Virus record (IMG/VR): IMGVR_UViG_3300042987_003051
Coordinates: 19,075 to 83,074 of that record
Reading direction: 5' to 3' (one strand)
Length of the DNA stretch: 64,000 bases
Origin: a virus
The position numbers and the translations under genes were made by a program. Shown piece after piece: positions 1-64,000 of the stretch (the first letter of the stretch is position 1; the number at the start of each line of letters is the position of its first letter). The notes beneath the pieces are model-generated. The model did no database searches and had not been told where the DNA came from. It worked only from the letters and a program-made list of their open reading frames with translations.

Positions 1-77
1 TGACATATTTGAATTCAAATGGGATTTAATTCTACCGTAAAGTATAATAACTATTAGAAAACAATCTGAAATTTATA

Positions 78-839
78 ATGATGAAACATGTAGGATTTTT
101 TTATAGTTGCTTTAAAGAAAAAAGAGCAACAGAATATTCCATCCAACAATTAAGAAATATCTATCCTGATTCTTCAATATACTTAGTATCTGATGGTGGT
201 TTGGATTTTTCATATCTGGAAAATGAATATGAAAATTTAAAAACCTCATTAGAGGAAGATACTATGGGCGATACATTTAATATTACTGCAGGTTCAACGG
301 GATGTGATTATATTGTTGGTAACTATAGAGAAGAATTTTACCAAAAAGCAATAAAAAAATGTGCTTATGCTATTTTAGATAGAATTGTAAGATCTATTGA
401 ATATTGCAATTATCCAGATTGGATGGTAATGTGTGATCCAGACTGTTTGATACGGGGGAAGTTAAATTTTCCTGAAAATGCAAAAATACTAGGTAGTAGA
501 GTAAATTGTTGTTTACCTCAAGGATATCAAAACTTACTAAGGAGCATTCCTGGAGCAGTTCCAATATCTAACTGGGGAGCATCTCCTTGTGTTTTTGAAG
601 TAAAAACTTTTTTAAAGGCATTAGAAAAGTTTAGGTATCTTGACACTACAGAGAATCTTTTGGATAAGTTATGTTTAGAATTTTATGCGATGTATGCTCA
701 TGATGTTTTATTTCCAACATTATTTGCTTTAATCGGAGAAGAAGAAGTTTTTAATTCTGATGTGGTAGAATGTACAAGAAACCCAAATTGGAAAAACACT
801 TTGCATCCATTAGTTCATCAATTTAGAGAATATTATTAA
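78..839 (+). CDS. Putative glycosyltransferase (GT-A-like), first gene of the cassette
   Basis: The product is 253 aa and I cannot place it in a named family. The N-terminus looks like the first beta strand of a nucleotide-sugar-binding fold, and MCDPDCLIRG near residue 118 is a plausible DxD metal/nucleotide-sugar motif. The gene ends two bases before a fucosyltransferase gene and opens a run of seven similar-sized genes on the same strand, so a role in building a surface glycan is inferred from context. Two ATGs are adjacent (78 and 81) and no clear ribosome binding site decides between them. Confidence 0.55.
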   Translation: MMKHVGFFYSCFKEKRATEYSIQQLRNIYPDSSIYLVSDGGLDFSYLENEYENLKTSLEEDTMGDTFNITAGSTGCDYIVGNYREEFYQKAIKKCAYAILDRIVRSIEYCNYPDWMVMCDPDCLIRGKLNFPENAKILGSRVNCCLPQGYQNLLRSIPGAVPISNWGASPCVFEVKTFLKALEKFRYLDTTENLLDKLCLEFYAMYAHDVLFPTLFALIGEEEVFNSDVVECTRNPNWKNTLHPLVHQFREYY

Positions 840-841
840 AT

Positions 842-1660
842 ATGATAGGTTTTAATCATCTTGGGCAAATGGGTAGACTTGGAAATCAAATGTTCCAGTG
901 TGCCGGTTTAGTTGGAATTGCAGAAAAGAGAGGATTTGATTATTGCATTCCTGACCATTCAATGTACCATGATTATGGTGGATATCGATATCATGAACTT
1001 CAATCTTGCTTTAAAATGAAAGATTTTGAAGGTAGATATGGATATGTTGATGGTAATATAGTTCAATTAGATCAATATCATTTTTGCGAAGAACTTTTAG
1101 AGGAATGTCCAGATGATTGCACTTTAATTGGATATTTCGAATCTGAAAAATATTTCAAACATATTGAAGATAAAGTTAGAAAAAACTATCAGTTCCTGGA
1201 TTCTATAGTAGAAATATGCTATAATTACGGTAGGGATTATTTAAAAGATAATCCTGTAGGTGTTGTTGTTCGTAGAGGTGATTTCCTTGCAGAACATAAT
1301 AAAAATAGACACAGTGTTTGTAGTATTGAATACTATCAAAAATCTCTAGAAAAATTTAAAGGTAGAACAATTTTAGTTTTTTCTGATGATATTCCTTGGT
1401 GCAAGTCACAAGAAATATTCCAAAATAAAAATATTTTTTTTATTGATGGAGAAAAAAAAATATTCAAAGGACATTTTGATATGTGTTTGCTTACTATGTG
1501 TTCTGATTTTATCATTGCCAACAGCACTTTTAGTTGGTGGGGTGCTTGGTTGTCTTCTAATAAAGAAAAAAAAGTTATTGCTCCCCAAAAATGGTATGGT
1601 CCAGAACTACAACACTTAATACTAAAGGATCAATTGCCCGATAACTGGGAAAGAGTTTAA
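842..1660 (+). CDS. Alpha-1,2-fucosyltransferase-like protein (GT11)
   Basis: The 272-aa product has the GT11 hallmarks in order: an N-terminal GRLGNQMFQ motif near residue 12, the GDP-fucose-binding VVVRRGDFL near residue 140, and a C-terminal NSTFSWWGAWLS motif near residue 226. GT11 enzymes transfer fucose from GDP-fucose in alpha-1,2 linkage to galactose-type acceptors. The length is usual for bacterial members. It starts two bases after the upstream stop and ends two bases before the next gene, so it is probably co-transcribed with the cassette. The acceptor cannot be read from sequence. Confidence 0.85.
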   Translation: MIGFNHLGQMGRLGNQMFQCAGLVGIAEKRGFDYCIPDHSMYHDYGGYRYHELQSCFKMKDFEGRYGYVDGNIVQLDQYHFCEELLEECPDDCTLIGYFESEKYFKHIEDKVRKNYQFLDSIVEICYNYGRDYLKDNPVGVVVRRGDFLAEHNKNRHSVCSIEYYQKSLEKFKGRTILVFSDDIPWCKSQEIFQNKNIFFIDGEKKIFKGHFDMCLLTMCSDFIIANSTFSWWGAWLSSNKEKKVIAPQKWYGPELQHLILKDQLPDNWERV

Positions 1661-1662
1661 TT

Positions 1663-2466
1663 ATGAAAAATATTACAGTTGTTACTGCCCTTTACAATAT
1701 TCAACGGCAGGATATGGATGGAAGAAAGTGGGATGAATATCTTGAGTGGTTTATCCAAACTCTAAAGTTAAATTGCCCTATGGTAATATTTGTTGAGGAA
1801 GAACTTCTTGACTTTGTAAATCAATATAGAAATTCTTATAATACTCAGATTATTGTGCAAAAAATTGAAGATATTCCATACTACTATTTGAAGGAAGAAA
1901 TGGATGCAATCCTTCAATCAAAAGAGTATAAAGAAAAAATAGGATGTCCTGATAGAATTGAGTGTAATTATTCTTTATACTCGATAATACAGTATTCGAA
2001 ATTTAAATGGATTGAAGAAGCGATTTGTGGTAATTACTTCGACAGTGACTATTATTTTTGGTTGGATGCTGGTGCCTCCAGATTCTTTAAAAATTTTGAT
2101 TTGAAATCAAGTTTTCCTGGAAATGCTGCTTTAGAAGCATTATATGATATTGGAGAAAAATTTTTGATTCAGTTAAATACCGAAACCTATCATGATCTTG
2201 TATATTCTGAAGAGTTGAGTAAAGAATATTTTTATGATCCAAGATCATTTGTTTGTGGTACTTTTTTTGGTATGCACAGAAATATTCATTCCACTATATT
2301 AAATCTCATTGAAAAAATATTCATAAATGATATGATAAAAAATAAAAATGTAAATAATGAACAAATTGCTTTAGCCTATTTGGTTAAAAATAATCCAGAA
2401 CTTTTTGTAATTTTTTATAGAAATAACTGGAAGCAGATTGCTTTATTTGAGGAGATGATAAAATGA
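1663..2466 (+). CDS. HtrL/WlaTC-type glycosyltransferase-like protein
   Basis: The 267-aa product starts with VVTALYNIQR and has YFWLDAGASRF near residue 130. Both are typical of the HtrL/YibB (WlaTC) family, which is linked to lipopolysaccharide or lipooligosaccharide synthesis. The WLDAGASR segment probably carries the metal-binding acidic residue of a GT-A fold. The stop codon overlaps the start of the next gene (ATGATAAAATGA arrangement), which implies translational coupling. The substrate is unknown. Confidence 0.75.
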   Translation: MKNITVVTALYNIQRQDMDGRKWDEYLEWFIQTLKLNCPMVIFVEEELLDFVNQYRNSYNTQIIVQKIEDIPYYYLKEEMDAILQSKEYKEKIGCPDRIECNYSLYSIIQYSKFKWIEEAICGNYFDSDYYFWLDAGASRFFKNFDLKSSFPGNAALEALYDIGEKFLIQLNTETYHDLVYSEELSKEYFYDPRSFVCGTFFGMHRNIHSTILNLIEKIFINDMIKNKNVNNEQIALAYLVKNNPELFVIFYRNNWKQIALFEEMIK

Positions 2467-3431
2467 AAATTTGTTTAGTTGGTCCTGGTATTATGCCGAT
2501 CCCTCCTACTGGATGGGGTGCTGTTGAATCTATTATTTGGGAATGTGCTAATGAATTATCTGAGTTAGGGCACGATGGTATGATATTAAATACGCCAGAT
2601 AAAAATGAGATTATATCAACAATTCAAGAAGAGCAATTTGATTTTATTCATATTCACTATGATGTTTTTTGCGATTTGATACCTGAAATTAAAAAAGTGT
2701 CTCCAAACTCTATAATTGCGTTATCATCTCATTATCCATATATCAATCAGTTTGAAAAACACCGACTTGATGGATATGATAAAATTTTTGATTGGATGCT
2801 ATCTAATAGCAACAGTTATTATAATTTTTGTGTTTCTGATAAAGATCTGGAGGTCTTTGCATCCAAAGGAGTTTCGAAAAATCAGTTGCATTTGTTTAAA
2901 ACAGGAGCACAGCATAGAGATATAAAACAGATTTTAACCCCAAAATACACTGATCGTTCAATATGTGTGGGTAAGATTGATAGAAGAAAAATGCAATATT
3001 TTTATCAATCTATAGACACTATTGATTTTGTTGGTCCTATTGGTGATCCCTATAATTTTGATATCAATAAAAATTATTTGGGGGAGTGGACAAGAAAAAA
3101 AATATGTGATAAAATAGGCGAATATGCTAATATTGTTTTACTTTCTGTTGGGGAAAATGGAACACCTTTAGTAATCAAAGAGTCTTTGATGTCTGGTCTT
3201 GGTGTAGTGACTTCTGAATATTGTGCATATGAGTTAGATATTAATTTACCATTTATTACTATTATTCCTTCCGATAAATTAAATGATTTAGAATATATCA
3301 GATCTTCTATAGTTGAAAATAGAAAAATATCTCTTACTATGAGAGAAGAAATTATTGAATATGGAATTGAAAACTTTTCTTGGAAGAAATTAATTGAAAC
3401 TTATTCGAAAAATATTGCTGAGTTAAAATGA
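2463..3431 (+). CDS. GT-B (GT4-like) glycosyltransferase, copy A of a tandem pair
   Basis: The 322-aa product opens with MKICLVGPGIMPIPPTGWGA, a glycine-rich first loop seen in GT-B enzymes that take nucleotide-sugar donors. The C-terminal half has a conserved GTPLVIKESLMSGLGVV segment, matching the GT4 motif that contacts the donor nucleotide. The next gene encodes a paralogue with the same N-terminus and the same layout. The two genes overlap by four bases. Compared with its partner, the acidic residue of the E-x7-E motif is kept (KES here, MEA in copy B). Confidence 0.75.
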   Translation: MKICLVGPGIMPIPPTGWGAVESIIWECANELSELGHDGMILNTPDKNEIISTIQEEQFDFIHIHYDVFCDLIPEIKKVSPNSIIALSSHYPYINQFEKHRLDGYDKIFDWMLSNSNSYYNFCVSDKDLEVFASKGVSKNQLHLFKTGAQHRDIKQILTPKYTDRSICVGKIDRRKMQYFYQSIDTIDFVGPIGDPYNFDINKNYLGEWTRKKICDKIGEYANIVLLSVGENGTPLVIKESLMSGLGVVTSEYCAYELDINLPFITIIPSDKLNDLEYIRSSIVENRKISLTMREEIIEYGIENFSWKKLIETYSKNIAELK

Positions 3432-4420
3432 AAATATCTATAATTGGTCCTGGTATTATGCCTATTCCTCCAATAGGATGGGGTGCTGTAGAAATTTTGA
3501 TATGGGACTACAAACTAACACTTGAAAAACTAGGACATCAAGTTCAAATTGTAAACACTCCTGATTTGAATGACGCTATTGCACAAGTAAATAATTTTAA
3601 TCCAGATTTTGTCCATATTCAATATGATGATCATGTATACTTATATCCACATATAGATTATCCATGTGCAGTAACGACTCATTTTGCTTATCTTGAGAGA
3701 ATTGAAATGATGGGTCCATATAAACAAAGGGTATTTGATGCATTTTCTCAGATAAAACCAAATATCTTTGGATTATCTGAGAGCATCAACTTTGTTTATG
3801 AAAATACTTGTAATATTTCTTCTGATAAATTATTTTTAAATCCAAATGGAGTTAATCTTGACAACTTTAGAACTTCTTTAGAACCAAAGTTCCCTCAGAA
3901 ATCAATTTATCTTGCTACCATAGATCACAGAAAGAGGCAGTTCTTATTTCAAGATATTGAATCTGTCTGGTATGCTGGAAATATAAGGGATGATAGATTT
4001 GATAAAGATAGAAATTATTTGGGCGAGTGGAATAAAGAGTATCTGTACAATAACCTAACCGACTATGGAAATTTAATTCTTCTTTCTGATGGGGAAGCAC
4101 ATCCTCTAGTTTGTATGGAAGCTTTTGCTGCTGGACTTGGTGTGGTAATATGTGAATGGGCTAAAGCAAATCTTGATCTAAGTAAGAAATTTATTAGTGT
4201 TATTCCAGAAGATAAAATAGATGACATTCAATATATTGAAAATCAAATCATAAAAAATAGAGAATACTCTATTAAAAATAGGAAAGAAATTTTAGAATAT
4301 GCTAAACATTTTGAATGGTCTCAAGTCATACAAGATTATTACTTACCTAATGTTGAAAAAATAATTTCTAACTATGAAAATAAACAACAAAATTTAAAAA
4401 CTCTAGTTGGAATTTTTTAA
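3428..4420 (+). CDS. GT-B (GT4-like) glycosyltransferase, copy B of a tandem pair
   Basis: The 330-aa product starts MKISIIGPGIMPIPPIGWGA, nearly the same as the upstream gene, and keeps the DRNYLGEW and AHPLVCMEAFAAGLGVV segments that define the donor-binding half of GT4-like enzymes. The pair looks like an old tandem duplication, because overall divergence is high while the motifs are retained. Different donors or acceptors are likely but cannot be told from the sequence. It is followed directly by a GT6 gene with no intergenic gap. Confidence 0.75.
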   Translation: MKISIIGPGIMPIPPIGWGAVEILIWDYKLTLEKLGHQVQIVNTPDLNDAIAQVNNFNPDFVHIQYDDHVYLYPHIDYPCAVTTHFAYLERIEMMGPYKQRVFDAFSQIKPNIFGLSESINFVYENTCNISSDKLFLNPNGVNLDNFRTSLEPKFPQKSIYLATIDHRKRQFLFQDIESVWYAGNIRDDRFDKDRNYLGEWNKEYLYNNLTDYGNLILLSDGEAHPLVCMEAFAAGLGVVICEWAKANLDLSKKFISVIPEDKIDDIQYIENQIIKNREYSIKNRKEILEYAKHFEWSQVIQDYYLPNVEKIISNYENKQQNLKTLVGIF

Positions 4421-5209
4421 ATGAAAATAGCAATTAACTTTATTGGCACTGGAAATTACTTAAAGTTTTTTCCGAAATATTATGAGACCTTTATGGAATA
4501 TTTTATTCCTGAGTGTGAAAAAGATTTTTTTGTATTTACTGATGGTGAACTGGGTGATGACATACCAGAAAATATCAAAGTTATCTTCGTTACTGAAGAG
4601 AGTGATATAAGAAAAGAAGACTATAATGATTGGAGCTCCATAACAGTTAAGAGTATGGGGGGTTTAAAAAGATTTGAGCAAATACAAAAAATAAAAGATT
4701 ATCTATTGGAATATGATTGGTATGTTTATCTTGATGCTGATATGTATTGTGGTTCAAACACAATTTTTTATGATGAGTTTTTTGATAATCAAAAAGACTT
4801 TTTTGCTGTCCAACATCCATGTCAAAATACAGGGATGTGTAAATTTACTTCTCCATCTGTTGAAGAACTTCCATTTGAAAGAAATGAGATTTCTTTATCT
4901 TGTGTCAGATATGATGAACAAATTGATGATATTTATGTTCAGGGATGTTTATGGGGAGGAAAAATACCAAAGATTTTTGACCTTATAGATACTCTATCAG
5001 AAAGAGTATCTAAAGATCTAGATAATGGATTTATAGCTTTGGCTAGAGATGAAAGTCATTTAAACAAATATAGAATTGAAAATAGTAATAATTTTCATAT
5101 TTTGCACCCTTCATTTGCTAAACCTGGAGATTATCCTACAGATCAATTTACTTTTGATGCAAGAATTATACATTCTCCATCCGATAAAATGAAAATTTTA
5201 AATTCTTAA
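4421..5209 (+). CDS. Family 6 glycosyltransferase (ABO/alpha-1,3-galactosyltransferase type)
   Basis: The 262-aa product begins with INFIGTGNYLKFFPKYYETF, then EKDFFVFTDG, GGLKRFEQIQKIKDYL and YDWYVYLDADMYCGSN. This is the order found in GT6 enzymes, the family of the human ABO transferases. Its members retain donor configuration and transfer Gal or GalNAc in alpha-1,3 linkage. Bacterial and phage GT6 members often have a variant of the animal DxD motif; here the site reads LDADMYCG (near residue 104). GT6 has been reported before in a cyanophage (P-SSM2), which supports the call. It lies between GT4-like and GT25-like genes. Confidence 0.85.
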   Translation: MKIAINFIGTGNYLKFFPKYYETFMEYFIPECEKDFFVFTDGELGDDIPENIKVIFVTEESDIRKEDYNDWSSITVKSMGGLKRFEQIQKIKDYLLEYDWYVYLDADMYCGSNTIFYDEFFDNQKDFFAVQHPCQNTGMCKFTSPSVEELPFERNEISLSCVRYDEQIDDIYVQGCLWGGKIPKIFDLIDTLSERVSKDLDNGFIALARDESHLNKYRIENSNNFHILHPSFAKPGDYPTDQFTFDARIIHSPSDKMKILNS

Positions 5210-5211
5210 TT

Positions 5212-6003
5212 ATGGATAAAAATAAGTCAATATTTAAACTTAAAAATTTTGGTCCCATATATTATTTAAATTTAGATGATCAATCAGAAAGAAGAGAATA
5301 TATAGAGTCTCAATTTAAACATTGGGAAATTGACAATTATACTCGTATTTCTGCTTATGATGGTCGTGAAGATGATTTAAGTGATATTATCTCTGGACGT
5401 TATCCTGAAATGATGACTTCAGGTGAAATTGGATGTGTCACTTCACATCTTAAAGCAATTAGATATTGGTATGAAACATCTGATAGTCCATATGCAGTTA
5501 TTATGGAAGATGATTGTAATATTGATATTGCCAAATACTGGAATTTTACTTGGCAGGATTTTATTTCAAAAGTCCCATATTGTTGGGATGTGATTCAACT
5601 TGCAATTATTTGCACTGGAGACATTCATGTTCCTATTCATACTCGGTTTGTAAATGATTTTTCGACTGCTTGTTATGTAATTACTAGACATCATGCAGAA
5701 AAATTAATTAAATATCATGTTCGCGGAAAAAAATATAAACTTGATAATGGAGTAAAACCTAGACCAGTTGCTGATGATTTAATTTATAATTCTGGAGTAA
5801 CATATGCATCTCCATTATTCCTTTATCAAATTGAATTAGGATCTTCAATTCATCCGGAACATGTTGATATTTTTCATAAAAATAGTTATAGTGCAATTCT
5901 TAATTTTTGGCAACAAATGGGCGCTCAGATGACCATAGAGAAGATTACAAATTATGATCCATACCTTGGTCGTATAACCGAATCTTCTTCACAATCTACT
6001 TGA
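5212..6003 (+). CDS. Family 25 glycosyltransferase (LPS type)
   Basis: The 263-aa product matches GT25: N-terminal PIYYLNLDDQSERREY, GEIGCVTSHLKAIRYW near residue 73, and VIMEDDCNID near residue 96, with the acidic motif expected to bind metal and nucleotide sugar. Family members add galactose or glucose to lipooligosaccharide or collagen. It is the last gene of the glycosyltransferase run. The -35 box of the next promoter begins in its final codons. Confidence 0.85.
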   Translation: MDKNKSIFKLKNFGPIYYLNLDDQSERREYIESQFKHWEIDNYTRISAYDGREDDLSDIISGRYPEMMTSGEIGCVTSHLKAIRYWYETSDSPYAVIMEDDCNIDIAKYWNFTWQDFISKVPYCWDVIQLAIICTGDIHVPIHTRFVNDFSTACYVITRHHAEKLIKYHVRGKKYKLDNGVKPRPVADDLIYNSGVTYASPLFLYQIELGSSIHPEHVDIFHKNSYSAILNFWQQMGAQMTIEKITNYDPYLGRITESSSQST

Positions 6004-6028
6004 CAATACAATATAAAGATGATAGGAT
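6000..6028 (+). promoter_or_regulatory. Sigma70-like promoter for the porin gene
   Basis: TTGACA at 6000-6005 is followed after 17 bases by TAGGAT at 6023-6028. A GATAAATA stretch resembling a T4-type late promoter overlaps the -10 box, so both early and late transcription are possible. The -35 box overlaps the stop region of the GT25 gene. Confidence 0.6.
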
Positions 6029-6038
6029 AAATAAACCG

Positions 6039-6126
6039 AGTGACAAATGCCTCAACTACTTGCTGTAGTCACTTGAATCAACGGAGTCATGTCGAGACTC
6101 CTTACATCCGCAGGTATTATTCTGCG
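6039..6126 (+). promoter_or_regulatory. Structured 5' leader of the porin gene
   Basis: Three consecutive stem-loops can be drawn in the untranslated leader: AGTGAC (6039-6044) with GTCACT (6068-6073), GGAGTC (6083-6088) with GACTCC (6096-6101), and CGCAG (6109-6113) with CTGCG (6122-6126). The start codon at 6146 follows closely. I do not recognise a known riboswitch class. The leader may control translation or mRNA stability; this is an inference from potential pairing only. Confidence 0.45.
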
Positions 6127-6145
6127 AGAAACTATAGAGGTACTT

Positions 6146-7627
6146 ATGTTTAAATCCGCTTTCGCAGCAACTCTTGCTGCAACTCCACTTGTCGCCGGTG
6201 CTGCGTTCGCAGAACCTTATGGCCCTTATGTGGATATGCCCCAAGTTACGAGCATCACCCAGTTCTCTGATGTTCGTCCTACTGACTGGGCTTACCAAGC
6301 ACTTAACAACCTTGTAGAGCGTTATGGTTGTGTTGCTGGATATCCCAATGGTACTTTTGTTGGTGGTCAGTCGATGACCCGTTATGAAGCAGCAGCACTT
6401 CTGAATGCTTGCCTGGATCGTGTAACCGAAGTTACCGATGAACTGAAGCGTCTGCAGGCAGAATTTGCTGCTGAACTTGCCGTTCTTCGTGGTCGTGTTG
6501 ATGCTGCTGAGGCACGCATCGGCACTCTGGAAGCAACTCAGTTCTCTACCACTACCAAACTTCGTGGTGAAGCAACTTTCGTTCTGGGTGGTGTGGATGA
6601 TTATCGTCCAAAGTCTGGTGAGAAGACTAAATTCCTTGGTGATGATGTTACTAAGACCGCATTCAATTATGATGTTCGTCTGAATCTTGATACCTCATTT
6701 ACCGGTAAGGATTTGCTTCGTACCCGTCTGCGTTCTTCAAACTTCAGTGCTGATCCTTTTGGTTCTTCCTCGTCATTGTTTAAACTTGACAAGGCAGACA
6801 ATACTCAAACCTATGGTAATGATACCGTAGTTATTGATCGTCTGTATTATCAGTTCCCTGCTTTTAACAATAGCACTACTATTACTGCAGGTGCCAAAGT
6901 TCGTAACACAGAAATGGCATGGATCCCAACTGCATATAAGTCTGAGATTCTTGATTTCTTTACCGTTGCCGGTGCTCCTGGTGTTTATAATAAGGCAACC
7001 GGTGCAGGTGTTGGTGCTCTCTGGACTCAAGGTAAGAAAGGATTTGTTGCTGGTCTGAACTATGTTGCTCAAGATGGCGACAGCAGTGAAACCGGGGCAT
7101 TTGATGAATCTGGTGCTCTGAATACTCTGGCACAAATTGGTTATCGTGGTACTAACTATGGTATTGCTTTTGGTTATCGTTATGGTACTGAAGGCACCCG
7201 TGTTCGCACTTATAATGGTCTGAACGGTGCTTCTGGTACTCTGGTTCCCGGTCAAACTTCTAATGGTTACTCCGTGAATGCTTATTGGCAACCTGAGCAG
7301 TCTGGTTTGATTCCTTCCGTCTCTGCTGGATATGGTTGGAATACTGTGAGTGGTACCGAAAGTGCTGCTACTGATAGCGAATCTTGGTTCGCCGGTCTTC
7401 AGTGGTCTAATGTGTTCGTTAAGGGAAATTCTGCCGGTATTGCCGTAGGTCAGGCACCTACTGGAGAGGATCTAGAGTCTTCTACTCTTCTAGAAATCTT
7501 CTACAAGTATCAAGTATCTGATAACATCAGCATCACTCCTGCTATCTTCTACGCAAGTGATAATCAGCGATTGACTGAGGATTCTTCTAATTGGGGTGGA
7601 GTAATCCAAACGAAGTTCACTTTCTGA
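6146..7627 (+). CDS. Cyanobacterial-type SLH-domain porin (OprB/SomA-like)
   Basis: The protein is about 493 aa from the ATG at 6146. That start gives a clean signal peptide, MFKSAFAATLAATPLVAGAA with cleavage after AFA; a longer in-frame start at 6089 falls inside the structured leader and is less likely. An SLH domain follows (SDVRPTDWAYQALNNLVERY and YEAAALLNACLDRV), then a short coiled coil near residues 85-120. The remainder is a beta-barrel with alternating hydrophobic strands ending in VIQTKFTF, with the terminal Phe typical of outer-membrane proteins. Cyanobacterial porins have this order: the SLH domain binds the cell wall and the barrel passes small solutes. Base composition is richer in GC than the adjacent glycosyltransferase genes, pointing to acquisition from a host. 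It may maintain nutrient uptake or replace a receptor during infection. Confidence 0.88.
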   Translation: MFKSAFAATLAATPLVAGAAFAEPYGPYVDMPQVTSITQFSDVRPTDWAYQALNNLVERYGCVAGYPNGTFVGGQSMTRYEAAALLNACLDRVTEVTDELKRLQAEFAAELAVLRGRVDAAEARIGTLEATQFSTTTKLRGEATFVLGGVDDYRPKSGEKTKFLGDDVTKTAFNYDVRLNLDTSFTGKDLLRTRLRSSNFSADPFGSSSSLFKLDKADNTQTYGNDTVVIDRLYYQFPAFNNSTTITAGAKVRNTEMAWIPTAYKSEILDFFTVAGAPGVYNKATGAGVGALWTQGKKGFVAGLNYVAQDGDSSETGAFDESGALNTLAQIGYRGTNYGIAFGYRYGTEGTRVRTYNGLNGASGTLVPGQTSNGYSVNAYWQPEQSGLIPSVSAGYGWNTVSGTESAATDSESWFAGLQWSNVFVKGNSAGIAVGQAPTGEDLESSTLLEIFYKYQVSDNISITPAIFYASDNQRLTEDSSNWGGVIQTKFTF

Positions 7628-7634
7628 TAAATAT

Positions 7635-7657
7635 GGGAGGAGAAATCCTCCCTTTTT
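7635..7657 (+). terminator. Intrinsic terminator after the porin gene
   Basis: GGGAGGA (7635-7641) and TCCTCCC (7646-7652) form a 7-bp stem with a GAAA loop followed by five T. It lies eight bases after the porin stop codon. Confidence 0.85.
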
Positions 7658-7669
7658 ATGGAGATTATC

Positions 7670-7984
7670 ATGTTTAAAAAACTTTTACTTGGAGCAGCAA
7701 TTTTAGGATTTGCTTCTCCTTCATGGGCACAAAGTATTCCTACATTTGGTAATAGTGTAGTTGATATTACTTCAAACGTTTCTTGTCGTAATAAAATAAG
7801 ATCAAAATATTTTGAACTTGGTGCTACAAATATGTCAGAGGCAAATAACAATTCTCAGTGGGCAATTATTAATGGACTGAGAGTTAATGTTTGGTGTCGT
7901 GAAACTCAAGCATTTATTACAGTTGCTGGATTTGCTACTAATGCTATTGTTGAACTTCGTGATGAAATTTCAAAAGCATTTTGA
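7670..7984 (+). CDS. Small secreted protein of unknown function
   Basis: The product is about 104 aa from the ATG at 7670, chosen because GGAG lies at a normal distance upstream and the signal peptide then starts cleanly (MFKKLLLGAAILGFASPSWA, cleavage after SWA). The mature part has two cysteines (VSCRN and VWCRE) that could form a disulphide in the periplasm. I do not recognise the family. It sits just downstream of the porin terminator and four bases or fewer from the next gene, so it may work at the same envelope. Confidence 0.7.
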   Translation: MFKKLLLGAAILGFASPSWAQSIPTFGNSVVDITSNVSCRNKIRSKYFELGATNMSEANNNSQWAIINGLRVNVWCRETQAFITVAGFATNAIVELRDEISKAF

Positions 7985-7989
7985 TTATT

Positions 7990-8268
7990 ATGTATGACTA
8001 TTGGGTGGTGACTGAAAAATCCACAGGAAGAGTGATTGCTCACTGTGGGGATGAAAGAGATGCTATAATGATGCTTTTACTTGATAAAACAAATAGTAGA
8101 ACTTATCGAAAACAGAAATTTATCATGGATCAAGTGATTGATATTACTTCGGCATATGATAAACAACTTCCAGGTCAAATTGGACTTCCCGAAGGTGAAG
8201 TAAATCAACTTCAGGAGTTTAAAGTTAAACTTCCTGAGGGTGAAGGAGAACCTGTTAGAATTAAATAA
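7990..8268 (+). CDS. Conserved-looking hypothetical protein
   Basis: The 92-aa product begins MYDYWVVTEKSTGRVIAHCG and ends with an acidic PEGEGEP tail. No domain is recognised. It begins five bases after the secreted-protein stop and precedes a terminator, so the two probably form a short operon. The start at 7990 is the first ATG in frame. Confidence 0.6.
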   Translation: MYDYWVVTEKSTGRVIAHCGDERDAIMMLLLDKTNSRTYRKQKFIMDQVIDITSAYDKQLPGQIGLPEGEVNQLQEFKVKLPEGEGEPVRIK

Positions 8269-8306
8269 TGTAAGCATTTATACTTATAAAGTTAAGAAGT
8301 CCTGAC

Positions 8307-8332
8307 AAAGGGGGTTGACATGACCCCCTTTT
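8307..8332 (+). terminator. Intrinsic terminator that overlaps the next promoter
   Basis: AAAGGGGGT (8307-8315) and ACCCCCTTT (8323-8331) form a perfect 9-bp stem with loop TGACATG, followed by a short T run. The loop holds most of the -35 box of the hli promoter. Confidence 0.7.
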
Positions 8333-8344
8333 CTGCTATATACT
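8315..8344 (+). promoter_or_regulatory. Sigma70-like promoter for the hli cluster
   Basis: TTGACA at 8315-8320 is followed by overlapping -10 candidates, TATATA (8337-8342, spacing 16) or TATACT (8339-8344, spacing 18). The hli start codon lies about 30 bases downstream. The -35 box is part of the terminator hairpin of the preceding operon. Confidence 0.75.
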
Positions 8345-8371
8345 GTTGTAACAGTTCTTTACAAAACTTAT

Positions 8372-8566
8372 ATGACTGTAACAACGAATGAGTACGGACA
8401 ACAAAATATGTGGGCAAAAGAACCCACAATGTACTACCAAAATTATGGAATGCTGACTCCCAATCAAGTCAAGGAGCGAACTAATGGACGCTGGGCGATG
8501 GTCGGTTTTGTTGCTGGTGTTATTTCTTATGCTATCACTGGCAACTTTTTCTTCGGAATCTTCTGA
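8372..8566 (+). CDS. hli: High-light-inducible protein (Hli)
   Basis: This is a 64-aa single-helix chlorophyll-binding protein with the conserved ERTNGRWAMVGFVAG motif near residue 36. Its glutamate/arginine pair and Asn are the usual pigment ligands, and the helix ends ISYAITGNFFFG. Hli proteins protect photosystems from excess light and bind near PSII assembly factors; cyanophages commonly carry several. The stop codon overlaps the start of a tiny membrane-protein ORF (TGATG), so downstream translation may be coupled. Confidence 0.93.
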   Translation: MTVTTNEYGQQNMWAKEPTMYYQNYGMLTPNQVKERTNGRWAMVGFVAGVISYAITGNFFFGIF

Positions 8567-8652
8567 TGACTGAAGTAATTTTTACCATCACTGGGGTTGC
8601 ATTTTTGGTGCTTCTGAGTTATTCTATAGAGAAAGTCTGTGAAACTTACTGA
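8566..8652 (+). CDS. Tiny single-span membrane protein
   Basis: A 28-aa ORF (MTEVIFTITGVAFLVLLSYS...) starts in the TGATG overlap with hli and ends in a second TGATG overlap with the next gene. Most of it is one hydrophobic helix. The double stop/start overlap is the main evidence that it is translated. No family is recognised. Confidence 0.5.
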   Translation: MTEVIFTITGVAFLVLLSYSIEKVCETY

Positions 8653-8924
8653 TGAGTGCTGGTATGCTCGGGCAATTTGCAATTGCTCTTGAAAAACTTG
8701 GATGGTCAAATGATGATGAAATTGTCGTTGAGATTGGTGGTGTAGCAGTCACAGGAACTGCCACACACCCAGATGCAAATGCTAAATGGGCAAAACCATT
8801 TGGAACTGTATCTTATCAAAATGATGCTTTCATCATCATAAAAAATAAATCAAGGAACCCCGTAGTTCCTTCTCAACCCAACTCAGAACTTAAACAACAA
8901 CACCCTTATCAAGGAGAAAACTAA
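8652..8924 (+). CDS. Hypothetical protein in the hli operon
   Basis: The 90-aa product begins MSAGMLGQFAIALEKLGWSN. An Asp/Glu-rich EIVVEIGG segment follows, and the C-terminus is polar and Pro/Gln-rich, probably disordered. It overlaps its neighbours at both ends by one to three bases, so it is part of the hli operon. No known domain was identified. Confidence 0.6.
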   Translation: MSAGMLGQFAIALEKLGWSNDDEIVVEIGGVAVTGTATHPDANAKWAKPFGTVSYQNDAFIIIKNKSRNPVVPSQPNSELKQQHPYQGEN

Positions 8925-9043
8925 TGGAAAAATTTTTTACTGAAAAAGCTGAACGCATTAATGGTTGGGCTGCGATGATTGGATTCGTTGCTGCTGCTGG
9001 TTCTTATCTTGTGACTGGTCAAATTATCCCTGGACTGTTCTGA
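8924..9043 (+). CDS. hli: Second, minimal high-light-inducible protein (Hli)
   Basis: The 39-aa product (MEKFFTEKAERINGWAAMIG...) has the Hli core: KAERINGWAAMIGFVAA, the pigment-binding helix, and a YLVTGQIIPG end. It is close to the minimum length for the family. An AAGGAG ribosome binding site lies about six bases upstream. The start overlaps the previous stop (TAATG) and the stop overlaps the region just before the peroxiredoxin gene. Confidence 0.9.
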   Translation: MEKFFTEKAERINGWAAMIGFVAAAGSYLVTGQIIPGLF

Positions 9044-9054
9044 TGGAGGTTACT

Positions 9055-9582
9055 ATGCGTAAAGAAGGATACGAAATTCCTCAAGTAGAATTTGTATTTC
9101 GTGAAGCAGGTGAATTTGTAACTCGCACATCAAAAGATCTTTTTGATGGTAAGAAAGTTGTAGTTTTTTCACTTCCTGGTGCATTTACTCCGACTTGTAG
9201 TGCATATCAACTTCCAGGATTTGAAGAAAAGTATGGAACATTCAGGGATCTTGGCATTGATGAGATCTATTGCATTTCTGTGAATGATGGTTTTACGATG
9301 AATGCCTGGGCACAAGACCAGAACATCAAAAATGTAAAACTCATTCCTGATGGTAATGCATATTTCACACGTTCTATGGGTATGCTCGTCAGTAAGTCTA
9401 ACCTTGGTTTCGGTGATCGCTCTTGGCGTTATGCTATGGTCGTGGATAATGGAATCATCAAAAAACTATTCGTTGAAGATGGTATGTGCGACAATGCAAC
9501 CGAGGATCCCTATCTGGAAACAACTCCTGAAAGGGTACTAGATTATGTACGATCTACTGTTCTTGAATTAGAACTTGTTTGA
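9055..9582 (+). CDS. Peroxiredoxin (Prx5-like thiol peroxidase)
   Basis: The protein is 175 aa from ATG 9055. That start is preferred over an in-frame ATG at 9042 because GGAGG at 9045-9049 then sits at the right distance. The PGAFTPTCS motif near residue 46 carries the peroxidatic cysteine, and a TxxC arrangement and a later Arg (DRSWRYAM) complete the active site. Peroxiredoxins reduce peroxides using thioredoxin or glutaredoxin; the window also encodes a glutaredoxin. Placement right after two hli genes suggests a role against light-driven oxidative stress. Confidence 0.88.
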   Translation: MRKEGYEIPQVEFVFREAGEFVTRTSKDLFDGKKVVVFSLPGAFTPTCSAYQLPGFEEKYGTFRDLGIDEIYCISVNDGFTMNAWAQDQNIKNVKLIPDGNAYFTRSMGMLVSKSNLGFGDRSWRYAMVVDNGIIKKLFVEDGMCDNATEDPYLETTPERVLDYVRSTVLELELV

Positions 9583-9588
9583 TTTTGA

Positions 9589-9614
9589 GGAGGGTGTTAA
9601 CACCCTCCTTTTTT
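9589..9614 (+). terminator. Intrinsic terminator after the hli/peroxiredoxin operon
   Basis: GGAGGGTGTT (9589-9598) and AACACCCTCC (9599-9608) form a perfect palindrome followed by six T. Confidence 0.9.
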
Positions 9615-9646
9615 AATAAATAGGTTTACAGTATGATTGAAATAAA

Positions 9647-10351
9647 ATGAGAATAGATCTTCATAACTTTTTTAAACATTTTGATGAGAATAATCTCAAG
9701 CATATTGAGGCAGTTGAAAAACTAGAAAAAGTTTTAGAAAATAAAGTACCCGAAGAAATTGAAGATACTTCTGATTGGGTCAAAACTTTTAGAACAAAAG
9801 AACAACCGAAAGTTCCTTCAGTGCTAAATGTTCCTTTTTATCCACAAACAGATAATTATAGAGATGCTCAGAGAACTTGTAATTCATCTGCTTGTGCGAT
9901 GTGCTTAGAGTATCTAAAACCAGGTACTCTTTCTGGGGCAAAGGGAGATGATGCCTATATTCAAAAAGTTTTTGCTATTGGTGATACTACAAGTCACGAA
10001 GTTCAGACAAAAGTTTTATCATCTTATGGTATTACTTCTAAATTTATTAAAAATTTATCTTTTGTTGATCTTGATCGTGAGCTTGCCGCTGGGAGACCTG
10101 TTGTTATCGGGATTCTTCATCGTGGCCCTTTATCTGCTCCTACTGGTGGACACATGCTTGTGGTAAAAGGTAAAAAAGGTGAAGACTATGTTGTGAATGA
10201 TCCTTATGGTTCTTTGAATGACGGTTATACTGGACCCGTAACGAATGGTAAGGATGCCTTATATAAGAAGTCTGACTTGGTTCGTAGATGGACTGTTGAT
10301 GGTCCGAATACTGGATGGGGACGTATCTTTGATCCAGTAAAAAAGTCCTGA
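9647..10351 (+). CDS. C39-like cysteine peptidase; zero-frame product of a frameshift pair
   Basis: The 234-aa product has an N-terminal helical region (residues 1-60) and then a papain-like C39-type domain. The nucleophile is in RTCNSSACAMCLEYL near residue 85, the His is in GGHMLVVKG near residue 168, and the Asn/Asp is in YVVNDPYG near residue 182. Such domains cleave peptides, and in phages often peptidoglycan cross-links. The gene ends with A AAA AAG TCC TGA. The heptamer A AAA AAG is the classical -1 slippery site, and a perfect 11-bp hairpin begins five bases after it. A GH24 lysozyme frame without a normal start codon continues in the -1 frame. Both a peptidase alone and a fusion of about 391 aa are therefore expected. 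Confidence 0.82.
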   Translation: MRIDLHNFFKHFDENNLKHIEAVEKLEKVLENKVPEEIEDTSDWVKTFRTKEQPKVPSVLNVPFYPQTDNYRDAQRTCNSSACAMCLEYLKPGTLSGAKGDDAYIQKVFAIGDTTSHEVQTKVLSSYGITSKFIKNLSFVDLDRELAAGRPVVIGILHRGPLSAPTGGHMLVVKGKKGEDYVVNDPYGSLNDGYTGPVTNGKDALYKKSDLVRRWTVDGPNTGWGRIFDPVKKS

Positions 10352-10382
10352 ATTCTATTCCTCTGAGTTCTGGAATAGAATT
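10339..10382 (+). promoter_or_regulatory. Programmed -1 ribosomal frameshift signal
   Basis: The slippery heptamer AAAAAAG occupies 10339-10345 in the correct phase (A AAA AAG). After a five-base spacer, AATTCTATTCC (10351-10361) pairs perfectly with GGAATAGAATT (10372-10382) around a 10-base loop. The zero-frame stop is at 10349-10351. Slipping -1 enters the lysozyme frame with no intervening stop. The hairpin lacks a T run, so it is not a terminator. Confidence 0.85.
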
Positions 10383-10821
10383 AATTAAAGAATTTGAATC
10401 TTGTGAATTAAAAGCATATCCTGATCCTGGAACTGGGAATCTTCCAATCACAATAGGTTGGGGAAGTACCAGAGATTTTGACGGAAAACCATTTAAAATT
10501 GGACAAAAGATTACTCAAGAATATGCTGATAAACTATTTGATCATCAGATACAAAATGAATTTCTCCCGAAATTGAAAGACATTCCTTATTGGAATGAAA
10601 TGAATTCTAATCAACAAGGGGCACTTTTATCATTTGCGTATAATATAGGTGTTGATTTTTACGGAAAATCTGGTTATGATACAATCACAAGAGTATTGAA
10701 AAATAAAGAATGGAATAAGGTTCCTGATGCATTATATCTTTATCGCAATCCGGGAACAAGTGTAGAAGTTGGATTAAAGAGAAGACGAATTGTTGAAGGA
10801 AACCTTTGGAGTAAAAAGTAA
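10345..10821 (+). CDS. GH24 (T4-type) lysozyme, reached by -1 frameshift
   Basis: The frame encodes about 158 aa with the muramidase signature. The catalytic Glu is in GIELIKEFESCELKAY, Asp is in YPDPGTG and Thr is in ITIGWGS, matching the T4 lysozyme E-D-T triad. Later segments (NQQGALLSFAYNIGVDFYG, GLKRRRIVEGNLW) are typical of the fold. Between the upstream in-frame stop and the catalytic Glu there is no ATG, GTG or TTG. An internal TTG or ATG start would delete the active site. The domain therefore most likely follows the C39 peptidase as a fusion, giving an endolysin-like enzyme with two cutting activities. Initiation at a CTG at 10348 is the main alternative. Confidence 0.85.
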   Translation, partial: VLNSIPLSSGIELIKEFESCELKAYPDPGTGNLPITIGWGSTRDFDGKPFKIGQKITQEYADKLFDHQIQNEFLPKLKDIPYWNEMNSNQQGALLSFAYNIGVDFYGKSGYDTITRVLKNKEWNKVPDALYLYRNPGTSVEVGLKRRRIVEGNLWSKK

Positions 10822-11142
10822 ATGTATATGCAAAGAACTTTAAGAACCATAGTTGATCAAAACTTTTTCACAAAAGTAACTTTTTCTAGTGATAATGAAA
10901 TTAAAATCACAGGGAGACTTTTGGATATTAGTGATTATGGATTTTGTATGATAATAAAACAAATCTTAAAAGACCCTCAAATTGAATCTGAGGGTTTTTT
11001 GGATTTAGAGAAAATGAAAAAAATAATTACAGTACCAGTTACTATTAAGTGGATAGATCCACCCACAAAACTTTTGAGATGTATTGGGTTTGAAAGTCAG
11101 GTTAACTTAAGATCCAGTCTTTTGAGAGATTATATTATGTAA
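10822..11142 (+). CDS. Possible PilZ-like domain protein
   Basis: The 106-aa product contains ITGRLLDISDYGFCMII near residue 31 and VPVTIKWID near residue 72, which resembles the D/N-x-S-x-x-G and beta-strand pattern of PilZ domains. The upstream RxxxR motif used to bind cyclic di-GMP is not clear, so ligand binding is doubtful. It starts directly after the lysozyme stop codon, implying co-expression. Function is uncertain. Confidence 0.5.
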   Translation: MYMQRTLRTIVDQNFFTKVTFSSDNEIKITGRLLDISDYGFCMIIKQILKDPQIESEGFLDLEKMKKIITVPVTIKWIDPPTKLLRCIGFESQVNLRSSLLRDYIM

Positions 11143-11471
11143 GGTTTTGCTACACCTTCATTCAACATTTTTTCATTTACCGTAACAGAATCTCCAGTCA
11201 GATAAAGAACTCCAAGCATTCTTCCGTATTTGTCTTCTTTTGTTGTTTGGATGATCCACTCTCCTTCACGGGAGAGTTCTTTTTTTAACCATTCTTTTGC
11301 CTCAAGACCTTTTGCTTTTTCTTCAACATTTAAAGTTCTTGTTTCTGCGGCGTTAATATCTTTAAGACGAACTTTTTGTTTTATTGTAATACTAAATCCT
11401 AAATCAATTTCAAGGTCAACTGTGTCTCCATCAATGATTCTGTTGATCTTTTTTATCTTGTATTGATACAC
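11130..11471 (-). CDS. Staphylococcal-nuclease-like (thermonuclease) protein
   Basis: The 113-aa product has the SNase pattern in order: RIIDGDTVDLEIDLG, VRLKDINAAETR, KGLEAKEWL, DKYGRMLGVLYL and ML-NEGVA. The active-site acidic residue (DGDT), an Arg in VRL and the KYGR segment are present. SNases cut RNA and DNA with calcium. It is short and has no signal peptide, so it probably acts in the cytoplasm, perhaps on host nucleic acid. It is the last gene of a minus-strand set, and its end overlaps the end of the plus-strand PilZ-like gene (convergent). Confidence 0.85.
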   Translation of the reverse strand: MYQYKIKKINRIIDGDTVDLEIDLGFSITIKQKVRLKDINAAETRTLNVEEKAKGLEAKEWLKKELSREGEWIIQTTKEDKYGRMLGVLYLTGDSVTVNEKMLNEGVAKPYII

Positions 11472-11577
11472 TTTGTATTTCCTTATATGCTATATTGAGT
11501 ATATAGTAAATACTAAAAGCAGTTCCTGCCAGTCCTATTGTTAGTAAAATAAATACGGACCAAACTATATCAGTCAT
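11431..11577 (-). CDS. Small single-span membrane protein
   Basis: From ATG 11577 it encodes 48 aa with one hydrophobic helix (VWSVFILLTIGLAGTAFSIY) and a polar C-terminus. The start overlaps the end of the upstream minus-strand gene and its end overlaps the nuclease start, which points to a coupled operon. No family is recognised. Confidence 0.55.
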   Translation of the reverse strand: MTDIVWSVFILLTIGLAGTAFSIYYILNIAYKEIQSVSIQDKKDQQNH

Positions 11578-11764
11578 TTTTTTCTTGTGTATGAATCCAG
11601 GTTTTAAGTTCATGCAAATATTCTCTTAGCATATTCGCTTTTTCTAGATGCCAAATATTACCGCTCTTAAAGTATTCTTGGTTATGATTATCTATTGCTT
11701 TTAGAATATTATGTATTGGAGCATTCCAAGGTGCTCGTTTATCAGTGTTCCATTCTCGTGGCAA
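11570..11764 (-). CDS. Hypothetical protein in the minus-strand operon
   Basis: The 64-aa product starts MPREWNTDKRAPWNAPIHNI and is rich in aromatic and charged residues (helical HLEKANMLREYLHELKTW). No domain is recognised. It overlaps the small membrane-protein gene by about eight bases and follows a short basic ORF. Confidence 0.55.
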   Translation of the reverse strand: MPREWNTDKRAPWNAPIHNILKAIDNHNQEYFKSGNIWHLEKANMLREYLHELKTWIHTQEKND

Positions 11765-11773
11765 TTTTATACC

Positions 11774-11875
11774 TCACTTTTTCTTTCCACCATTTTTTGC
11801 TTTCTTTGCAGTAGCATTTCCTTGATTCTGCTTTGAAGGTCCTTTCTTGGACTTTTTGTTGGGTGACTTAGACAT
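11774..11875 (-). CDS. Very short lysine-rich basic protein
   Basis: A 33-aa ORF (MSKSPNKKSKKGPSKQNQGN...KKK) is nearly one-third lysine with no hydrophobic core. It lies first in the minus-strand operon, nine bases before the next gene. The composition suggests nucleic-acid binding, but this is inference from charge alone. It could also be chance coding. Confidence 0.45.
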   Translation of the reverse strand: MSKSPNKKSKKGPSKQNQGNATAKKAKNGGKKK

Positions 11876-11910
11876 TAGTAGTCATTATGGGTATGCAGTA
11901 TTTATGGGGC

Positions 11911-11939
11911 TTGACAGGACCGTGAAGATCTGTTATGAT
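11911..11939 (+). promoter_or_regulatory. Sigma70-like promoter for psbA
   Basis: TTGACA (11911-11916) and TATGAT (11934-11939) are separated by exactly 17 bases. The psbA start codon is about 190 bases downstream, leaving room for a structured leader. Confidence 0.8.
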
Positions 11940-11985
11940 AAATACATCAACGGGTTAAGAAATGTAACAACTTTTCAACTCTGTG

Positions 11986-12073
11986 ACTTGCCGAAAAGGG
12001 ACGATAACTCCTTACCGAGACTAGGCAAGTAAAAAATGTCTCTTATTATACCTTCACTTGAGGGTAGTGAAGG
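11986..12073 (+). promoter_or_regulatory. Structured psbA leader RNA
   Basis: ACTTGCC (11986-11992) pairs with GGCAAGT (12024-12030) around an inner AAGG/CCTT helix. A second perfect 8-bp hairpin, CCTTCACT (12051-12058) with AGTGAAGG (12066-12073), follows. The element lies between the psbA promoter and ATG. It could be a member of the wcaG motif, which is known from cyanophages near light-related genes, but I cannot confirm that from memory; a covariance-model search would decide. Confidence 0.5.
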
Positions 12074-12127
12074 AAATAATGTAAAAGAGTAATCCCTATA
12101 CTCATACTTATTTCTTTTTAAAAACAA

Positions 12128-14503
12128 ATGACTGCTACAATTGCTCAACAACGATCTAATAATAACTCCTGGGAACAGTTTTGCCAGTGGGTTACTTCAA
12201 CGAACAACCGCCTTTATGTTGGTTGGTTCGGTACTCTGATGATTCCAACGTTGCTTGCCGCAACGATTTGTTTCATCGTCGCCTTCATTGCTGCACCTCC
12301 TGTAGACATTGATGGCATCCGCGAACCAGTTGCTGGTTCTCTTATGTACGGAAACAACATCATTTCTGGTGCTGTTGTTCCTAGTTCTAATAGCATCGGA
12401 CTACATTTCTATCCAATCTGGGAAGCAATGAGTCTTGATGAGTGGCTTTATAAATAATATTGGGTCACTTTAAATCGGGTGAACTGCTGGAAAGCTAAGT
12501 TCTCTTATGAAACACAAACATCATCTTACTCCAAAATATCTTGGTGGGTCTGACGAACCACAAAATCTTGTAGAGGTTTCTTCAACACGACATGCTATGT
12601 TTCATTATTGTAACTGGTGTCTTTGGGGAAATGAAGAAGATAAGATTGCTTGGAGAGCACTTGCAGGTTACTCTAAAAAAGAGGAAATAATCCATCAAGT
12701 TATTTCTCTTGCAGGTAAAAAAGGTGGTAAGGTTGCAAAAGAAAGCGGACAACTTCGGTCTGCTGCTCTTAAACAACCAAAAAGTGTAAGGCAAAAGATT
12801 GGTAAAAATCTTATCAACTATGCCTACAAAAATCCTAAAAATGCTTCACAAGAAACTCTTACTAATAGAAAGTATAAGAAAGTATTTCACATTCACGAAA
12901 AACTAACTGAACGAACTATTGGTAATCATCTTGGAGATGTGATTTTTAATCCAGAAGAAGATAAAACACTTAAAACTGTTTGTTCTATTATTCTGGAAAA
13001 ATATGGGATAAAAGTTTATCCTTCACATCTTAATAGTGTTGCTAATGGAAATAGACTTTTAACGAGTGGTATTTCTTGTAGTTGGGTTTTAGAGAATACG
13101 TCAATCAGCAGCCAAGCCACAGACGCTTCTGTGGAAGGTTCAGAGACTACTGGGTTCAACAAGCGTGTTGAGTAATACCAGATTAGCGCCCGACACCTTA
13201 TAAAATAATAAGGTGAAGATATAGTCCAGTCCATATGGAAACATATGGTTCCTCCAACTGCTATAATGGAGGTCCTTATCAACTGGTAGTGTTCCACTTC
13301 CTCATTGGCGTCTTCTGCTATATGGGTCGTGAATGGGAACTTTCTTACCGACTTGGTATGCGTCCTTGGATTTTCGTTGCTTACAGTGCTCCCGTCGCTG
13401 CTGCAACTGCCGTATTCCTGGTGTATCCTTTTGGTCAAGGTTCTTTCTCTGATGGTATGCCTCTGGGTATCTCTGGTACTTTCAACTATATGCTTGTGTT
13501 CCAGGCAGAACACAACATCTTGATGCACCCATTCCATATGCTTGGAGTTGCTGGTGTGTTTGGTGGAAGTCTTTTCTCCGCAATGCATAGGGAACTGTGC
13601 CCTTGTTGAGTAATCAGCAAGTGAAAATCGGGTGAACTGCTGGAAACCTAAGTTACTAAAATGTTACTTGACTTATTATTGGTCTTGTAAAAAAGTTTAG
13701 TAATATGGTAATCAGCATCCAAGTCTTGAGTACACTCAAGAAAGGTTCAGAGACTACCTGAGGGATATAGTTCCCTTAATAACAGGTTTAAGTGCCCGAC
13801 AACCTAATACAAATGGGTTGATGATATAGTCCACACCTTATGAAAATAAGGAATAGAGGTGGGTTCCCTCGTAACCTCCTCACTAGTTCGTGAAACTACT
13901 GAAACTGAGTCTCAGAACTACGGATACAAGTTTGGTCAAGAAGAAGAAACTTATAACATCGTAGCTGCACATGGTTATTTCGGTCGCCTTATTTTCCAAT
14001 ACGCATCGTTCAATAACTCACGTTCGCTGCACTTCTTCCTTGCTGCCTGGCCTGTTGTAGGCATCTGGTTCGCTGCTCTTGGTGTTTCTACGATGGCTTT
14101 TAATCTCAACGGATTTAACTTCAACCAGTCCCTACTGTCTTCTGACGGTCGTGTGATTAACACTTGGGCAGATATTCTGAACCGTGCTAATCTTGGTTTT
14201 GAAGTGATGCACGAGCGTTTTGTGAACGCATGGCGCTCGTTAAATCGGATGAATTGCTGGAACTCTCTTGTAGACAATCAGCAGCCAAGCCTTGCAAGCG
14301 TGTAAGGAAGGTTCAGAGACTAGGCGGTGGATGACGCTTCATCCGTAATACGCCACTAGCGTCCGACACTCTTATGAGTGATGATATAGTCCGCTCCCTT
14401 TGGCGACAAAGGTTAAAACACAAGGAATGCTCACAACTTCCCACTTGATCTTGCTGCTGTTAGCAACACTCCTGTTGCCTTGACTGCTCCAACCATCGGG
14501 TGA
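12128..14503 (+). CDS. psbA: Photosystem II D1 protein, four exons separated by three group I introns
   Basis: The coding sequence is the join of 12128-12447, 13261-13588, 13862-14218 and 14426-14503. These add up to 1083 bases and 360 aa plus stop in one frame, the normal D1 length. The protein has the expected D1 sequence: [29 protein letters not shown], the QB/iron region SAMH|GSLVTSS, and the C-terminal Mn ligands in [17 protein letters not shown], with a short tail after the processing site. D1 is the fast-turnover core of photosystem II, and a phage copy keeps photosynthetic energy flowing during lysis. Introns sit after residue 106 (inside a Leu codon), after the His that binds the non-haem iron, and after the HER of the Mn site. 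The reading frame is intact, so it is not a pseudogene. Exons are more GC-rich than flanking genes. Confidence 0.95.
12449..12456 (+). promoter_or_regulatory. T4-type late promoter inside psbA intron 1
   Basis: An exact TATAAATA lies two bases into the intron and about 50 bases before the HNH start codon. In T4, intron endonucleases such as I-TevI are expressed from late promoters inside the intron; the arrangement here is comparable. Confidence 0.6.
12507..13175 (+). CDS. Intron-encoded HNH homing endonuclease
   Basis: The 222-aa product starts [20 protein letters not shown]. The [11 protein letters not shown]...[15 protein letters not shown] segment has the paired His, Asn and His spacing of an HNH nuclease. 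The middle is lysine-rich and probably binds DNA. The C-terminal 15 residues are read through the intron core, showing that coding sequence and ribozyme overlap. Such enzymes cut intron-free alleles and drive intron spread. The likely target is intron-free psbA of host or co-infecting phage. Confidence 0.85.
   Translation: MKHKHHLTPKYLGGSDEPQNLVEVSSTRHAMFHYCNWCLWGNEEDKIAWRALAGYSKKEEIIHQVISLAGKKGGKVAKESGQLRSAALKQPKSVRQKIGKNLINYAYKNPKNASQETLTNRKYKKVFHIHEKLTERTIGNHLGDVIFNPEEDKTLKTVCSIILEKYGIKVYPSHLNSVANGNRLLTSGISCSWVLENTSISSQATDASVEGSETTGFNKRVE
13589..13861 (+). ncRNA. psbA group I intron 2 (no ORF)
   Basis: The 273-base intron follows exon sequence GCAU. GUGC at 13597-13600 forms P1 with a U-G pair, and the intron ends in G at 13861. 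It carries the same core motifs as intron 1 (AAATCGGGTGAACTGCTGG, GGTTCAGAGACTACC, GTGCCCGACA, GATATAGTCC). No reading frame of note is present. Removal joins the iron-ligand His codon CAT to GGT in phase. Confidence 0.9.
14219..14425 (+). ncRNA. psbA group I intron 3 (no ORF)
   Basis: The 207-base intron follows exon sequence GAGCGU. GCGCUC at 14233-14238 gives a six-pair P1 with a U-G at the splice site, and the intron ends in G at 14425. Core motifs AAATCGGATGAATTGCTGG, GGTTCAGAGACTAGG and GATATAGTCC match the other two introns. Its size is close to the roughly 210-base psbA intron described in cyanophage S-PM2. Here too a free-standing endonuclease gene lies downstream. Confidence 0.9.
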
Positions 14504-14512
14504 TATAATAAA

Positions 14513-14539
14513 GGGGAACTCTTCGGAGTTCCTTTTTTT
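14513..14539 (+). terminator. Intrinsic terminator after psbA
   Basis: GGAACTC (14515-14521) and GAGTTCC (14526-14532) form a stem with a TTCG tetraloop followed by seven T, ten bases after the psbA stop. Confidence 0.9.
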
Positions 14540-14546
14540 ATAAATA
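14539..14546 (+). promoter_or_regulatory. T4-type late promoter before the endonuclease VII-like gene
   Basis: An exact TATAAATA lies 24 bases before the ATG at 14571 and directly abuts the psbA terminator, so the endonuclease can be transcribed separately from psbA. Confidence 0.65.
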
Positions 14547-14570
14547 TTTAAGCACGAAAGAAAGCACGAA

Positions 14571-14993
14571 ATGACTAAACTATACTCCGACCTGTATAGA
14601 ACCTGTATGACCTGTGATGTTGAGAAGCACATTACAGAGTTTTATATGCGTGATAAGAAAACAGGTAGGAGGCATTCTGCCTGCAAAGAGTGTGATAAGG
14701 CAAGGGTGAAAGCAAGACATCAAGCAAACCCACAAAGAACAAGAAATAATGATCTAAAAAGAAACTATGGTATAACTCTTGAAGAACATACAAAAATGTT
14801 TGAAGATCAGAATGGGAGATGTGCTATTTGTGGAAATGAAGGAAATGGTAAGTGGAAGAAGTTATGTGTAGACCACTGCCATACAACTGGTAAAGTAAGA
14901 AAACTACTCTGTCATAACTGCAACACTGCTCTTGGACTTGTAGGAGACAACATCAGCACCCTTCAAAAAATGATAGAATACCTAAATAACTAA
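14571..14993 (+). CDS. Free-standing endonuclease VII-like HNH endonuclease (F-CphI-like)
   Basis: The 140-aa product has an N-terminal zinc-finger-like pair of CxxC motifs (CMTCDVEKHI and CKECDKAR). These are followed by the recombination endonuclease VII pattern: YGITLEEHTKMFEDQNGRC, CAICG, the catalytic VDHCHTTGKVRKLLC and CHNCNTALG. In S-PM2 the homing endonuclease F-CphI sits just downstream of the intron-containing psbA. The same position here suggests it cuts psbA near the intron 3 site. The specificity is inferred from location, not read from the sequence. Confidence 0.85.
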   Translation: MTKLYSDLYRTCMTCDVEKHITEFYMRDKKTGRRHSACKECDKARVKARHQANPQRTRNNDLKRNYGITLEEHTKMFEDQNGRCAICGNEGNGKWKKLCVDHCHTTGKVRKLLCHNCNTALGLVGDNISTLQKMIEYLNN

Positions 14994-15008
14994 AAAGTAT
15001 TGGTAAAA

Positions 15009-15353
15009 ATGGACGCACAAGAACTTCGCAATCTTCAAGAAGCATATAGTCAGGTTTATCAGTTAGATGAACTTGATAAAAGAACCTTACAATCTTATCA
15101 ATCAAAGGCAAAAAATCAAGTTCTTGGTTCTATGAGTAATGTTAGTGATACTACTATAAAAAGAGTAAAAGGACTCAAACAAGCCCAAAAAAGATTGAGA
15201 GATAAAAAATACGGACAACAAAAAGAACAAGCAGATATTTACGACATCATCCTCTCACATCTTCTTGATGAAGGATATGCTGAAACACCAGAAGCAGCAG
15301 AAGTTATTATGGCGAATATGAGTGAAGAGTGGAGACAAAGTATTGTCGGTTGA
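15009..15353 (+). CDS. Cyanophage conserved protein of unknown function
   Basis: The 114-aa product begins MDAQELRNLQEAYSQVYQ. The middle is basic and helical, and the end is a compact LLDEGYAETPEAAEVIMANM segment followed by SEEWRQSIVG. That C-terminal motif recurs in many cyanomyovirus proteins as I remember them, without assigned function. The ATG at 15009 is chosen over an in-frame TTG nine bases earlier. Confidence 0.65.
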   Translation: MDAQELRNLQEAYSQVYQLDELDKRTLQSYQSKAKNQVLGSMSNVSDTTIKRVKGLKQAQKRLRDKKYGQQKEQADIYDIILSHLLDEGYAETPEAAEVIMANMSEEWRQSIVG

Positions 15354-15375
15354 TATAAGTTAGAAAACTCTAACA

Positions 15376-15402
15376 GAGAGGGTCTTTGGACCCTCTTTTT
15401 TT
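15376..15402 (+). terminator. Intrinsic terminator
   Basis: AGAGGGTC (15377-15384) and GACCCTCT (15389-15396) form a stem followed by T residues, between the unknown gene and plastocyanin. Confidence 0.85.
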
Positions 15403-15429
15403 ATAGATAATGTAGTTGCATAAACTTTT

Positions 15430-15753
15430 ATGAAGTTTCTTCTAGCACTATTTGCATCACTTTTTTTCACTCTTCCTGCTTGGGCAGTGGATGTAACAAT
15501 GGGGGCAAACGGCAATCTTATTTTTGAACCAGCAGAAGTCTCTATTGCTGCTGGTGAGTCAATTCACTTCGTCAATGGTATGCTTCCACCTCATAACGTC
15601 ATTGTTGAAGACCACCCAGAACTCTCACATACTGGGTTAGCATTTGCTGGCGGAGAGAGTTTTGATATTGCTTTTCCAGAGGCAGGGGACTATACTTTCT
15701 GGTGTGACCCTCACAAAAGTGCGGGTATGATTGGACATGTACATGTTTCATAA
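15430..15753 (+). CDS. petE: Plastocyanin
   Basis: The 107-aa precursor has a signal peptide (MKFLLALFASLFFTLPAWA) for export to the thylakoid lumen, then a cupredoxin domain. Copper ligands are visible: His in PPHNVIV, and Cys, His and Met in FWCDPHKSAGMIGHV. Plastocyanin carries electrons from cytochrome b6f to photosystem I; phages use their copy to maintain electron flow. The length is normal. The stop codon overlaps the start of a tiny ORF (TAATG). Confidence 0.95.
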   Translation: MKFLLALFASLFFTLPAWAVDVTMGANGNLIFEPAEVSIAAGESIHFVNGMLPPHNVIVEDHPELSHTGLAFAGGESFDIAFPEAGDYTFWCDPHKSAGMIGHVHVS

Positions 15754-15887
15754 TGCATAATCACGATCATTCAACTTGTATTCATTTAATTCATATGTTA
15801 GTCTGTTGCTTGGTAGGACTCGGTATTGGTTCCCTAGCAGTCTGGGGATATACTAAAATTAAAGAGAACAAAAATCATAACCCTTGA
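15753..15887 (+). CDS. Small His-rich membrane protein after plastocyanin
   Basis: A 44-aa ORF (MHNHDHSTCIHLIHMLVCCL...) begins in a TAATG overlap with petE. It has five His and three Cys in the first half, then one hydrophobic helix (VGLGIGSLAVWGY). The His/Cys pattern could bind metal, perhaps copper, given its partner. This is inference only. Confidence 0.5.
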   Translation: MHNHDHSTCIHLIHMLVCCLVGLGIGSLAVWGYTKIKENKNHNP

Positions 15888-15984
15888 TGGTAACTTAATA
15901 TTAAAAATTAGTGTCATTTCTCTAAATAATTAAAATGACATAATTCACATTATGTTAATAAAATTCCCATCGCTTAGAAAAATC

Positions 15985-16626
15985 ATGGCAAATTTCGCTG
16001 CTCGTGTACATAGAGTTATTTCTATTTTAAGAGGAGAGCATGAAGTTCTCCTTGCCGAAAATGCAGATCTTAGAGAAAGACTTGCTGCTGCTCTTGCCGC
16101 TGACGCTGCTGACGCTGCTGCTGTTGCTGCTGCTCAAGAGGAAGCAGCAACCGCCAGATCCGCTGCTGATGCCGCTGCTGCAGAATCTGCACGCCTTCAG
16201 GGTCTTGTAGATGCTGATGCTGCTGAGGACGCTGCTCTAGAAGAGGTTCTGAGATCCGTTGAGGAATCTCACGAAGAACCCGCTGCTCCTGCTGAAGAAG
16301 TAGTTGCTGAAGAAGCACCTGCTGCTGAAGAAGTAGTTGCTGAAGAAGCACCTGCTGCTGAAGAAGTAGTTGCTGAAGAAGCACCTGCTGCTGAAGAAGT
16401 AGTTGCTGAAGAACCCGCTGCTCCTGCTGAAGAAGTAGTTGCTGAAGAAGCACCTGCTGCTGAAGAAGCCGCTGCTCCTGCTGAAGAAGTAGTTGCTGAA
16501 GAAGCCGCTGCTCCTGCTGAAGAAGTAGTTGCTGAAGAAGCACCTGCTGCTGAAGAAGCACCTGCTGCTGAAGAAGCACCTGCTGCTGAAGAAGCACCTG
16601 CTGCTGAAGAAGTTGGCGAAGGTTAA
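15985..16626 (+). CDS. Ala/Glu-rich repeat protein
   Basis: From ATG 15985 the product is about 213 aa; an ATG 33 bases earlier adds a short lysine-containing extension. The N-terminus (MANFAARVHRVISILRGEHE) and an Ala-rich coiled-coil segment lead into about 115 residues made of EEVVAEEAPA and EEVVAEEPAAPA units. The repeat is highly acidic and probably an extended rod or disordered. Coding DNA is repeated nearly identically, so copy number should vary among relatives. I do not recognise a function. Confidence 0.7.
   Translation: MANFAARVHRVISILRGEHEVLLAENADLRERLAAALAADAADAAAVAAAQEEAATARSAADAAAAESARLQGLVDADAAEDAALEEVLRSVEESHEEPAAPAEEVVAEEAPAAEEVVAEEAPAAEEVVAEEAPAAEEVVAEEPAAPAEEVVAEEAPAAEEAAAPAEEVVAEEAAAPAEEVVAEEAPAAEEAPAAEEAPAAEEAPAAEEVGEG
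16279..16611 (+). repeat. In-frame tandem DNA repeats (Ala/Glu-coding)
   Basis: Repeats of about 36 bases with unit GAAGTAGTTGCTGAAGAAGC followed by ACCTGCTGCTGAA, plus 12-15 base sub-repeats at the 3' end, are nearly identical in sequence. They code for the acidic tail of the overlapping gene. Confidence 0.9.
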
Positions 16627-16663
16627 TATCTTCAATTCGTAATAAAATTACAATTTAAAATAC

Positions 16664-16693
16664 AACTCCTTATAATTATTAAGGAGTTTTTTT
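16664..16693 (+). terminator. Intrinsic terminator
   Basis: AACTCCTTA (16664-16672) and TAAGGAGTT (16680-16688) form a stem followed by T residues, after the Ala/Glu-rich gene. Confidence 0.8.
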
Positions 16694-16701
16694 GTTTTTA
16701 T

Positions 16702-16908
16702 ATGAAAAACGAGCACAAATGTTGGGATTTTGTAATGTCTTCATTTGTAAGAACTTATGGACTTTCTAAAGTAATGAATGATCCAAAATTTCATATTGTA
16801 GCTTTGGAATGGTGTGATGATAATAATTACGTTTGTGACATAAGTTTAGATAGTCTGGTTAAAGTTGATTCTTATTTTAAAAATGTATATGAAATGTGGG
16901 AAAACTAG
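16702..16908 (+). CDS. Hypothetical protein
   Basis: The 68-aa product starts MKNEHKCWDFVMSSFVRTYG and is acidic, with three cysteines. No domain was recognised. It ends directly before the glutaredoxin gene, so both are likely on one transcript. Confidence 0.55.
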   Translation: MKNEHKCWDFVMSSFVRTYGLSKVMNDPKFHIVALEWCDDNNYVCDISLDSLVKVDSYFKNVYEMWEN

Positions 16909-17277
16909 ATGATTTCTTCAGAAACACCTTATAAACTTGCAAGCATTATTCGTGATACTTGGCCTGGTATTTACAGTCCACCAAAAATGGTATATCATGA
17001 ATGTTCTATAAATATTCCACAAAATTATAATAAAAAAGTTATGAAATTTACAGTTTATTCGAAAGATGGTTGCCCGTATTGCAGTAAAATAGAACAAGTA
17101 TTAAAATTAGCAAATTTGGAACATGTAGTGTATAAACTTAATGATGATTTTAGTAGAGAACAATTTTATGCAGAATTCGGGCAGGGATCTACATTTCCTC
17201 AAGTGATTATGAATGATAAGCATATTGGTGGATGCACGGATACAGTTCAATACCTTAAGGAGCAAAAATTAGTTTAA
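16909..17277 (+). CDS. nrdC: Glutaredoxin with N-terminal extension
   Basis: Residues 45-122 form a glutaredoxin: VYSKDGCPYCSKIEQVL with the CPYC active site, a TFPQVIMND cis-proline loop and the GGCTD glutathione site. Glutaredoxins reduce ribonucleotide reductase and other disulphides. About 44 residues precede this core; an internal ATG at 17041 would give the standard 78-aa form. The first ATG follows the upstream stop directly, so the long form is possible. Symbol given by analogy with T4 nrdC. Confidence 0.85.
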   Translation: MISSETPYKLASIIRDTWPGIYSPPKMVYHECSINIPQNYNKKVMKFTVYSKDGCPYCSKIEQVLKLANLEHVVYKLNDDFSREQFYAEFGQGSTFPQVIMNDKHIGGCTDTVQYLKEQKLV

Positions 17278-17311
17278 TATTAATCTTTCAGAAAACCTTG
17301 GAGATATGGGT

Positions 17312-17518
17312 ATGTCGGAAGATCTTGGAAACAAAAAAACAGAACTAAATAAGTCAGAACCTCAAATTAATAGGGGTATTGAACTTTTACTTAGGAATAA
17401 AAGGAGGAGAGAATTAAAACCAAAAACCTTTCAAGTGAAGTTTGGTAAAATGATTTCTTTCCTCAGTAGAGAGTATCATTTTTTTATAGAATTTCATTTT
17501 GATATTAGAAAAAAATAA
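17312..17518 (+). CDS. Small basic cyanophage protein
   Basis: The 68-aa product begins MSEDLGNKKTELNKSEPQIN and has an Arg/Lys-rich centre (LLLRNKRRRELKPKTFQVKF). The ATG at 17312 is chosen because GGAG ends eight bases upstream; an ATG six bases earlier is too close to it. Function is unknown. Confidence 0.6.
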   Translation: MSEDLGNKKTELNKSEPQINRGIELLLRNKRRRELKPKTFQVKFGKMISFLSREYHFFIEFHFDIRKK

Positions 17519-17536
17519 ACTCTCTGGAGAAGGCAA

Positions 17537-17770
17537 ATGGAATCAGCATACGTAATAACATTCTCAGTAATGTTCACTTTGCTCTTTTTTATGGTCGGTG
17601 GTATAATAGGATGGCTGACTTATAGACATTTGTTAGAATCAAGACCTCCTTATTTGCATCCTGAATTTTTTGATGAAAATGGTCAGATTATACCTGACGA
17701 AATAGTATCTGTAAGATTTGAAAATAGCGATTACGATTATGACGACAACGAAGACGAAGACGAAGATTGA
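17537..17770 (+). CDS. Single-span membrane protein with acidic tail
   Basis: The 77-aa product has an N-terminal transmembrane helix (FSVMFTLLFFMVGGIIGWLT) and a long acidic tail ending in DYDDNEDEDED. It probably sits in the host membrane with the acidic tail in the cytoplasm. Its coding sequence overlaps the start of the next gene by about 30 bases in another frame. I recall similar proteins in cyanophages but no function. Confidence 0.65.
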   Translation: MESAYVITFSVMFTLLFFMVGGIIGWLTYRHLLESRPPYLHPEFFDENGQIIPDEIVSVRFENSDYDYDDNEDEDED

Positions 17771-18311
17771 AACTACAAATGAAGAACTGCCAGTAAATCC
17801 ATTTACATTTGAAGTTTTAAGTCTTGTCTCAAAACAAAGAACAAATGAAAAAAAAGTGGAAATACTTAAAAAGTATGAAGATCCATCATTAAAAACTATT
17901 TTAATTTGGAATTTTGATGAATCTATTATTTCTCTCCTTCCAGAAGGTGAGGTTCCATATGCAAGTACAGGAGAACAAACATCTTATAGTGGAACTTTGA
18001 CTTCTAAAATTGATGATGCAGTTTCAAAGATGGAAGAACTGAATTCTAACTCTTTAGGATCTATGGACCAAGGTCGTTCATCTATAAGAAAAGAATATCA
18101 AATGTTTTATAATTTCGTGAAAGGTGGAAATGATGGATTGAGTTCTCTTCGGAGAGAAACTATGTTTATTAATATTCTTCAGGGACTTCATCCACTTGAA
18201 GCAGAAATTTTATGCTTGGTTAAGGATAAAAAACTTCAAACTAAATATAAGATAACTCACGAAATTGTAAAGGAAGCATATCCTGACATTCAGTGGGGTG
18301 GTCGCTCATGA
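17739..18311 (+). CDS. Conserved cyanophage protein of unknown function
   Basis: From ATG 17739 the product is about 190 aa, beginning MTTTKTKTKIETTNEELPVN. The segment VLSLVSKQRTNEKKVEILKK and LKTILIWNFDESI belong to a family I remember near gp59/gp32 regions of cyanomyoviruses, without assigned activity. It is helical with no visible catalytic motif. The first codons overlap the acidic tail of the upstream gene, and the last codons overlap the next start. Confidence 0.6.
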   Translation: MTTTKTKTKIETTNEELPVNPFTFEVLSLVSKQRTNEKKVEILKKYEDPSLKTILIWNFDESIISLLPEGEVPYASTGEQTSYSGTLTSKIDDAVSKMEELNSNSLGSMDQGRSSIRKEYQMFYNFVKGGNDGLSSLRRETMFINILQGLHPLEAEILCLVKDKKLQTKYKITHEIVKEAYPDIQWGGRS

Positions 18312-18646
18312 CAGTAACGGTAGGAGTTGAAAAAGATATGGCAGAAAAGTCTAAAAATGAAAAACCTATTCTGCCTCATGAATATGGATGTGAAATTATT
18401 TTAGAAAAAACTACCATCGAAAAGGCAAAAAATCCATCTTTTCCAAATGATGCCTATTTAATTTGGTATCTCGATGAAGGAAAAGAGTATGTCGATTTAA
18501 CTCGCTGTCATAAAAAAGTTCAGTTATTTGATATGTATTATGATAAATATGGTGCTGGAGCAGTTCAAAAAATTGACTTTGGATATGGAAGAGTGAATCC
18601 CAAACTTTGGGGATATAAACAACCTGAGAAAAAGAAAAGAAAATGA
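18308..18646 (+). CDS. Conserved cyanophage protein of unknown function
   Basis: The 112-aa product starts MTVTVGVEKDMAEKSKNEKP and contains AYLIWYLDEGKEYVDLTRCH and a basic C-terminus. The start at 18308 overlaps the upstream stop by a few bases. It is part of a compact operon leading to speD. No domain is recognised. Confidence 0.6.
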   Translation: MTVTVGVEKDMAEKSKNEKPILPHEYGCEIILEKTTIEKAKNPSFPNDAYLIWYLDEGKEYVDLTRCHKKVQLFDMYYDKYGAGAVQKIDFGYGRVNPKLWGYKQPEKKKRK

Positions 18647-18855
18647 GTGCAGGATTTGGTGGACAAGGAAAAGAAAATAGAATTGGTAAGGATGCAAATA
18701 TTACTATTGATTTAGATAATATTAATGTTGTATTAAAAAAATATAAAAAAATTAAAAAGTATATGAAATCTCCTTTGTTTGCTGTTAAAACAATGGATGG
18801 TACAGAAAAGATTGTGAGTTCGTTGGTAAAGGAAGCGGAGGAAAATCCACTGTAA
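18643..18855 (+). CDS. Hypothetical small basic protein
   Basis: The 70-aa product (MSAGFGGQGKENRIGKDANI...) has a lysine-rich middle (VLKKYKKIKKYMK) that may bind nucleic acid. Its ATG overlaps the upstream stop, and speD follows one base after its stop. Function unknown. Confidence 0.55.
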   Translation: MSAGFGGQGKENRIGKDANITIDLDNINVVLKKYKKIKKYMKSPLFAVKTMDGTEKIVSSLVKEAEENPL

Positions 18856-18856
18856 A

Positions 18857-19183
18857 ATGGGGAAGCATTATCTACTTAATTTGTATGGATGCTCGTTTGT
18901 CCTTTTGGACGACGAGATTTGTCTTAAAGATTTACTTGAAAATGCAGCAGTAGCAAGCGGGGCAACAGTAGTTCAAACTATTTCAAAAAAGTTTTATCCC
19001 CAAGGAGTAACTGTACTCTGTTTATTGTCAGAAAGTCATATTAGTATTCATACATGGCCTGAAGAAGGTAAGGCAGCAGTAGATGTATATACTTGTGGTG
19101 ATTGTAACCCCAAGATTGGATGTGATATTATCATCCAACAACTTTATGCAACTAATCATACTCTGAGTTACATAGAACGGTAA
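18857..19183 (+). CDS. speD: S-adenosylmethionine decarboxylase proenzyme
   Basis: The 108-aa product has the bacterial SpeD pattern: an N-terminal beta segment (KHYLLNLYGCSF), the self-processing SESHISIHTWPE motif whose Ser becomes the pyruvoyl group, and VDVYTCGDCNPK near the end. The enzyme makes the aminopropyl donor for spermidine synthesis. SpeD is a common cyanophage auxiliary gene and may supply polyamines for DNA packaging. It is the last gene before a new promoter and riboswitch. Confidence 0.92.
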   Translation: MGKHYLLNLYGCSFVLLDDEICLKDLLENAAVASGATVVQTISKKFYPQGVTVLCLLSESHISIHTWPEEGKAAVDVYTCGDCNPKIGCDIIIQQLYATNHTLSYIER

Positions 19184-19201
19184 CAAAAGATACAAAAGTT
19201 C

Positions 19202-19229
19202 TTGCATAAATTTAAAGAGATGCTATAAT
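19202..19229 (+). promoter_or_regulatory. Sigma70-like promoter for the riboswitch operon
   Basis: TTGCAT (19202-19207) and TATAAT (19224-19229) are spaced by 16 bases. Transcription would start at or just before the riboswitch at 19237. Confidence 0.8.
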
Positions 19230-19236
19230 GCATTTA

Positions 19237-19333
19237 CGTTCATCGGAGAAATCCGACGCAAGTAGGACGGCGGAACGGGACGTTCATTCGCTATTCGCAA
19301 ATAGCGAACGCAAACCGCCCGAAGGAACGGGAC
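19237..19333 (+). promoter_or_regulatory. Glutamine-II (Downstream-peptide/glnA motif) riboswitch
   Basis: The RNA has a P1 helix CGTTC (19237-19241) with GAACG (19325-19329) and a hairpin TCGGA-GAAA-TCCGA (19243-19256). The conserved GCAAGTAGG follows, then a GGCGG/CCGCC helix (19269-19273 with 19315-19319) capped by a long hairpin TTCGCTATT/AATAGCGAA, and CCGAAGGAACG at the end. These are the hallmarks I know for the Downstream-peptide/glnA glutamine-binding RNAs of cyanobacteria and their phages. It precedes a short peptide gene, as in that class, and so probably senses glutamine and controls it. Confidence 0.85.
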
Positions 19334-19361
19334 TAACCATCTCATTCTGGAGGAAATCCTA

Positions 19362-19520
19362 ATGTCAAAAGTCGTTTATAGAGGGTGTCCTTATGACACC
19401 GAGGATGCAAAAAAAGAGTATGTATCATGGTATAACCAGACACATGCTCCGGCACATCCAAAAAACACATATCGTGGTTTAACATACCGTCCTTGCAATA
19501 ATGCGGAGGTGGCAAAATGA
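19362..19520 (+). CDS. Riboswitch-controlled small peptide (YRG-type, DUF4278-like)
   Basis: The 52-aa product begins MSKVVYRGCPYDTEDAKKEY and contains a second YRGLTYRPC. The paired YRG...Y motifs resemble the short peptides found downstream of glutamine-II riboswitches. GGAGG lies nine bases before the start. In cyanobacteria such RNA controls nitrogen-linked small proteins, so this one may act in host nitrogen or glutamine regulation. The stop overlaps the next start (ATGA). Confidence 0.75.
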   Translation: MSKVVYRGCPYDTEDAKKEYVSWYNQTHAPAHPKNTYRGLTYRPCNNAEVAK

Positions 19521-19618
19521 ATACTTATTTCGTTCGCTATCTCAAGAAAAAGGCAAAGAAAGAAAAACTTCTTAAGGATGCACAACTGAATATGGCAAAG
19601 CAACCTCAAGTTGCTTGA
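19517..19618 (+). CDS. Very small lysine-rich protein
   Basis: A 33-aa ORF (MNTYFVRYLKKKAKKEKLLK...) starts in an ATGA overlap with the riboswitch-controlled peptide and ends just before a terminator. It is strongly basic in the middle. The tight overlap and operon end support translation; no function is recognised. Confidence 0.6.
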   Translation: MNTYFVRYLKKKAKKEKLLKDAQLNMAKQPQVA

Positions 19619-19623
19619 TTTTA

Positions 19624-19652
19624 GAGAGGGACTTGACTCCCTCTCTTTTTTT
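19624..19652 (+). terminator. Intrinsic terminator closing the riboswitch operon
   Basis: GAGAGGGA (19624-19631) and TCCCTCTC (19638-19645) form a stem followed by seven T. Confidence 0.9.
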
Positions 19653-19684
19653 ATGTATAATGACCTTTGTGGAGGTTGATAAAG

Positions 19685-19921
19685 ATGGATAGAGAAAAGC
19701 TTAAGCTTATTATAAGAAACCTTGAGTCTCTTTTGGAATGTTTAAAATCAGAAGTATATTCTAATGTAGATTCATATAAACAAGAACCACGATATGAGGA
19801 GATTGTACATTACATTGACGATTATGATGAGGTCTTTTATGATGAGGAAGATGACTTTGATTTACCAAACGTAAATAGAAAATACAAGATTACAAACGAT
19901 GATGATGGAGATGGACTATGA
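19685..19921 (+). CDS. Acidic hypothetical protein before thyX
   Basis: From ATG 19685 it encodes 78 aa beginning MDREKLKLIIRNLESLLECL, with a very acidic centre (DDYDEVFYDEEDDFDL). It overlaps the thyX start by four bases (ATGA type), so translation is probably coupled. No domain is recognised. Confidence 0.6.
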   Translation: MDREKLKLIIRNLESLLECLKSEVYSNVDSYKQEPRYEEIVHYIDDYDEVFYDEEDDFDLPNVNRKYKITNDDDGDGL

Positions 19922-20670
19922 AACCAATTAAATCAAAAGATCTACTAAAACTCGACAAAAGGCTTCAGGTTGTAAAACTTCAATGCTATCCAATTCCAGA
20001 GCAAGTTATTTGGCAGGCAGGAAAGGGTGATTACTCTGAAGTTCCTATTCACGAAGTTAAAGTTCCAAGTCATCAGGAATGTGGTGAATGGATTGTGGAG
20101 CAACTTCTTGCAAATGAAAGAGGTCATTGGGGTCCATTAGAGCATCCGGGAATTACTTTTTCAGTGGCTGGATTTGTTCATAGTGTAATGGTTCAGTCAA
20201 GAACTCATCGTATTGGAACTTCTTGGGATGTTCAATCTCAACGTTATACTGGAAAGCGTGTAGTAAAAGTTGCAAAAAAAGAACTGGACATAGAAGATGT
20301 CTTCTATGTGCGTCCTGAGGGGTTCTACACCAATCGTAAAGGTAAGAAGTATGAATGGACCGAAGGGCACCGTCAACGCAAGTTAGAGAGGATTCTGAGT
20401 GAGTGTGAGGAGTATGCTGATTACTATGAGCAAGGAATGTGTGAAGAGCATATTCGCGACTATCTTCCTCAAGCAATACGTCAGAATTTTGTAGTATCAT
20501 TTAATCTTCGTTCTGTTCTTCACTTTATGGATCTTCGTTCAAAACTTGATGCACAGGTTGAAATACAAGCACTTTGCGATGCTTTTATGCCTGAACTTCA
20601 AAGGTGGGCGCCTAATGTTTGGAAGTATTATGAGGAGAAGAGGCTTCATAAAGCACGATTGAGTCCCTAA
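19918..20670 (+). CDS. thyX: Flavin-dependent thymidylate synthase
   Basis: The 250-aa product carries the ThyX motif as RTHRIGTSWDVQSQRYT near residue 95, with the catalytic Arg and Ser residues. It also has NFVVSFNLRSVLHFMDLR near residue 190, which binds FAD and dUMP. The enzyme makes dTMP from dUMP using NADPH and methylene-tetrahydrofolate, supplying DNA synthesis in phage-infected cells. Length is usual. The start overlaps the preceding acidic ORF. Confidence 0.93.
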   Translation: MKPIKSKDLLKLDKRLQVVKLQCYPIPEQVIWQAGKGDYSEVPIHEVKVPSHQECGEWIVEQLLANERGHWGPLEHPGITFSVAGFVHSVMVQSRTHRIGTSWDVQSQRYTGKRVVKVAKKELDIEDVFYVRPEGFYTNRKGKKYEWTEGHRQRKLERILSECEEYADYYEQGMCEEHIRDYLPQAIRQNFVVSFNLRSVLHFMDLRSKLDAQVEIQALCDAFMPELQRWAPNVWKYYEEKRLHKARLSP

Positions 20671-20748
20671 TATGCCGAAATAAAAGAAAAAGTCACTCTG
20701 GATATGTTTGGAAATATGTGATATAATAATTTTTATTTAAAAAATAAA

Positions 20749-20907
20749 ATGAAAAGTTGGTGCATCAAAGATCATTTAACTGGACATATATTCAAAATTC
20801 TTTTAAGTGAAGAGGACTTTCAAAAATTTCTCAAAGAAAATCCAGATGTGGATGAATGTATTGATTGTGTAGAGTGCGATGATGCACCTTCAATTACTAT
20901 TGAATAA
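20749..20907 (+). CDS. Small acidic Cys-containing protein
   Basis: A 52-aa ORF (MKSWCIKDHLTGHIFKILLS...) ends with a Cys-rich acidic segment (DECIDCVECDD) that may bind metal. It follows a TATAAT at about 20721. Function is unknown and the start is the only ATG in frame. Confidence 0.55.
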   Translation: MKSWCIKDHLTGHIFKILLSEEDFQKFLKENPDVDECIDCVECDDAPSITIE

Positions 20908-20935
20908 ATATTCCCATATAAAATGGAGGTTAGCA

Positions 20936-21184
20936 TTGGCAACGTATCCGGTTATCAATAAACAAACTGGTGAACAAAAAGAAATTACAATGAGTGTTCA
21001 CGATTGGGACCAGTGGAAGAAAGACAATCCAGAATGGGATAGAGATTGGTCTGATCCATCAACCTGTCCTGCTTCGGGTGAAGTTGGTGAAATTTATGAT
21101 CGACTTAAAAAATCTCACCCAGGATGGAACAATGTCTTACATAAAGCTTCAAAGGTTCCTGGATCAAAAGTAAAACCAATTTAA
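20936..21184 (+). CDS. Conserved cyanophage protein, TTG start
   Basis: The 82-aa product starts at TTG 20936, chosen because GGAGG at 20925-20929 is six bases upstream. It contains PVINKQTGEQKEITMSVHDW and WSDPSTCP, a family I recall near PhoH in cyanophages. A partly kept FmdB-like zinc-ribbon is possible but I see only one cysteine, so metal binding is unlikely. It precedes phoH by seven bases. Confidence 0.65.
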   Translation: MATYPVINKQTGEQKEITMSVHDWDQWKKDNPEWDRDWSDPSTCPASGEVGEIYDRLKKSHPGWNNVLHKASKVPGSKVKPI

Positions 21185-21191
21185 TTTTTAT

Positions 21192-21947
21192 ATGGCAAGA
21201 AGAAATAGGAAAGAAGACCATCCAATTGGTGTTGGAATGACTGCAAGGCAAATGAAGCGCAAGAAACCAATTAGTTCTGATTTGATGAGAGATATTGAAC
21301 CTCTTACAGAAAATCAAACACGACTTTATCAAGCATACGAAAAAGGGCAGCATATTGTTGCTTATGGATGTGCTGGAACAGGTAAAACTTTTATTACCTT
21401 GTATAATGCTCTTCAAGATGTACTTGATGAGAGAAGCCCTTACGAAAAAATATACATTGTAAGGTCTCTTGTTGCCACTCGTGAAATTGGTTTTCTTCCT
21501 GGAGACCATGAAGATAAGTCTTCACTTTACCAAATCCCGTACAAGAATATGGTAAAGTATATGTTTACCCCACAAGATGAAGCGGCTGCTGAAATGCTTT
21601 ATGGTAATCTCAAAACTCAAGGAACGATTAGTTTTTGGAGCACTTCTTTTATTCGCGGAACTACTTTAGATAAAAGTATTATCATCGTTGATGAATTTCA
21701 AAACTTGAACTTTCACGAACTTGATAGTATAATTACTCGTGTAGGTGAAAATAGTAAGATTATGTTCTGTGGTGATGCCACTCAATCTGATCTTATCAAA
21801 ACGAATGAAAAGAACGGAATCGTTGATTTTATGAAAATTCTTCGTATGATGCCTTCAATTGATATTATTGAATTTGGAGTTGACGATATTGTTCGTTCTG
21901 GATTTGTAAAGGAATATATTCTTGCTAAAATGGAAGTTGGTGTATGA
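21192..21947 (+). CDS. phoH: PhoH-like ATPase
   Basis: The 251-aa product has a Walker A (AYGCAGTGKTFITLY) near residue 60, KIYIVRSLVATREIGFLPGD, and Walker B IIIVDEFQNLN near residue 170, followed by the FCGDATQSDL sensor motif. This is the PhoH family, common in cyanophages; it is an RNA/DNA-associated ATPase or helicase-like protein of unclear task, often called phosphate-regulated. It overlaps the following nuclease gene by four bases. Confidence 0.92.
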   Translation: MARRNRKEDHPIGVGMTARQMKRKKPISSDLMRDIEPLTENQTRLYQAYEKGQHIVAYGCAGTGKTFITLYNALQDVLDERSPYEKIYIVRSLVATREIGFLPGDHEDKSSLYQIPYKNMVKYMFTPQDEAAAEMLYGNLKTQGTISFWSTSFIRGTTLDKSIIIVDEFQNLNFHELDSIITRVGENSKIMFCGDATQSDLIKTNEKNGIVDFMKILRMMPSIDIIEFGVDDIVRSGFVKEYILAKMEVGV

Positions 21948-22624
21948 GTTTTGTTCATCATAATTTTTTAGGTGATCTTGAATTAGAAAAAGACGATACA
22001 AAACAATTTAGATTGTATCGTCTTCCAAATAACCAATGGGTGCCTTCAATTACTTCGGTTACTTCATTCTATAATCGTCAAATTTTCATTGATTGGAAAA
22101 AGCGTGTAGGACTTGAAGAAGCAAATCGGATTACTAAAAAGGCAACAGCAAGAGGAACGGATTTTCACCAAGTTTGTCAAGATTATCTTGAAAACAAAGA
22201 ACTTATCTGGGAAAGTTATCAACCTCTGACAAAGATTATGTTTCATCACGCGAAACCATATCTTGATAAGATAAATAATATTCACGCGATTGAAAGAACT
22301 TTATACTCTGAATATTATGGACTTGCGGGAAGAGTTGACTGTATTGCAGAATACGAAGGAGAATTAGCAGTCATTGACTTTAAAACTTCAGAAAAAATTA
22401 AACCTGAAGAATGGATTGAAAATTATTTTGTTCAGGAAATGTTTTATGCTGCTGCTTATTATGAGCGGACTGGACAAATCGTTAAAAAACTCATCACATT
22501 AATGGTTACTCCAACTGGCGAAGTCAAGGTGTTTGACAAAAGAAACAAAGGAGATTATATTAAGTTATTAGTTCGCTACGTTAAAGAATTTGTACATCAC
22601 AATATTAGGTCAGATGGAGAATGA
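21944..22624 (+). CDS. PD-(D/E)XK exonuclease (RecB/Cas4-like)
   Basis: The 226-aa product carries AGRVDCIAEYEGELAVIDFKTS near residue 130. The Asp, Glu/Asp and Lys form the PD-(D/E)XK nuclease centre, and a QxxxY-type helix (VQEMFYAAAYYER) follows. A His/Asp region upstream (TARGTDFHQVCQDYLE) matches RecB-like nucleases. It probably acts in recombination or degradation of host DNA. It overlaps phoH and the next gene. Confidence 0.85.
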   Translation: MSFVHHNFLGDLELEKDDTKQFRLYRLPNNQWVPSITSVTSFYNRQIFIDWKKRVGLEEANRITKKATARGTDFHQVCQDYLENKELIWESYQPLTKIMFHHAKPYLDKINNIHAIERTLYSEYYGLAGRVDCIAEYEGELAVIDFKTSEKIKPEEWIENYFVQEMFYAAAYYERTGQIVKKLITLMVTPTGEVKVFDKRNKGDYIKLLVRYVKEFVHHNIRSDGE

Positions 22625-22871
22625 ATTAGAGAAAGCACTAGAAAGTAAATTTTATTGCCCCTCTAAGTTCGCACAAGAGATTGAAAATCTTGTACATATT
22701 AATACAGATATGAATTATATTGATGCAATTATTCATTTTTGTGAAGAAAACAATATTGATTTAGAATCAGTTCCCAAATTGATTTCAAAACCTTTGAAAG
22801 AAAAAATTAAGTATGAAGCAATGGAATTAAACTTTTTGAAAAAAACTTCCCGTGCCAAATTGGTTTTTTAA
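22614..22871 (+). CDS. 33: Late-transcription coactivator, gp33-like
   Basis: The 85-aa product (MENELEKALESKFYCPSKFA...) has the layout of T4 late coactivator homologues: an IENLVHINTDMNYIDAIIHFC helix, then LISKPLKEKIKYEAMELNFL. In T4, gp33 links RNA polymerase to the sliding clamp at late promoters, and TATAAATA late promoters are present in this window. ATG 22614 overlaps the nuclease stop. The first gp59 codon overlaps its stop. Confidence 0.75.
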   Translation: MENELEKALESKFYCPSKFAQEIENLVHINTDMNYIDAIIHFCEENNIDLESVPKLISKPLKEKIKYEAMELNFLKKTSRAKLVF

Positions 22872-23467
22872 TGGCACCATTTGATTGTTATAAAATTTAT
22901 CTTGCATTAAAAAATCATTTCACTAAAGATAACTACGATTACTTTAAGTATTGCGGAAAATCCAGAGCATCTATTCAATCTTTCTATAAACGAAAAGATA
23001 GATTTTGGTTTGAAAAGATTTCCCGCCAAAAATCAGATAAAGAAATTTTAGATTTTTTTGTTTCTAATTTTGTTTCTTGTAATGACCCCGAATCTTTGTG
23101 GATAGGTGAAATAATTAAAGAAGGAGAGAGTAGATACAAGGAGTGGCAGAAAAAAATTCAATCACTTTCTTATATTTTCAAACAAGAAAGCAAATCTTTA
23201 TTTGAAGAAAATAAATTTGAAACTATTTTTGAATGTTTAAAAGGACACCCAGTTCTTCTTAAACAATATTTGAGCGGTAACATATCTTTAGAGACTATAG
23301 TTCTTTATGATAAAATTTTTGAATACTCAAAAAAATTTGATAAAAAACTTCTAGATCCTGTGTGGGAAACCGTCAGTCGTAGAATTAAAAAATATAAACC
23401 CTTTCTAAATATTGATGTATTTCAATATCGTAAAATTTTGAAGCAAATTATTTTGGAGGATCAATGA
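22871..23467 (+). CDS. 59: Helicase-loader, gp59-like
   Basis: The 198-aa product resembles T4 gp59 across its length: DCYKIYLALKNHF near the start, KRKDRFWFEKISRQKSDKEI, LDFFVSNFVS, and a helical C-terminal half with ISLETIVLYDKIF. gp59 loads the gp41 helicase on gp32-covered single-stranded DNA at replication forks. It sits just upstream of the gp32 gene, as expected. Confidence 0.8.
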   Translation: MAPFDCYKIYLALKNHFTKDNYDYFKYCGKSRASIQSFYKRKDRFWFEKISRQKSDKEILDFFVSNFVSCNDPESLWIGEIIKEGESRYKEWQKKIQSLSYIFKQESKSLFEENKFETIFECLKGHPVLLKQYLSGNISLETIVLYDKIFEYSKKFDKKLLDPVWETVSRRIKKYKPFLNIDVFQYRKILKQIILEDQ

Positions 23468-23808
23468 GTTTCTTTAGTTCGGAAGTCGTCCGTGCAGAGA
23501 TGACTGAAATTGCGGAACTTCAAGAACAAGTTTATGCAAATGTATTTAAATTTCCCTCAATGAGTAAAGAGGAAAAACTAGAACATGTTAAAGTTCTAGA
23601 GAAACTTTTAGATAAACAAAAAATTCTTTATACAAGAATGAGTTTATCTGATGATCCTGAGGCAGTTGAAATGAAAGAATGTATTGTTAATTCTGCAATT
23701 GGTATGGGTATGCCTCCTGGAACAGATATGAATATCATTTTGAATAATATGTCTAAAATGCTTGATAATATGAAAACTCAGATTGACAAGACAGGTTCCG
23801 ACCTGTAG
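23464..23808 (+). CDS. Conserved protein between gp59 and gp32 (DUF1825-like)
   Basis: The 114-aa product begins MSFFSSEVVRAEMTEIAELQ and contains KLLDKQKILYTRMSLSDDPE. This recalls the cyanobacterial DUF1825 family (FF-SE at the start, then a central LSDD), though I judge that from memory. It is helical and follows gp59 with a four-base overlap. Function unknown. Confidence 0.6.
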   Translation: MSFFSSEVVRAEMTEIAELQEQVYANVFKFPSMSKEEKLEHVKVLEKLLDKQKILYTRMSLSDDPEAVEMKECIVNSAIGMGMPPGTDMNIILNNMSKMLDNMKTQIDKTGSDL

Positions 23809-23855
23809 AATATTGAAGTACACAAAGGCCAAATCTCAACAAATACGAGGTACAA

Positions 23856-24803
23856 ATGTCATTCCAAAATCTTAAAAAGCAATCTTCTCTTGGTTCACTG
23901 ACTGAAAAACTTGTAAAGCAAGTTGAAAAAATGAGTGCCACTTCTAGTGGTCCTGATGAGCGTTTCTGGAAACCAGAAATGGGTAAAGATGGTGTCGGAT
24001 CTGCAGTAATTCGTTTCCTGCCCGCACCAGAAGGTGAAGAACTTCCTTGGACAAAAATGTATTCACACGCTTTCCAAGGACCTGGTGGATGGTATATTGA
24101 GAATTCACTTACTACAGTTGGTCAAAAAGATCCTGTGAGTGAATACAATCGTGGACTGTGGAATAGCGGTAGCGAGAAAGATAAGGATACTGTTCGTAAG
24201 CAAAAGCGTAAACTCTCTTATTACAGCAATATCTACGTCGTCAAGGATCCTGCAAATCCAGCAAACGAAGGTAAAGTTTTTCTTTTCAAGTACGGTAAGA
24301 AAATCTTTGATAAAATTCTGAATGCAATGCAACCAGAATTTGATGATGAAGATCCAATCAATCCTTTTGACTTCTGGCAAGGTGCAAACTTCAAGATCAA
24401 AATTGTGAAGAAGGATGGTTACTGGAACTATGATAAGTCTGAGTTTGATCGTGTAGCACCACTTCTTGATGATGACGATGCACTTGAAGCAATTTGGAAG
24501 AAAGAATATTCTCTGACTGCAATCAGTGCTCCTGATCAATTCAAGACATACGAAGAACTTGAGCGTCGTATGAATTACGTTCTTGGACTTAGTGAAACAA
24601 ATACTCCTACTAAGTCCCGTGCTGTGATTGAGCAAGAAGATGAGTTCGAATCTTATTCTTCTACTCCAAGTCGTGAAGAGCGAGTAATGGAAGAACTTGA
24701 AGAGTCTTACAATCGTAGTAAGTCTCCTTCACTTCCTAAAATTACTTCTGATGATGACGATGAAGATGATGCTCTTGCTTATTTTTCCCGTCTTGCTGAA
24801 TAA
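23856..24803 (+). CDS. 32: Single-stranded DNA-binding protein gp32
   Basis: The 315-aa product has the gp32 layout: a basic N-terminal cooperative-binding domain (FQNLKKQSSLGSLTEKLVKQ), a core with SAVIRFLPAPEGEELPW and YYSNIYVVKDPANPANEGKV, and a very acidic C-terminal tail (DDDDEDDALAYF) that recruits other replication proteins. gp32 coats ssDNA in replication, recombination and repair. No cysteine is present, so the zinc site of T4 gp32 is absent. A strong terminator follows. Confidence 0.92.
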   Translation: MSFQNLKKQSSLGSLTEKLVKQVEKMSATSSGPDERFWKPEMGKDGVGSAVIRFLPAPEGEELPWTKMYSHAFQGPGGWYIENSLTTVGQKDPVSEYNRGLWNSGSEKDKDTVRKQKRKLSYYSNIYVVKDPANPANEGKVFLFKYGKKIFDKILNAMQPEFDDEDPINPFDFWQGANFKIKIVKKDGYWNYDKSEFDRVAPLLDDDDALEAIWKKEYSLTAISAPDQFKTYEELERRMNYVLGLSETNTPTKSRAVIEQEDEFESYSSTPSREERVMEELEESYNRSKSPSLPKITSDDDDEDDALAYFSRLAE

Positions 24804-24806
24804 TTT

Positions 24807-25526
24807 TTATTCATAAAGACGAATATTATCTCCCTTCTTAAGGTTCTCAGAAACATATTGCTGAGAACCTTTTTTGTATGGCATTATATCATCCATATCA
24901 TTGAATATAATATTTAAATATCTTGGTTTAAGAATGTAAATATTTCTTTTGTTTTCTTCAATGGTATTTTCATATTCATAATTTGTAATGGGTTTTATGA
25001 ATGAAGATGATGGAACTTGAACGACATATTCAAGTCCTTGGTCCCAATATTCATAGTAATAAGAAGTGTCATTTTTTATAAAGTTACCGTTAGTTTCCCA
25101 GGTAGGACTCATTTTTAATCCACCAGCAAGAACAGTAATTCCTAATGAGTTTTTAATTTCTTCAGTTTCATAGTGATGAATTCCATTGTACAGGTTGTCA
25201 TATGAATTATATTTTTCCAATAAAAATTCATCGAAAGTTTTTTGCGTCATTGGCCACTCTGATTGAATATTCAAAATATTATTGGAAAGAAGAATAACCC
25301 AATCTAATGTTGAATCATCGTAAAATTTATAAGCGACATTATCAGGTCTTTCATCTCCGATGATTGAATACTTTTCAAAGAATGCAAGGTTTCCAAAAAT
25401 GTCTTCACGAAGTTTTCCCCTCTTAAATAAATTTTTTACAGGAATATAATCAGAGATATATTGTTCTCCTTTATTGCGAGAAACATATTCAAAGTTTGGA
25501 ACTTGTCTGAAGTATGGCTTGGTCAT
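24807..25526 (-). CDS. 53: Baseplate wedge protein gp53
   Basis: The 239-aa product begins TKPYFRQVPNFEYVSRNKGE and has PVKNLFKRGKLREDIFGN and LDWVILLSNNILN, matching gp53 of T4-like phages, which joins wedges into the hexagonal baseplate. It is the last gene of a minus-strand block and meets gp32 tail to tail three bases apart. Confidence 0.85.
   Translation of the reverse strand: MTKPYFRQVPNFEYVSRNKGEQYISDYIPVKNLFKRGKLREDIFGNLAFFEKYSIIGDERPDNVAYKFYDDSTLDWVILLSNNILNIQSEWPMTQKTFDEFLLEKYNSYDNLYNGIHHYETEEIKNSLGITVLAGGLKMSPTWETNGNFIKNDTSYYYEYWDQGLEYVVQVPSSSFIKPITNYEYENTIEENKRNIYILKPRYLNIIFNDMDDIMPYKKGSQQYVSENLKKGDNIRLYE
24840..24876 (+). terminator. Intrinsic terminator after gp32 (inside the end of the gp53 gene)
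   Basis: AAGGTTCTCAG (24840-24850) and CTGAGAACCTT (24861-24871) form a perfect 11-bp stem followed by T residues on the plus strand. It lies within the convergent gp53 coding region. Confidence 0.85.
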
Positions 25527-25527
25527 T

Positions 25528-26757
25528 TTAGAATCCTATTGGATGATCTTTATAATCCCTACTATAAACTGGTTCAAGTTCTTGGAATTGTAAAGTTAAC
25601 GTATAAGAAACCATTGTCCCTTCTGGATATGTCATATAAGTTCCATTAGGAGTATAATCAACAGAACAATTTGTAAGAGCACATTCTTTAATTAAGTTTA
25701 GACCTGGATGTATTGTGTTTTTTTTATATTGATACTGAATTTTAAAAACATTTGGTGCTTTTAAAAATAATCCTTGATCTCCTACAATGGGAGCCATATT
25801 TTCTTTAAAATATCTTATTATTTTTTTTACTACTTTTGCTTCATTTTCACTTCTTGGTGAGAGTTTGAATGTAAAATTAAATGGTCTTAATTGTGGGGAT
25901 TGGAAAAGAAGTTCTAGGTTTGGATTGAGAACTTTTCCATTTAGTCTTGAAAGGAGATTATTGACTCCTACAGCTTGTCCGGCAAGATATGTTCTTACTT
26001 CAGACTGAGATACTCTCAAATCTTCTAGTGCTTGGGTGAACTTTTGAGAAACAGCTCCTGTAATATCTGTAGTACTACCAGATTCCATTATTCTTCTAGA
26101 CAATCCAACTGCTTGCTTTTCAATTGGATTTAAAGTATCTTGTTCCCATCCAACGACATTTTGATCTGTAATTGAAGATTGAATTGGTAAAAGAACTGCA
26201 GGTCCAGTTGCGACTTTGGTTACGGGCAATACTTCAAAACCTTGACTTGGAACTCTACTTGGACTTGATGTATAAGTTAATGCTTGAAACATAATTCTAT
26301 CCTGATCATCTTTCATGCGAATTGGGTATTTTAAATATGCATCCGATTCTCCTGTACTTTGATCTTGTGATGTCTGTGTTGGTGTTGAAGTTCCTTGTGT
26401 TCCTGGTTGATTTGGATTTGTAGTGGAACTATTCTGAGGTGCAGATCCTGTTATTTGTTGCTTTAGTCCAACATCTGCTCCTATGGACTGTACTTGAGAT
26501 GCATTTCCGTTTGCAGTTTCTCGTCCAGGTGGATATGGACCATATCTCCAAGATCCTCCTTGCTGTTTTTCGTATCCAGAGACTAAAACATAATATCTTC
26601 CATTTTCATTTCCAGTATATTGCTCTCCAAATTTGTTTGCAACTCTTGTTGCTTCTGTTAGATTTGCTTCATAATAAATGCCTATGGTCTTTCCAGAAGG
26701 TGTTGATTGATACGCCCAAGTTCTTCCACCTTTACGGAAAGTTTTTAACTGAGACAT
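25528..26757 (-). CDS. 48: Baseplate tail-tube cap protein gp48
   Basis: The 409-aa product begins SQLKTFRKGGRTWAYQSTPS and has a low-complexity linker of Thr, Ser, Gln and Asn around residues 105-140. The C-terminal half contains LRPFNFTFKLSPRSENEAKV and KECALTNCSVDYTPNGTYMT, a tail-tube-like fold, and ends SRDYKDHPIGF. gp48 sits on the hub where the tube starts. It overlaps no neighbour but is one base from gp53. Confidence 0.85.
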   Translation of the reverse strand: MSQLKTFRKGGRTWAYQSTPSGKTIGIYYEANLTEATRVANKFGEQYTGNENGRYYVLVSGYEKQQGGSWRYGPYPPGRETANGNASQVQSIGADVGLKQQITGSAPQNSSTTNPNQPGTQGTSTPTQTSQDQSTGESDAYLKYPIRMKDDQDRIMFQALTYTSSPSRVPSQGFEVLPVTKVATGPAVLLPIQSSITDQNVVGWEQDTLNPIEKQAVGLSRRIMESGSTTDITGAVSQKFTQALEDLRVSQSEVRTYLAGQAVGVNNLLSRLNGKVLNPNLELLFQSPQLRPFNFTFKLSPRSENEAKVVKKIIRYFKENMAPIVGDQGLFLKAPNVFKIQYQYKKNTIHPGLNLIKECALTNCSVDYTPNGTYMTYPEGTMVSYTLTLQFQELEPVYSRDYKDHPIGF

Positions 26758-26831
26758 CAGAACTCCTCCTCAATTACAAGAGGATTAACTATCTCAATTG
26801 TTCGTAGAGTATGAGACATTGATAAGGAGTT

Positions 26832-27227
26832 TTATTTATTTAGACGGAATTTTCCATATTGTAATGAGATTAATTCATCTAACTCATTATATTTAACGAC
26901 ATGAAGTTTTCCTGCAACTTCTTCCCAAGTATATTGTCTTGATTTTCTCCAATGAAAGTTAATTCCACGAAATCCCCATTTTTCTATTGATGTGCAAGCA
27001 ATTAATGGATGTTGGTCATATTCAAGTCCAGGAGTTTTTGCATTGTAAATGAATGTATAAAATTTTCCCACTTCAGGATATACTACTTCTTCTTTTAAAA
27101 CATCTATAATGACTAACATTATATCTTCTGGATCTGTCAGTTCTTGTTTATTAACTCTTTTTAAGAGTTCTTTAATTCTTGGTGTTGTTGATTTTTTTTC
27201 TATATATTGACCGAAACCTTCTGCCAT
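26832..27227 (-). CDS. T4-like virion-associated protein, unidentified
   Basis: The 131-aa product begins MAEGFGQYIEKKSTTPRIKE and has GKFYTFIYNAKTPGLEYDQH and PLIACTSIEKWGFRGINFHW. The YDxxPLI...GFxGINFHW pattern is one I recall from T4-like structural proteins but I cannot name it. It lies between the gp48 and GIY-YIG genes in a structural block. Confidence 0.55.
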   Translation of the reverse strand: MAEGFGQYIEKKSTTPRIKELLKRVNKQELTDPEDIMLVIIDVLKEEVVYPEVGKFYTFIYNAKTPGLEYDQHPLIACTSIEKWGFRGINFHWRKSRQYTWEEVAGKLHVVKYNELDELISLQYGKFRLNK

Positions 27228-27877
27228 CAGTTAATCCTTTTAACAAATTTTCCACCTTGCTTAAGAATATAATATCTAGAAAGTCCTGTGTTTTTTATTG
27301 CTTCAGACATAGATTTGTATATTTTATTGTTATATTCAACTGGTTTAGAAGCATATGATTGATTTTTCATAAATTCACTATGATTTTTACGTTTTTCTAT
27401 ATCAGTTTTATTTCTTTCTACCATTTTCTTCAAGTTTTTTTCATAATAAGATATTGGTCTTGGATTATTTTTTAATTTTTCTTTCCATGTATTTGATATT
27501 TTTTGTCTTACTTCATTCGGAACTGTTCTTCCTTTTAATCTTTTTTTATTTGTAGCACCTATTTTTTCTTTAACCTCTGGTCTTTTTGTTGGGCTAGCAT
27601 CGCCATACATTTTAGGAGGAGCATTACCCCCATCAGCAATATTCATTAAAATACCAGTTCTATTACATTTTTTACCAAACACAGCAATCATATAGATTTC
27701 GTGCTTAAATGCTTCTTCTTCAGTTAGGTTTTGTTTGAGTTTGATTATTCTACTTTTATCTGTTGGAACTTTACAATTTTTACCTCTTCCATCATTCCAT
27801 CTATTTCCTTTGCCCTTTCCGATATAATATGGTTTTCCATCTTTTCTCAAGTAAGCATATGTATAATAATTATTCAT
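27227..27877 (-). CDS. GIY-YIG homing endonuclease
   Basis: The 216-aa product has the GIY-YIG motif (YYTYAYLRKDGKPYYIGKGK), then the catalytic Glu in FKHEIYMIAVFGKK, and a basic C-terminus with an MSEAIKNTGLSRYYILKQGG DNA-binding helix (NUMOD-like). Free-standing enzymes of this kind (Seg family in T4) insert between conserved phage genes. It splits the 131-aa gene from gp4. Confidence 0.85.
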   Translation of the reverse strand: MNNYYTYAYLRKDGKPYYIGKGKGNRWNDGRGKNCKVPTDKSRIIKLKQNLTEEEAFKHEIYMIAVFGKKCNRTGILMNIADGGNAPPKMYGDASPTKRPEVKEKIGATNKKRLKGRTVPNEVRQKISNTWKEKLKNNPRPISYYEKNLKKMVERNKTDIEKRKNHSEFMKNQSYASKPVEYNNKIYKSMSEAIKNTGLSRYYILKQGGKFVKRIN

Positions 27878-27914
27878 TCTTAAATTATTTGTTCTCTCTT
27901 ATTATTTAGAATAA

Positions 27915-28352
27915 TTAAAAAAGATCCTCTTCTGTAATGACTTTAAATTCCAACATTCTATCTGCACACCACTCTTGTGCCGCTCTCCACTTTGCTTGAT
28001 TCACTGCATAGGTTCTACATTCGTGTAAGTAAGATTTTGTTACTCTTGATTTTTGTTTTGGAGGAACTGTTTGTTTCTTTGGTTTCACTTCAATCACATA
28101 AGTTTTTATCTTACCCGATGACTCTTGAACTTTAATGAGATAGTCTGGAAAGTATCGATGCACTCTACCATCCACAGGAGACACATAACTTATACAAAAT
28201 TCTTCAGATGCCCAAGAAATAATACTTGGGTTGTGGTCGCAGTAATAGCAAAATTTACGTTCCCAGCTGCTTCTACAAATTATATTATTTGCGTCGCCTT
28301 TATACTTTTCTGGATAAGATGGTTTGTAGATACTCTTAATACTTTCTGCCAT
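27915..28352 (-). CDS. 4: Head completion protein gp4
   Basis: The 145-aa product contains SIYKPSYPEKYKGDANNIIC, RSSWERKFCYYCDHNPSIIS and YVIEVKPKKQTVPP. This matches T4 gp4, with a PD-(D/E)XK-like core (FPDYLIKVQ and IEVKPKK) visible. gp4 finishes filled heads so that tails can attach. A late promoter lies 31 bases upstream. Confidence 0.9.
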   Translation of the reverse strand: MAESIKSIYKPSYPEKYKGDANNIICRSSWERKFCYYCDHNPSIISWASEEFCISYVSPVDGRVHRYFPDYLIKVQESSGKIKTYVIEVKPKKQTVPPKQKSRVTKSYLHECRTYAVNQAKWRAAQEWCADRMLEFKVITEEDLF

Positions 28353-28382
28353 TTCCCAGCATACATAATATATTAGTAAAAG

Positions 28383-28390
28383 TATTTATA
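28383..28390 (-). promoter_or_regulatory. T4-type late promoter for the gp4-gp48-gp53 block
   Basis: TATAAATA reads exactly on the minus strand, 31 bases before the gp4 ATG at 28352. Confidence 0.75.
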
Positions 28391-28417
28391 GGTGACTAAC
28401 TATTACACAAAAATAAA

Positions 28418-29392
28418 ATGGCAGAAACTGGACAAACTCGCACTACAGATGCAAACGGTAATACGATAGTCACATCAAGTGAAGGTCTTTCTTATACTAT
28501 TGTTAGACCAGCAACTGGAGTTCCTCTTCCATCAACTACAACAACATCAGGAAGTGGAACAAGTCCTGGCAATGGAACACCAACACAACCAACACCTGGA
28601 GATCAACCACCTCCACCTAGAATTATTAAAAACTTTGAAATTACACAAAAGTTATTAAGACCTTCACTAACATCTCACTTTCAATGTTGGTTTAATCCCC
28701 CAAAACCAATAAGAGATAGTTCTGCAGGCCAATACTACTTAGATGGAGGTGAATTAATTTCTTTGCTCTGTTCTGAAGCATCTTTACCTGGATCTTCTGT
28801 GATTACCAATGAAGTAAATGATGATTATACTGGAGTGACTGAAAGACTTGGGTATCGCAGACAGTATGATGATAGATCAGATTTTACTTTTTATGTTGAT
28901 CATAAAAGACAGAATGGAAGTTATAATGTGATTATGTTTTTTGAGGAATGGATAAGATATGCAATGGGAGAAACTAATTATGCTCCAGATTCTAATTATC
29001 ATTACAGAGTAAATTTTCCTGATGGTGAAGGAGGACAATTTGGAACTGGATATAGAACTAATATGTTTATTACTAAATTTGAAAGAGATTTTGCCGGAAA
29101 TTATCTAGAATATACTTTTGTTCAAGCATATCCAATAAGTATTACTTCAATGCCTGTTTCTTATGATTCTTCAGAGATATTAAAATGCACAGTTTCATTT
29201 ACATATAATCGTTATATTGTAAATAGACTGGATAATCGTATCACCAAAGAAGAACTTGAACGTGCATTAGATGCTGGTATTGCATCTGGAGTAGGTGCTG
29301 CGGCTGGATCGATGATGGCACAAGAATTACTTAATAATAAATCAAGCGGTGGTCAACCCCCTCTCAACACAAGAGAGGTACCATTATGGTAA
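28418..29392 (+). CDS. 54: Baseplate-tail tube initiator, gp54-like
   Basis: The 324-aa product has a disordered Thr/Pro/Gly-rich N-terminal region (about residues 30-70) and then a tail-tube fold: SHFQCWFNPPKPIRDSS, YTGVTERLGYRRQYDDRSDF and KCTVSFTYNRYIV. gp54 and gp48 of T4 share this fold with tail tube gp19 and start tube growth on the hub. Position after the minus-strand block and before gp26 fits. gp19-like alternatives cannot be excluded from sequence alone. Confidence 0.7.
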   Translation: MAETGQTRTTDANGNTIVTSSEGLSYTIVRPATGVPLPSTTTTSGSGTSPGNGTPTQPTPGDQPPPPRIIKNFEITQKLLRPSLTSHFQCWFNPPKPIRDSSAGQYYLDGGELISLLCSEASLPGSSVITNEVNDDYTGVTERLGYRRQYDDRSDFTFYVDHKRQNGSYNVIMFFEEWIRYAMGETNYAPDSNYHYRVNFPDGEGGQFGTGYRTNMFITKFERDFAGNYLEYTFVQAYPISITSMPVSYDSSEILKCTVSFTYNRYIVNRLDNRITKEELERALDAGIASGVGAAAGSMMAQELLNNKSSGGQPPLNTREVPLW

Positions 29393-29433
29393 ATGCTACA
29401 TAAATAAGTATACTGAAGTTACCATAGGATATT

Positions 29434-30153
29434 ATGCCTTTACCTAAAATTTCTACACCAACTTATGAACTTGAGTTGCCTTCAACTGGACAAAAAATTA
29501 AATATAGACCTTTTTTAGTAAGAGAAGAAAAACTTTTATTAATTGCATTAGAATCTGAGGATACAAAACAAATTACTAATGCAATTAAAACTGTAATTAA
29601 AAATTGTATCGAAACAAAGAGTGTAAAAGTAGAAACACTTCCTACCTTCGATATTGAATACCTCTTTTTAAATATTCGGGGTAAATCTGTAGGAGAAGAA
29701 ATAGAAGTTAATATTATTTGTCCTGATGATGAAGAGACCACTGTTCAGGTGAAGATTAATGTAGATGATATTCAAGTTCAAAAGAATCCAGAGCATAGTA
29801 AACAAATTAAAGTTGATGACTTTATTATGATGGAAATGAAATATCCATCATTAGATCAATTTATTAAGAGTAACTTTGATTTTTCCGCAGATAATACGAT
29901 GGATCAGTCATTTGAATTGATTTCATCTTGTATCGATAAGATCTATACTGATGAAGAAGTTTGGTCTACTGCGGATGTGACAAAAAAAGAATTGATGGAA
30001 TTTTTAGATCAAATGAATTCTACACAATTTAAAGAAATTGAAAAGTTTTTTGAAACTATGCCTAAACTTTCTCATACAATTAAAGTTAAAAATCCAGTTA
30101 CTGAAGTTGAAAAAGAGGTTGTTCTAGAGGGGCTAACAAGTTTTTTCTCATAG
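29434..30153 (+). CDS. 26: Baseplate hub/tail assembly protein gp26; zero-frame product
   Basis: The 239-aa product matches the T4 gp26 baseplate family: IKYRPFLVREEKLLLIALES, FDIEYLFLNIRGKSVGEEIE, and an acidic linker. It ends AGT TTT TTC TCA TAG. T TTT TTC is a -1 slippery heptamer, an AGAGGGG Shine-Dalgarno-like sequence lies eight bases upstream, and gp51 continues in the -1 frame with no stop between. This parallels the tail-assembly chaperone pair of other phages (lambda G/GT). gp26 alone and a gp26-gp51 fusion may both be made. Confidence 0.85.
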   Translation: MPLPKISTPTYELELPSTGQKIKYRPFLVREEKLLLIALESEDTKQITNAIKTVIKNCIETKSVKVETLPTFDIEYLFLNIRGKSVGEEIEVNIICPDDEETTVQVKINVDDIQVQKNPEHSKQIKVDDFIMMEMKYPSLDQFIKSNFDFSADNTMDQSFELISSCIDKIYTDEEVWSTADVTKKELMEFLDQMNSTQFKEIEKFFETMPKLSHTIKVKNPVTEVEKEVVLEGLTSFFS

Positions 30154-30160
30154 GGATGAG
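30126..30160 (+). promoter_or_regulatory. Candidate -1 frameshift signal between gp26 and gp51
   Basis: The T TTT TTC heptamer is at 30141-30147 in phase. AGAGGGG at 30126-30132 is an upstream Shine-Dalgarno-like stimulator of the dnaX type. CTCAT (30147-30151) can pair with ATGAG (30156-30160). The zero-frame stop is at 30151-30153. The -1 frame runs directly into gp51. Confidence 0.65.
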
Positions 30161-30326
30161 TTATATGGACTTGGAGAATTATTTTAAGTTAAATTTTTCT
30201 TTAATGCAGTATCATAAATATTCATTAACAGAGATTGAAAATATGATATCTTGGGAAAGAGATGTTTATGTTGGAATGTTAAAAAATCATCTGGAAGAAG
30301 AAGAATTAAAGGCACAACAACGTTAA
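30156..30326 (+). CDS. 51: Baseplate hub assembly protein gp51-like
   Basis: The 56-aa product (MSYMDLENYFKLNFSLMQYH...) has the KYSLTEIENMISWERDVYV segment found in T4-like gp51 proteins, which catalyse hub assembly. It lies between gp26 and a tape-measure-like gene, the position of a tail assembly chaperone. It may be translated alone from ATG 30156 or as a frameshift fusion to gp26. Confidence 0.75.
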   Translation: MSYMDLENYFKLNFSLMQYHKYSLTEIENMISWERDVYVGMLKNHLEEEELKAQQR

Positions 30327-30330
30327 CAAA

Positions 30331-32610
30331 ATGAACTCAGTAACCGAAAAAATCGATGAGAGAATTTTAAGGCTACTGAGTCTTGATGATGTTTTTGACC
30401 TTGATTATGATACTTATTTAACTCTTCTTAAAGAGGCAATTGTTACTGGTGCAAATAAATTGCCTCAAGAAGAACTTGCAATGCTTTCAAATGAAAGAAG
30501 AAGAATAAGGGGGAAAAAAGGTAGATTTAAACCCCAAAAAGAAAAAGTAGCAGTAAATAAAGTATCAACTACTAAATTTCTTAAAGCATCAAAAAAAACT
30601 TTAGCACTCCCTTTTGATAGTACAATTCAACAACAAGATTTAACTGGAATTGGAAAACCACTTGAATCTATATCTAAAACTTTAGCAGCATTTTTAAAAT
30701 TTAGTAAAAAAAATAACGAAGAGGAAAGAAAAGATAGAGAGTTTCAAAAAAGATCTAAAAGAGAAGAAAGTCTTGAGGGATTTAAGAAAGGGATCTCAGC
30801 AGTTTCAAGTGCAGCAAAAAAAATGCTTGCACCTTTTCAAAGTATCATAGATCGAATTTGGAGATTTATATCCTTTACTTTGTTAGGTAGGGCATTTACC
30901 CAATTTATGAGTTGGTTGGGTGATCCAAAAAATAAAGGAAAAATAGAAGTTCTTGGAAGATTTTTAAAGGATTGGTGGCCAACTCTTCTTGGTGCTGCAG
31001 TTTTATTTTTTACTCCTTTTGGTAAATTTGTTAGAAGTACTTTAAAGTTAGTAGGATTTCTTGCAGGGAGATTGGTTAAAGCAATACCTCAGATTTCAAG
31101 AGCAGTTGCTGGACTTGGTAGGTTTGCTATTGGTAATCCTTTACTTACTATTGGAGCAACAACAGCAGCGGCAACTTTTGGTTCTGAAATGTGGAGGCAA
31201 GGAGAAGAAAAGAAACAACTTGAAAGTGAAGCAAAAAGACGTGGAGTAAATCAAGAAGTTGTAAAATTAGAATTAGAGGAAGCAAAGAGATCTCCTTTTG
31301 CGATATTTGGTGAAGCAATGCAAAACATTGGTAGCTTTGCTAAAGGTGGATCCATATTAAACTTAAATAATGGTTATGGTGGAATTGATGGTAATACTGG
31401 ACAAAAAGTGTCTGGATTTGGTCCCGATACTCAAATGATTGTTGCACAACCAGGTGAAGTTGTAATGAATAAAAAAGCAGTAAATGCTATTGGTGCAGAT
31501 ACTTTACTTGGATGGAATAGACAATTTGGTGGTCCCGGAGCAAATAAACCTAAGATGGGAAGATTATATAATACTGGTGGAATGGTTGGATATGAACCAA
31601 AAGAATTAATAGGAAATCCAGTTAAACTGACAAAAGCAGGGGTTTCTAAGTTACCTTATTTCGGTGGATTTCGTAGACAAACTGGAACGCTTGATATGGG
31701 AGGTACAAGAGGTGCTGGACTTGGAGGAGGAACTGATGCTATTACTAAACAATCAAAAGAGATGTATTTTGGTGATCGACTCAAAAAATTATTTTTTGGA
31801 AAACCAAAGTATGGTTATGATCCTCAAGAGTATAATGGTGGTGGATTAATAGAGACAAAACAAAATCTAAATTTTGTGTTGCCTGGACTTGGAGGAGGTG
31901 GAGGAGGAACTGATGCTATTACTAAACAATCAAAAGAGATGTATTTTGGTGATCGACTCAAAAAATTATTTTTTGGAAAACCAAAGTATGGTTATGATCC
32001 TCAAGAGTATAATGGTGGTGGATTGATTGGGAGAAAAGCAACTGAATTGGTTAATATAGAAATGCCAAATACAATTCGTGATTATTATGAACAAATTCAA
32101 GATGGTTTTATTAGTCCTATGAGTTTTGAAGATACTAAAAAATTAATAGAAGAACAGAAAAAATTAAAAATTAGAAAATTAATTAGGGATTATCAAAATA
32201 TGCCTCGCAGAAATGGCGGTGGACCTATCAAAGAAAATACAGGTAAAAATATTCCAGGTGCAACCGCAGATAGACAATTAATAGCAGCACAGCCTGGAGA
32301 ATATATTCTTCCTGTTGATACAGTATCTCATCTTGGCACATCTTTAATTGATAAAATTGTATCATTAACTGATAGTAATTCAAATGCGGCAAAACTTGGA
32401 CATAGGACAAAAAACATACCTAAAATTACTCCACTTTCTAGGAGTAATAGCAGTAATGTAATGACACTTCCACCAATTACTCAATCAGCATCTGGTGGTA
32501 TTAGTAATAATAACTCTGCTGGTTCTAGAGTTCCTACATTTTCTGCAGTATCTCCTAGTGGTGGATCCGAAAGATCTATTAATGCTGGTATCTATGGGAT
32601 TGTAGGATAA
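30331..32610 (+). CDS. Tape-measure-like tail length/baseplate hub protein
   Basis: The 759-aa product is basic and helical at the N-terminus, with a hydrophobic region (WWPTLLGAAVLFFTPFGKFV) around residue 215. Glycine-rich segments and typical tape-measure ends follow (MIVAQPGEVVMNKKAVNAIG and LIAAQPGEYILPVDTVSHLG). It occupies the tape-measure position after the gp26-gp51 pair. It holds an exact 125-base internal duplication. T4 gp29 is the functional counterpart by position; sequence similarity to it is not obvious. Confidence 0.65.
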   Translation: MNSVTEKIDERILRLLSLDDVFDLDYDTYLTLLKEAIVTGANKLPQEELAMLSNERRRIRGKKGRFKPQKEKVAVNKVSTTKFLKASKKTLALPFDSTIQQQDLTGIGKPLESISKTLAAFLKFSKKNNEEERKDREFQKRSKREESLEGFKKGISAVSSAAKKMLAPFQSIIDRIWRFISFTLLGRAFTQFMSWLGDPKNKGKIEVLGRFLKDWWPTLLGAAVLFFTPFGKFVRSTLKLVGFLAGRLVKAIPQISRAVAGLGRFAIGNPLLTIGATTAAATFGSEMWRQGEEKKQLESEAKRRGVNQEVVKLELEEAKRSPFAIFGEAMQNIGSFAKGGSILNLNNGYGGIDGNTGQKVSGFGPDTQMIVAQPGEVVMNKKAVNAIGADTLLGWNRQFGGPGANKPKMGRLYNTGGMVGYEPKELIGNPVKLTKAGVSKLPYFGGFRRQTGTLDMGGTRGAGLGGGTDAITKQSKEMYFGDRLKKLFFGKPKYGYDPQEYNGGGLIETKQNLNFVLPGLGGGGGGTDAITKQSKEMYFGDRLKKLFFGKPKYGYDPQEYNGGGLIGRKATELVNIEMPNTIRDYYEQIQDGFISPMSFEDTKKLIEEQKKLKIRKLIRDYQNMPRRNGGGPIKENTGKNIPGATADRQLIAAQPGEYILPVDTVSHLGTSLIDKIVSLTDSNSNAAKLGHRTKNIPKITPLSRSNSSNVMTLPPITQSASGGISNNNSAGSRVPTFSAVSPSGGSERSINAGIYGIVG
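31723..32024 (+). repeat. Exact 125-base direct repeat inside the tape-measure-like gene
   Basis: Bases 31723-31847 and 31900-32024 are identical, offset by 177 bases, a multiple of three. They encode GTDAITKQSKEMYFGDRLKK and the following residues twice. The identity at silent positions means the duplication is recent or kept by gene conversion. Confidence 0.95.
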
Positions 32611-35519
32611 TGATAGTTAATACACAGAAACTTTTACCTCCATCAAAATCATCATCATTACTTGTAAAAGTAAGTGGTTCCAAAATTATTCCATCGATTA
32701 AGAAAAAAAGTATTAATACTCAGAAATTATTAGGGCCAAGAAAAGATGAACCTGGGCAAATAGTAAAAGTATTAACTGATATTGATGTTCGTTTAAAATT
32801 AATTTTAAAAGAGGATCAAAGTCAACAAAATAAAAAAAGAAGAGAGAAAGAAAAAAAAGAGTTTGAAGATCAAGAAAAAAAATTAGAAGCACCAAAAGAA
32901 ACTAAAAAATTTAAATTTCCATCTCTTTCGATTCCTGGATCAAGTTTTCTCGATCGTATTAAAAGATTTTTATTTTTTACTGCTCTTGGTTGGGTATTTA
33001 CAAAATTTCAAGATCAACTTCCGAAATTGCAAGGAGTTATTAAAATAATAACTCAAGTTTATGGAGTCGCTGAAAATATTTTTAAATTTTTATTAGAGTC
33101 TTTTGTAAATGTTATTGATCGTGGATACAAAGCTTATGATAAAGTTAGAGATCTTGCAAAGAGTATTGGTGGAGAAAAGGCACAAAAAGACTTTGATAAT
33201 TTATCAAGTAAGTTAAATGAGTATATTAATTATGCTCTAATTGGTGGAATGGCACTTACAGGTGCTATTAATGCGTTTTCTAATGAAGTTAAAGGAAGAA
33301 AAGGAAAAGATGGTGGAACTACTGCTGGAGTTGGTGGTAGACCAAGAACACCAGGAAGAACTTCTACTGGATATCGTTTAGTTCAAAGAGGTGGATCATC
33401 TAAAGGTCTTAGTGGAGGAAGGTATGGGTCGAGTCAAGTAGAAAGAATTGCAAAATTTGATCCATTAAAGAAGAATATTTTTCAGAGAGCAGGACAAGCA
33501 TCGAGAATTGGTGCAAAAAAAGCAACACAAGCAGTCATTGGAAAACAAGCAACAAAACAATTATTAAGACTAGCAAAAGGTCCTTTATCACGATTACCAC
33601 TTCTTGGTGGATTAATTGAATTTGGTCTTTCTTGGGCACTGGGAGATCCTGTAGGTAAAGCAGCATTTAGGGGAGTTGGAACTTTACTTCTTGGGGCTGT
33701 TGGTTCTTTAATACTTCCTGGATTTGGAACTTTTGTTGGTGGTTGGGCTGGTGCTGAACTTGCTGGAAAACTTTATGAAGTTTTATTTGAAAATAAAAAA
33801 CCACAAGGGAAAGTTCAGAAGAAACAAGGTGGAGGACCAGTTACAAGAGGTGGAAAAACTCAGGGTGGACCATCAAGGTCTATTAAAATAACAAGAAGAA
33901 AACCTCTAAAAGTAAAACCAAAACAATCTCAACCCGGTAAAGACGTTGGTGGTAAGAAGAAAATTAAAGAATTATACCCAGATCCATCAGCAAGATCTGA
34001 TATTGAAGGAGAACAAAAAAGTGCTTGGTGGAAATTACTTCCACAACTTTCTAATAATCCAACTCCAGAAGAAATTCAACAAAGAAATGATAAAATTAAA
34101 GCACTTCCAAATTCATATAAAGCACTGACTGGAGTTGCAAAAATCTTAAAGGATATTCCTTTTGGTATTGGTGCATTAATGGGAGGTGCAGTTGATGTTG
34201 CTTTGGGGGAAAAGTTACCAAAAAATGCTATTGATAATTTAAGTAATGGTATTTCCTATTTAATTAATGCAATTTCAAATAGACAACTAATCTCAAGTTT
34301 ATCAAGCATTGAAAAAGAAATTACAAGAATGGAGACTGGTGGAGCAGTTCCACGCCTTAAAGATTTTAATACTCAGGATCAATTTGGATTGGGTAAAGAT
34401 ATTAGTAAAGTTCTTGATGGTATGATTCGACAAAAAGTTGATGAAGCAATTCGTGAAGTTCAAAAACAATTGATGCCTGGTAAATATTCTGCGGTGGAGA
34501 GAGGTTCTCCTTCTGTTGATCCCGATCGAGGTGGTGGAGGAGGTGGCGGCGGCGGTGGCACCGGTCAAGGACTTAATCAACCAAATGTTAGTGGAAAAAG
34601 TGGATATAAAGGTTCAACAAACGTAATTGATACGGGATATAGAGATGCTAATGGTAGACCTATTAAATTAAATCCCGGAGCAGCACAAGCATTTAGAAAT
34701 ATGATCTCTGCAGGAATGCCATTTAGGTCAGGTGACGTTGCTAATGTTTATAGAGATGAGGCTGAATATTTGCGTTTAATTAATGCTGGATACAATCCAG
34801 CATCCAATTCTGCTCATAATTATGGAGAAGGTGCTGACATTCATGGTGCTATGGGGGAGTGGATTAAAAGAAATGGGAGAAGATATGGGTGGTATTATAT
34901 TGACTATCCAGGAACTCATGGTGGGCATTTTGAGTGGAAAGGTACGCCTACAAGACAACCAACACAAGGACAACCACCAGGAAGACCTCCTGGACAAACA
35001 CCATCAGGAAGTGTTAGGCAGTCTGGTGAAGCATCTTGGTATGGTCCAGGTTTTTATGGAAATAGAACTGCAAGTGGAGATCTATTTCGTGAGGGAGATA
35101 CTGAATATACTGCAGCACATCGAACTTTACCATTTGGGACAAAAGTAACAGTTACAAATAAATCAAATGGTAAAAGTATTCAAGTCAGAATTAATGATCG
35201 TGGACCATTCAAAGCTGGTAGAATTATTGATTTAAACAAAGCAGCAAGAGATGCTTTGGGTGGTCAAGATTTAATGAATGTTGATCTAAGTTATAAAGGT
35301 GGTGGATACATTCCAAAACAATCTCCAAAAGACAGAACAAAATCTCTTACAAGTTACCCCTCATATTCATCTGAAGGTGGAATGATGATTGCTATTCAAC
35401 CAATGATTATTGAAAAGACTATACCAGTTCCTTCAGGTCGAAGAAGTGGTGGTGGTGCTGTGATGTTTCCAATTGCTGGTGTAAATAATAGTAATATGCA
35501 AAGTTTAAGTAGAGGATAA
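32610..35519 (+). CDS. Large tail/hub protein with M15-like and RlpA-like domains
   Basis: The 969-aa product shares the upstream gene's style: a basic helical N-terminus, membrane-like FLFFTALGWVFTKFQ, and PGE/GGG repeats. Residues about 715-800 look like an M15/VanY-type D-Ala-D-Ala peptidase domain, with SAHNYGEGADIH metal ligands and GTHGGHFEWKG. Residues about 825-900 form an RlpA-like double-psi barrel (GEASWYGPGFYGNRTASGD, RTLPFGTKVTVTNKSNGKSI, RINDRGPF). This protein could cut the cell wall during DNA injection, replacing the lysozyme domain that T4 gp5 has and gp5 here lacks. The order before gp27 matches a tail hub location. Confidence 0.75.
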   Translation: MIVNTQKLLPPSKSSSLLVKVSGSKIIPSIKKKSINTQKLLGPRKDEPGQIVKVLTDIDVRLKLILKEDQSQQNKKRREKEKKEFEDQEKKLEAPKETKKFKFPSLSIPGSSFLDRIKRFLFFTALGWVFTKFQDQLPKLQGVIKIITQVYGVAENIFKFLLESFVNVIDRGYKAYDKVRDLAKSIGGEKAQKDFDNLSSKLNEYINYALIGGMALTGAINAFSNEVKGRKGKDGGTTAGVGGRPRTPGRTSTGYRLVQRGGSSKGLSGGRYGSSQVERIAKFDPLKKNIFQRAGQASRIGAKKATQAVIGKQATKQLLRLAKGPLSRLPLLGGLIEFGLSWALGDPVGKAAFRGVGTLLLGAVGSLILPGFGTFVGGWAGAELAGKLYEVLFENKKPQGKVQKKQGGGPVTRGGKTQGGPSRSIKITRRKPLKVKPKQSQPGKDVGGKKKIKELYPDPSARSDIEGEQKSAWWKLLPQLSNNPTPEEIQQRNDKIKALPNSYKALTGVAKILKDIPFGIGALMGGAVDVALGEKLPKNAIDNLSNGISYLINAISNRQLISSLSSIEKEITRMETGGAVPRLKDFNTQDQFGLGKDISKVLDGMIRQKVDEAIREVQKQLMPGKYSAVERGSPSVDPDRGGGGGGGGGGTGQGLNQPNVSGKSGYKGSTNVIDTGYRDANGRPIKLNPGAAQAFRNMISAGMPFRSGDVANVYRDEAEYLRLINAGYNPASNSAHNYGEGADIHGAMGEWIKRNGRRYGWYYIDYPGTHGGHFEWKGTPTRQPTQGQPPGRPPGQTPSGSVRQSGEASWYGPGFYGNRTASGDLFREGDTEYTAAHRTLPFGTKVTVTNKSNGKSIQVRINDRGPFKAGRIIDLNKAARDALGGQDLMNVDLSYKGGGYIPKQSPKDRTKSLTSYPSYSSEGGMMIAIQPMIIEKTIPVPSGRRSGGGAVMFPIAGVNNSNMQSLSRG

Positions 35520-35521
35520 AA

Positions 35522-36841
35522 ATGTCAGCAAACTTTGCCGCACAGGCAGGCGAAGCCCAGATAAAACTATTTGAATTTGAATCAAACTACAATAAACCAG
35601 TAGATGTTTCTGGTGGTATTTTAGAGTTGAATTATTATGAAAGTATTCTTGATAACTCAATCAGAGCAACTGCTACTTTTGCCGATACTGGATACAGAAA
35701 TGGAGAAGGTTCTGCCATTGTTGAGGAAGGTGATTTAAATTTAACAGTGGGTGAAAAGGTAAATCTAAAGGTTAATGATGGTAATCAGTTTGAGCTAAAT
35801 TTTACTGGAGCAAAACAATTAAGAATTAAAGAAACAAGAAATATAGATGAGAGTACTAATAAAATTATATTCACTGTAGATTTATTTTCTAAAGAGTCTA
35901 TCAATAATGAGTTAGAACAATGTAGAGTTAAGCAAAGATTTGATGGAAAAATATCAGATTCAGTGGAGAAAATTTTAAAAGAAATTTTAAAAACAGAAAA
36001 AGAACTTGATATTGATACTACTCTTAATCAATTAAGTTTTATTGGAAACGTTGAGAAACCTTTTTATAAATGCACTTGGTTGGGTCCAAGATCAGTTCCT
36101 GATGTACAAAATGCTAAAGGAAATTTATCTGGATATTTTTTTTATGAAACTTATGAAGGATTTAAGTTTAAGTCAATTGATAAACTGTTTGAACAAAATC
36201 CAAAAAGAAAATTAATTTTTAATAATATTATTGGAGAAATTCCTCCTGGATATGATGGAAAAATTTTAGATTATTCTTTTGATAGTACTATTGATTTAAA
36301 AACTTCCCTTCTTACAGGATCACTTTTTAACTCAAAACTTAAGGGTGTTAATGCTTTTGAAAGTTCTTATCGTGAAAATCAGTTTGATCATAAAAACCAA
36401 GGACTTACTAATAATATAGGTGGGATTGATTTCCCATTAGTTGCATCAGATTTAAAAATACAAGAACAGGTTACTAGAATATTATATAAGTGGGATGATC
36501 CAGGATTTCTTGTTGAAGGTAAAGATTTGATATCACAACTTCTTAAATCTACCTATACTAATTATAACAATGATGAAATACTAAGGCAATCATATGTGAG
36601 ATATAATAATTTGTTTAATATAAAATTATCAATTGCAATATCAGGCGATATGAGTTTGAGGGCTGGAGATCTTCTTCATTGTGATTTTCCCGAAGTCACT
36701 TCGAATACAACAAAATCTTATAGTAAGAAGAAAAGTGGTATATATATGATATCAGATGTGTGTCATCGTATAACAAAAAATGGTTGTTATACTAGACTCA
36801 ATTTAGTTAGAGATTCAATTGGTAGAAAACCATCTAAGTAA
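35522..36841 (+). CDS. 27: Baseplate hub protein gp27-like
   Basis: The 439-aa product contains GGILELNYYESILDNSIRAT near residue 33, which resembles the first barrel of gp27-type hubs, and later LVEGKDLISQLLKSTYTN and MSLRAGDLLHCDFPEVTS near the end, where the second barrel closes. gp27 forms the central trimer that holds gp5 and the tube. It starts two bases after the preceding stop. The length is somewhat above T4's 391 aa. Confidence 0.8.
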   Translation: MSANFAAQAGEAQIKLFEFESNYNKPVDVSGGILELNYYESILDNSIRATATFADTGYRNGEGSAIVEEGDLNLTVGEKVNLKVNDGNQFELNFTGAKQLRIKETRNIDESTNKIIFTVDLFSKESINNELEQCRVKQRFDGKISDSVEKILKEILKTEKELDIDTTLNQLSFIGNVEKPFYKCTWLGPRSVPDVQNAKGNLSGYFFYETYEGFKFKSIDKLFEQNPKRKLIFNNIIGEIPPGYDGKILDYSFDSTIDLKTSLLTGSLFNSKLKGVNAFESSYRENQFDHKNQGLTNNIGGIDFPLVASDLKIQEQVTRILYKWDDPGFLVEGKDLISQLLKSTYTNYNNDEILRQSYVRYNNLFNIKLSIAISGDMSLRAGDLLHCDFPEVTSNTTKSYSKKKSGIYMISDVCHRITKNGCYTRLNLVRDSIGRKPSK

Positions 36842-36842
36842 A

Positions 36843-37058
36843 ATGGAAAAATCACTTCAACAACATATCAACGATGATCGTGATGAACTAGATAACCCTA
36901 ATACTAGTGGTCAACGTCGTCGTCATTTGGAAGGTGAACTTGATGCATTAGAGGCATATCAAGCAAATCATCCTGATGATGATCATGATCCAACTTCATT
37001 AGAACTTTATTGTGATACTCATCCAGATGCTCTTGAATGTAGAGTTTATGAAGAATAA
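36843..37058 (+). CDS. Conserved small acidic protein between gp27 and gp5
   Basis: The 71-aa product (MEKSLQQHINDDRDELDNPN...) has GQRRRHLEGELDALEAYQAN and an acidic, His/Asp-rich middle. Proteins like this are, as I recall, found in the same position in cyanomyoviruses. ATG 36843 is chosen over an upstream in-frame ATG at 36819, which lies inside gp27. Confidence 0.65.
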   Translation: MEKSLQQHINDDRDELDNPNTSGQRRRHLEGELDALEAYQANHPDDDHDPTSLELYCDTHPDALECRVYEE

Positions 37059-37606
37059 TGAACGCTTACTCGGGAAACTTTGATTTGAATAGTGTTACAT
37101 CTCTTCCTGTTTGGTTTGGGAGAGTTGTATCTAGTGTTTCATGGCAGGATAATATTGAAGCATCACACTTTGACCCATCACAAAAGAAGGGATGGGGATT
37201 TCGTTATCGCGTAAGGTATTTTGGATTGCATTCTTCAAGCACTCAAGATTTGCCTGATGAACAATTGCCTATGGCAAATGTAATGTTGCCTGTAACTTCA
37301 GGATCTGGTCTTGGTGGATTTGTAGAAACTCCATCATTATCTTCTGGTTCAATTGTTGTTGGTTTTTTCCTTGATGGGATGGCGGGTCAGGAACCATATA
37401 TTTTTGGGGTATTGGTCAATTCAAATAATGAAGTTCCTAAAGAACAACCACAAGATCAAACTGGAGGGGCAAATCTTTTTAATGATACTTATGTTAGAGG
37501 AACTAGTCCTCAAACTGGGTCTTTTGTTCCTGACTTTCTCCAAACTCTTAGGGTACAGGATAGACCTTCATATGCTAGTACACAGTATAAAATAAATTCG
37601 CAATAA
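37058..37606 (+). CDS. 5: Baseplate hub/needle protein gp5, OB domain only
   Basis: The 182-aa product (MNAYSGNFDLNSVTSLPVWF...) has the OB-fold of gp5/VgrG proteins: WFGRVVSSVSWQDN, GWGFRYRVRYFGLH, LPMANVMLPVTSGSGLGGF and SLSSGSIVVGFFLDG. T4 gp5 continues with a lysozyme and a triple beta-helix, and neither is present. Cell-wall cutting may be done by the 969-aa hub protein and the needle by the 188-aa protein downstream. Confidence 0.8.
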   Translation: MNAYSGNFDLNSVTSLPVWFGRVVSSVSWQDNIEASHFDPSQKKGWGFRYRVRYFGLHSSSTQDLPDEQLPMANVMLPVTSGSGLGGFVETPSLSSGSIVVGFFLDGMAGQEPYIFGVLVNSNNEVPKEQPQDQTGGANLFNDTYVRGTSPQTGSFVPDFLQTLRVQDRPSYASTQYKINSQ

Positions 37607-37607
37607 A

Positions 37608-39329
37608 ATGGTTTACAGAAAAACTTCAGACGGAATATATCAAGTATCAGATCGCAATGTAAATTTAGGTAGTTCTAAAGACACTAAATCTGCAGATCAA
37701 GCTCAACAAGATGCAAACAGACCTGAAGCAGTACAAAGTCCCTGTAAAAATGATGGAACAAAAGCAATACAATCTATAATTCAAAACCTTCAAAATGATA
37801 TTAGTAATATACAAAGGTACACTAATAGATTTTCAACTATAAATGGTGCTGTTAGTGTTTTTGTAAATGAAGATTCTGGAGTAGGAAAAGACATAAAAAC
37901 TATTGTTGATTTTGCAACAACAGATATTGGATCTAATATAAAAACTATGTTAGATCCTATGCGTGCATGGACTATTAATGAAATACAAAGGAAAGCAAAA
38001 GAGACGATGCCATTTCTTTTTCCTGGAGAAGTTCCTTCTTTTGTAGATAATCTTAGGAAAGGGACAAATTTAATTTCTTGTGCTTTTGGGAAAGTAATAG
38101 AGACTTTGTTTGGAACAATTGGAGATTTGTTATTACAATTTATAGATCAATTTATTAATGGTCCTTTGTGTGCGATTCAGGATTTTATTTCTAATTTATT
38201 TGATAGTATTTTAGGTCCAATTGTTGATAGTATTAATTCTGCACTTTCACTTATAACAGGAACTATTGGTGATATTGCATCAAAATTGTTTAATGCTCTT
38301 GATTTTGTTAATGATCTTATAAATTTCTTTAAATGTGAAACAAAACCAGAGTGTCCTTCCGTTGATTCTATAAATCTTGCTGGAACTGTATTTTCTACAG
38401 ATGCTCTTAATTTACAATCATCTCCTCCTGAAAATTTTAAATATAATAGTTCCGGTATTGGAACTCTTCCAATACCCGGATGTCCAACAAATCCAATACC
38501 TTGCGGACCTCCTCAGGTTCAGTTTTTTGGTGGTGGTGGATTTGGTGCTGCTGCAAATCCAATTATAAGTTCTAATTCATCTTCGGTCATTGGATTTGAT
38601 ATTGTAAATCCAGGCACGGGATTCTTAGAAGCACCTAAAGCAACTCTTGTAGATTCTTGTGGGAATGGTTCGGGTTCTTCTCTTCAAGTTATAATGGAAC
38701 CTGCAGGTATTGGGACCACTTCAATAATAGGCATTGGAACTACTTCAACTTTAAAAGTCAAAAATATTGCAATTCTTGCTCCCGGAGATGGATACCTCTC
38801 AACCCTAGATGGGTCAATGGGAGGAAATGGTAGGGTTTGGAAAGAAAAGGATGAATGTTATGTTGAAACAAGTGATGGAAAATATTATGTTGTTCCTGAT
38901 AAAAATGCTGTACAATTGAATGATGGTGATACATTGATTTGTTCTCCCCCAGCATCAGAAGTTGATTCATATCAAGTTGTTACTGAAATAGAAGATATTC
39001 TTGTACTTGATTCTGGATTTGGATATGAACCAGGAGATTCTCTTGAGGTTGTTCCGAGTAATGGATCTCAAATAGAACCTGTTATAAATGATAGGGGAGA
39101 AATTGAAAGAATTAATATAATAAATCCCGGAATTGGATTTACGGATATACCAGAAATTTTTGTAAAATCTAAAAATGGATATAATGTAAAATTAGTTCCA
39201 GTATTAAAATCAACAAGAATAAGTAATCTAGATCCAACCATTGTTCCACCAGGAACGCAAATTATTTCTGTTGTTGATTGTGTTGGAAGAATATTACCTA
39301 AAACTACATTTAATAGAGTACCAAGATGA
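37608..39329 (+). CDS. Virion structural protein (tail or baseplate)
   Basis: The 573-aa product has a helical N-terminal half with a hydrophobic segment (ILGPIVDSINSALSLITGTI) and a C-terminal half of beta repeats ('IVNPGTGFLEAPKATLVDS' and 'LDSGFGYEPGD'). The repeats resemble the GxGY-type units also seen in the fibre proteins here. It lies between gp5 and the possible needle protein, so it is probably part of the baseplate. Confidence 0.6.
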   Translation: MVYRKTSDGIYQVSDRNVNLGSSKDTKSADQAQQDANRPEAVQSPCKNDGTKAIQSIIQNLQNDISNIQRYTNRFSTINGAVSVFVNEDSGVGKDIKTIVDFATTDIGSNIKTMLDPMRAWTINEIQRKAKETMPFLFPGEVPSFVDNLRKGTNLISCAFGKVIETLFGTIGDLLLQFIDQFINGPLCAIQDFISNLFDSILGPIVDSINSALSLITGTIGDIASKLFNALDFVNDLINFFKCETKPECPSVDSINLAGTVFSTDALNLQSSPPENFKYNSSGIGTLPIPGCPTNPIPCGPPQVQFFGGGGFGAAANPIISSNSSSVIGFDIVNPGTGFLEAPKATLVDSCGNGSGSSLQVIMEPAGIGTTSIIGIGTTSTLKVKNIAILAPGDGYLSTLDGSMGGNGRVWKEKDECYVETSDGKYYVVPDKNAVQLNDGDTLICSPPASEVDSYQVVTEIEDILVLDSGFGYEPGDSLEVVPSNGSQIEPVINDRGEIERINIINPGIGFTDIPEIFVKSKNGYNVKLVPVLKSTRISNLDPTIVPPGTQIISVVDCVGRILPKTTFNRVPR

Positions 39330-39892
39330 AATCTAAAAATTACGAAGGAAAAACGATAGGAACAAAAGATGGGCAAATTCGGTTTGGTCACATTCATGCA
39401 GATCAAGTTAAATCATCATTTATGATTCAGGGACAGGAGTCTCTCGAATATATTGCAATTGATCAGACAGAACCAAGGAAAAGATGGATAACCTCAAGAT
39501 GTAGGGGACGTTACCAAGTTAAGTGTGGTGATGATATTCCAAAAGATCAAATCGGGATGTGGTTTAATGCAGATCGTAGTGATATTCTAATTCAAACTAA
39601 AGGTAGAATTAGAATGGAAGCGGAAAATATTGATTTGATTGCTCGTGGACCTGATGATTCTAAAGGAGTAATAAATTTAATTTCCAATGAAAGTGTAAAT
39701 ATAAAAACAAAACGATTTACATCTGATGCAAGTGAGTCAATTAGTTTATTTACAAATGGAGAGATGCTTCAAAGTGCAATAAATATTATGAAAATTTATG
39801 GTGGAAGTATTCAAAAAATGACTTCGATGAGTTCAATTAAACCACCAGAGTTTCCGATAGTTTCAGATTTGCTAAAATTAGTAAAACAATAA
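39326..39892 (+). CDS. Possible gp5 C-terminal needle (beta-helix) protein
   Basis: The 188-aa product has RIRMEAENIDLIARGPDDSK and GVINLISNESVNIKTKRFTS. Such short alternating beta repeats are typical of VgrG/gp5 triple beta-helices. In T4 this helix is fused to gp5; here it may be a separate polypeptide. The N-terminal part (YEGKTIGTKDGQIRFGHIHA) is of unknown role. Confidence 0.5.
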   Translation: MKSKNYEGKTIGTKDGQIRFGHIHADQVKSSFMIQGQESLEYIAIDQTEPRKRWITSRCRGRYQVKCGDDIPKDQIGMWFNADRSDILIQTKGRIRMEAENIDLIARGPDDSKGVINLISNESVNIKTKRFTSDASESISLFTNGEMLQSAINIMKIYGGSIQKMTSMSSIKPPEFPIVSDLLKLVKQ

Positions 39893-39895
39893 CAT

Positions 39896-40561
39896 ATGAC
39901 AAGTTCTAGTGATTTTGAGTTGATTCATGGTCAACTTCATGTAACAAATACGGCATCAAAGCCAGAACCATTAGGTAGAGGACCTGCGGCAATTCGTGGT
40001 GCTACTTATATGCAAGGGCCTACTCAAGTAGGTAATGATTCTGATTTTTCCAATGTAGATGCGACAATGATAATTGGAAAATTGAATAATGGCGATGTAA
40101 AAAGTTCTCCTCTATATTCTCTTTGGGTTAAATTATATTCAAGATTTCAAAATTTTGTTAGAATAGATACTTTATTAAAAGTAAAATTTATAGAAGCAAA
40201 AATAGTTAGAACAAAAATTCTTCAGGCATCTATTAAAAATTTTGTTATAGATCATCCAACAAAAGAGGGAAAAAAGTTAGTTCATACTTGTTTAGAAGGA
40301 CCAGAAAATGGAGTGTACATTAGAGGAACTTTGCGTAATAAAGATATTATAGAATTGCCAGAATATTGGACTAATTTAATTGACGAATCGACTATAACAG
40401 TTTCTATTACTCCTGTAGGATCCCATCAAGATATTATTGTGAAAGGAATATCGGATAATAAAGTGTATCTTCAAGCAAGACCGGGTATTCCTATAAATTG
40501 TTTTTATCACATTTTTGCAACAAGAAAAGATGTCCCAAAATTAATTACGGAGATTGATTGA
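39896..40561 (+). CDS. Virion protein with conserved C-terminal domain, copy A
   Basis: The 221-aa product ends in a domain with KKLVHTCLEGPENGVYIRGT, IIELPEYWTNLIDESTITVS and PINCFYHIFATRKD, also present in the next gene. It is a small beta domain I recall in tail or fibre proteins of T4-like phages, with no assigned activity. The N-terminal half differs. Confidence 0.6.
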   Translation: MTSSSDFELIHGQLHVTNTASKPEPLGRGPAAIRGATYMQGPTQVGNDSDFSNVDATMIIGKLNNGDVKSSPLYSLWVKLYSRFQNFVRIDTLLKVKFIEAKIVRTKILQASIKNFVIDHPTKEGKKLVHTCLEGPENGVYIRGTLRNKDIIELPEYWTNLIDESTITVSITPVGSHQDIIVKGISDNKVYLQARPGIPINCFYHIFATRKDVPKLITEID

Positions 40562-40563
40562 TA

Positions 40564-41274
40564 ATGTCATTTACATTTAAGAGTTATGGAACTTTTGCTG
40601 GACCTGGATCTCCTTTTTCATTTAGGGATGATGATGATTTTGATGTAAGTGGATACACTGATGAAACTTTTAATTTAGATGACGTATCTCTTTGTCTTGT
40701 TAATACTGTAAATGATTATGTTTACATGCACTTAGATGGAACAAGTACATCTAAGGTTACTTTGGAAAAAAACACTGGTCCAATTTCAATTTTTAATGTA
40801 AGATCTAATGTTTCTATTTTTAGTGGGGAAGTTTATTCAAATGCAGGTGGACATAGACTTTCTGCTAAGAAAAATTTTGATATACCGCACCCAAATAAAT
40901 CAGGATGGAGATTAAGACATACTTGTGTAGAGGGTCCTGAGAATGCTGTATATTTTAGAGGAAGATTGAAAGATAATAATGTAATTAATCTTCCTGAATA
41001 TTGGAGAGGTTTTGTTGATCCAGAAAGCATTACTGTAAATTTAACTCAAATCGGAAGTCCTCAAGATTTAATTGTTGAAAAAATTGAATGGGGTTCTAGA
41101 ATTATAATTCGTTCAGGATCTGGTTCCAATATAGATTGCTACTACATAGTGTATGGTAATCGTATGGATGGTGAAAGTTTAATTCCAGAATATGAAGGAG
41201 AAACTCCAGCAGATTATCCGGGGAATAATGATGAATATTCTATTGTTGGTTGGAATTATGATGTAAGGTACTAA
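40564..41274 (+). CDS. Virion protein with conserved C-terminal domain, copy B
   Basis: The 236-aa product (ATG 40564) shares the domain of the previous protein: RLRHTCVEGPENAVYFRGRL, NVINLPEYWRGFVDPESITV and NIDCYYIVYGNRMD. The two are tandem paralogues with different N-termini, and an acidic C-terminal end follows. The start overlaps the upstream stop by a few bases. Confidence 0.6.
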   Translation: MSFTFKSYGTFAGPGSPFSFRDDDDFDVSGYTDETFNLDDVSLCLVNTVNDYVYMHLDGTSTSKVTLEKNTGPISIFNVRSNVSIFSGEVYSNAGGHRLSAKKNFDIPHPNKSGWRLRHTCVEGPENAVYFRGRLKDNNVINLPEYWRGFVDPESITVNLTQIGSPQDLIVEKIEWGSRIIIRSGSGSNIDCYYIVYGNRMDGESLIPEYEGETPADYPGNNDEYSIVGWNYDVRY

Positions 41275-41289
41275 AATTAAAGGTAAAAA

Positions 41290-43830
41290 ATGACAACAAC
41301 ATTTTTATATGCTAAAAGATATTCTGTAGATAATACTCAAGAATATGTTGTTGGATTAGATACCAATGTAGATCCGCCAATAGAATATTCTATTCCTGAT
41401 GTAATTGAAGATTTAGAGGTTGATAATTTTAAAATTAACAAGGCTCTTTATGATGCATTTGCAACCACAGGTAAAGTCGGACAAGTACTTATCACAGATG
41501 CTACCAAAGTTTTTTGGAGTGATATTTCTGGAGTAGGAACTCCTTTACAAACAATTGGATTGTATGATGAAAATACATTTCAAGGACTAATTTCAAACTT
41601 AAATTTTTTTGATGGAACTGATCCTGATAATTTAGTAAAAGCAAACATAAATGGAATCAATACTGCTTTTGGTGATATTTTCATCTCTGATAGATGGTCA
41701 AAAGTAATATCTTCAGGTGTAACAAATATCTATAGAAACAGTAAAGTTGGAATTTTTAATGTAAATCCATCATATGATCTTGATGTTACTGGTACTTTAA
41801 GGGTAACTTCTTCAGTTGAATTTGACTCGACGTTAAATGTTGATGGTAACGTAACTTTTACTAATACTACATCATCTACAACAAAAGACACTGGAGCACT
41901 TGTAGTAGATGGTGGAGTTGGTATTGAAGAAAACTTGAATGTAGGTGGAGTTGCAAAAGTTCTTTCTACAACATCATCTACAACAAAAGATACTGGAGCA
42001 CTTGTAGTAGACGGTGGAGTTGGTATTGAAGAAAACTTAAATGTTGGAAATAACGCTAAAATAACAGGTACACTAGAATTAGATTCATCTTTAATTGATA
42101 TAAACAATAGCACGGCAACTGGAAAGTTTGATTATCGTCTTTCTTCTGTTGGAACCGGAGTATCTTGGAGACCTCCTGGTGTTCAGACGCAAAATGCCAT
42201 TTGGGTAACCATGGATGGAAATGATTCTAATAGTGGTTATTTGGAAGGAGATGCAAAAAGAACCATTGGAGCAGCGGCAGCAATTGCAGAACCAGGAGAT
42301 ACAATTTTTGTTCGTTCCGGAGTTTATTTTGAAAATAATCCAATTGGTTTAAGAACGGATGTTTCTGTTTCTGGACAAGACCTAAGACTTGTGACTATTA
42401 TTCCAACTAATCCAATCAAAGATGTTTTTCATGTAAGAAGAGGATGTCTGGTTGAAAATGTAAGTTTTGCTGGAAACAGTGTTTCTATCGCACATACTGG
42501 TGCCGGTGCAGTGGCATTTCCACCAACAACTGCGGATATAAATGCAGGAATATCTCATGCTGCAGTATCCGGATATTTAGATCCAGGCCCTGCAACAGAA
42601 GGCCCAACAGGAAGATGGAAGTCTCCTTATATAAGAAACTGCACTAATTTCATGACCAAAAGTATTGGTATGAAAATTAATGGTAATCATGCAACCGCAT
42701 CATCTATTGGTGCAGATTTAAAATCAATGGTTTGTGATTCATTCACTCAATATAATGAAAATGGTATTGGTGTTTCAATTACAAATAATGGATATGCTCA
42801 GTTAGTTTCTATTTTTACTATTAACTGTGATATTGGAATTTTCGTATCAAGTGGTGGATCTTGTGATCTTACAAACTCTAATTCTTCATTTGGGAATTAT
42901 GGTCTTTATGCCGTTGGATTAGGTGCAACAGAATTTACCGGAATTGTTGGAACTTATCCTCCAACAAGAACTCAACCAGGTGTTGATGCTGGATCAGATG
43001 TTGTGACTTTTGAGAATATGAAAGATGATTCTAATGGTGGTATTGGAACTGTTAGGAGACCTTATGATGGACAGGCACTATTCTTTAAAATTGATTTAAG
43101 TAAATATTCCGATACTGTAATCACGGGACTGTCAACCACAATTCTTCAGGAACCTATGGTTCAGATTGAATCCATCAAGATTACCAATGGAGGATCTGGA
43201 TATAGTGCGGTTACTCCACCAACAGTATTTGTTTATGATTTTAATGATAATTCTCAACAACCTAAAGGACCTCAGGGAATTATTGCAGAATTAAGTCCAA
43301 CAATCGACGAAGTTAGTGGAGTAATAACTGCAATTGATGTTGTAAATAGTGGAAGAAATTATTTACCAACTCAAGATTTAAGAGTTTTTATTGATGGTGG
43401 AGCGGCAACTGCAGAAGTTATTACGCAACCAATTTATTATACCGTTGATGTTGCTACACAACCCACATCAGTTACCGGAATTACTACCGTGACTTTTAAT
43501 GAATTTATTCCTTATGAATTATTTGGTGGTGAAGAAGTTTCACTTAAGAGAATTAGTCGTATTCTTACAAGTTCACATTCGTTCGAGTATATTGGTACCG
43601 GTGTAGATATAAATACTTCGACACCATTTAAGGGTGCCGTTCCCATTAAAGAAAATGAAATTGTTGCATTGGATGGGGCACAAATTCCATTTACAAGTAC
43701 AGATCAAAAAGGAAATTTTGATATTGGTGAGGGATTTCAGATTAATCAACCAACGGCGACAATTAGAGGAAGAGATTTTAGTAAGGCAATACAGGCAGAA
43801 GTTACACCACTCATACTTGCACTGAGATAA
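41290..43830 (+). CDS. Large virion protein with beta-helix region
   Basis: The 846-aa product has a head-like N-terminus, two near-identical repeats (TSSTTKDTGALVVDGGVGIE, residues about 195 and 230), and a long right-handed beta-helix-like segment (IWVTMDGNDSNSGYLEGDAK, TIFVRSGVYFENN, LVENVSFAGN). A YSAVTPPTVFVYD-type unit follows. It resembles baseplate or fibre proteins that bind the cell surface. The repeats are also repeated at DNA level. Confidence 0.6.
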   Translation: MTTTFLYAKRYSVDNTQEYVVGLDTNVDPPIEYSIPDVIEDLEVDNFKINKALYDAFATTGKVGQVLITDATKVFWSDISGVGTPLQTIGLYDENTFQGLISNLNFFDGTDPDNLVKANINGINTAFGDIFISDRWSKVISSGVTNIYRNSKVGIFNVNPSYDLDVTGTLRVTSSVEFDSTLNVDGNVTFTNTTSSTTKDTGALVVDGGVGIEENLNVGGVAKVLSTTSSTTKDTGALVVDGGVGIEENLNVGNNAKITGTLELDSSLIDINNSTATGKFDYRLSSVGTGVSWRPPGVQTQNAIWVTMDGNDSNSGYLEGDAKRTIGAAAAIAEPGDTIFVRSGVYFENNPIGLRTDVSVSGQDLRLVTIIPTNPIKDVFHVRRGCLVENVSFAGNSVSIAHTGAGAVAFPPTTADINAGISHAAVSGYLDPGPATEGPTGRWKSPYIRNCTNFMTKSIGMKINGNHATASSIGADLKSMVCDSFTQYNENGIGVSITNNGYAQLVSIFTINCDIGIFVSSGGSCDLTNSNSSFGNYGLYAVGLGATEFTGIVGTYPPTRTQPGVDAGSDVVTFENMKDDSNGGIGTVRRPYDGQALFFKIDLSKYSDTVITGLSTTILQEPMVQIESIKITNGGSGYSAVTPPTVFVYDFNDNSQQPKGPQGIIAELSPTIDEVSGVITAIDVVNSGRNYLPTQDLRVFIDGGAATAEVITQPIYYTVDVATQPTSVTGITTVTFNEFIPYELFGGEEVSLKRISRILTSSHSFEYIGTGVDINTSTPFKGAVPIKENEIVALDGAQIPFTSTDQKGNFDIGEGFQINQPTATIRGRDFSKAIQAEVTPLILALR

Positions 43831-43833
43831 GAT

Positions 43834-44502
43834 ATGGCAGTTGCACCACTTAATAAGTTTTTAACCATTGCAGTTCCGGTTGCTCCAGGAGAACAGACAG
43901 TTTATACGACACCTGTCGGAGTATCAGCAATTGTTCTTTATGCTCAGGTTGCAAATGTTGGAGTGAATACATACCCCACAATAACGTTTACTCATCGTAG
44001 AAAAAGTACATCTGCAAGAACCGCCGGAAATACAAGAAATATAAGAGTTATAAAACAGGCAGAAATTCCACCAAATGATTCTTTAATCATTATTGATGGT
44101 AGATTGGTTTTAGAAAGAACCGCAATAATTACGGACTCTATCGTAATTGAAGGAACTCAAACTGGAATTGTTACTGTCACAAACTGTGTTTATGATAACA
44201 CCACAGGAGTTACTACGGTTACAACATCCACTGCTCATAATTTTGTTACCGGTGATGAGGTTACCATGAGTGGATTGGCATTTACTTGCAGTGGATCATT
44301 TGGATTAACGACATCAATTTTCCCATCACCTCAACAATCTTTTACCGTTAATTCTATAATTGGAGATGTTGGAACGTCAAAAACTTTTGTGACTAATTCT
44401 GGAGTTGTTGTTGGAATTGCTCATACCTATGTCAGTGGTGGATTGGTTGCTCCACTTCAAATGGAATTTATCTGTAGTATTCTAGAAAATAGTACCACAT
44501 AA
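43834..44502 (+). CDS. Virion structural protein
   Basis: The 222-aa product (MAVAPLNKFLTIAVPVAPGE...) is mostly beta-rich, with IVTVTNCVYDNTTGVTTVTT and STAHNFVTGDEVTMSGLAFT, a motif that also occurs in the large fibre proteins downstream. It sits three bases before the giant fibre gene. Exact role unknown. Confidence 0.55.
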   Translation: MAVAPLNKFLTIAVPVAPGEQTVYTTPVGVSAIVLYAQVANVGVNTYPTITFTHRRKSTSARTAGNTRNIRVIKQAEIPPNDSLIIIDGRLVLERTAIITDSIVIEGTQTGIVTVTNCVYDNTTGVTTVTTSTAHNFVTGDEVTMSGLAFTCSGSFGLTTSIFPSPQQSFTVNSIIGDVGTSKTFVTNSGVVVGIAHTYVSGGLVAPLQMEFICSILENSTT

Positions 44503-44504
44503 TT

Positions 44505-47500
44505 ATGGCAAAGTATTTATCAGGACGTTCTAAAAGAACACCACAATCGGCACTATCCGATGAGAGGTATAGATATCTGTCAGTTGGTGATGCAGAACCT
44601 AATTTTGGAGACCCTATTTTTCCCGGTGATTTTCCTCCATTTGGACAACAATATCAAATTGTTTCTGTTGAAGGATATCCTGGAGAACGATATTGGGTTC
44701 CAATTGGTGGGGGAGTTATTCCAGGTTCAATTTCTGTTTTTGATGAGGGTAATCTTGTTGGTGGTTCAAATAGTACAACTGAGATAAATTTTGTTGGAGC
44801 GGCGATTACTGTAATTGGAATAAGTGGTCCTCCACCAGGGACTGGAGTGACTGTTACGGTATTTGCGCCCGGAAATAATTCTGAAATTTTATTTAATACT
44901 TTTAATGATTTTTCAACTTCACCAAAGTTAAAATTTGATAATTCTACCGGGTCATTAATTGCCGGAGATAGAATTATTGTTGGTGTCGGTGGAACAGTAA
45001 TTACAACAACCGGAGTTGGGTCTGTTGGAATTGGAACAATTAATCCAACCCAAGAACTACATCTTCATGGAGATTTTAGAATTACCGGAACAATTTATGA
45101 TTATTTAAATTCTCCTGGATCTCCAACACAACTAATTGCAAAAAATAATTTTGGAGGAATTACCTGGGTAGATCAAGGAACAGTTAGATCTGCTGCTGGT
45201 GGAACTGTTGGAAATGTTCAATATCATAATAGTGTTGGACTGGTTGATGGTGCATCAAATTTTGTTTTTGATGAATTTAATAATCGAATTGGTATCGGAA
45301 GTACGATTCCAACGGTTTTATTTGATGTACTTGGATATTCTAAGTTTACTGGACAAACACAAATTGATAATCTTAATGTAACTGGAATAGCAACTCTAAA
45401 AAATCTTGGTGTTTCTGGACTTACCACAACAAGAGATCTTCAGGTTTATGAATCTACACTACTAAACCGTTTAAAAGTTAGTGGAATTTCAACATTTGAT
45501 TCTCAGGTTATCATTAATAATTTAAATGTGACCGGAGTGGGTACATTTGACAATATAAAATTAGATACAAATACGGTTTCAACAAATGTTGGAAATTTAA
45601 TCATAGATTCGAGTGGTGGAACCACGCAAATTAATGACATTGTTTATATCAATGATTATACTCAATCAATAAATTCAAATACCGGAGCACTTGTAGTTGA
45701 GGGTGGAGTTGGTATTGGTAGTCAGTTAAATGTTGATGGTGCCGTAAAATTAGCAACTCTTGGAGGAATTACTACAACCGGTGGTGATCTTTATGTTGCC
45801 GGCAATTTATATGTAAATAATGATATTTTTTATGATGAACTTTTTGTAAGAAATGGATACTTTACAGGAATTGTATCAACCAAGGATCTTTTGGTTACCG
45901 GAGTTGCCACAATTGCAACATTAGGAGTTTCTGGATTAACCACAACCAGAACTTTAAGAGTAACCGGAATTAGTACTTTTGATGACTTTATTGATGCAAA
46001 TGGTGGAGCATATATTGATAATATTCAAATTGGAATAACAGATAACAATGAGATTGATACTAGTTCGGGAAATTTAACAATTGATTCTGCCGGTGGATTA
46101 ACCACAATTGATGATAGATTATTCGTCACTGGAATATCAACCTTTAATGCAAACACCGTTTTTAATGCTAATGTAACATTAGGAAATAATGTTGGCGGTG
46201 ATACTGTCAGTTTTGGTTCTTCAGTAAATACTAATATCATCCCTCAATCAACTGACACTTATGATTTAGGACAAAGTGATAGCCTTAGATGGAGAACAAT
46301 ATATGCCCAAACATTTAGTGGAAAATTTATAGGAAATGCAGATACGGCATCTCAAATTGCTACCGCAACAACCACGGGTATTTCGTCTTATTTTCTAACT
46401 TTTGTTGACAGTAATAATTCTCCGGCATCTTATGAAACATTATATACGGATTCTGGAATTACATATACTCCTAGTAATGATTTGCTGACAGTTGGTAAAC
46501 TTGTTGTAACTGGAATATCAACATTTGAGAATACTTCTACTTTTAATGGAATAACAACATTTACCAATAATGTATTCATAGGAAATTCTAATACTGATAA
46601 AGTTTCTTTTGCCGCAACCGTTGATAGTAATATTATTCCAAGTGGAATTAGAGATTTAGGTTCAATAACCAATAGGTGGGATAAATTTTATGTTAATGAG
46701 ATTGTTGGAACTGTAACTGGTACTATTTCAAGTGTAAGTATTACTAATGATTCTTCAACAAATGCAATCAGATTCATTAGTTTTGCATCTACGGTTAGTG
46801 GATCCAGTAGCATTTATGGCGATACTAATTTAACATTTAATCCTAGTAATGATACTGTTTCTATTGGTGGATCTCTTGGTATAGGTAATGCAAATCCAGG
46901 AACAAGATTAGATGTAACAGGCAATGTAAGACTTTCAGGATCCGTTCCAGAAATTGAACTTAATACTGGAGGGCCAAGATTCAGAGTTCCATCATCAAAT
47001 ACACTAACTGTTCATACTGGTGGAGGATTATCTTCAGGTACAAACGAAGTAATAAGAATTAATGCCACTGGGGTAGGCATAGAAACTTCAACGCCAAGAT
47101 ATAAACTTCATGTCATTGGCGATACTAACATAACTGGATTAACTTCACTTGGAGGTAATTTAGTACCAACAGGGAATGGAACTCAGGATATTGGACTTCC
47201 AGATAGAAAATGGAATAAATTCTATGTAAATGAACTTGTAGGAACCATAACAGGTACCATTTCAAGTGTAAGTATTACAAATGATACCAGTACTGCCGGA
47301 AATCCGATCAGATTCATTAGTTTTGCCTCTACTTTCAGTGGATCCAGTAGTGTTTATGGTGATAGTCTTTTAACATTTAATCCTACTTCTAATAGTTTAG
47401 GTATTGGAGTAGCAAATCCAACAGCACCATTGGATGTTGCTGGTAGGGTTTTCTTAAGAAGAAATGATACACTATTTGAAGGTGGTGAAATAGCTTTTGC

Positions 47501-50039
47501 GAGAGCCGTAGATGATGCCTTTACATATGCGATAGATGTATATGGAAATACTGCAGAAAACGCAAGATTGAGATTTATTGATGTTCAAAGTAATGCAGAA
47601 AGAGCAACTATTGATAGATCGGGAAATTTCATTGTAGGTTCTGGATCGTCAACAGGAACAGCATCACAACCACTTCAGGTAACTGGTGGTGCTTATGTTT
47701 CTGGCAACATTGGAATTGGTGTTTTAAATCCATCAGAAAAACTTCAGGTTGCCGGTAACGTGGCACCTGATCAAAATGGAACCAGAGACTTAGGAACTCC
47801 AAGTTTAAAATGGAACAAAATTTACACCAATGAACTTGTAGGAACCATAACAGGTACCATCTCAAGTGTAAGTATTACTAATGATTCTTCAACAAATGCA
47901 ATCAGATTTATTAATTTTGCATCTACGGTTAGTGGATCCAGTAGCATTTATGGTGACGATTTATTAGTATGGAATCCAAACACAAATAGTTTAGGAATAG
48001 GAACAACAAATCCATCAATACCATTTGGTAATGTTGGTGTTCATATTAACAATGCTGGATTGAATATTCAATCAGTAGCTCCAATTATATTCTTACAAGA
48101 AATTGATAATTCAAACAATTACTATAATTTAGTTGTTGATGGTGGTATTTTTGGTGTTAGATACAATAATAATTTCCCTGGACCATTACAAGTAAATTCA
48201 AGTTCAGTTTTAATAGGTTCTGCAACATCAACAGGAACAGCATCACAACCACTTCAAGTCACTGGTGGCGCTTATGTTTCTGATAATGTTGGAATTGGAG
48301 TCACAAATCCATCAGAAAAACTTCAGGTTGCCGGTAATGTGGCACCAGATCAAAATGGAACCAGAGACTTAGGAACATCTATTCTTAAATGGAACACAGT
48401 TTATGCCAATACATTTAATGGGCAATTTATAGGAAATGCCGATACTGCTTCTAAATTAGCAACACCAAGAATTATTGCTGCAACTGATGATATTTCTTGG
48501 TCGGTTTCTTTTGATGGATCCTCAAATGTATCTTCTGCGGCAACTTTATCAAACACCGGAGTAATCGCAGGAACTTATGGTTCTTCAACACAGGTTGGTG
48601 TGGTAACCGTAGATGCAAAGGGTAGAATTACTTCAGCATCTAATGTTTCAATTGCCTTCACTAATGCAACCGTAGCCAGAGCAGGATATGCGGACAGTGC
48701 AGGTATAGCAACTAATCTTAGAGGTGGTACTGCATATCAAATTCCATATCAATCTGCAGTAAACACAACTGCATTTATAGCAAATGGTACTGTTACTGGA
48801 CAATTACTTCAATATAATAGTTCGGCAGCACCATCTTGGGTAAACCCTTCTGGTTTAACTGTATCTAGAGCTGGATATGCAGACACTGCAGGTATAGCAA
48901 CTAATCTTAGAGGTGGTTCTCCTGGTTCAATTCCTTATCAATCTTCTTCCAATGTAACAACTTTTCTAAATGATCCTAATGTAAATGGAGCTATTTTAAC
49001 CTGGAATGATTCAAGTTCACAACCGTCTTGGACTTCTGCGACTAATTTCACTGCTGGATTTGCATCATATGCTACTAAAGCAGGATTAGCAACTGATGTA
49101 GAACTTAATGGATCAGGACAACTTCTTTATCAACCCGGAAATAACAATACCGAATTGTTATCATTCGGTTCTGCTGGACAAATACTTCAATCTAATGGTA
49201 CAGGAGCAGCTCCTAGTTGGGTTAATTTAAGTGGATTAACTGCTGGATTTGCATCATATGCTACTAAAGCAGGATTAGCAACTGATGTAGAACTTAATGG
49301 ATCAGGACAACTTCTTTATCAACCCGGAAATAACAATACCGAATTGTTATCATTCGGTTCTGCTGGACAAATACTTCGTTCTAATGGTACGGGAGCAGCT
49401 CCTAGTTGGATAACTTTAGGATCTTCTGTAGGTGCCGCAATTAGTGGACTTACAATTAGGGATGAGGGAACTATAACTCCTTCGGGTGGTGTGGGTGTTA
49501 TTACCACTATTAATTTTGTTGGTTCTGGGATTACGGTTGTTGGTAGTTCTTCTGGTATTGCTACTGTAACATTTCTTGGAGATCAAATACTAGAAGGCAC
49601 AATTAAATCTACTGACACTACAACACAAACCTCTTTATATCCAGTGATGGTGAGTACTGTTGGAGTTGCGACAACTGCTTGGACATCTTCAACAAAATTA
49701 TCTTTTAATGCAGTTACAGGACAAATTAATGCAGTTGATTTTAACTCTACATCAGATCAAACATTGAAAACCAATATTAAACCTATTTTATCTCCTCTTG
49801 AAAAGGTATCACAAATTAACGGAGTGACATTTAATTGGATTGAAGGTAATATACCTTCAATAGGAGTTATTGCTCAACAAGTCGAAAAGGTATTTCCAGA
49901 ACTTGTAACTACAACAAGTGAATATAAATCTGTTAGATATAATGGATTGATTGGATTATTAATAGAAGCAATTAAGGAACAGCAAATGCAAATAGAGGAC
50001 CTTAAATTGCAACTTGAAGACTTAAAATCTAACACTTGA
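44505..50039 (+). CDS. Giant tail fibre with S74 intramolecular chaperone
   Basis: The 1844-aa product is a repeat-built fibre (SVSITNDSSTNAIRFISFAS, GIGVTNPSEKLQVAGNVAPD and ATKAGLATDVELNGSGQLLY units). Its C-terminus is a peptidase S74 chaperone: the STSDQTLKTNIKPI start with the Ser/Lys dyad region, GVTFNWIEGNIPSIGVIAQQ, and a coiled-coil tail (IKEQQMQIEDLKLQLEDL). S74 domains trimerise the fibre and then cleave themselves off. It probably binds host LPS. A sigma70-like promoter overlaps its stop codon. Confidence 0.85.
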   Translation: MAKYLSGRSKRTPQSALSDERYRYLSVGDAEPNFGDPIFPGDFPPFGQQYQIVSVEGYPGERYWVPIGGGVIPGSISVFDEGNLVGGSNSTTEINFVGAAITVIGISGPPPGTGVTVTVFAPGNNSEILFNTFNDFSTSPKLKFDNSTGSLIAGDRIIVGVGGTVITTTGVGSVGIGTINPTQELHLHGDFRITGTIYDYLNSPGSPTQLIAKNNFGGITWVDQGTVRSAAGGTVGNVQYHNSVGLVDGASNFVFDEFNNRIGIGSTIPTVLFDVLGYSKFTGQTQIDNLNVTGIATLKNLGVSGLTTTRDLQVYESTLLNRLKVSGISTFDSQVIINNLNVTGVGTFDNIKLDTNTVSTNVGNLIIDSSGGTTQINDIVYINDYTQSINSNTGALVVEGGVGIGSQLNVDGAVKLATLGGITTTGGDLYVAGNLYVNNDIFYDELFVRNGYFTGIVSTKDLLVTGVATIATLGVSGLTTTRTLRVTGISTFDDFIDANGGAYIDNIQIGITDNNEIDTSSGNLTIDSAGGLTTIDDRLFVTGISTFNANTVFNANVTLGNNVGGDTVSFGSSVNTNIIPQSTDTYDLGQSDSLRWRTIYAQTFSGKFIGNADTASQIATATTTGISSYFLTFVDSNNSPASYETLYTDSGITYTPSNDLLTVGKLVVTGISTFENTSTFNGITTFTNNVFIGNSNTDKVSFAATVDSNIIPSGIRDLGSITNRWDKFYVNEIVGTVTGTISSVSITNDSSTNAIRFISFASTVSGSSSIYGDTNLTFNPSNDTVSIGGSLGIGNANPGTRLDVTGNVRLSGSVPEIELNTGGPRFRVPSSNTLTVHTGGGLSSGTNEVIRINATGVGIETSTPRYKLHVIGDTNITGLTSLGGNLVPTGNGTQDIGLPDRKWNKFYVNELVGTITGTISSVSITNDTSTAGNPIRFISFASTFSGSSSVYGDSLLTFNPTSNSLGIGVANPTAPLDVAGRVFLRRNDTLFEGGEIAFARAVDDAFTYAIDVYGNTAENARLRFIDVQSNAERATIDRSGNFIVGSGSSTGTASQPLQVTGGAYVSGNIGIGVLNPSEKLQVAGNVAPDQNGTRDLGTPSLKWNKIYTNELVGTITGTISSVSITNDSSTNAIRFINFASTVSGSSSIYGDDLLVWNPNTNSLGIGTTNPSIPFGNVGVHINNAGLNIQSVAPIIFLQEIDNSNNYYNLVVDGGIFGVRYNNNFPGPLQVNSSSVLIGSATSTGTASQPLQVTGGAYVSDNVGIGVTNPSEKLQVAGNVAPDQNGTRDLGTSILKWNTVYANTFNGQFIGNADTASKLATPRIIAATDDISWSVSFDGSSNVSSAATLSNTGVIAGTYGSSTQVGVVTVDAKGRITSASNVSIAFTNATVARAGYADSAGIATNLRGGTAYQIPYQSAVNTTAFIANGTVTGQLLQYNSSAAPSWVNPSGLTVSRAGYADTAGIATNLRGGSPGSIPYQSSSNVTTFLNDPNVNGAILTWNDSSSQPSWTSATNFTAGFASYATKAGLATDVELNGSGQLLYQPGNNNTELLSFGSAGQILQSNGTGAAPSWVNLSGLTAGFASYATKAGLATDVELNGSGQLLYQPGNNNTELLSFGSAGQILRSNGTGAAPSWITLGSSVGAAISGLTIRDEGTITPSGGVGVITTINFVGSGITVVGSSSGIATVTFLGDQILEGTIKSTDTTTQTSLYPVMVSTVGVATTAWTSSTKLSFNAVTGQINAVDFNSTSDQTLKTNIKPILSPLEKVSQINGVTFNWIEGNIPSIGVIAQQVEKVFPELVTTTSEYKSVRYNGLIGLLIEAIKEQQMQIEDLKLQLEDLKSNT
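49051..49409 (+). repeat. Near-identical 170-base duplication in the giant fibre gene
   Basis: Bases 49051-49220 and 49240-49409, offset by 189 bases (63 codons), differ at only a few positions. They encode the unit with ATKAGLATDVELNGSGQLLY. It is a recent in-frame duplication. Confidence 0.9.
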
Positions 50040-50064
50040 CAATCCCCTAAGAACCTGCTATGAT
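50036..50064 (+). promoter_or_regulatory. Sigma70-like promoter for the small-ORF/tRNA island
   Basis: TTGACA (50036-50041) overlaps the stop codon of the fibre gene and TATGAT (50059-50064) follows after 17 bases. It could transcribe two small genes and the tRNA genes. Confidence 0.8.
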
Positions 50065-50090
50065 ACTCAGGTAATCACGAAACGAACTGA

Positions 50091-50273
50091 ATGAAAGATG
50101 AGTACCTCACACGATGCGTCGTTGACCCACTGAAAAGAACGGTATATCTTTATTCTAGTGAGGGGTCAGAAAAAGAAGTGTCCTGTGAGACCGTTGATGA
50201 GTTTATGAACGTGCTAAACTTTGTTCGTGCTACATTGGATGAGGATACACTCTCATACACAAATCCACTTTAA
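50091..50273 (+). CDS. Small hypothetical protein
   Basis: The 60-aa product (MKDEYLTRCVVDPLKRTVYL...) ends VRATLDEDTLSYTNPL. A compact alpha/beta fold is plausible. It directly follows a good promoter. No function is recognised. Confidence 0.55.
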   Translation: MKDEYLTRCVVDPLKRTVYLYSSEGSEKEVSCETVDEFMNVLNFVRATLDEDTLSYTNPL

Positions 50274-50336
50274 AATCCATTTTTGGTCGAAAAAATTTCC
50301 GGTAAATTTTCTTACGCGATACTTTTTTAAAATTGT

Positions 50337-50543
50337 ATGAATTTATACAAAATTAACTATAAAAACCTTAAAGAGGAGATTGTAAAGACAACTCCTCAAA
50401 ACGTTCAGGAAGCAAATGAGGGTTTGTTTTATGCTAAAATGAATCTTCCTGAAGCAGCAAAACACTGTGGAATGTCACAAAAAGAAATGCGCTTGACATT
50501 CTTTGAGTACCTCAAGTATAATCCTATCACGTACAAAGCGTGA
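50337..50543 (+). CDS. Small protein with helix-turn-helix-like region
   Basis: The 68-aa product has AKMNLPEAAKHCGMSQKEMR near residue 33, which resembles a helix-turn-helix with A, G and hydrophobic spacing. It could bind DNA; confidence is limited by length. The tRNA-Leu gene begins eight bases after its stop. Confidence 0.55.
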   Translation: MNLYKINYKNLKEEIVKTTPQNVQEANEGLFYAKMNLPEAAKHCGMSQKEMRLTFFEYLKYNPITYKA

Positions 50544-50550
50544 TTTTTAT

Positions 50551-50895
50551 GCGAGTATGGTGGAATCGGTAGACACACCAGACTTATTGTAAAATTGAGC
50601 CTCATTTGGGAAACCTTATGAGTGTAATTCCTCAAATTCGGTGAAACCTTTAAAATGGCAATACCGAGCGAAGTTGCAAGACAGTTGGAAAGACAACGGC
50701 TACCCAATGTGCTTCTAGAGAGGGTTGGAATTATCTAGAAAATGCAAAACGTGTAGAGACTAGACGGGGAACACCTAAACCGAAAGGTATGGTGAAGGTA
50801 TAGTCCAGACCACAAACCGAAAGGGTAGTGAAAACTATAGTGGTACGAAAATCTGTTGGGCATTGCCCGTGGGAGTTCAAGTCTCCCTACTCGCA
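50551..50895 (+). tRNA. trnL: tRNA-Leu(UAA) interrupted by a group I intron
   Basis: The exons 50551-50585 and 50848-50895 fold as a class II tRNA. The acceptor stem is GCGAGTA with TACTCGC, a Leu-type D arm (GTGGAATCGGTAGACAC) follows, and the anticodon loop reads CTTAAAA after joining. The long variable arm is TGGGC-ATT-GCCCG and the T arm GGGAG-TTCAAGT-CTCCC. The anticodon UAA reads UUA codons, which are frequent in this AT-rich genome. The CCA end is not encoded. The intron lies between U34 and A35, the classical cyanobacterial and plastid trnL position. Confidence 0.92.
50586..50847 (+). ncRNA. Group I intron in tRNA-Leu(UAA)
   Basis: The 262-base intron follows exon ...GACTT and ends in G at 50847. 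The internal guide in ATTGAGCC (GAG) pairs with exon CUU, with a U-G at the splice site. Core motifs include GTAGAGACTAGACGGG (P7, near 50752) and GGTATAGTCCAGACC (near 50796). The P7 motif is closer to the cyanobacterial trnL intron than to the psbA introns in this window. There is no ORF. Confidence 0.9.
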
Positions 50896-50942
50896 CTAGA
50901 GAATTTAATCTTCTCTAAATAATCAAAAGTAGGAAATGTCCT

Positions 50943-51212
50943 ATGAAGTATCGTATTGATGCCAGATATGTTTGGTACAATCGCGGAACTCAATTAGTTC
51001 TAATGTACTTTATAAATCAAATTCCTTTCACTTTTGATGATGTTCCTGAGAGTTATATTTACGATCCGGAAATTTTAGAAATCGCAGATAACGAACTTCG
51101 GTTTGAACCAGAGGATTTATTTCAATCATCATACTATTTGATACTTGAAGAATGTCATCCTCTTATGTTTGAACTGGAACTGGAAAATCCAGAAATGTTA
51201 CCTGCTGATTAA
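50943..51212 (+). CDS. Hypothetical acidic protein between tRNA genes
   Basis: The 89-aa product (MKYRIDARYVWYNRGTQLVL...) has alternating aromatic and acidic residues (YDPEILEIADNELRFEPEDL). No domain is recognised. Its stop codon is one base before the tRNA-Thr gene. Confidence 0.55.
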   Translation: MKYRIDARYVWYNRGTQLVLMYFINQIPFTFDDVPESYIYDPEILEIADNELRFEPEDLFQSSYYLILEECHPLMFELELENPEMLPAD

Positions 51213-51213
51213 T

Positions 51214-51284
51214 GCCTCTAAAGCATTGTGGTGATGCACCGCTCTTGTAAAGCGGAGACGACAGTTCAATTCTGTCTAGGGGCT
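51214..51284 (+). tRNA. trnT: tRNA-Thr(UGU)
   Basis: The acceptor stem GCCTCTA pairs with TAGGGGC. The D arm is GCAT...ATGC and the anticodon stem CCGCT/AGCGG encloses CTTGTAA with anticodon TGT. The T arm is GACAG-TTCAATT-CTGTC. The CCA end is not encoded. It reads ACA codons, common in this AT-rich genome. Confidence 0.9.
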
Positions 51285-51302
51285 CTGAGTTTTAAACTCC
51301 AA

Positions 51303-51461
51303 ATGTCACTTATTTCCCAAAAAGACCGTGAAATGGTCATTGAAGCACTTGAATATTATGTTCAGAAACTTAAAGAAGATAACTGCACTCCTGCCTCTAT
51401 CACTGCCTTCCAAACCCTCCTTAACTGGATTGAACTGGAGCATTTCAAAAATGAAAATTAA
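51303..51461 (+). CDS. Small hypothetical protein
   Basis: The 52-aa product (MSLISQKDREMVIEALEYYV...) is helical and acidic, and overlaps the next ORF by about 11 bases. Start at 51303 is the first ATG in frame. Function unknown. Confidence 0.5.
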   Translation: MSLISQKDREMVIEALEYYVQKLKEDNCTPASITAFQTLLNWIELEHFKNEN

Positions 51462-51624
51462 TCTATGGTACTGTGATTCTATGAAGCAATGGCGATGGAT
51501 TCTTACCGATGATTCACGACCAGTTATTAAACAAGAATCAGGACAACAACCATTTCTCCGTGATGCTATGAATGATGTAGTAAATACGGTAGAATATATG
51601 TTGGAGTGTAAGCAACTTGAATGA
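51451..51624 (+). CDS. Small hypothetical protein
   Basis: The 57-aa product from ATG 51451 begins MKINLWYCDSMKQWRWILTD. It is aromatic-rich at the start and acidic at the end (NTVEYMLECKQLE). It overlaps the neighbours at both ends, as is typical of small phage operons. Function unknown. Confidence 0.5.
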   Translation: MKINLWYCDSMKQWRWILTDDSRPVIKQESGQQPFLRDAMNDVVNTVEYMLECKQLE

Positions 51625-51890
51625 ACAACAAGGATTCTTTAAATTCTCAAGACTCTGCATTCATCCATAAACTCAACAGAGCGAGTATAATATCACTTCT
51701 TGGTTCGTTTCAAAAGCGATTAGACAATTGTGAAAAAATACTACAGTCAAAGCAATCCTCTTATGCGCTGATAATGACTTTCATTGCGGCACAATTTATC
51801 GCGCTTATAATTTTAAATATTATGATCTTACAGATTCAAAGAAAGATTTCTATTATTCAAATATCACCAAGCATTCATGAGGTAAGGTAA
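51621..51890 (+). CDS. Small membrane protein with coiled coil
   Basis: The 89-aa product has a helical N-terminal half (IISLLGSFQKRLDNCEKILQ) and one hydrophobic helix (ALIMTFIAAQFIALIILNIM). Its start overlaps the previous stop (ATGA). A weak hint of a spanin or holin-like small membrane protein exists, but there is no signal that decides. Confidence 0.5.
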   Translation: MNNKDSLNSQDSAFIHKLNRASIISLLGSFQKRLDNCEKILQSKQSSYALIMTFIAAQFIALIILNIMILQIQRKISIIQISPSIHEVR

Positions 51891-51952
51891 GTGAAGGGAG
51901 AAGTAGAAAGCATAGATATTTGATGGTATTTGATAAACAACTTCAAAAAAGG

Positions 51953-51982
51953 TTGATTTGGAAAGAAGAAAAGGGATATAAT
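51953..51982 (+). promoter_or_regulatory. Possible sigma70-like promoter
   Basis: TTGATT (51953-51958) and TATAAT (51977-51982) are 18 bases apart, upstream of the 2080-aa gene. A GATAAATA late-like box at about 52050 may also serve that gene. Confidence 0.5.
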
Positions 51983-52089
51983 AACTCTGGATATACTTAA
52001 CCAAATCCGTTCAGTGTGCTTCACAACTTCCTTATGGAGGTTTTGTTGTTTGATAAATAACTCATAACGGAACTATAAGTATTAATAAA

Positions 52090-55000
52090 ATGGGATTAAG
52101 TCGCCTAGATAATTTCCTAAAATCAGTAAGAGGAACAATTATTTACGTTGATCCAAATAGTCTAGACTCTACTGATAGTATTGAAAATACTGGAAATAGC
52201 TTAACAAGACCATTTAAAACAATTCAACGTGCTTTAATTGAAGCAGCAAGATTTTCTTATCAGCGTGGACAAAAAAATGATAGATTTGGAAAAACTTCAA
52301 TTTTATTATACCCTGGAGATCATTTTATAGATAATCGCCCTGGATATATTCCTACTGGAAATGGTTTGTTTTCGAAAAGAAGTGGACAAACAGGAGTTTC
52401 TGATTTAACTCAATGGGATTTAAGTAGTAATTTTGATTTAACAACCCCAAATAATGAACTTTATAAGTTAAATTCGGTTTATGGTGGTGTTATTGTTCCT
52501 AGAGGAACGTCAATTGTAGGACTTGATCTCCGTAAAACAAAAATTCGTCCATTGTATGTACCAGATCCTAGAAATAATAATATTGAAAGGTCTTGTATTT
52601 TTAGAACAACTGGCGCTTGTTATTTTTGGCAATTTACAATTTTAGACGCAGATCCAAATGGAAATTGCTACAAAAATTACAATCCAGACCTTTTTGTTCC
52701 TAATTTTTCTCACCATAAATTATCTGGATTTGAATATGCTGATGGAATAAATGGTGTTTATATTAATGATGCATTTTTAAATCAAAATCTTGGTACAGGA
52801 ATTGATACTTCAAGAACTGACTTGGATATGTATTATGAGAAGGTTGGTATTGTTTACGGAGCATCATCAGGTAGAGAAATTCCTAATGATTATGATGGAG
52901 GAACAACAACAGTTGATATTCAACCTATCATAGACGAATATCGTATTGTTGGACCAAAAGGTGCTTCTGTAGGAATTACTAGTATTCGTTCAGGTAATGG
53001 AACTGTTTCTTCAAGCACCATAACAGTGGATCTTGTTGAATCTATTGAAGGATTAAGTGTTGATAGTCCTATTGAGATTAGTGGAGTTAATGCTTCTGGA
53101 TATGATGGGCAGTATGTGATCGCTTCGGTTCCAACTGATACGCAAATTACCTATAGGGTTCAAAATCCACCATCAGACCCACTTCCAGGTGTCACTGGAT
53201 CAACTTTAAGTCTTGTTGTTGATACCGTAACTTCAGCATCTCCTTATATTTTTAATATTTCTTTGCGTTCAGTTTATGGAATGTGTGGATTGCTTGCGGA
53301 TGGTGATAAAGCAACAGGATTTAAATCAATGGTTGTTGCACAATATACAGGAATTGGATTACAAAAAGATGATCAGGCTTTTGTGAAGTATGATAGTGTT
53401 TCTGGAACTTACCAACAGTTTCCATCGGTATTAAATCTTAGTACAGATTCAAGATCAAGGTTTAAGCCAGAATATGAAAATTTTCATATAAAAGCAACTA
53501 ATGATGCATTTTTGCAATTAGTGTCCGTATTTGCAATTGGATATGCTCAACATTTTGTCACTGAGAATGGTGGAGATATTGCATTAAATAACTCAAACTC
53601 AAATTTTGGGGCAAAAGCATTAGTATCTTCGGGATTTAAAAAAGATGCATTTTCTCAGGATGACTATGGATATATCACTCATATTATTCCCCCTAAAGAA
53701 ATTAATCCAGAAGAAATTAGTGTTGAGTTTAATTTAATTGATGTAGGAATTACCACACAAATATCAGCCGGATCTGCTACAACATCTCGCCTTTATTTGT
53801 ATAATGAGACGAATGAGGATTCTCCACCTAGAGTGGTTATTGATGGATATAATGTTGGTGCAAAGCAGAATGAACAGATTAATATTCAAGTTGTTAAAAG
53901 TGGGATAGTTTCTACATATTCTTCAAGAGTTGTAATGCCAGATGGGCCTTATAGATCTACTCAGTCTTCTTCTGAAAAATCATTTACTGTTGCAAGAAGT
54001 GTTGAAGGAATTAATAGTATCAATTCCAACGTTTTTACTTTAACTGAAGCACATTCATTAATTAATGGAGAGTCTATTCGTATAATTTCAGATAATGGAA
54101 ATCTTCCTGATGGATTGCAACCAAATCAAATTTATTATGCGTCAACTGTAGGAATTACTACGAATAATCAAATTTATGTATCAAAAACTCTAAATGATGC
54201 AATTAATGGAAATTCTATTACAATAAACAATAAAGGTGGGGTATTAAAAGTTGTAAGTAAAGTTTCTGATAAGAATGCTGGAGATATTGGACACCCAGTT
54301 CAGTGGGATACTTTTGGATATTGGTATATTGGTGTATCTACTAGTAATAATGGAATTTATAATGCTATTAAATCATTTGGAACTTCTGGACTTGGGAAAG
54401 CAACATCAAGATCATACGTAACTAGGAAGTCTGATTCTAGAAGTTTGATTGATACTCTTTATAGAGTTCGTTATGTTCTTTCAAAAGACGCTCCGAGCTC
54501 AGCAAGACCACCTGTTGATGGATTTATTCTTCAGGAATCTAATAATATTATTGGTTCTGGATCGGCAGAAATTTCTCAGATTTATAATACTTCTGGGTCT
54601 ATTTCATCAATTGAATTAAGAAATCCAAAATTTATTGCAAATGCATCTTGGTCTTCTAATTTAGTTACGATTAGATCTGAACTACCCCATAATTTGAGAA
54701 TTGGTGATCAAGTTGAAATTGTAAATGTTTCTCCAACTGAATATAATGGAATTTATACTGTCACTTCATTGCCAAGTGCAAAAGAATTTACTTACCAATT
54801 AACTGTTAATCCGGGAACATTTGGGAGTGATACTTCAAATAGAAATGAAGATCTTCCATATTTTAAAAGGAAAAAATATACAAAGACATATCAAGTTTAT
54901 AGAACTCAAGAAATACAATCATTTATTAAGGGTGTTCAGGATGGTGTCTATTATTTGACATTAATTAATCATTCAAATAGTCCAACAGTTACTCCATTCT

Positions 55001-58000
55001 CTGATCAATCATTTGCTCAACCAGTGGAGAACTTGTATCCACAATCAAATAATGATAATCCAAATTCAAATCCTGAAGCATCAGTTTCTCATGCAATTCC
55101 AAATCCAATTGGAAAAGTTGTGATCAATGACCCACAAAAGAGTGTTACTAGGGAAACTTTAGAATCTTTTGTCGTTGGATATGGAATTACTAATATTAGA
55201 TCTTCAAGTGGAACTGCACACACTATCTACACTTCAATTGATCATGGATTTTCTGGAATAACTTCGGTAAGTATTGTAAGTGGTGGTAGTGCATATGGAT
55301 CTGGCTCTCCTGGAATTTTATATAATGCTCAATTAGTTGGGTATGCTGGTTCTACTACTGGTTCAAATGCCACTGCTAAAATTACTCTTGGATCTGGTGG
55401 AGTCATTTCTGGAGTAACTATTATTGATGGTGGTTCTGCTTATGGAATTGGAAATACTTTAAGAGTTGTTGGTGTTGCAACTACTAGTGGATTTGTTCAA
55501 GGTGTTGTTCGAGTGCAAGCAGTTTCTAGCAATGTTGGGGATACAATAGAAGTTTCTGGGGTATCTTCCGATTCCTATTCTGGATATAATACTCTCTATA
55601 GAATTTCAGAAATTGAAATTGGAAAACCAAAAGAAATCAATGTAGTTTCCGCAGAAACTCTACAGACATATTCAACGTCCGGTTTAGGTTTAACCTTTAC
55701 CTCAAATGCTGGATATATTTTAACTGGAAAAGTTCTTCAGATTAATAGTTTTAATTATAGTTCTACAACTGGCATTGCTACTGTTCAATTCGCATCCTCT
55801 CACGGATTTAAAGTTGATAATAAGGTGAGTATTAGAGGGGCAAATCAATCGGTATTTAATGGAGATTTTATTGTTGAGCAGTTAATTAATAATACTCAAT
55901 TAACTTTAAAAATAGGAATTCAAACTTCTTCAACTTCAGCAACAGGAACTTTATATGCATATCGTCCAGGTTTAACCTCATATGGTGGTGACCTGTCTAA
56001 GGATAGAGAGAATATTTCAGGACGTTTATCCTATCAATATGCAGGAATTACTACAACTTTGGGATCTATATATTCACTTACTGCAACTGGTGCTTTGAAT
56101 ATTCCTAATGCAGTTTCTCTTGGATTTACTCTTGGTGATTATTTACTAATTGACTATGAGATTTTTAGAATTAAGCAAGCAGTAACTTCAAATTCAGTTT
56201 TTGTTCATAGAGCAGTTTTAGGATCTCCAGTGCAGGAGCATCAAAGTGGATCTGTTGTTCGTAGAATTAAAGTTGTTCCAGTAGAACTTCGTAGAAATTC
56301 AATTATTCGTGCATCAGGACATACATTCGAGTACTTAGGATTTGGTCCTGGTAATTATTCTACTTCACTTCCAGAAAAACAAGATCGAGCACTAAGTAAT
56401 ACTGAGAAATTCTTGGCTCAGGCAACAAAACTTGATGGTGGAATTGTTGTTTATACTGGTATGAATAGTGATGGGGACTTTTTTGCTGGTAATAAAAAAA
56501 TTAATTCTGCTACAGGAAAGGAGGAAACTTTTGATACACCAGTTCCATCAAATACTGGAGAAAAAGAAACACCAGAAATTGTAAATATTACTGACACTCA
56601 AAAGTTATTTGTAGAGAGTTCTATAAAAGTTGAGGGTGGAAAAGATAAAAATGTAGTTTCTGAGTTTGATGGTCCAGTTGTATTTAATAATAAAGTTACT
56701 TCTAATTCAGAAATTGAAGCTTCTACATTACTAGTTCAGGGTGAAGATCAAATTTCAAGAGGAATTAGTATTTCTAGAACAAAACCAACTATAGTTGGTA
56801 ATTATGGAGATATAAAATTCAATGCAAATCCTGAGGGTGGTAGAAATTCTGGATGGATTTATACTACTGAAAATGAATGGAAAGAATTTGGATTAATTAC
56901 TAGTGGAACTCAAGATTTATATGGAGTTGGTATTTCTACGGGTAGTGGTCCAGTAGGATTCTCTACATTATTAAATGTTGTTGCGATTGGAATTACTTTA
57001 GGGAGATCTTATGATTCTACTACAGGAATTACAACTCTTACTTTTACTGGGGCATCTCCTTTAGGAAATACGATTGGAATTTATACGGGTTCTCCAACAT
57101 CTAGTGTATTTGCTGGCAATGCAAATGCAATTAAATTTATTGGATCTCAAGATGGATTTGGTGTTAATTTTATTGCCAATTATGATCCAATTTCTGGATT
57201 TACTACAGTTACTATTCAAAGTCCTTTAGATCCAATTAATTTTAGTAGTTCTCTTCCTAGAACAAGTCCTACTTTTACAACAAGAAGTCCAGGTACTCGT
57301 CTTGTTTATTTTGATCAATTAACTTCAACTACAACAGATTTTGCTGTTGGTGTTGAAGCAAATGCAAGTTGGTCTTCTGTTCCAAGAAATATTAATGATT
57401 TTAAGTGGTATGCAGGAACAACTGGAATTGCGACTTTAAGTGGAACTGGAAATCTTTCATTGTCCGGAGGATTAACTGCTTCTGGAAATATAACATTAAC
57501 TGGTGGAATAACTGCAACTGGTGGTGTAACAGGAAGCACTCTCTCAGCAACAACTACAACAGGACAACCAATTAGTGTTGGATCATCAACTCAAGTTAAT
57601 AATTTAAATTCTCAATACTTGAATGGATTTGAAGGAACTTGGTATACAGATATTCCCGCAAGACTTGGATATACTCCATTCAATGTTACTGGTGATAGTG
57701 TATCTGGACTTTCCAATTTCTCTGGAGGTCTTAACGTTAGTGGTGGAATTACAACTGCATTAAATGTAACTGGAAATGCTAGAATATCTGAAACTCTTAG
57801 ACCAAATGCAATTGCTGATAAAGATGATCAAGTTGGTTCTTCTGGACAAGTTTTAACATCAACTGGTTCTCAGTTAGATTGGAAAAATCTTTCTGACCTA
57901 CCACTTTCTGGTAGAATATTGCAAGTTGTTCGTACAACTCAATCAACTGCAGTTCAACATACTCCTGCCTGGGAAGATACTGGGTTAACCGCAACCATAA

Positions 58001-58332
58001 CTCCGTCTTCTGTAAATAGTAAGATTATTATAATTATTAATCAACCAGTAGTTGGTAATGCAGATCGTTCTGGTGGTATACGAATTATGAGAGGAACAAC
58101 TGTACTTTACAATCCAGGGCAATCTTGTTTTGGTACGGGAACTAGTGACGGAACATCTTCCACTTCTTTAATTGCTTCATTACAATATATTGATGATCCA
58201 GCATCTACTTCTGCAGTTACTTATAAAACTCAAGGTTATGGCAATGACTCACAATTTTATTCAAACCAAGGACAGAATGCACGTATTTTGCAATCAGCAA
58301 CATCTCAAATTTATCTAATTGAAATCTCATAA
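52090..58332 (+). CDS. Giant virion fibre/baseplate protein (2080 aa)
   Basis: The N-terminus has FLKSVRGTIIYVDPNSLDST and RPFKTIQRALIEAARFSYQR, a beta-helix entry also seen in the 846-aa virion protein. Many repeats follow (GISTGSGPVGFS-type and SGGSAYGSGSPGILYNAQ). The C-terminus is a compact domain with LPLSGRILQVVRTTQSTAVQ and RIMRGTTVLYNPGQ that resembles tail-fibre receptor-binding or trimerisation ends. No S74 domain is visible. It is one of the longest genes here and probably a major baseplate-attached fibre. Confidence 0.7.
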   Translation: MGLSRLDNFLKSVRGTIIYVDPNSLDSTDSIENTGNSLTRPFKTIQRALIEAARFSYQRGQKNDRFGKTSILLYPGDHFIDNRPGYIPTGNGLFSKRSGQTGVSDLTQWDLSSNFDLTTPNNELYKLNSVYGGVIVPRGTSIVGLDLRKTKIRPLYVPDPRNNNIERSCIFRTTGACYFWQFTILDADPNGNCYKNYNPDLFVPNFSHHKLSGFEYADGINGVYINDAFLNQNLGTGIDTSRTDLDMYYEKVGIVYGASSGREIPNDYDGGTTTVDIQPIIDEYRIVGPKGASVGITSIRSGNGTVSSSTITVDLVESIEGLSVDSPIEISGVNASGYDGQYVIASVPTDTQITYRVQNPPSDPLPGVTGSTLSLVVDTVTSASPYIFNISLRSVYGMCGLLADGDKATGFKSMVVAQYTGIGLQKDDQAFVKYDSVSGTYQQFPSVLNLSTDSRSRFKPEYENFHIKATNDAFLQLVSVFAIGYAQHFVTENGGDIALNNSNSNFGAKALVSSGFKKDAFSQDDYGYITHIIPPKEINPEEISVEFNLIDVGITTQISAGSATTSRLYLYNETNEDSPPRVVIDGYNVGAKQNEQINIQVVKSGIVSTYSSRVVMPDGPYRSTQSSSEKSFTVARSVEGINSINSNVFTLTEAHSLINGESIRIISDNGNLPDGLQPNQIYYASTVGITTNNQIYVSKTLNDAINGNSITINNKGGVLKVVSKVSDKNAGDIGHPVQWDTFGYWYIGVSTSNNGIYNAIKSFGTSGLGKATSRSYVTRKSDSRSLIDTLYRVRYVLSKDAPSSARPPVDGFILQESNNIIGSGSAEISQIYNTSGSISSIELRNPKFIANASWSSNLVTIRSELPHNLRIGDQVEIVNVSPTEYNGIYTVTSLPSAKEFTYQLTVNPGTFGSDTSNRNEDLPYFKRKKYTKTYQVYRTQEIQSFIKGVQDGVYYLTLINHSNSPTVTPFSDQSFAQPVENLYPQSNNDNPNSNPEASVSHAIPNPIGKVVINDPQKSVTRETLESFVVGYGITNIRSSSGTAHTIYTSIDHGFSGITSVSIVSGGSAYGSGSPGILYNAQLVGYAGSTTGSNATAKITLGSGGVISGVTIIDGGSAYGIGNTLRVVGVATTSGFVQGVVRVQAVSSNVGDTIEVSGVSSDSYSGYNTLYRISEIEIGKPKEINVVSAETLQTYSTSGLGLTFTSNAGYILTGKVLQINSFNYSSTTGIATVQFASSHGFKVDNKVSIRGANQSVFNGDFIVEQLINNTQLTLKIGIQTSSTSATGTLYAYRPGLTSYGGDLSKDRENISGRLSYQYAGITTTLGSIYSLTATGALNIPNAVSLGFTLGDYLLIDYEIFRIKQAVTSNSVFVHRAVLGSPVQEHQSGSVVRRIKVVPVELRRNSIIRASGHTFEYLGFGPGNYSTSLPEKQDRALSNTEKFLAQATKLDGGIVVYTGMNSDGDFFAGNKKINSATGKEETFDTPVPSNTGEKETPEIVNITDTQKLFVESSIKVEGGKDKNVVSEFDGPVVFNNKVTSNSEIEASTLLVQGEDQISRGISISRTKPTIVGNYGDIKFNANPEGGRNSGWIYTTENEWKEFGLITSGTQDLYGVGISTGSGPVGFSTLLNVVAIGITLGRSYDSTTGITTLTFTGASPLGNTIGIYTGSPTSSVFAGNANAIKFIGSQDGFGVNFIANYDPISGFTTVTIQSPLDPINFSSSLPRTSPTFTTRSPGTRLVYFDQLTSTTTDFAVGVEANASWSSVPRNINDFKWYAGTTGIATLSGTGNLSLSGGLTASGNITLTGGITATGGVTGSTLSATTTTGQPISVGSSTQVNNLNSQYLNGFEGTWYTDIPARLGYTPFNVTGDSVSGLSNFSGGLNVSGGITTALNVTGNARISETLRPNAIADKDDQVGSSGQVLTSTGSQLDWKNLSDLPLSGRILQVVRTTQSTAVQHTPAWEDTGLTATITPSSVNSKIIIIINQPVVGNADRSGGIRIMRGTTVLYNPGQSCFGTGTSDGTSSTSLIASLQYIDDPASTSAVTYKTQGYGNDSQFYSNQGQNARILQSATSQIYLIEIS

Positions 58333-58341
58333 TTTTTTAAT

Positions 58342-58349
58342 TATAAATA
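58342..58349 (+). promoter_or_regulatory. T4-type late promoter
   Basis: An exact TATAAATA lies 28 bases before the ATG at 58377, between two fibre genes. Confidence 0.75.
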
Positions 58350-58376
58350 TCTAAAATAGGTTGGCGCTCTCCACCG

Positions 58377-59237
58377 ATGGCAGTTCAGAAAAACTTTGTA
58401 GTCAAAAACGGATTAGAAGTAAATGATAATCTAATTTTTGCAAATTCTCATACGAATAGAGTTGGTATTGCTACTACGACATTAAACTATACTCTTGATG
58501 TTGGTGGTACTGTAGGTGCAAAAAATTCTGTAGTTACAGGTGTTTCTACAGTTAATGATTTAGTTATAAACGGGAGAATTGCTGCAGGTAGTAGTCTAGG
58601 TGTTCAGGGGCAATATCTGATCTCAACTGGTGTTGGTGTAACTTGGGGTTCTGTTGGAAGTGTTCGTTCTGTTGATGTTCAAAGTGCTATATCTGGACAA
58701 AAGGTATTTAATACAAATTATACAGTAGGATTACTTGATGTTTATATAAATGGTGTTAAATTATCTTTAGATGAGTTCGCAGCAACAGACTCAATTACGG
58801 TAACTTTAGATGATGCTTGTTTTGGTGGAGAAAACGTTGAATTTATTACATATACATCTTTGGGCGTTAGTAATACTGGTATTCAAGGAATAACCGTTCT
58901 TGATGAAGGGAGTATTAAAGGATCTTCATCTCAAATAAGAACTCTTAATTTTGTTGGATCTGGGGTAACTGTTACTGGTGTTGGAAATTCACTTACAATT
59001 GATGTAAGTTCTACTGGAGGTGGTGGAGAATCTTATTGGGAATCTACCACAGCAGGTATTCATACTTTAAGTAATGTTGGAATAGGAACCACAAATCCAA
59101 CATCAAAACTTACTGTTGATGGTGATGTTAAAGTTGGGGTAAATACATCAAATGGACTTGTTCTTACTTCACCAAACGGGACTCAATATAGATTAATTGT
59201 TGATAATTCTGGAGTTTTAAGTACTGTTTCTATTTAA
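58377..59237 (+). CDS. Short tail fibre-like protein
   Basis: The 286-aa product begins MAVQKNFVVKNGLEVNDNLI and has a central domain (DVYINGVKLSLDEFAATDSI), then fibre repeats with NVGIGTTNPTSKLTVDGDVK. It resembles the fibre shaft proteins of cyanophages and probably forms part of a short tail fibre. Confidence 0.65.
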   Translation: MAVQKNFVVKNGLEVNDNLIFANSHTNRVGIATTTLNYTLDVGGTVGAKNSVVTGVSTVNDLVINGRIAAGSSLGVQGQYLISTGVGVTWGSVGSVRSVDVQSAISGQKVFNTNYTVGLLDVYINGVKLSLDEFAATDSITVTLDDACFGGENVEFITYTSLGVSNTGIQGITVLDEGSIKGSSSQIRTLNFVGSGVTVTGVGNSLTIDVSSTGGGGESYWESTTAGIHTLSNVGIGTTNPTSKLTVDGDVKVGVNTSNGLVLTSPNGTQYRLIVDNSGVLSTVSI

Positions 59238-59238
59238 A

Positions 59239-59246
59239 TATAAATA
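59239..59246 (+). promoter_or_regulatory. T4-type late promoter before the sulfotransferase
   Basis: An exact TATAAATA lies 16 bases before ATG 59262, within a run of overlapping ATAAAT units. Confidence 0.6.
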
Positions 59247-59261
59247 TAAATTTAATTGCAT

Positions 59262-60095
59262 ATGAGAACTTATTATTTTATGGCAGGACTTCCAAGATCT
59301 GGAAGCACGGTTCTTTCGTCAATTCTAAATCAGAATCCAAGATTTTATTCTGGTCCATCAAGTCCAGTGCTTTCTACAATGTATACTGTAGAAAATCATT
59401 TGCAGAATAATGAACTTTTTCATGGTTATCCAAAACCCAAAGAAGCAAATTTAATTATTTCTAATATTATTCATCAATTTTATAGCGATATTCAAAATCC
59501 AGTAGTTATTGATAAAAATCGTGCTTGGTCCGCAAGAGTTCCTTACATTGAAGGATATCTTCAACAAAGAGCAAAAATTATTTGCCCTGTTCGTGATATT
59601 GAAGAAATTTTAACTTCAATGATTATGTTAATTCGCCGTAATCCTTATCAAGAGGGTCAACCTAGAATTAACTTCATTGATGAACAACTTGTGAAATTAA
59701 ATATTTCTCTGAGTGATGATAATCGTTGTGAATATATCGCTGGATCTCAAGGAATTTTAGGTCAAAGTTTAAATGCCATTATTGAAGGATTTAAACAAGG
59801 GTTTGGTGATCGTATTCATTTTGTGGAATATCGTGATCTAATAAATCAACCAGAAGATACTCTCGATAGTTTATATAAATTCTTAGGAGAAGAACCTTTT
59901 GAACATACTTTCAAGGATCTTAAAAATAAGAATATTGAAAATGATTTGAATACTTATGGGTTATCTGATATGCATCAAATTCATTCTACATTAGAGTCAA
60001 CAGCACCAAACCCAAAAGATATTCTTTCACATAATATTTTAAAAAAATGTGAAGGAATGGATATTTGGAGACAAGAAAACTTTTTAAATCAGTAA
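59262..60095 (+). CDS. Sulfotransferase
   Basis: From ATG 59262 the product is 277 aa. The 5'-phosphosulphate-binding loop GLPRSGSTVLSSIL lies near residue 9, and ARVPYIEGYLQQRAKIICPV and VEYRDLINQPEDTLDSLYKF match sulfotransferase PAPS-binding motifs. The enzyme transfers sulphate from PAPS to a hydroxyl of a sugar or protein. Its place among fibre genes suggests a virion or host glycan as substrate. An ATG six bases upstream is possible. Confidence 0.85.
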   Translation: MRTYYFMAGLPRSGSTVLSSILNQNPRFYSGPSSPVLSTMYTVENHLQNNELFHGYPKPKEANLIISNIIHQFYSDIQNPVVIDKNRAWSARVPYIEGYLQQRAKIICPVRDIEEILTSMIMLIRRNPYQEGQPRINFIDEQLVKLNISLSDDNRCEYIAGSQGILGQSLNAIIEGFKQGFGDRIHFVEYRDLINQPEDTLDSLYKFLGEEPFEHTFKDLKNKNIENDLNTYGLSDMHQIHSTLESTAPNPKDILSHNILKKCEGMDIWRQENFLNQ

Positions 60096-60110
60096 TTAAA
60101 GGAGATTAAA

Positions 60111-60368
60111 ATGCCAAAAAGAACTTCACCCTTACAACAAGTAGAATTTAATTTGGAAAAAACTTTGGAATCAACGGGACATAGTGAAGATTTGATTCGT
60201 AATCTTGTTTCTCAAGGTGTTCATAGTGAAGAAATTCACAATACAATTTCAAGAAATGTTGAGCATATTAAAATTATTCTTGGAAAAGAGCAAGTTTCTT
60301 CATCAGGATCACCACGTCTTGCTCAGTTTGAAGAGGCAATTTCACTGGGAGAGGCATTTATTGCTTAA
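60111..60368 (+). CDS. Small hypothetical protein
   Basis: The 85-aa product (MPKRTSPLQQVEFNLEKTLE...) is helical, with SGSPRLAQFEEAISLGEAFI at its end. An AAAGGAG ribosome binding site lies nine bases upstream. It sits between sulfotransferase and GT9-like genes, so it may support their task. No domain recognised. Confidence 0.55.
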   Translation: MPKRTSPLQQVEFNLEKTLESTGHSEDLIRNLVSQGVHSEEIHNTISRNVEHIKIILGKEQVSSSGSPRLAQFEEAISLGEAFIA

Positions 60369-60376
60369 TAATTTTT

Positions 60377-61282
60377 ATGAAAGAAAAATATAGTATATTT
60401 CACATAACTGGTGGTATAGGAAAACATATTGCAGCAACAGCAGTTGCAAAAGCAATTAAAAATAATCATCCATACAGAAAACTTATAATTGTTTGTATAT
60501 ATACGGATATTTTTATTAATTTATCTTATGTTGATAGAGTTTATCAATTAGGAAATACTAGTTATTTCTATCAAAATTATATTGAAAATCAAGACTCGAT
60601 TATTTTTCATCAAGAACCTTATTTCACTACTGATCATATTCATAAACGTCTCCCACTTATTCAGAATTGGTGTAAGATGTATGGTTTGAATTATAGTGGA
60701 GAATCTCCAGAACTTATATTCAATTCTTTACAGAAGAAAATTTCAAAAAATTTTTGGTGTAAAGATAACAAGCCAATAATGGTAATTCATACAAATGGAG
60801 GAATGATTTCTCAGGATGCAAAGCCTTATATGTGGGCAAGAGATATGCCTTTTAGTATTGCTGAGAAAATTGTGAATAAGTACCATAAAGATTACACAAT
60901 TTATCAATGTACTAAAAACAAATCTCCAAAATTAAATAATGTAAGTGTGATTGAATTCTCCGAAAATATGCATTTAAGCATTTTAGAATTTTTAAGTATA
61001 TTATTACATAGTGATAAAAGAATTTTAATTGATAGTTCTTTACAGCACGCAGCAGCAGCATTAAATTTATCATCTGTTGTCTTGTGGAATGCAACTAGTC
61101 CAAAGGTATTTGGATATGATATTCATACGAATATAGAGACAGTTAAACCTCAAAATTTTAAACTACCTGGAAGTTATTTGTTTGATTTTGACTTTAATGG
61201 TGTAGAGCATGAATATCCTTTCACAGAAAGTGAAGATTTGTTTGATATTGAGGAAATTTATGATGCTATAGAAAATACATAA
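60377..61282 (+). CDS. GT9-like (heptosyltransferase-type) glycosyltransferase
   Basis: The 301-aa product has a GT-B fold with GGIGKHIAATAVAKAIKNNH at the start and RKLIIVCIYTDIFINLSYVD. The C-terminal half has RILIDSSLQHAAAALNLSSV and VLWNATSPKVFGYD, which match the GT9 motif (D-S--QH-AAAL---VVLWG-T-P--FGY). Such enzymes transfer heptose or similar sugars in LPS cores. It is separated from the left glycosyltransferase cassette and paired with a sulfotransferase. Confidence 0.75.
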   Translation: MKEKYSIFHITGGIGKHIAATAVAKAIKNNHPYRKLIIVCIYTDIFINLSYVDRVYQLGNTSYFYQNYIENQDSIIFHQEPYFTTDHIHKRLPLIQNWCKMYGLNYSGESPELIFNSLQKKISKNFWCKDNKPIMVIHTNGGMISQDAKPYMWARDMPFSIAEKIVNKYHKDYTIYQCTKNKSPKLNNVSVIEFSENMHLSILEFLSILLHSDKRILIDSSLQHAAAALNLSSVVLWNATSPKVFGYDIHTNIETVKPQNFKLPGSYLFDFDFNGVEHEYPFTESEDLFDIEEIYDAIENT

Positions 61283-61322
61283 AGATTAATATACAACTAA
61301 ATAAAAATATAAGGAGAGTAAA

Positions 61323-62873
61323 ATGAGCATAAGGAATAGGGAACTATCTCAATTTGGTTCTTTTATTTACGTTGATAATTCAAATCAAGAAATTGGAATT
61401 ACAACTGGAGTATTACCTTATGTTGGAATTGGAACCACAAACCCTTCACAAAAACTTACAGTTGTTGGTAATACAAATATCACTGGTTTTGTGTCGGCAT
61501 CTTCATATTACTTAAATGGAAGTCCTCTTGTAAGTGCTGAACTTCAAACTTGGGAGTTTTCAGGGTCCAATATTTACAGATCTATAGGAAATGTTGGGAT
61601 TGGTAGCAGTTCTCCTGGATCAAAATTAACTGTTGCCGGAAGTATATCAGCGACTGGTATTGTATCATCTACTAGCAATATAACAGCAGGTGGTAATGTA
61701 TCAGCGACAAGATTTATATCTACGGAAACAACTCTTGCCCCATTTACTGTTTCGTCAACAGCAACTGTCTCAAACTTAAGTGCAGCATTACTAGGTGGGA
61801 AGTCTGCTCCAAGTGGAAATATTGTAGGAACAACCGATACACAAACATTAACAAATAAAACTCTATCTGGACCTAATATTTCTACCTCGACAAGTATTAA
61901 TTTAGGACAAAATTCGACAATCATATTTGAAGGATCTACAGTTAATGTAAATAAAACTACTCTTTCTGTCGTAGATCCTACTGCCACTAGAACTATTAAT
62001 CTTCCAAATGTCAGTGGAACTGTTCTGACCACAGGAAATTTGACTGACATTCCATCAGGATCCATCACAAGTGCAATGATTGTTGATGGTACAATTACAA
62101 ATTCTGATATTGCAGTAGGTGCTTCAATATCTTATAGTAAATTAAATCTTAATAATTCTATTACAAGTTCTGATATTTCTTCAAGTTCTTCAATTTCTTA
62201 CGGTAAATTAAATCTCAGTAATTCAATTATAAATTCTGATATTTCATCAAGTGCTGCAATATCAGTCTCTAAGTTATCTGCATCAACAATATCTGGCATT
62301 TCTTTAGGGAATAATTTAGCAACTTTAACTTTTGGAACATATTTAACAGGAACATCATACAATGGTTCTTCTGCAGTTACATTAGGATTAAATGCGTCTT
62401 CAAATGATACTTCTGGAAATACTGTAGTTGTAAGAACGGGCGGAGATTTTACATCTAAATCTATTACTGCAACTAATTTCGATTCAACTTCAGATTATCG
62501 AGTTAATAGTACAGTAATTATAAATTCTGGTAGAAATTTAATCAATGTTGTAAATGGTAATTTTAGTGGTATTGTAACTTGCACAGACTTGAATTCTCAG
62601 TCTGATGTTAATTTAAAAGATAATATTCAAAATATTAATAATTCATTAGATTCTATAAATTCTCTTCGTGGTGTTACTTTTAATTGGAAAGAGAGTGGAA
62701 GACCTTCAATTGGTGTTATCGCACAAGAAGTTGAAGAAGTATTTCCTCAATTAGTAATGGAAAATAACGAAAATAAAACAGTAAATTATAATGGATTAAT
62801 TGGTGTTCTTATAGAAGCAGTCAAAGAACTCTCAAAAGAAGTTGAAGAACTTAAATCTCAACTAAATAAATAA
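61323..62873 (+). CDS. Tail fibre with S74 intramolecular chaperone
   Basis: The 516-aa product has an N-terminal attachment region, fibre repeats (SSSSISYGKLNLSNSIINSD and NVGIGSSSPGSKLTVAGSIS), then an S74 domain: QSDVNLKDNIQNIN, GVTFNWKESGRPSIGVIAQE and a coiled-coil end (KELSKEVEELKSQL). It is the second S74 fibre in the window, with the domain almost matching the first (VIAQQVEKVFPEL against VIAQEVEEVFPQL). Confidence 0.82.
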   Translation: MSIRNRELSQFGSFIYVDNSNQEIGITTGVLPYVGIGTTNPSQKLTVVGNTNITGFVSASSYYLNGSPLVSAELQTWEFSGSNIYRSIGNVGIGSSSPGSKLTVAGSISATGIVSSTSNITAGGNVSATRFISTETTLAPFTVSSTATVSNLSAALLGGKSAPSGNIVGTTDTQTLTNKTLSGPNISTSTSINLGQNSTIIFEGSTVNVNKTTLSVVDPTATRTINLPNVSGTVLTTGNLTDIPSGSITSAMIVDGTITNSDIAVGASISYSKLNLNNSITSSDISSSSSISYGKLNLSNSIINSDISSSAAISVSKLSASTISGISLGNNLATLTFGTYLTGTSYNGSSAVTLGLNASSNDTSGNTVVVRTGGDFTSKSITATNFDSTSDYRVNSTVIINSGRNLINVVNGNFSGIVTCTDLNSQSDVNLKDNIQNINNSLDSINSLRGVTFNWKESGRPSIGVIAQEVEEVFPQLVMENNENKTVNYNGLIGVLIEAVKELSKEVEELKSQLNK

Positions 62874-62892
62874 AAGCCGAGTGTAAACGAAG

Positions 62893-63168
62893 ATGGCTAT
62901 TAAAATTAATAGTACTACGGTCATAGATAATGACCGCACGATATATAACACCGCTAACGTTGGTATTGGTACAACTAATATAACCAATACAAGACTTGTA
63001 GGAACAGCTAATTCACTGAGAGGTTTATATATTTGTGATGGTATGATAGTAACAGATAATGTATTATCCGGAAATGCATATATAGGAACTGCATATAATG
63101 GAATGATGGCAGGACCAGTTAATATTACTGGTACTTTGACTATTGATGGTAATTTTGTAGTAGTTTGA
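62893..63168 (+). CDS. Short fibre-associated protein
   Basis: The 91-aa product (MAIKINSTTVIDNDRTIYNT...) has NVGIGTTN as in fibre shafts and ends in a small beta region (GPVNITGTLTIDGNFVVV). It probably caps or joins a tail fibre. Confidence 0.55.
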   Translation: MAIKINSTTVIDNDRTIYNTANVGIGTTNITNTRLVGTANSLRGLYICDGMIVTDNVLSGNAYIGTAYNGMMAGPVNITGTLTIDGNFVVV

Positions 63169-63178
63169 GGAACTAAAA

Positions 63179-63877
63179 ATGCCCGTAATAAACGTAAACA
63201 GTATTTCTGGTATTAATAGCGTCACCGCACAATCATCAAACATTACTTTTTATAATAGCTCAGGTGGACTTGGAAAAATAGTTGCAGATTTTTCTCAATC
63301 AACACCTTCAGCATCAGAACTTGTAGGTGTAACCACAACTGCCTCTACAACATCTGGTAGCACTACGGTAACTTTAAGTGGATCAGGACAAGCAGCAAAT
63401 ATTTCTAATGGGTTTTCTGTAGCAGGTAGAGGTATTACTCCAGGAACTACAGTTTCTTCTGGTGGTGGTACTGTTAATATAGTTCTTTCCCAGAATGCTG
63501 GTGTTACTACAACTACTAATGCTTTAACTTTTTACACAAATTCAAAAGCATTAAGTCCTGGCAGTGTTGGTGGAATGTTATGCCGAGCTTGGGTGAATTT
63601 TGATGGAACAAATACCAACATTCGTGCTTCTTATAATGTGAGTAGTATTAATGATGGTGGAACTGGAGTATGCACTGTTAATTTTACAACAGCAATGCCT
63701 GATACTAATTATACTATATTGGGTAGTGGTGGAAACAGTGCAGCAAACAACAGCGTTGATGTTCAGGCACCAACTTCTGTACCAACTACTAGTTCTTTTG
63801 AAGGAGTTTATGCTTATGGTGGTTCTAGTAGTCCATCTGACGTTATTGACTATGTATTTTTTGCGGTTTTCCGTTAA
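63179..63877 (+). CDS. Fibre/virion surface protein
   Basis: The 232-aa product has beta repeats at the start (SVTAQSSNITFYNSSGGLGK) and a C-terminal domain with MLCRAWVNFDGTNTNIRASY, seen in phage tail-fibre receptor tips (MLCRAWVNFNGTG-type). It probably makes host contact. Confidence 0.65.
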   Translation: MPVINVNSISGINSVTAQSSNITFYNSSGGLGKIVADFSQSTPSASELVGVTTTASTTSGSTTVTLSGSGQAANISNGFSVAGRGITPGTTVSSGGGTVNIVLSQNAGVTTTTNALTFYTNSKALSPGSVGGMLCRAWVNFDGTNTNIRASYNVSSINDGGTGVCTVNFTTAMPDTNYTILGSGGNSAANNSVDVQAPTSVPTTSSFEGVYAYGGSSSPSDVIDYVFFAVFR

Positions 63878-63904
63878 TTCTCATAAATACTCAAAAATAA
63901 TAAG

Positions 63905-64000
63905 ATGATGACACAAGTAATAGCATATCAAAGACCTGATGGTGTATCAATTATAATTCCAACTGGAGAAGTTCCTTTAGAAGTTGTTCTTGAAAAAGAT
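63905..64000 (+). CDS. Partial gene at the window end
   Basis: From ATG 63905 (a second ATG is at 63908) it encodes MMTQVIAYQRPDGVSIIIPT and then runs off the window after 32 codons. A CATAAATAC late-like box lies about 20 bases upstream. The family cannot be told. Confidence 0.6.
   Translation, partial: MMTQVIAYQRPDGVSIIIPTGEVPLEVVLEKD

What the first reader, a model, noticed from the sequence alone, without database searches (positions are those of the whole stretch)
50551..50895. Phage tRNA-Leu(UAA) with a group I intron at the ancient trnL site
The two exons fold into a complete class II tRNA-Leu. The intron interrupts the anticodon after U34, exactly where cyanobacterial and plastid trnL introns sit, and its core (GTAGAGACTAGACGGG, ATTGAGCC) resembles those. 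I know of no well-described phage with such an intron; it could mark transfer between hosts and phages and a route by which trnL introns spread.
Basis: partly seen in the sequence, partly recalled or inferred. Interest (0 to 1): 0.9.

Follow-up and report, generated by a model that had tools for sequence, protein, structure and literature searches.

The report
Cyanophage tRNA-Leu split by ribozyme intron
A virus of cyanobacteria carries a leucine tRNA gene cut in two by a self-splicing RNA intron, and related viruses turn out to be full of such split tRNA genes, which standard software misses and which a 2014 review said phages did not have; the intron is not the ancient plant/cyanobacterial one but a mobile cousin.

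Summary
Window 50551-50896 is tRNA-Leu(UAA) with a 262-nt group I intron (50586-50847) exactly between U34 and A35. ARAGORN's intron mode joins the exons, Rfam's group I model matches at E=3.5e-13, and 52 base pairs covary across 17 phage introns. The record is a cyanophage (psbA, Synechococcus-phage tail genes).

In trees the window intron lies outside the ancient cyanobacterial trnL clade (58 of 60 sampled cyanobacterial trnL introns; split support 95-99/100). It carries 0 of 11 cyanobacterial trnL-diagnostic bases and sits with phage and proteobacterial/acidobacterial tRNA introns. The exons are 96% identical to an intronless cyanophage tRNA-Leu (at most 82% to cyanobacterial ones), and an intronless phage allele exists at the same locus. 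So the intron was inserted into a phage tRNA rather than captured with a host gene.

It is not unique: about 75 viral contigs carry tRNA-Leu introns, and Agrobacterium phage Atu_ph07, Gordonia phage Daredevil and 595-735 kb huge phages carry tRNA introns too. Some phage tRNA-Leu introns encode an HNH endonuclease in P6, suggesting homing. A 2014 review placed all phage introns in protein genes; I found no later report in the held literature. Splicing is inferred, not shown.

The parts
50551..50585 (+). 5' exon of tRNA-Leu(UAA), acceptor 5' strand to U34
   Evidence: ARAGORN -i; 96.4% joined-exon identity to intronless tRNA-Leu of cyanophage S-TIM5
50586..50847 (+). group I intron, 262 nt, ends in omega-G (50847)
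   Evidence: RF00028 E=3.5e-13; boundaries; covariation
50848..50896 (+). 3' exon: A35, A36, long variable arm, T arm, acceptor 3' strand
   Evidence: ARAGORN -i
50583..50599 (+). P1: exon CUU (50583-50585) with intron GAG (50597-50599); U34.G at the 5' splice site
   Evidence: pairs 45-47/59-61 of A7, U.G in 16/16
50601..50622 (+). P2 hairpin with GAAA loop
   Evidence: 5 of 7 pairs changed on both sides in some sequences
50628..50633 (+). P3 5' strand (UUCCUC), pairs with 50766-50771 (GGGGAA), pseudoknot with P7
   Evidence: 4 of 6 pairs with two-sided changes, 98% paired
50638..50667 (+). P4-P5
   Evidence: P4 100% paired, UA/GC covariation
50668..50752 (+). P6 (50668-50670 with 50750-50752) and a 79-nt P6 extension (50671-50749) that encodes no recognisable protein
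   Evidence: C-G to G-C compensatory change in P6; the extension sits where related introns carry an HNH gene but shows no detectable similarity to it; its fold is not better than shuffles
50758..50805 (+). P7 (50758-50762 with 50801-50805) enclosing P3 3' strand and P8 (50772-50794)
   Evidence: P7 100% paired with AU/UA covariation
50809..50844 (+). P9 region (ACCAC 50809-50813 with GUGGU 50840-50844) and inner hairpin
51214..51285 (+). tRNA-Thr(UGU), intronless neighbouring phage tRNA

Best explanation
This is a cyanophage tRNA-Leu(UAA) gene interrupted by an ORF-less group I ribozyme of the bacterial tRNA-intron type. The precursor folds so that the exon CUU pairs with the intron GAG (U34.G at the 5' splice site) while the exons stay paired in the anticodon stem. 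A guanosine cofactor bound in P7 attacks after U34, U34 then attacks after the terminal G (50847), and the exons join to UAA, giving a mature class II tRNA-Leu for phage translation. The intron belongs to a mobile lineage that circulates among phage tRNA genes, some copies with an HNH homing endonuclease in P6. The window copy has no endonuclease and presumably moves by recombination or by an endonuclease in trans. Shown: gene structure, covariation, precise empty site, spread to unrelated phage loci, HNH genes in relatives. Inferred: self-splicing, tRNA function, homing.
For: Structure and covariation. tRNA is phage-derived: joined exons 96.4% identical to the intronless tRNA-Leu of S-TIM5 and similar to hundreds of cyanophage records, against at most 82% in 292 cyanobacterial genomes. 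Empty site: window aligns collinearly over 916 bp (79%) with intronless phage locus L297; intron-containing L106 aligns with L297 at 92.5% over 920 bp with only the intron missing. Mobility: introns 97% identical to the window's, including the P6 extension, lie in phage contigs whose flanks do not align at all. HNH genes inside P6 of tRNA-Leu introns of phages L071, L081, L016, L399 and Bacilli MAG L149, with more. Lineage. Anticodon-stem pairs covary in the exons of intron-bearing tRNAs, as expected if the mature tRNAs are under selection.
Against: No RNA evidence of splicing. The mature tRNA has a C27-U43 mismatch (also in intronless relatives). Exons of the 97%-identical introns are also nearly identical, so the moving unit may be the whole tRNA, or exons co-converted with the intron. 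Deep branches of the tree are poorly resolved, and the AU test does not reject the window intron as sister to the cyanobacterial trnL clade on an unrooted tree (p=0.53).
Confidence: 0.85

Rival explanations
1. The intron descends from the ancient cyanobacterial/plastid trnL intron and was captured from the host's tRNA-Leu gene.
For: Same gene and same U34/A35 insertion site; cyanobacterial host; AU test on an unrooted tree cannot exclude a sister position.
Against: Cyanobacterial trnL clade excludes it with 99/100, 100/100 and 95/100; 66% identity at best and 0/11 diagnostic bases; exons are phage-type, not host-type; many small cyanobacterial genomes show an uninterrupted tRNA-Leu(UAA)-like match.
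Confidence: 0.07
2. Degenerate pseudo-tRNA or dead intron: a passenger that no longer splices.
For: C27-U43 mismatch; no expression data; a 79-nt P6 extension with no special folding stability.
Against: All core helices intact with compensatory changes, including P6 C-G to G-C shared with the extended group; terminal G and U.G conserved; extension nearly identical in nine other contigs; acceptor stems differ but stay paired (L541).
Confidence: 0.07
3. Regulatory role: the intron delays tRNA maturation so that tRNA-Leu appears late in infection or depends on GTP/Mg2+ levels.
For: Only that phage introns persist in a compact genome; the same phage has three group I introns in psbA.
Against: No direct evidence; presence/absence polymorphism at the same locus fits a neutral mobile element.
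Confidence: 0.05

Closest known systems
Cyanobacterial and plastid trnL(UAA) group I intron (Anabaena type)
   Same: Same tRNA, same U34/A35 position, same core helices and short P1 relying on the anticodon stem
   Different: Separate clade; diagnostic bases in P4, P6-P8 and the 3' end differ; here it lies in a phage-lineage tRNA
Proteobacterial tRNA introns (tRNA-Arg(CCU); tRNA-Ile of Azoarcus, the latter from memory)
   Same: Core sequence type (GTAGAGACTAGACGGG, GGTATAGTCCAGACCACAAAC...GTGGTA.G), up to 84% core identity
   Different: Different tRNA and insertion position; cellular, not phage
Phage group I introns in protein genes (T4 td, SPO1, Twort, psbA of cyanophages; review PMC3984707)
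   Same: Phage-borne self-splicing introns, often with homing endonucleases
   Different: Those reviewed are all in protein-coding genes; this one and its relatives are in tRNA genes
Microcoleus phage My-WqHQDG tRNA-Arg (OR578706)
   Same: Phage tRNA deposited as a 286-nt gene; holds a related intron
   Different: tRNA-Arg(CCU), other position; no discussion of it found

Membership tests
Group I intron | P3-P9 core with P3/P7 pseudoknot | tested here: met
   RF00028 above gathering score; all helices 89-100% paired with covariation
Group I intron | U.G at 5' splice site and terminal G | tested here: met
   U34.G in 16/16, G50847 invariant
Group I intron | Guanosine-dependent self-splicing | not testable with these tools
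   needs RNA
tRNA-Leu(UAA) | Class II cloverleaf with anticodon UAA after splicing | tested here: met
   ARAGORN; one C27-U43 mismatch
Cyanobacterial/plastid trnL intron lineage | Insertion between U34 and A35 of tRNA-Leu(UAA) | tested here: met
Cyanobacterial/plastid trnL intron lineage | Falls within the clade of cyanobacterial trnL introns | tested here: not met
   plastid introns were not available
Cyanobacterial/plastid trnL intron lineage | Shared diagnostic bases | tested here: not met
   0 of 11
Mobile (homing) intron | Encodes a homing endonuclease | tested here: not met
   No endonuclease frame in the intron; P6 extension shows no similarity to the HNH genes of relatives
Mobile (homing) intron | Presence/absence at the same site and near-identity across unrelated loci | tested here: met
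   exons move with it or are co-converted

The most novel reading that the evidence does not exclude
Phage tRNA genes are a large, overlooked reservoir of mobile tRNA group I introns with their own HNH homing endonucleases that cut at the anticodon, and phages are the vehicle behind the patchy, polyphyletic tRNA introns of bacteria, including the non-ancestral trnL introns of some cyanobacteria.
Probability: 0.4. Interest if true: 0.8.

Novelty: new variant of a known kind. Interest (0 to 1): 0.62.

Why it matters
A standard review (PMC3984707) states that all phage introns known then lie in protein-coding genes despite many phage tRNAs. Here split tRNA genes prove common in phages (about 75 viral contigs for tRNA-Leu alone, others in Lys, Arg, Met and Glu/Gln-type tRNAs, plus cultured phages), and tRNAscan-SE says it was not designed to find them (PMC8450103), so phage tRNA inventories are undercounted. 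The HNH-bearing copies make the old question of how tRNA introns spread between bacteria directly testable.

Tried and rejected
HEG relic in the P6 extension: DNA and translated alignments no better than shuffles. Twintron: the two core hits in 670-700 nt introns are two halves split by an HNH gene, not two introns. Recent host-to-phage transfer: best phage-cell core identities are about 87% apart from L019 (96.7%), whose tRNA-Arg(CCU) exons match alphaproteobacterial genes exactly, probably a prophage edge or bacterial contig. AU test of window plus cyanobacterial trnL: uninformative without a root. Near-DNA search of the window's tail region found no close phage record. ARAGORN anticodon calls such as tRNA-Tyr(ata) are mis-parsed Leu(UAA) introns, corrected by splice-joining.

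Full report
OBSERVATION. The window is 64 kb of an 83,074-base virus record. Default ARAGORN reports only tRNA-Thr. With introns allowed it reports one further gene in the whole window, tRNA-Leu(taa) 50551-50896 with a 262-nt intron, junction gactt|intron|aaaat, i.e. between U34 and A35. Rfam's group I model matches at 61.6 bits, E=3.5e-13 for the whole window. I aligned 17 distinct phage tRNA-Leu introns with exon ends (A7) and counted P1-P9 plus the exon anticodon stem: 97.1% of cells paired, 24 of 52 pairs with two-sided changes, 0 of 500 shuffles as good, and slid partners only 26-43% paired. Contig L111 carries the identical locus.

THE GENOME IS A CYANOPHAGE. It carries psbA with a PhotoRC-II leader, tail and baseplate genes, and a tail protein 47.5% identical to Synechococcus phage B23.

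THE tRNA IS THE PHAGE'S OWN. The joined exons are 96.4% identical to the intronless tRNA-Leu of cyanophage S-TIM5 and resemble those of about 280 cyanophage records. In 292 cyanobacterial genomes the best match is 82%. At least 120 viral contigs carry the exact uninterrupted junction. Window and intronless contig L297 align collinearly over 916 bp across the site (79%), and the intron-bearing L106 aligns with L297 over 920 bp at 92.5% with only the intron missing. The intron was therefore gained (or lost) precisely within a phage tRNA at one locus.

THE INTRON IS NOT THE ANCIENT trnL INTRON. I built a covariance model (R1) and collected introns from viral contigs, bacterial genomes, and a 292-genome cyanobacterial sample, of which 84 had a match. 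Trees of the core separate cyanobacterial trnL introns (36 of 36) from the window, phage and bacterial introns with 99/100 support and a long branch. A reduced set gives 100/100, and a denser one 95/100 with 58 of 60. The window intron sits with phage, proteobacterial and acidobacterial tRNA introns: core identity 91% to phage tRNA-Leu, 84% to a gammaproteobacterial tRNA-Arg intron, 78% to bacterial tRNA-Leu, 66% to the best cyanobacterial tRNA-Leu, and 0 of 11 diagnostic bases of the latter. Two cyanobacterial trnL introns (L441, L444) fall in the mixed phage/bacterial cluster next to Agrobacterium phage Atu_ph07, which fits the literature title that cyanobacterial trnL introns are polyphyletic (Rudi and Jakobsen 1997, seen only as a reference). 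Limits: about 150-176 columns, rough bootstraps, no plastid introns, and an unrooted AU test that does not exclude a sister relation to the cyanobacterial clade.

IT IS ONE OF MANY. Splice-joining each hit and re-running ARAGORN gave 75 tRNA-Leu(UAA) genes interrupted after U34 in viral records (window included) and further viral introns in Lys(UUU), Arg(UCU), Met(CAU) and Glu/Gln-like tRNAs. Some contigs are large (280-543 kb) with several introns each. Described phages also carry them, unannotated: Agrobacterium phage Atu_ph07 tRNA-Leu, Gordonia phage Daredevil tRNA-Lys, huge phages LR756501 and LR756511 tRNA-Leu. Microcoleus phage My-WqHQDG has a deposited 286-nt tRNA-Arg. The papers on Atu_ph07 and the huge phages do not use the word intron in the text held. 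Some IMG/VR contigs may be bacterial or prophage edges (L019 probably is), so counts of carriers are approximate.

MOBILITY. Introns 97% identical to the window's, down to the P6 extension, lie in phage contigs whose 1-1.5 kb flanks show no similarity. The tRNA exons are also near identical, so either the tRNA travels with the intron or exons are co-converted; in L541 the acceptor stem differs but remains paired. Phage tRNA-Leu introns of 670-700 nt (L016, L071, L081, LR756511/L399) and Bacilli MAG introns (L149, L171) hold an HNH endonuclease gene in P6 (Pfam PF01844 above its cut-off in L071, L016, L399 and L149, below it in L081); related HNH genes in viral contigs include further split tRNA genes (L462, L469). 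The window's 79-nt P6 extension is at the same place but shows no detectable descent from such a gene.

MECHANISM. Shown: gene anatomy, conserved ribozyme fold, empty site, dispersal. From established knowledge of group I introns: guanosine attack after U34, exon ligation at G50847, anticodon-stem pairing assisting P1. Inferred: the mature tRNA-Leu serves phage translation, and the family spreads by HNH homing at the anticodon, the window copy being an endonuclease-free derivative or one moved in trans.

NOVELTY. [quoted passage not shown] tRNAscan-SE 2.0 states it was not designed to detect group I introns in tRNAs (PMC8450103). A 2025 database paper mentions viral introns mainly as IA2 and does not mention phage tRNAs (PMC11835236). 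Ten searches of open-access papers found no report of phage tRNA introns, but subscription papers and preprints were not searchable. I rate it a new variant of a known kind: a known ribozyme class in a setting recorded as absent, with an unexpected lineage.

Noticed in passing
12128-14510: psbA (D1) of this phage is split into four exons by three group I introns (Rfam 12985-13248, 13578-13852, 14179-14413); the first holds a 222-aa homing-endonuclease-like ORF (12507-13175). Published cyanophage psbA genes I know or found have one intron.
   Followed up: partly
14571-14993: Endonuclease VII-like ORF directly after psbA, recalling the free-standing homing endonuclease F-CphI of S-PM2 (PMC6083498 abstract).
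   Followed up: no
L399:1496-2065, L071:809-1255, L081:7179-7640, L016:9201-9686: HNH endonuclease genes inside P6 of phage tRNA-Leu group I introns.
   Followed up: partly
L149, L171: Bacilli MAGs with HNH-bearing tRNA-Leu introns like those of phages; chromosomal or prophage origin not checked.
   Followed up: no
L048:3551-5017 and L110: Three intron-bearing tRNA genes within 1.5 kb in a 280-kb and a 143-kb viral contig.
   Followed up: no
L441, L444: Two cyanobacterial trnL introns that group with phage and proteobacterial introns rather than with the ancient cyanobacterial clade.
   Followed up: partly
L393:2500-2653: Pelagibacter phage HTVC120P has a related intron between two annotated capsid-protein fragments.
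   Followed up: no
19235-19333: Glutamine (glnA) riboswitch match above Rfam cut-off.
   Followed up: no
about 49050-50550: A 170-bp direct repeat at 98% identity upstream of the tRNA-Leu gene (off-diagonal self-hits).
   Followed up: no
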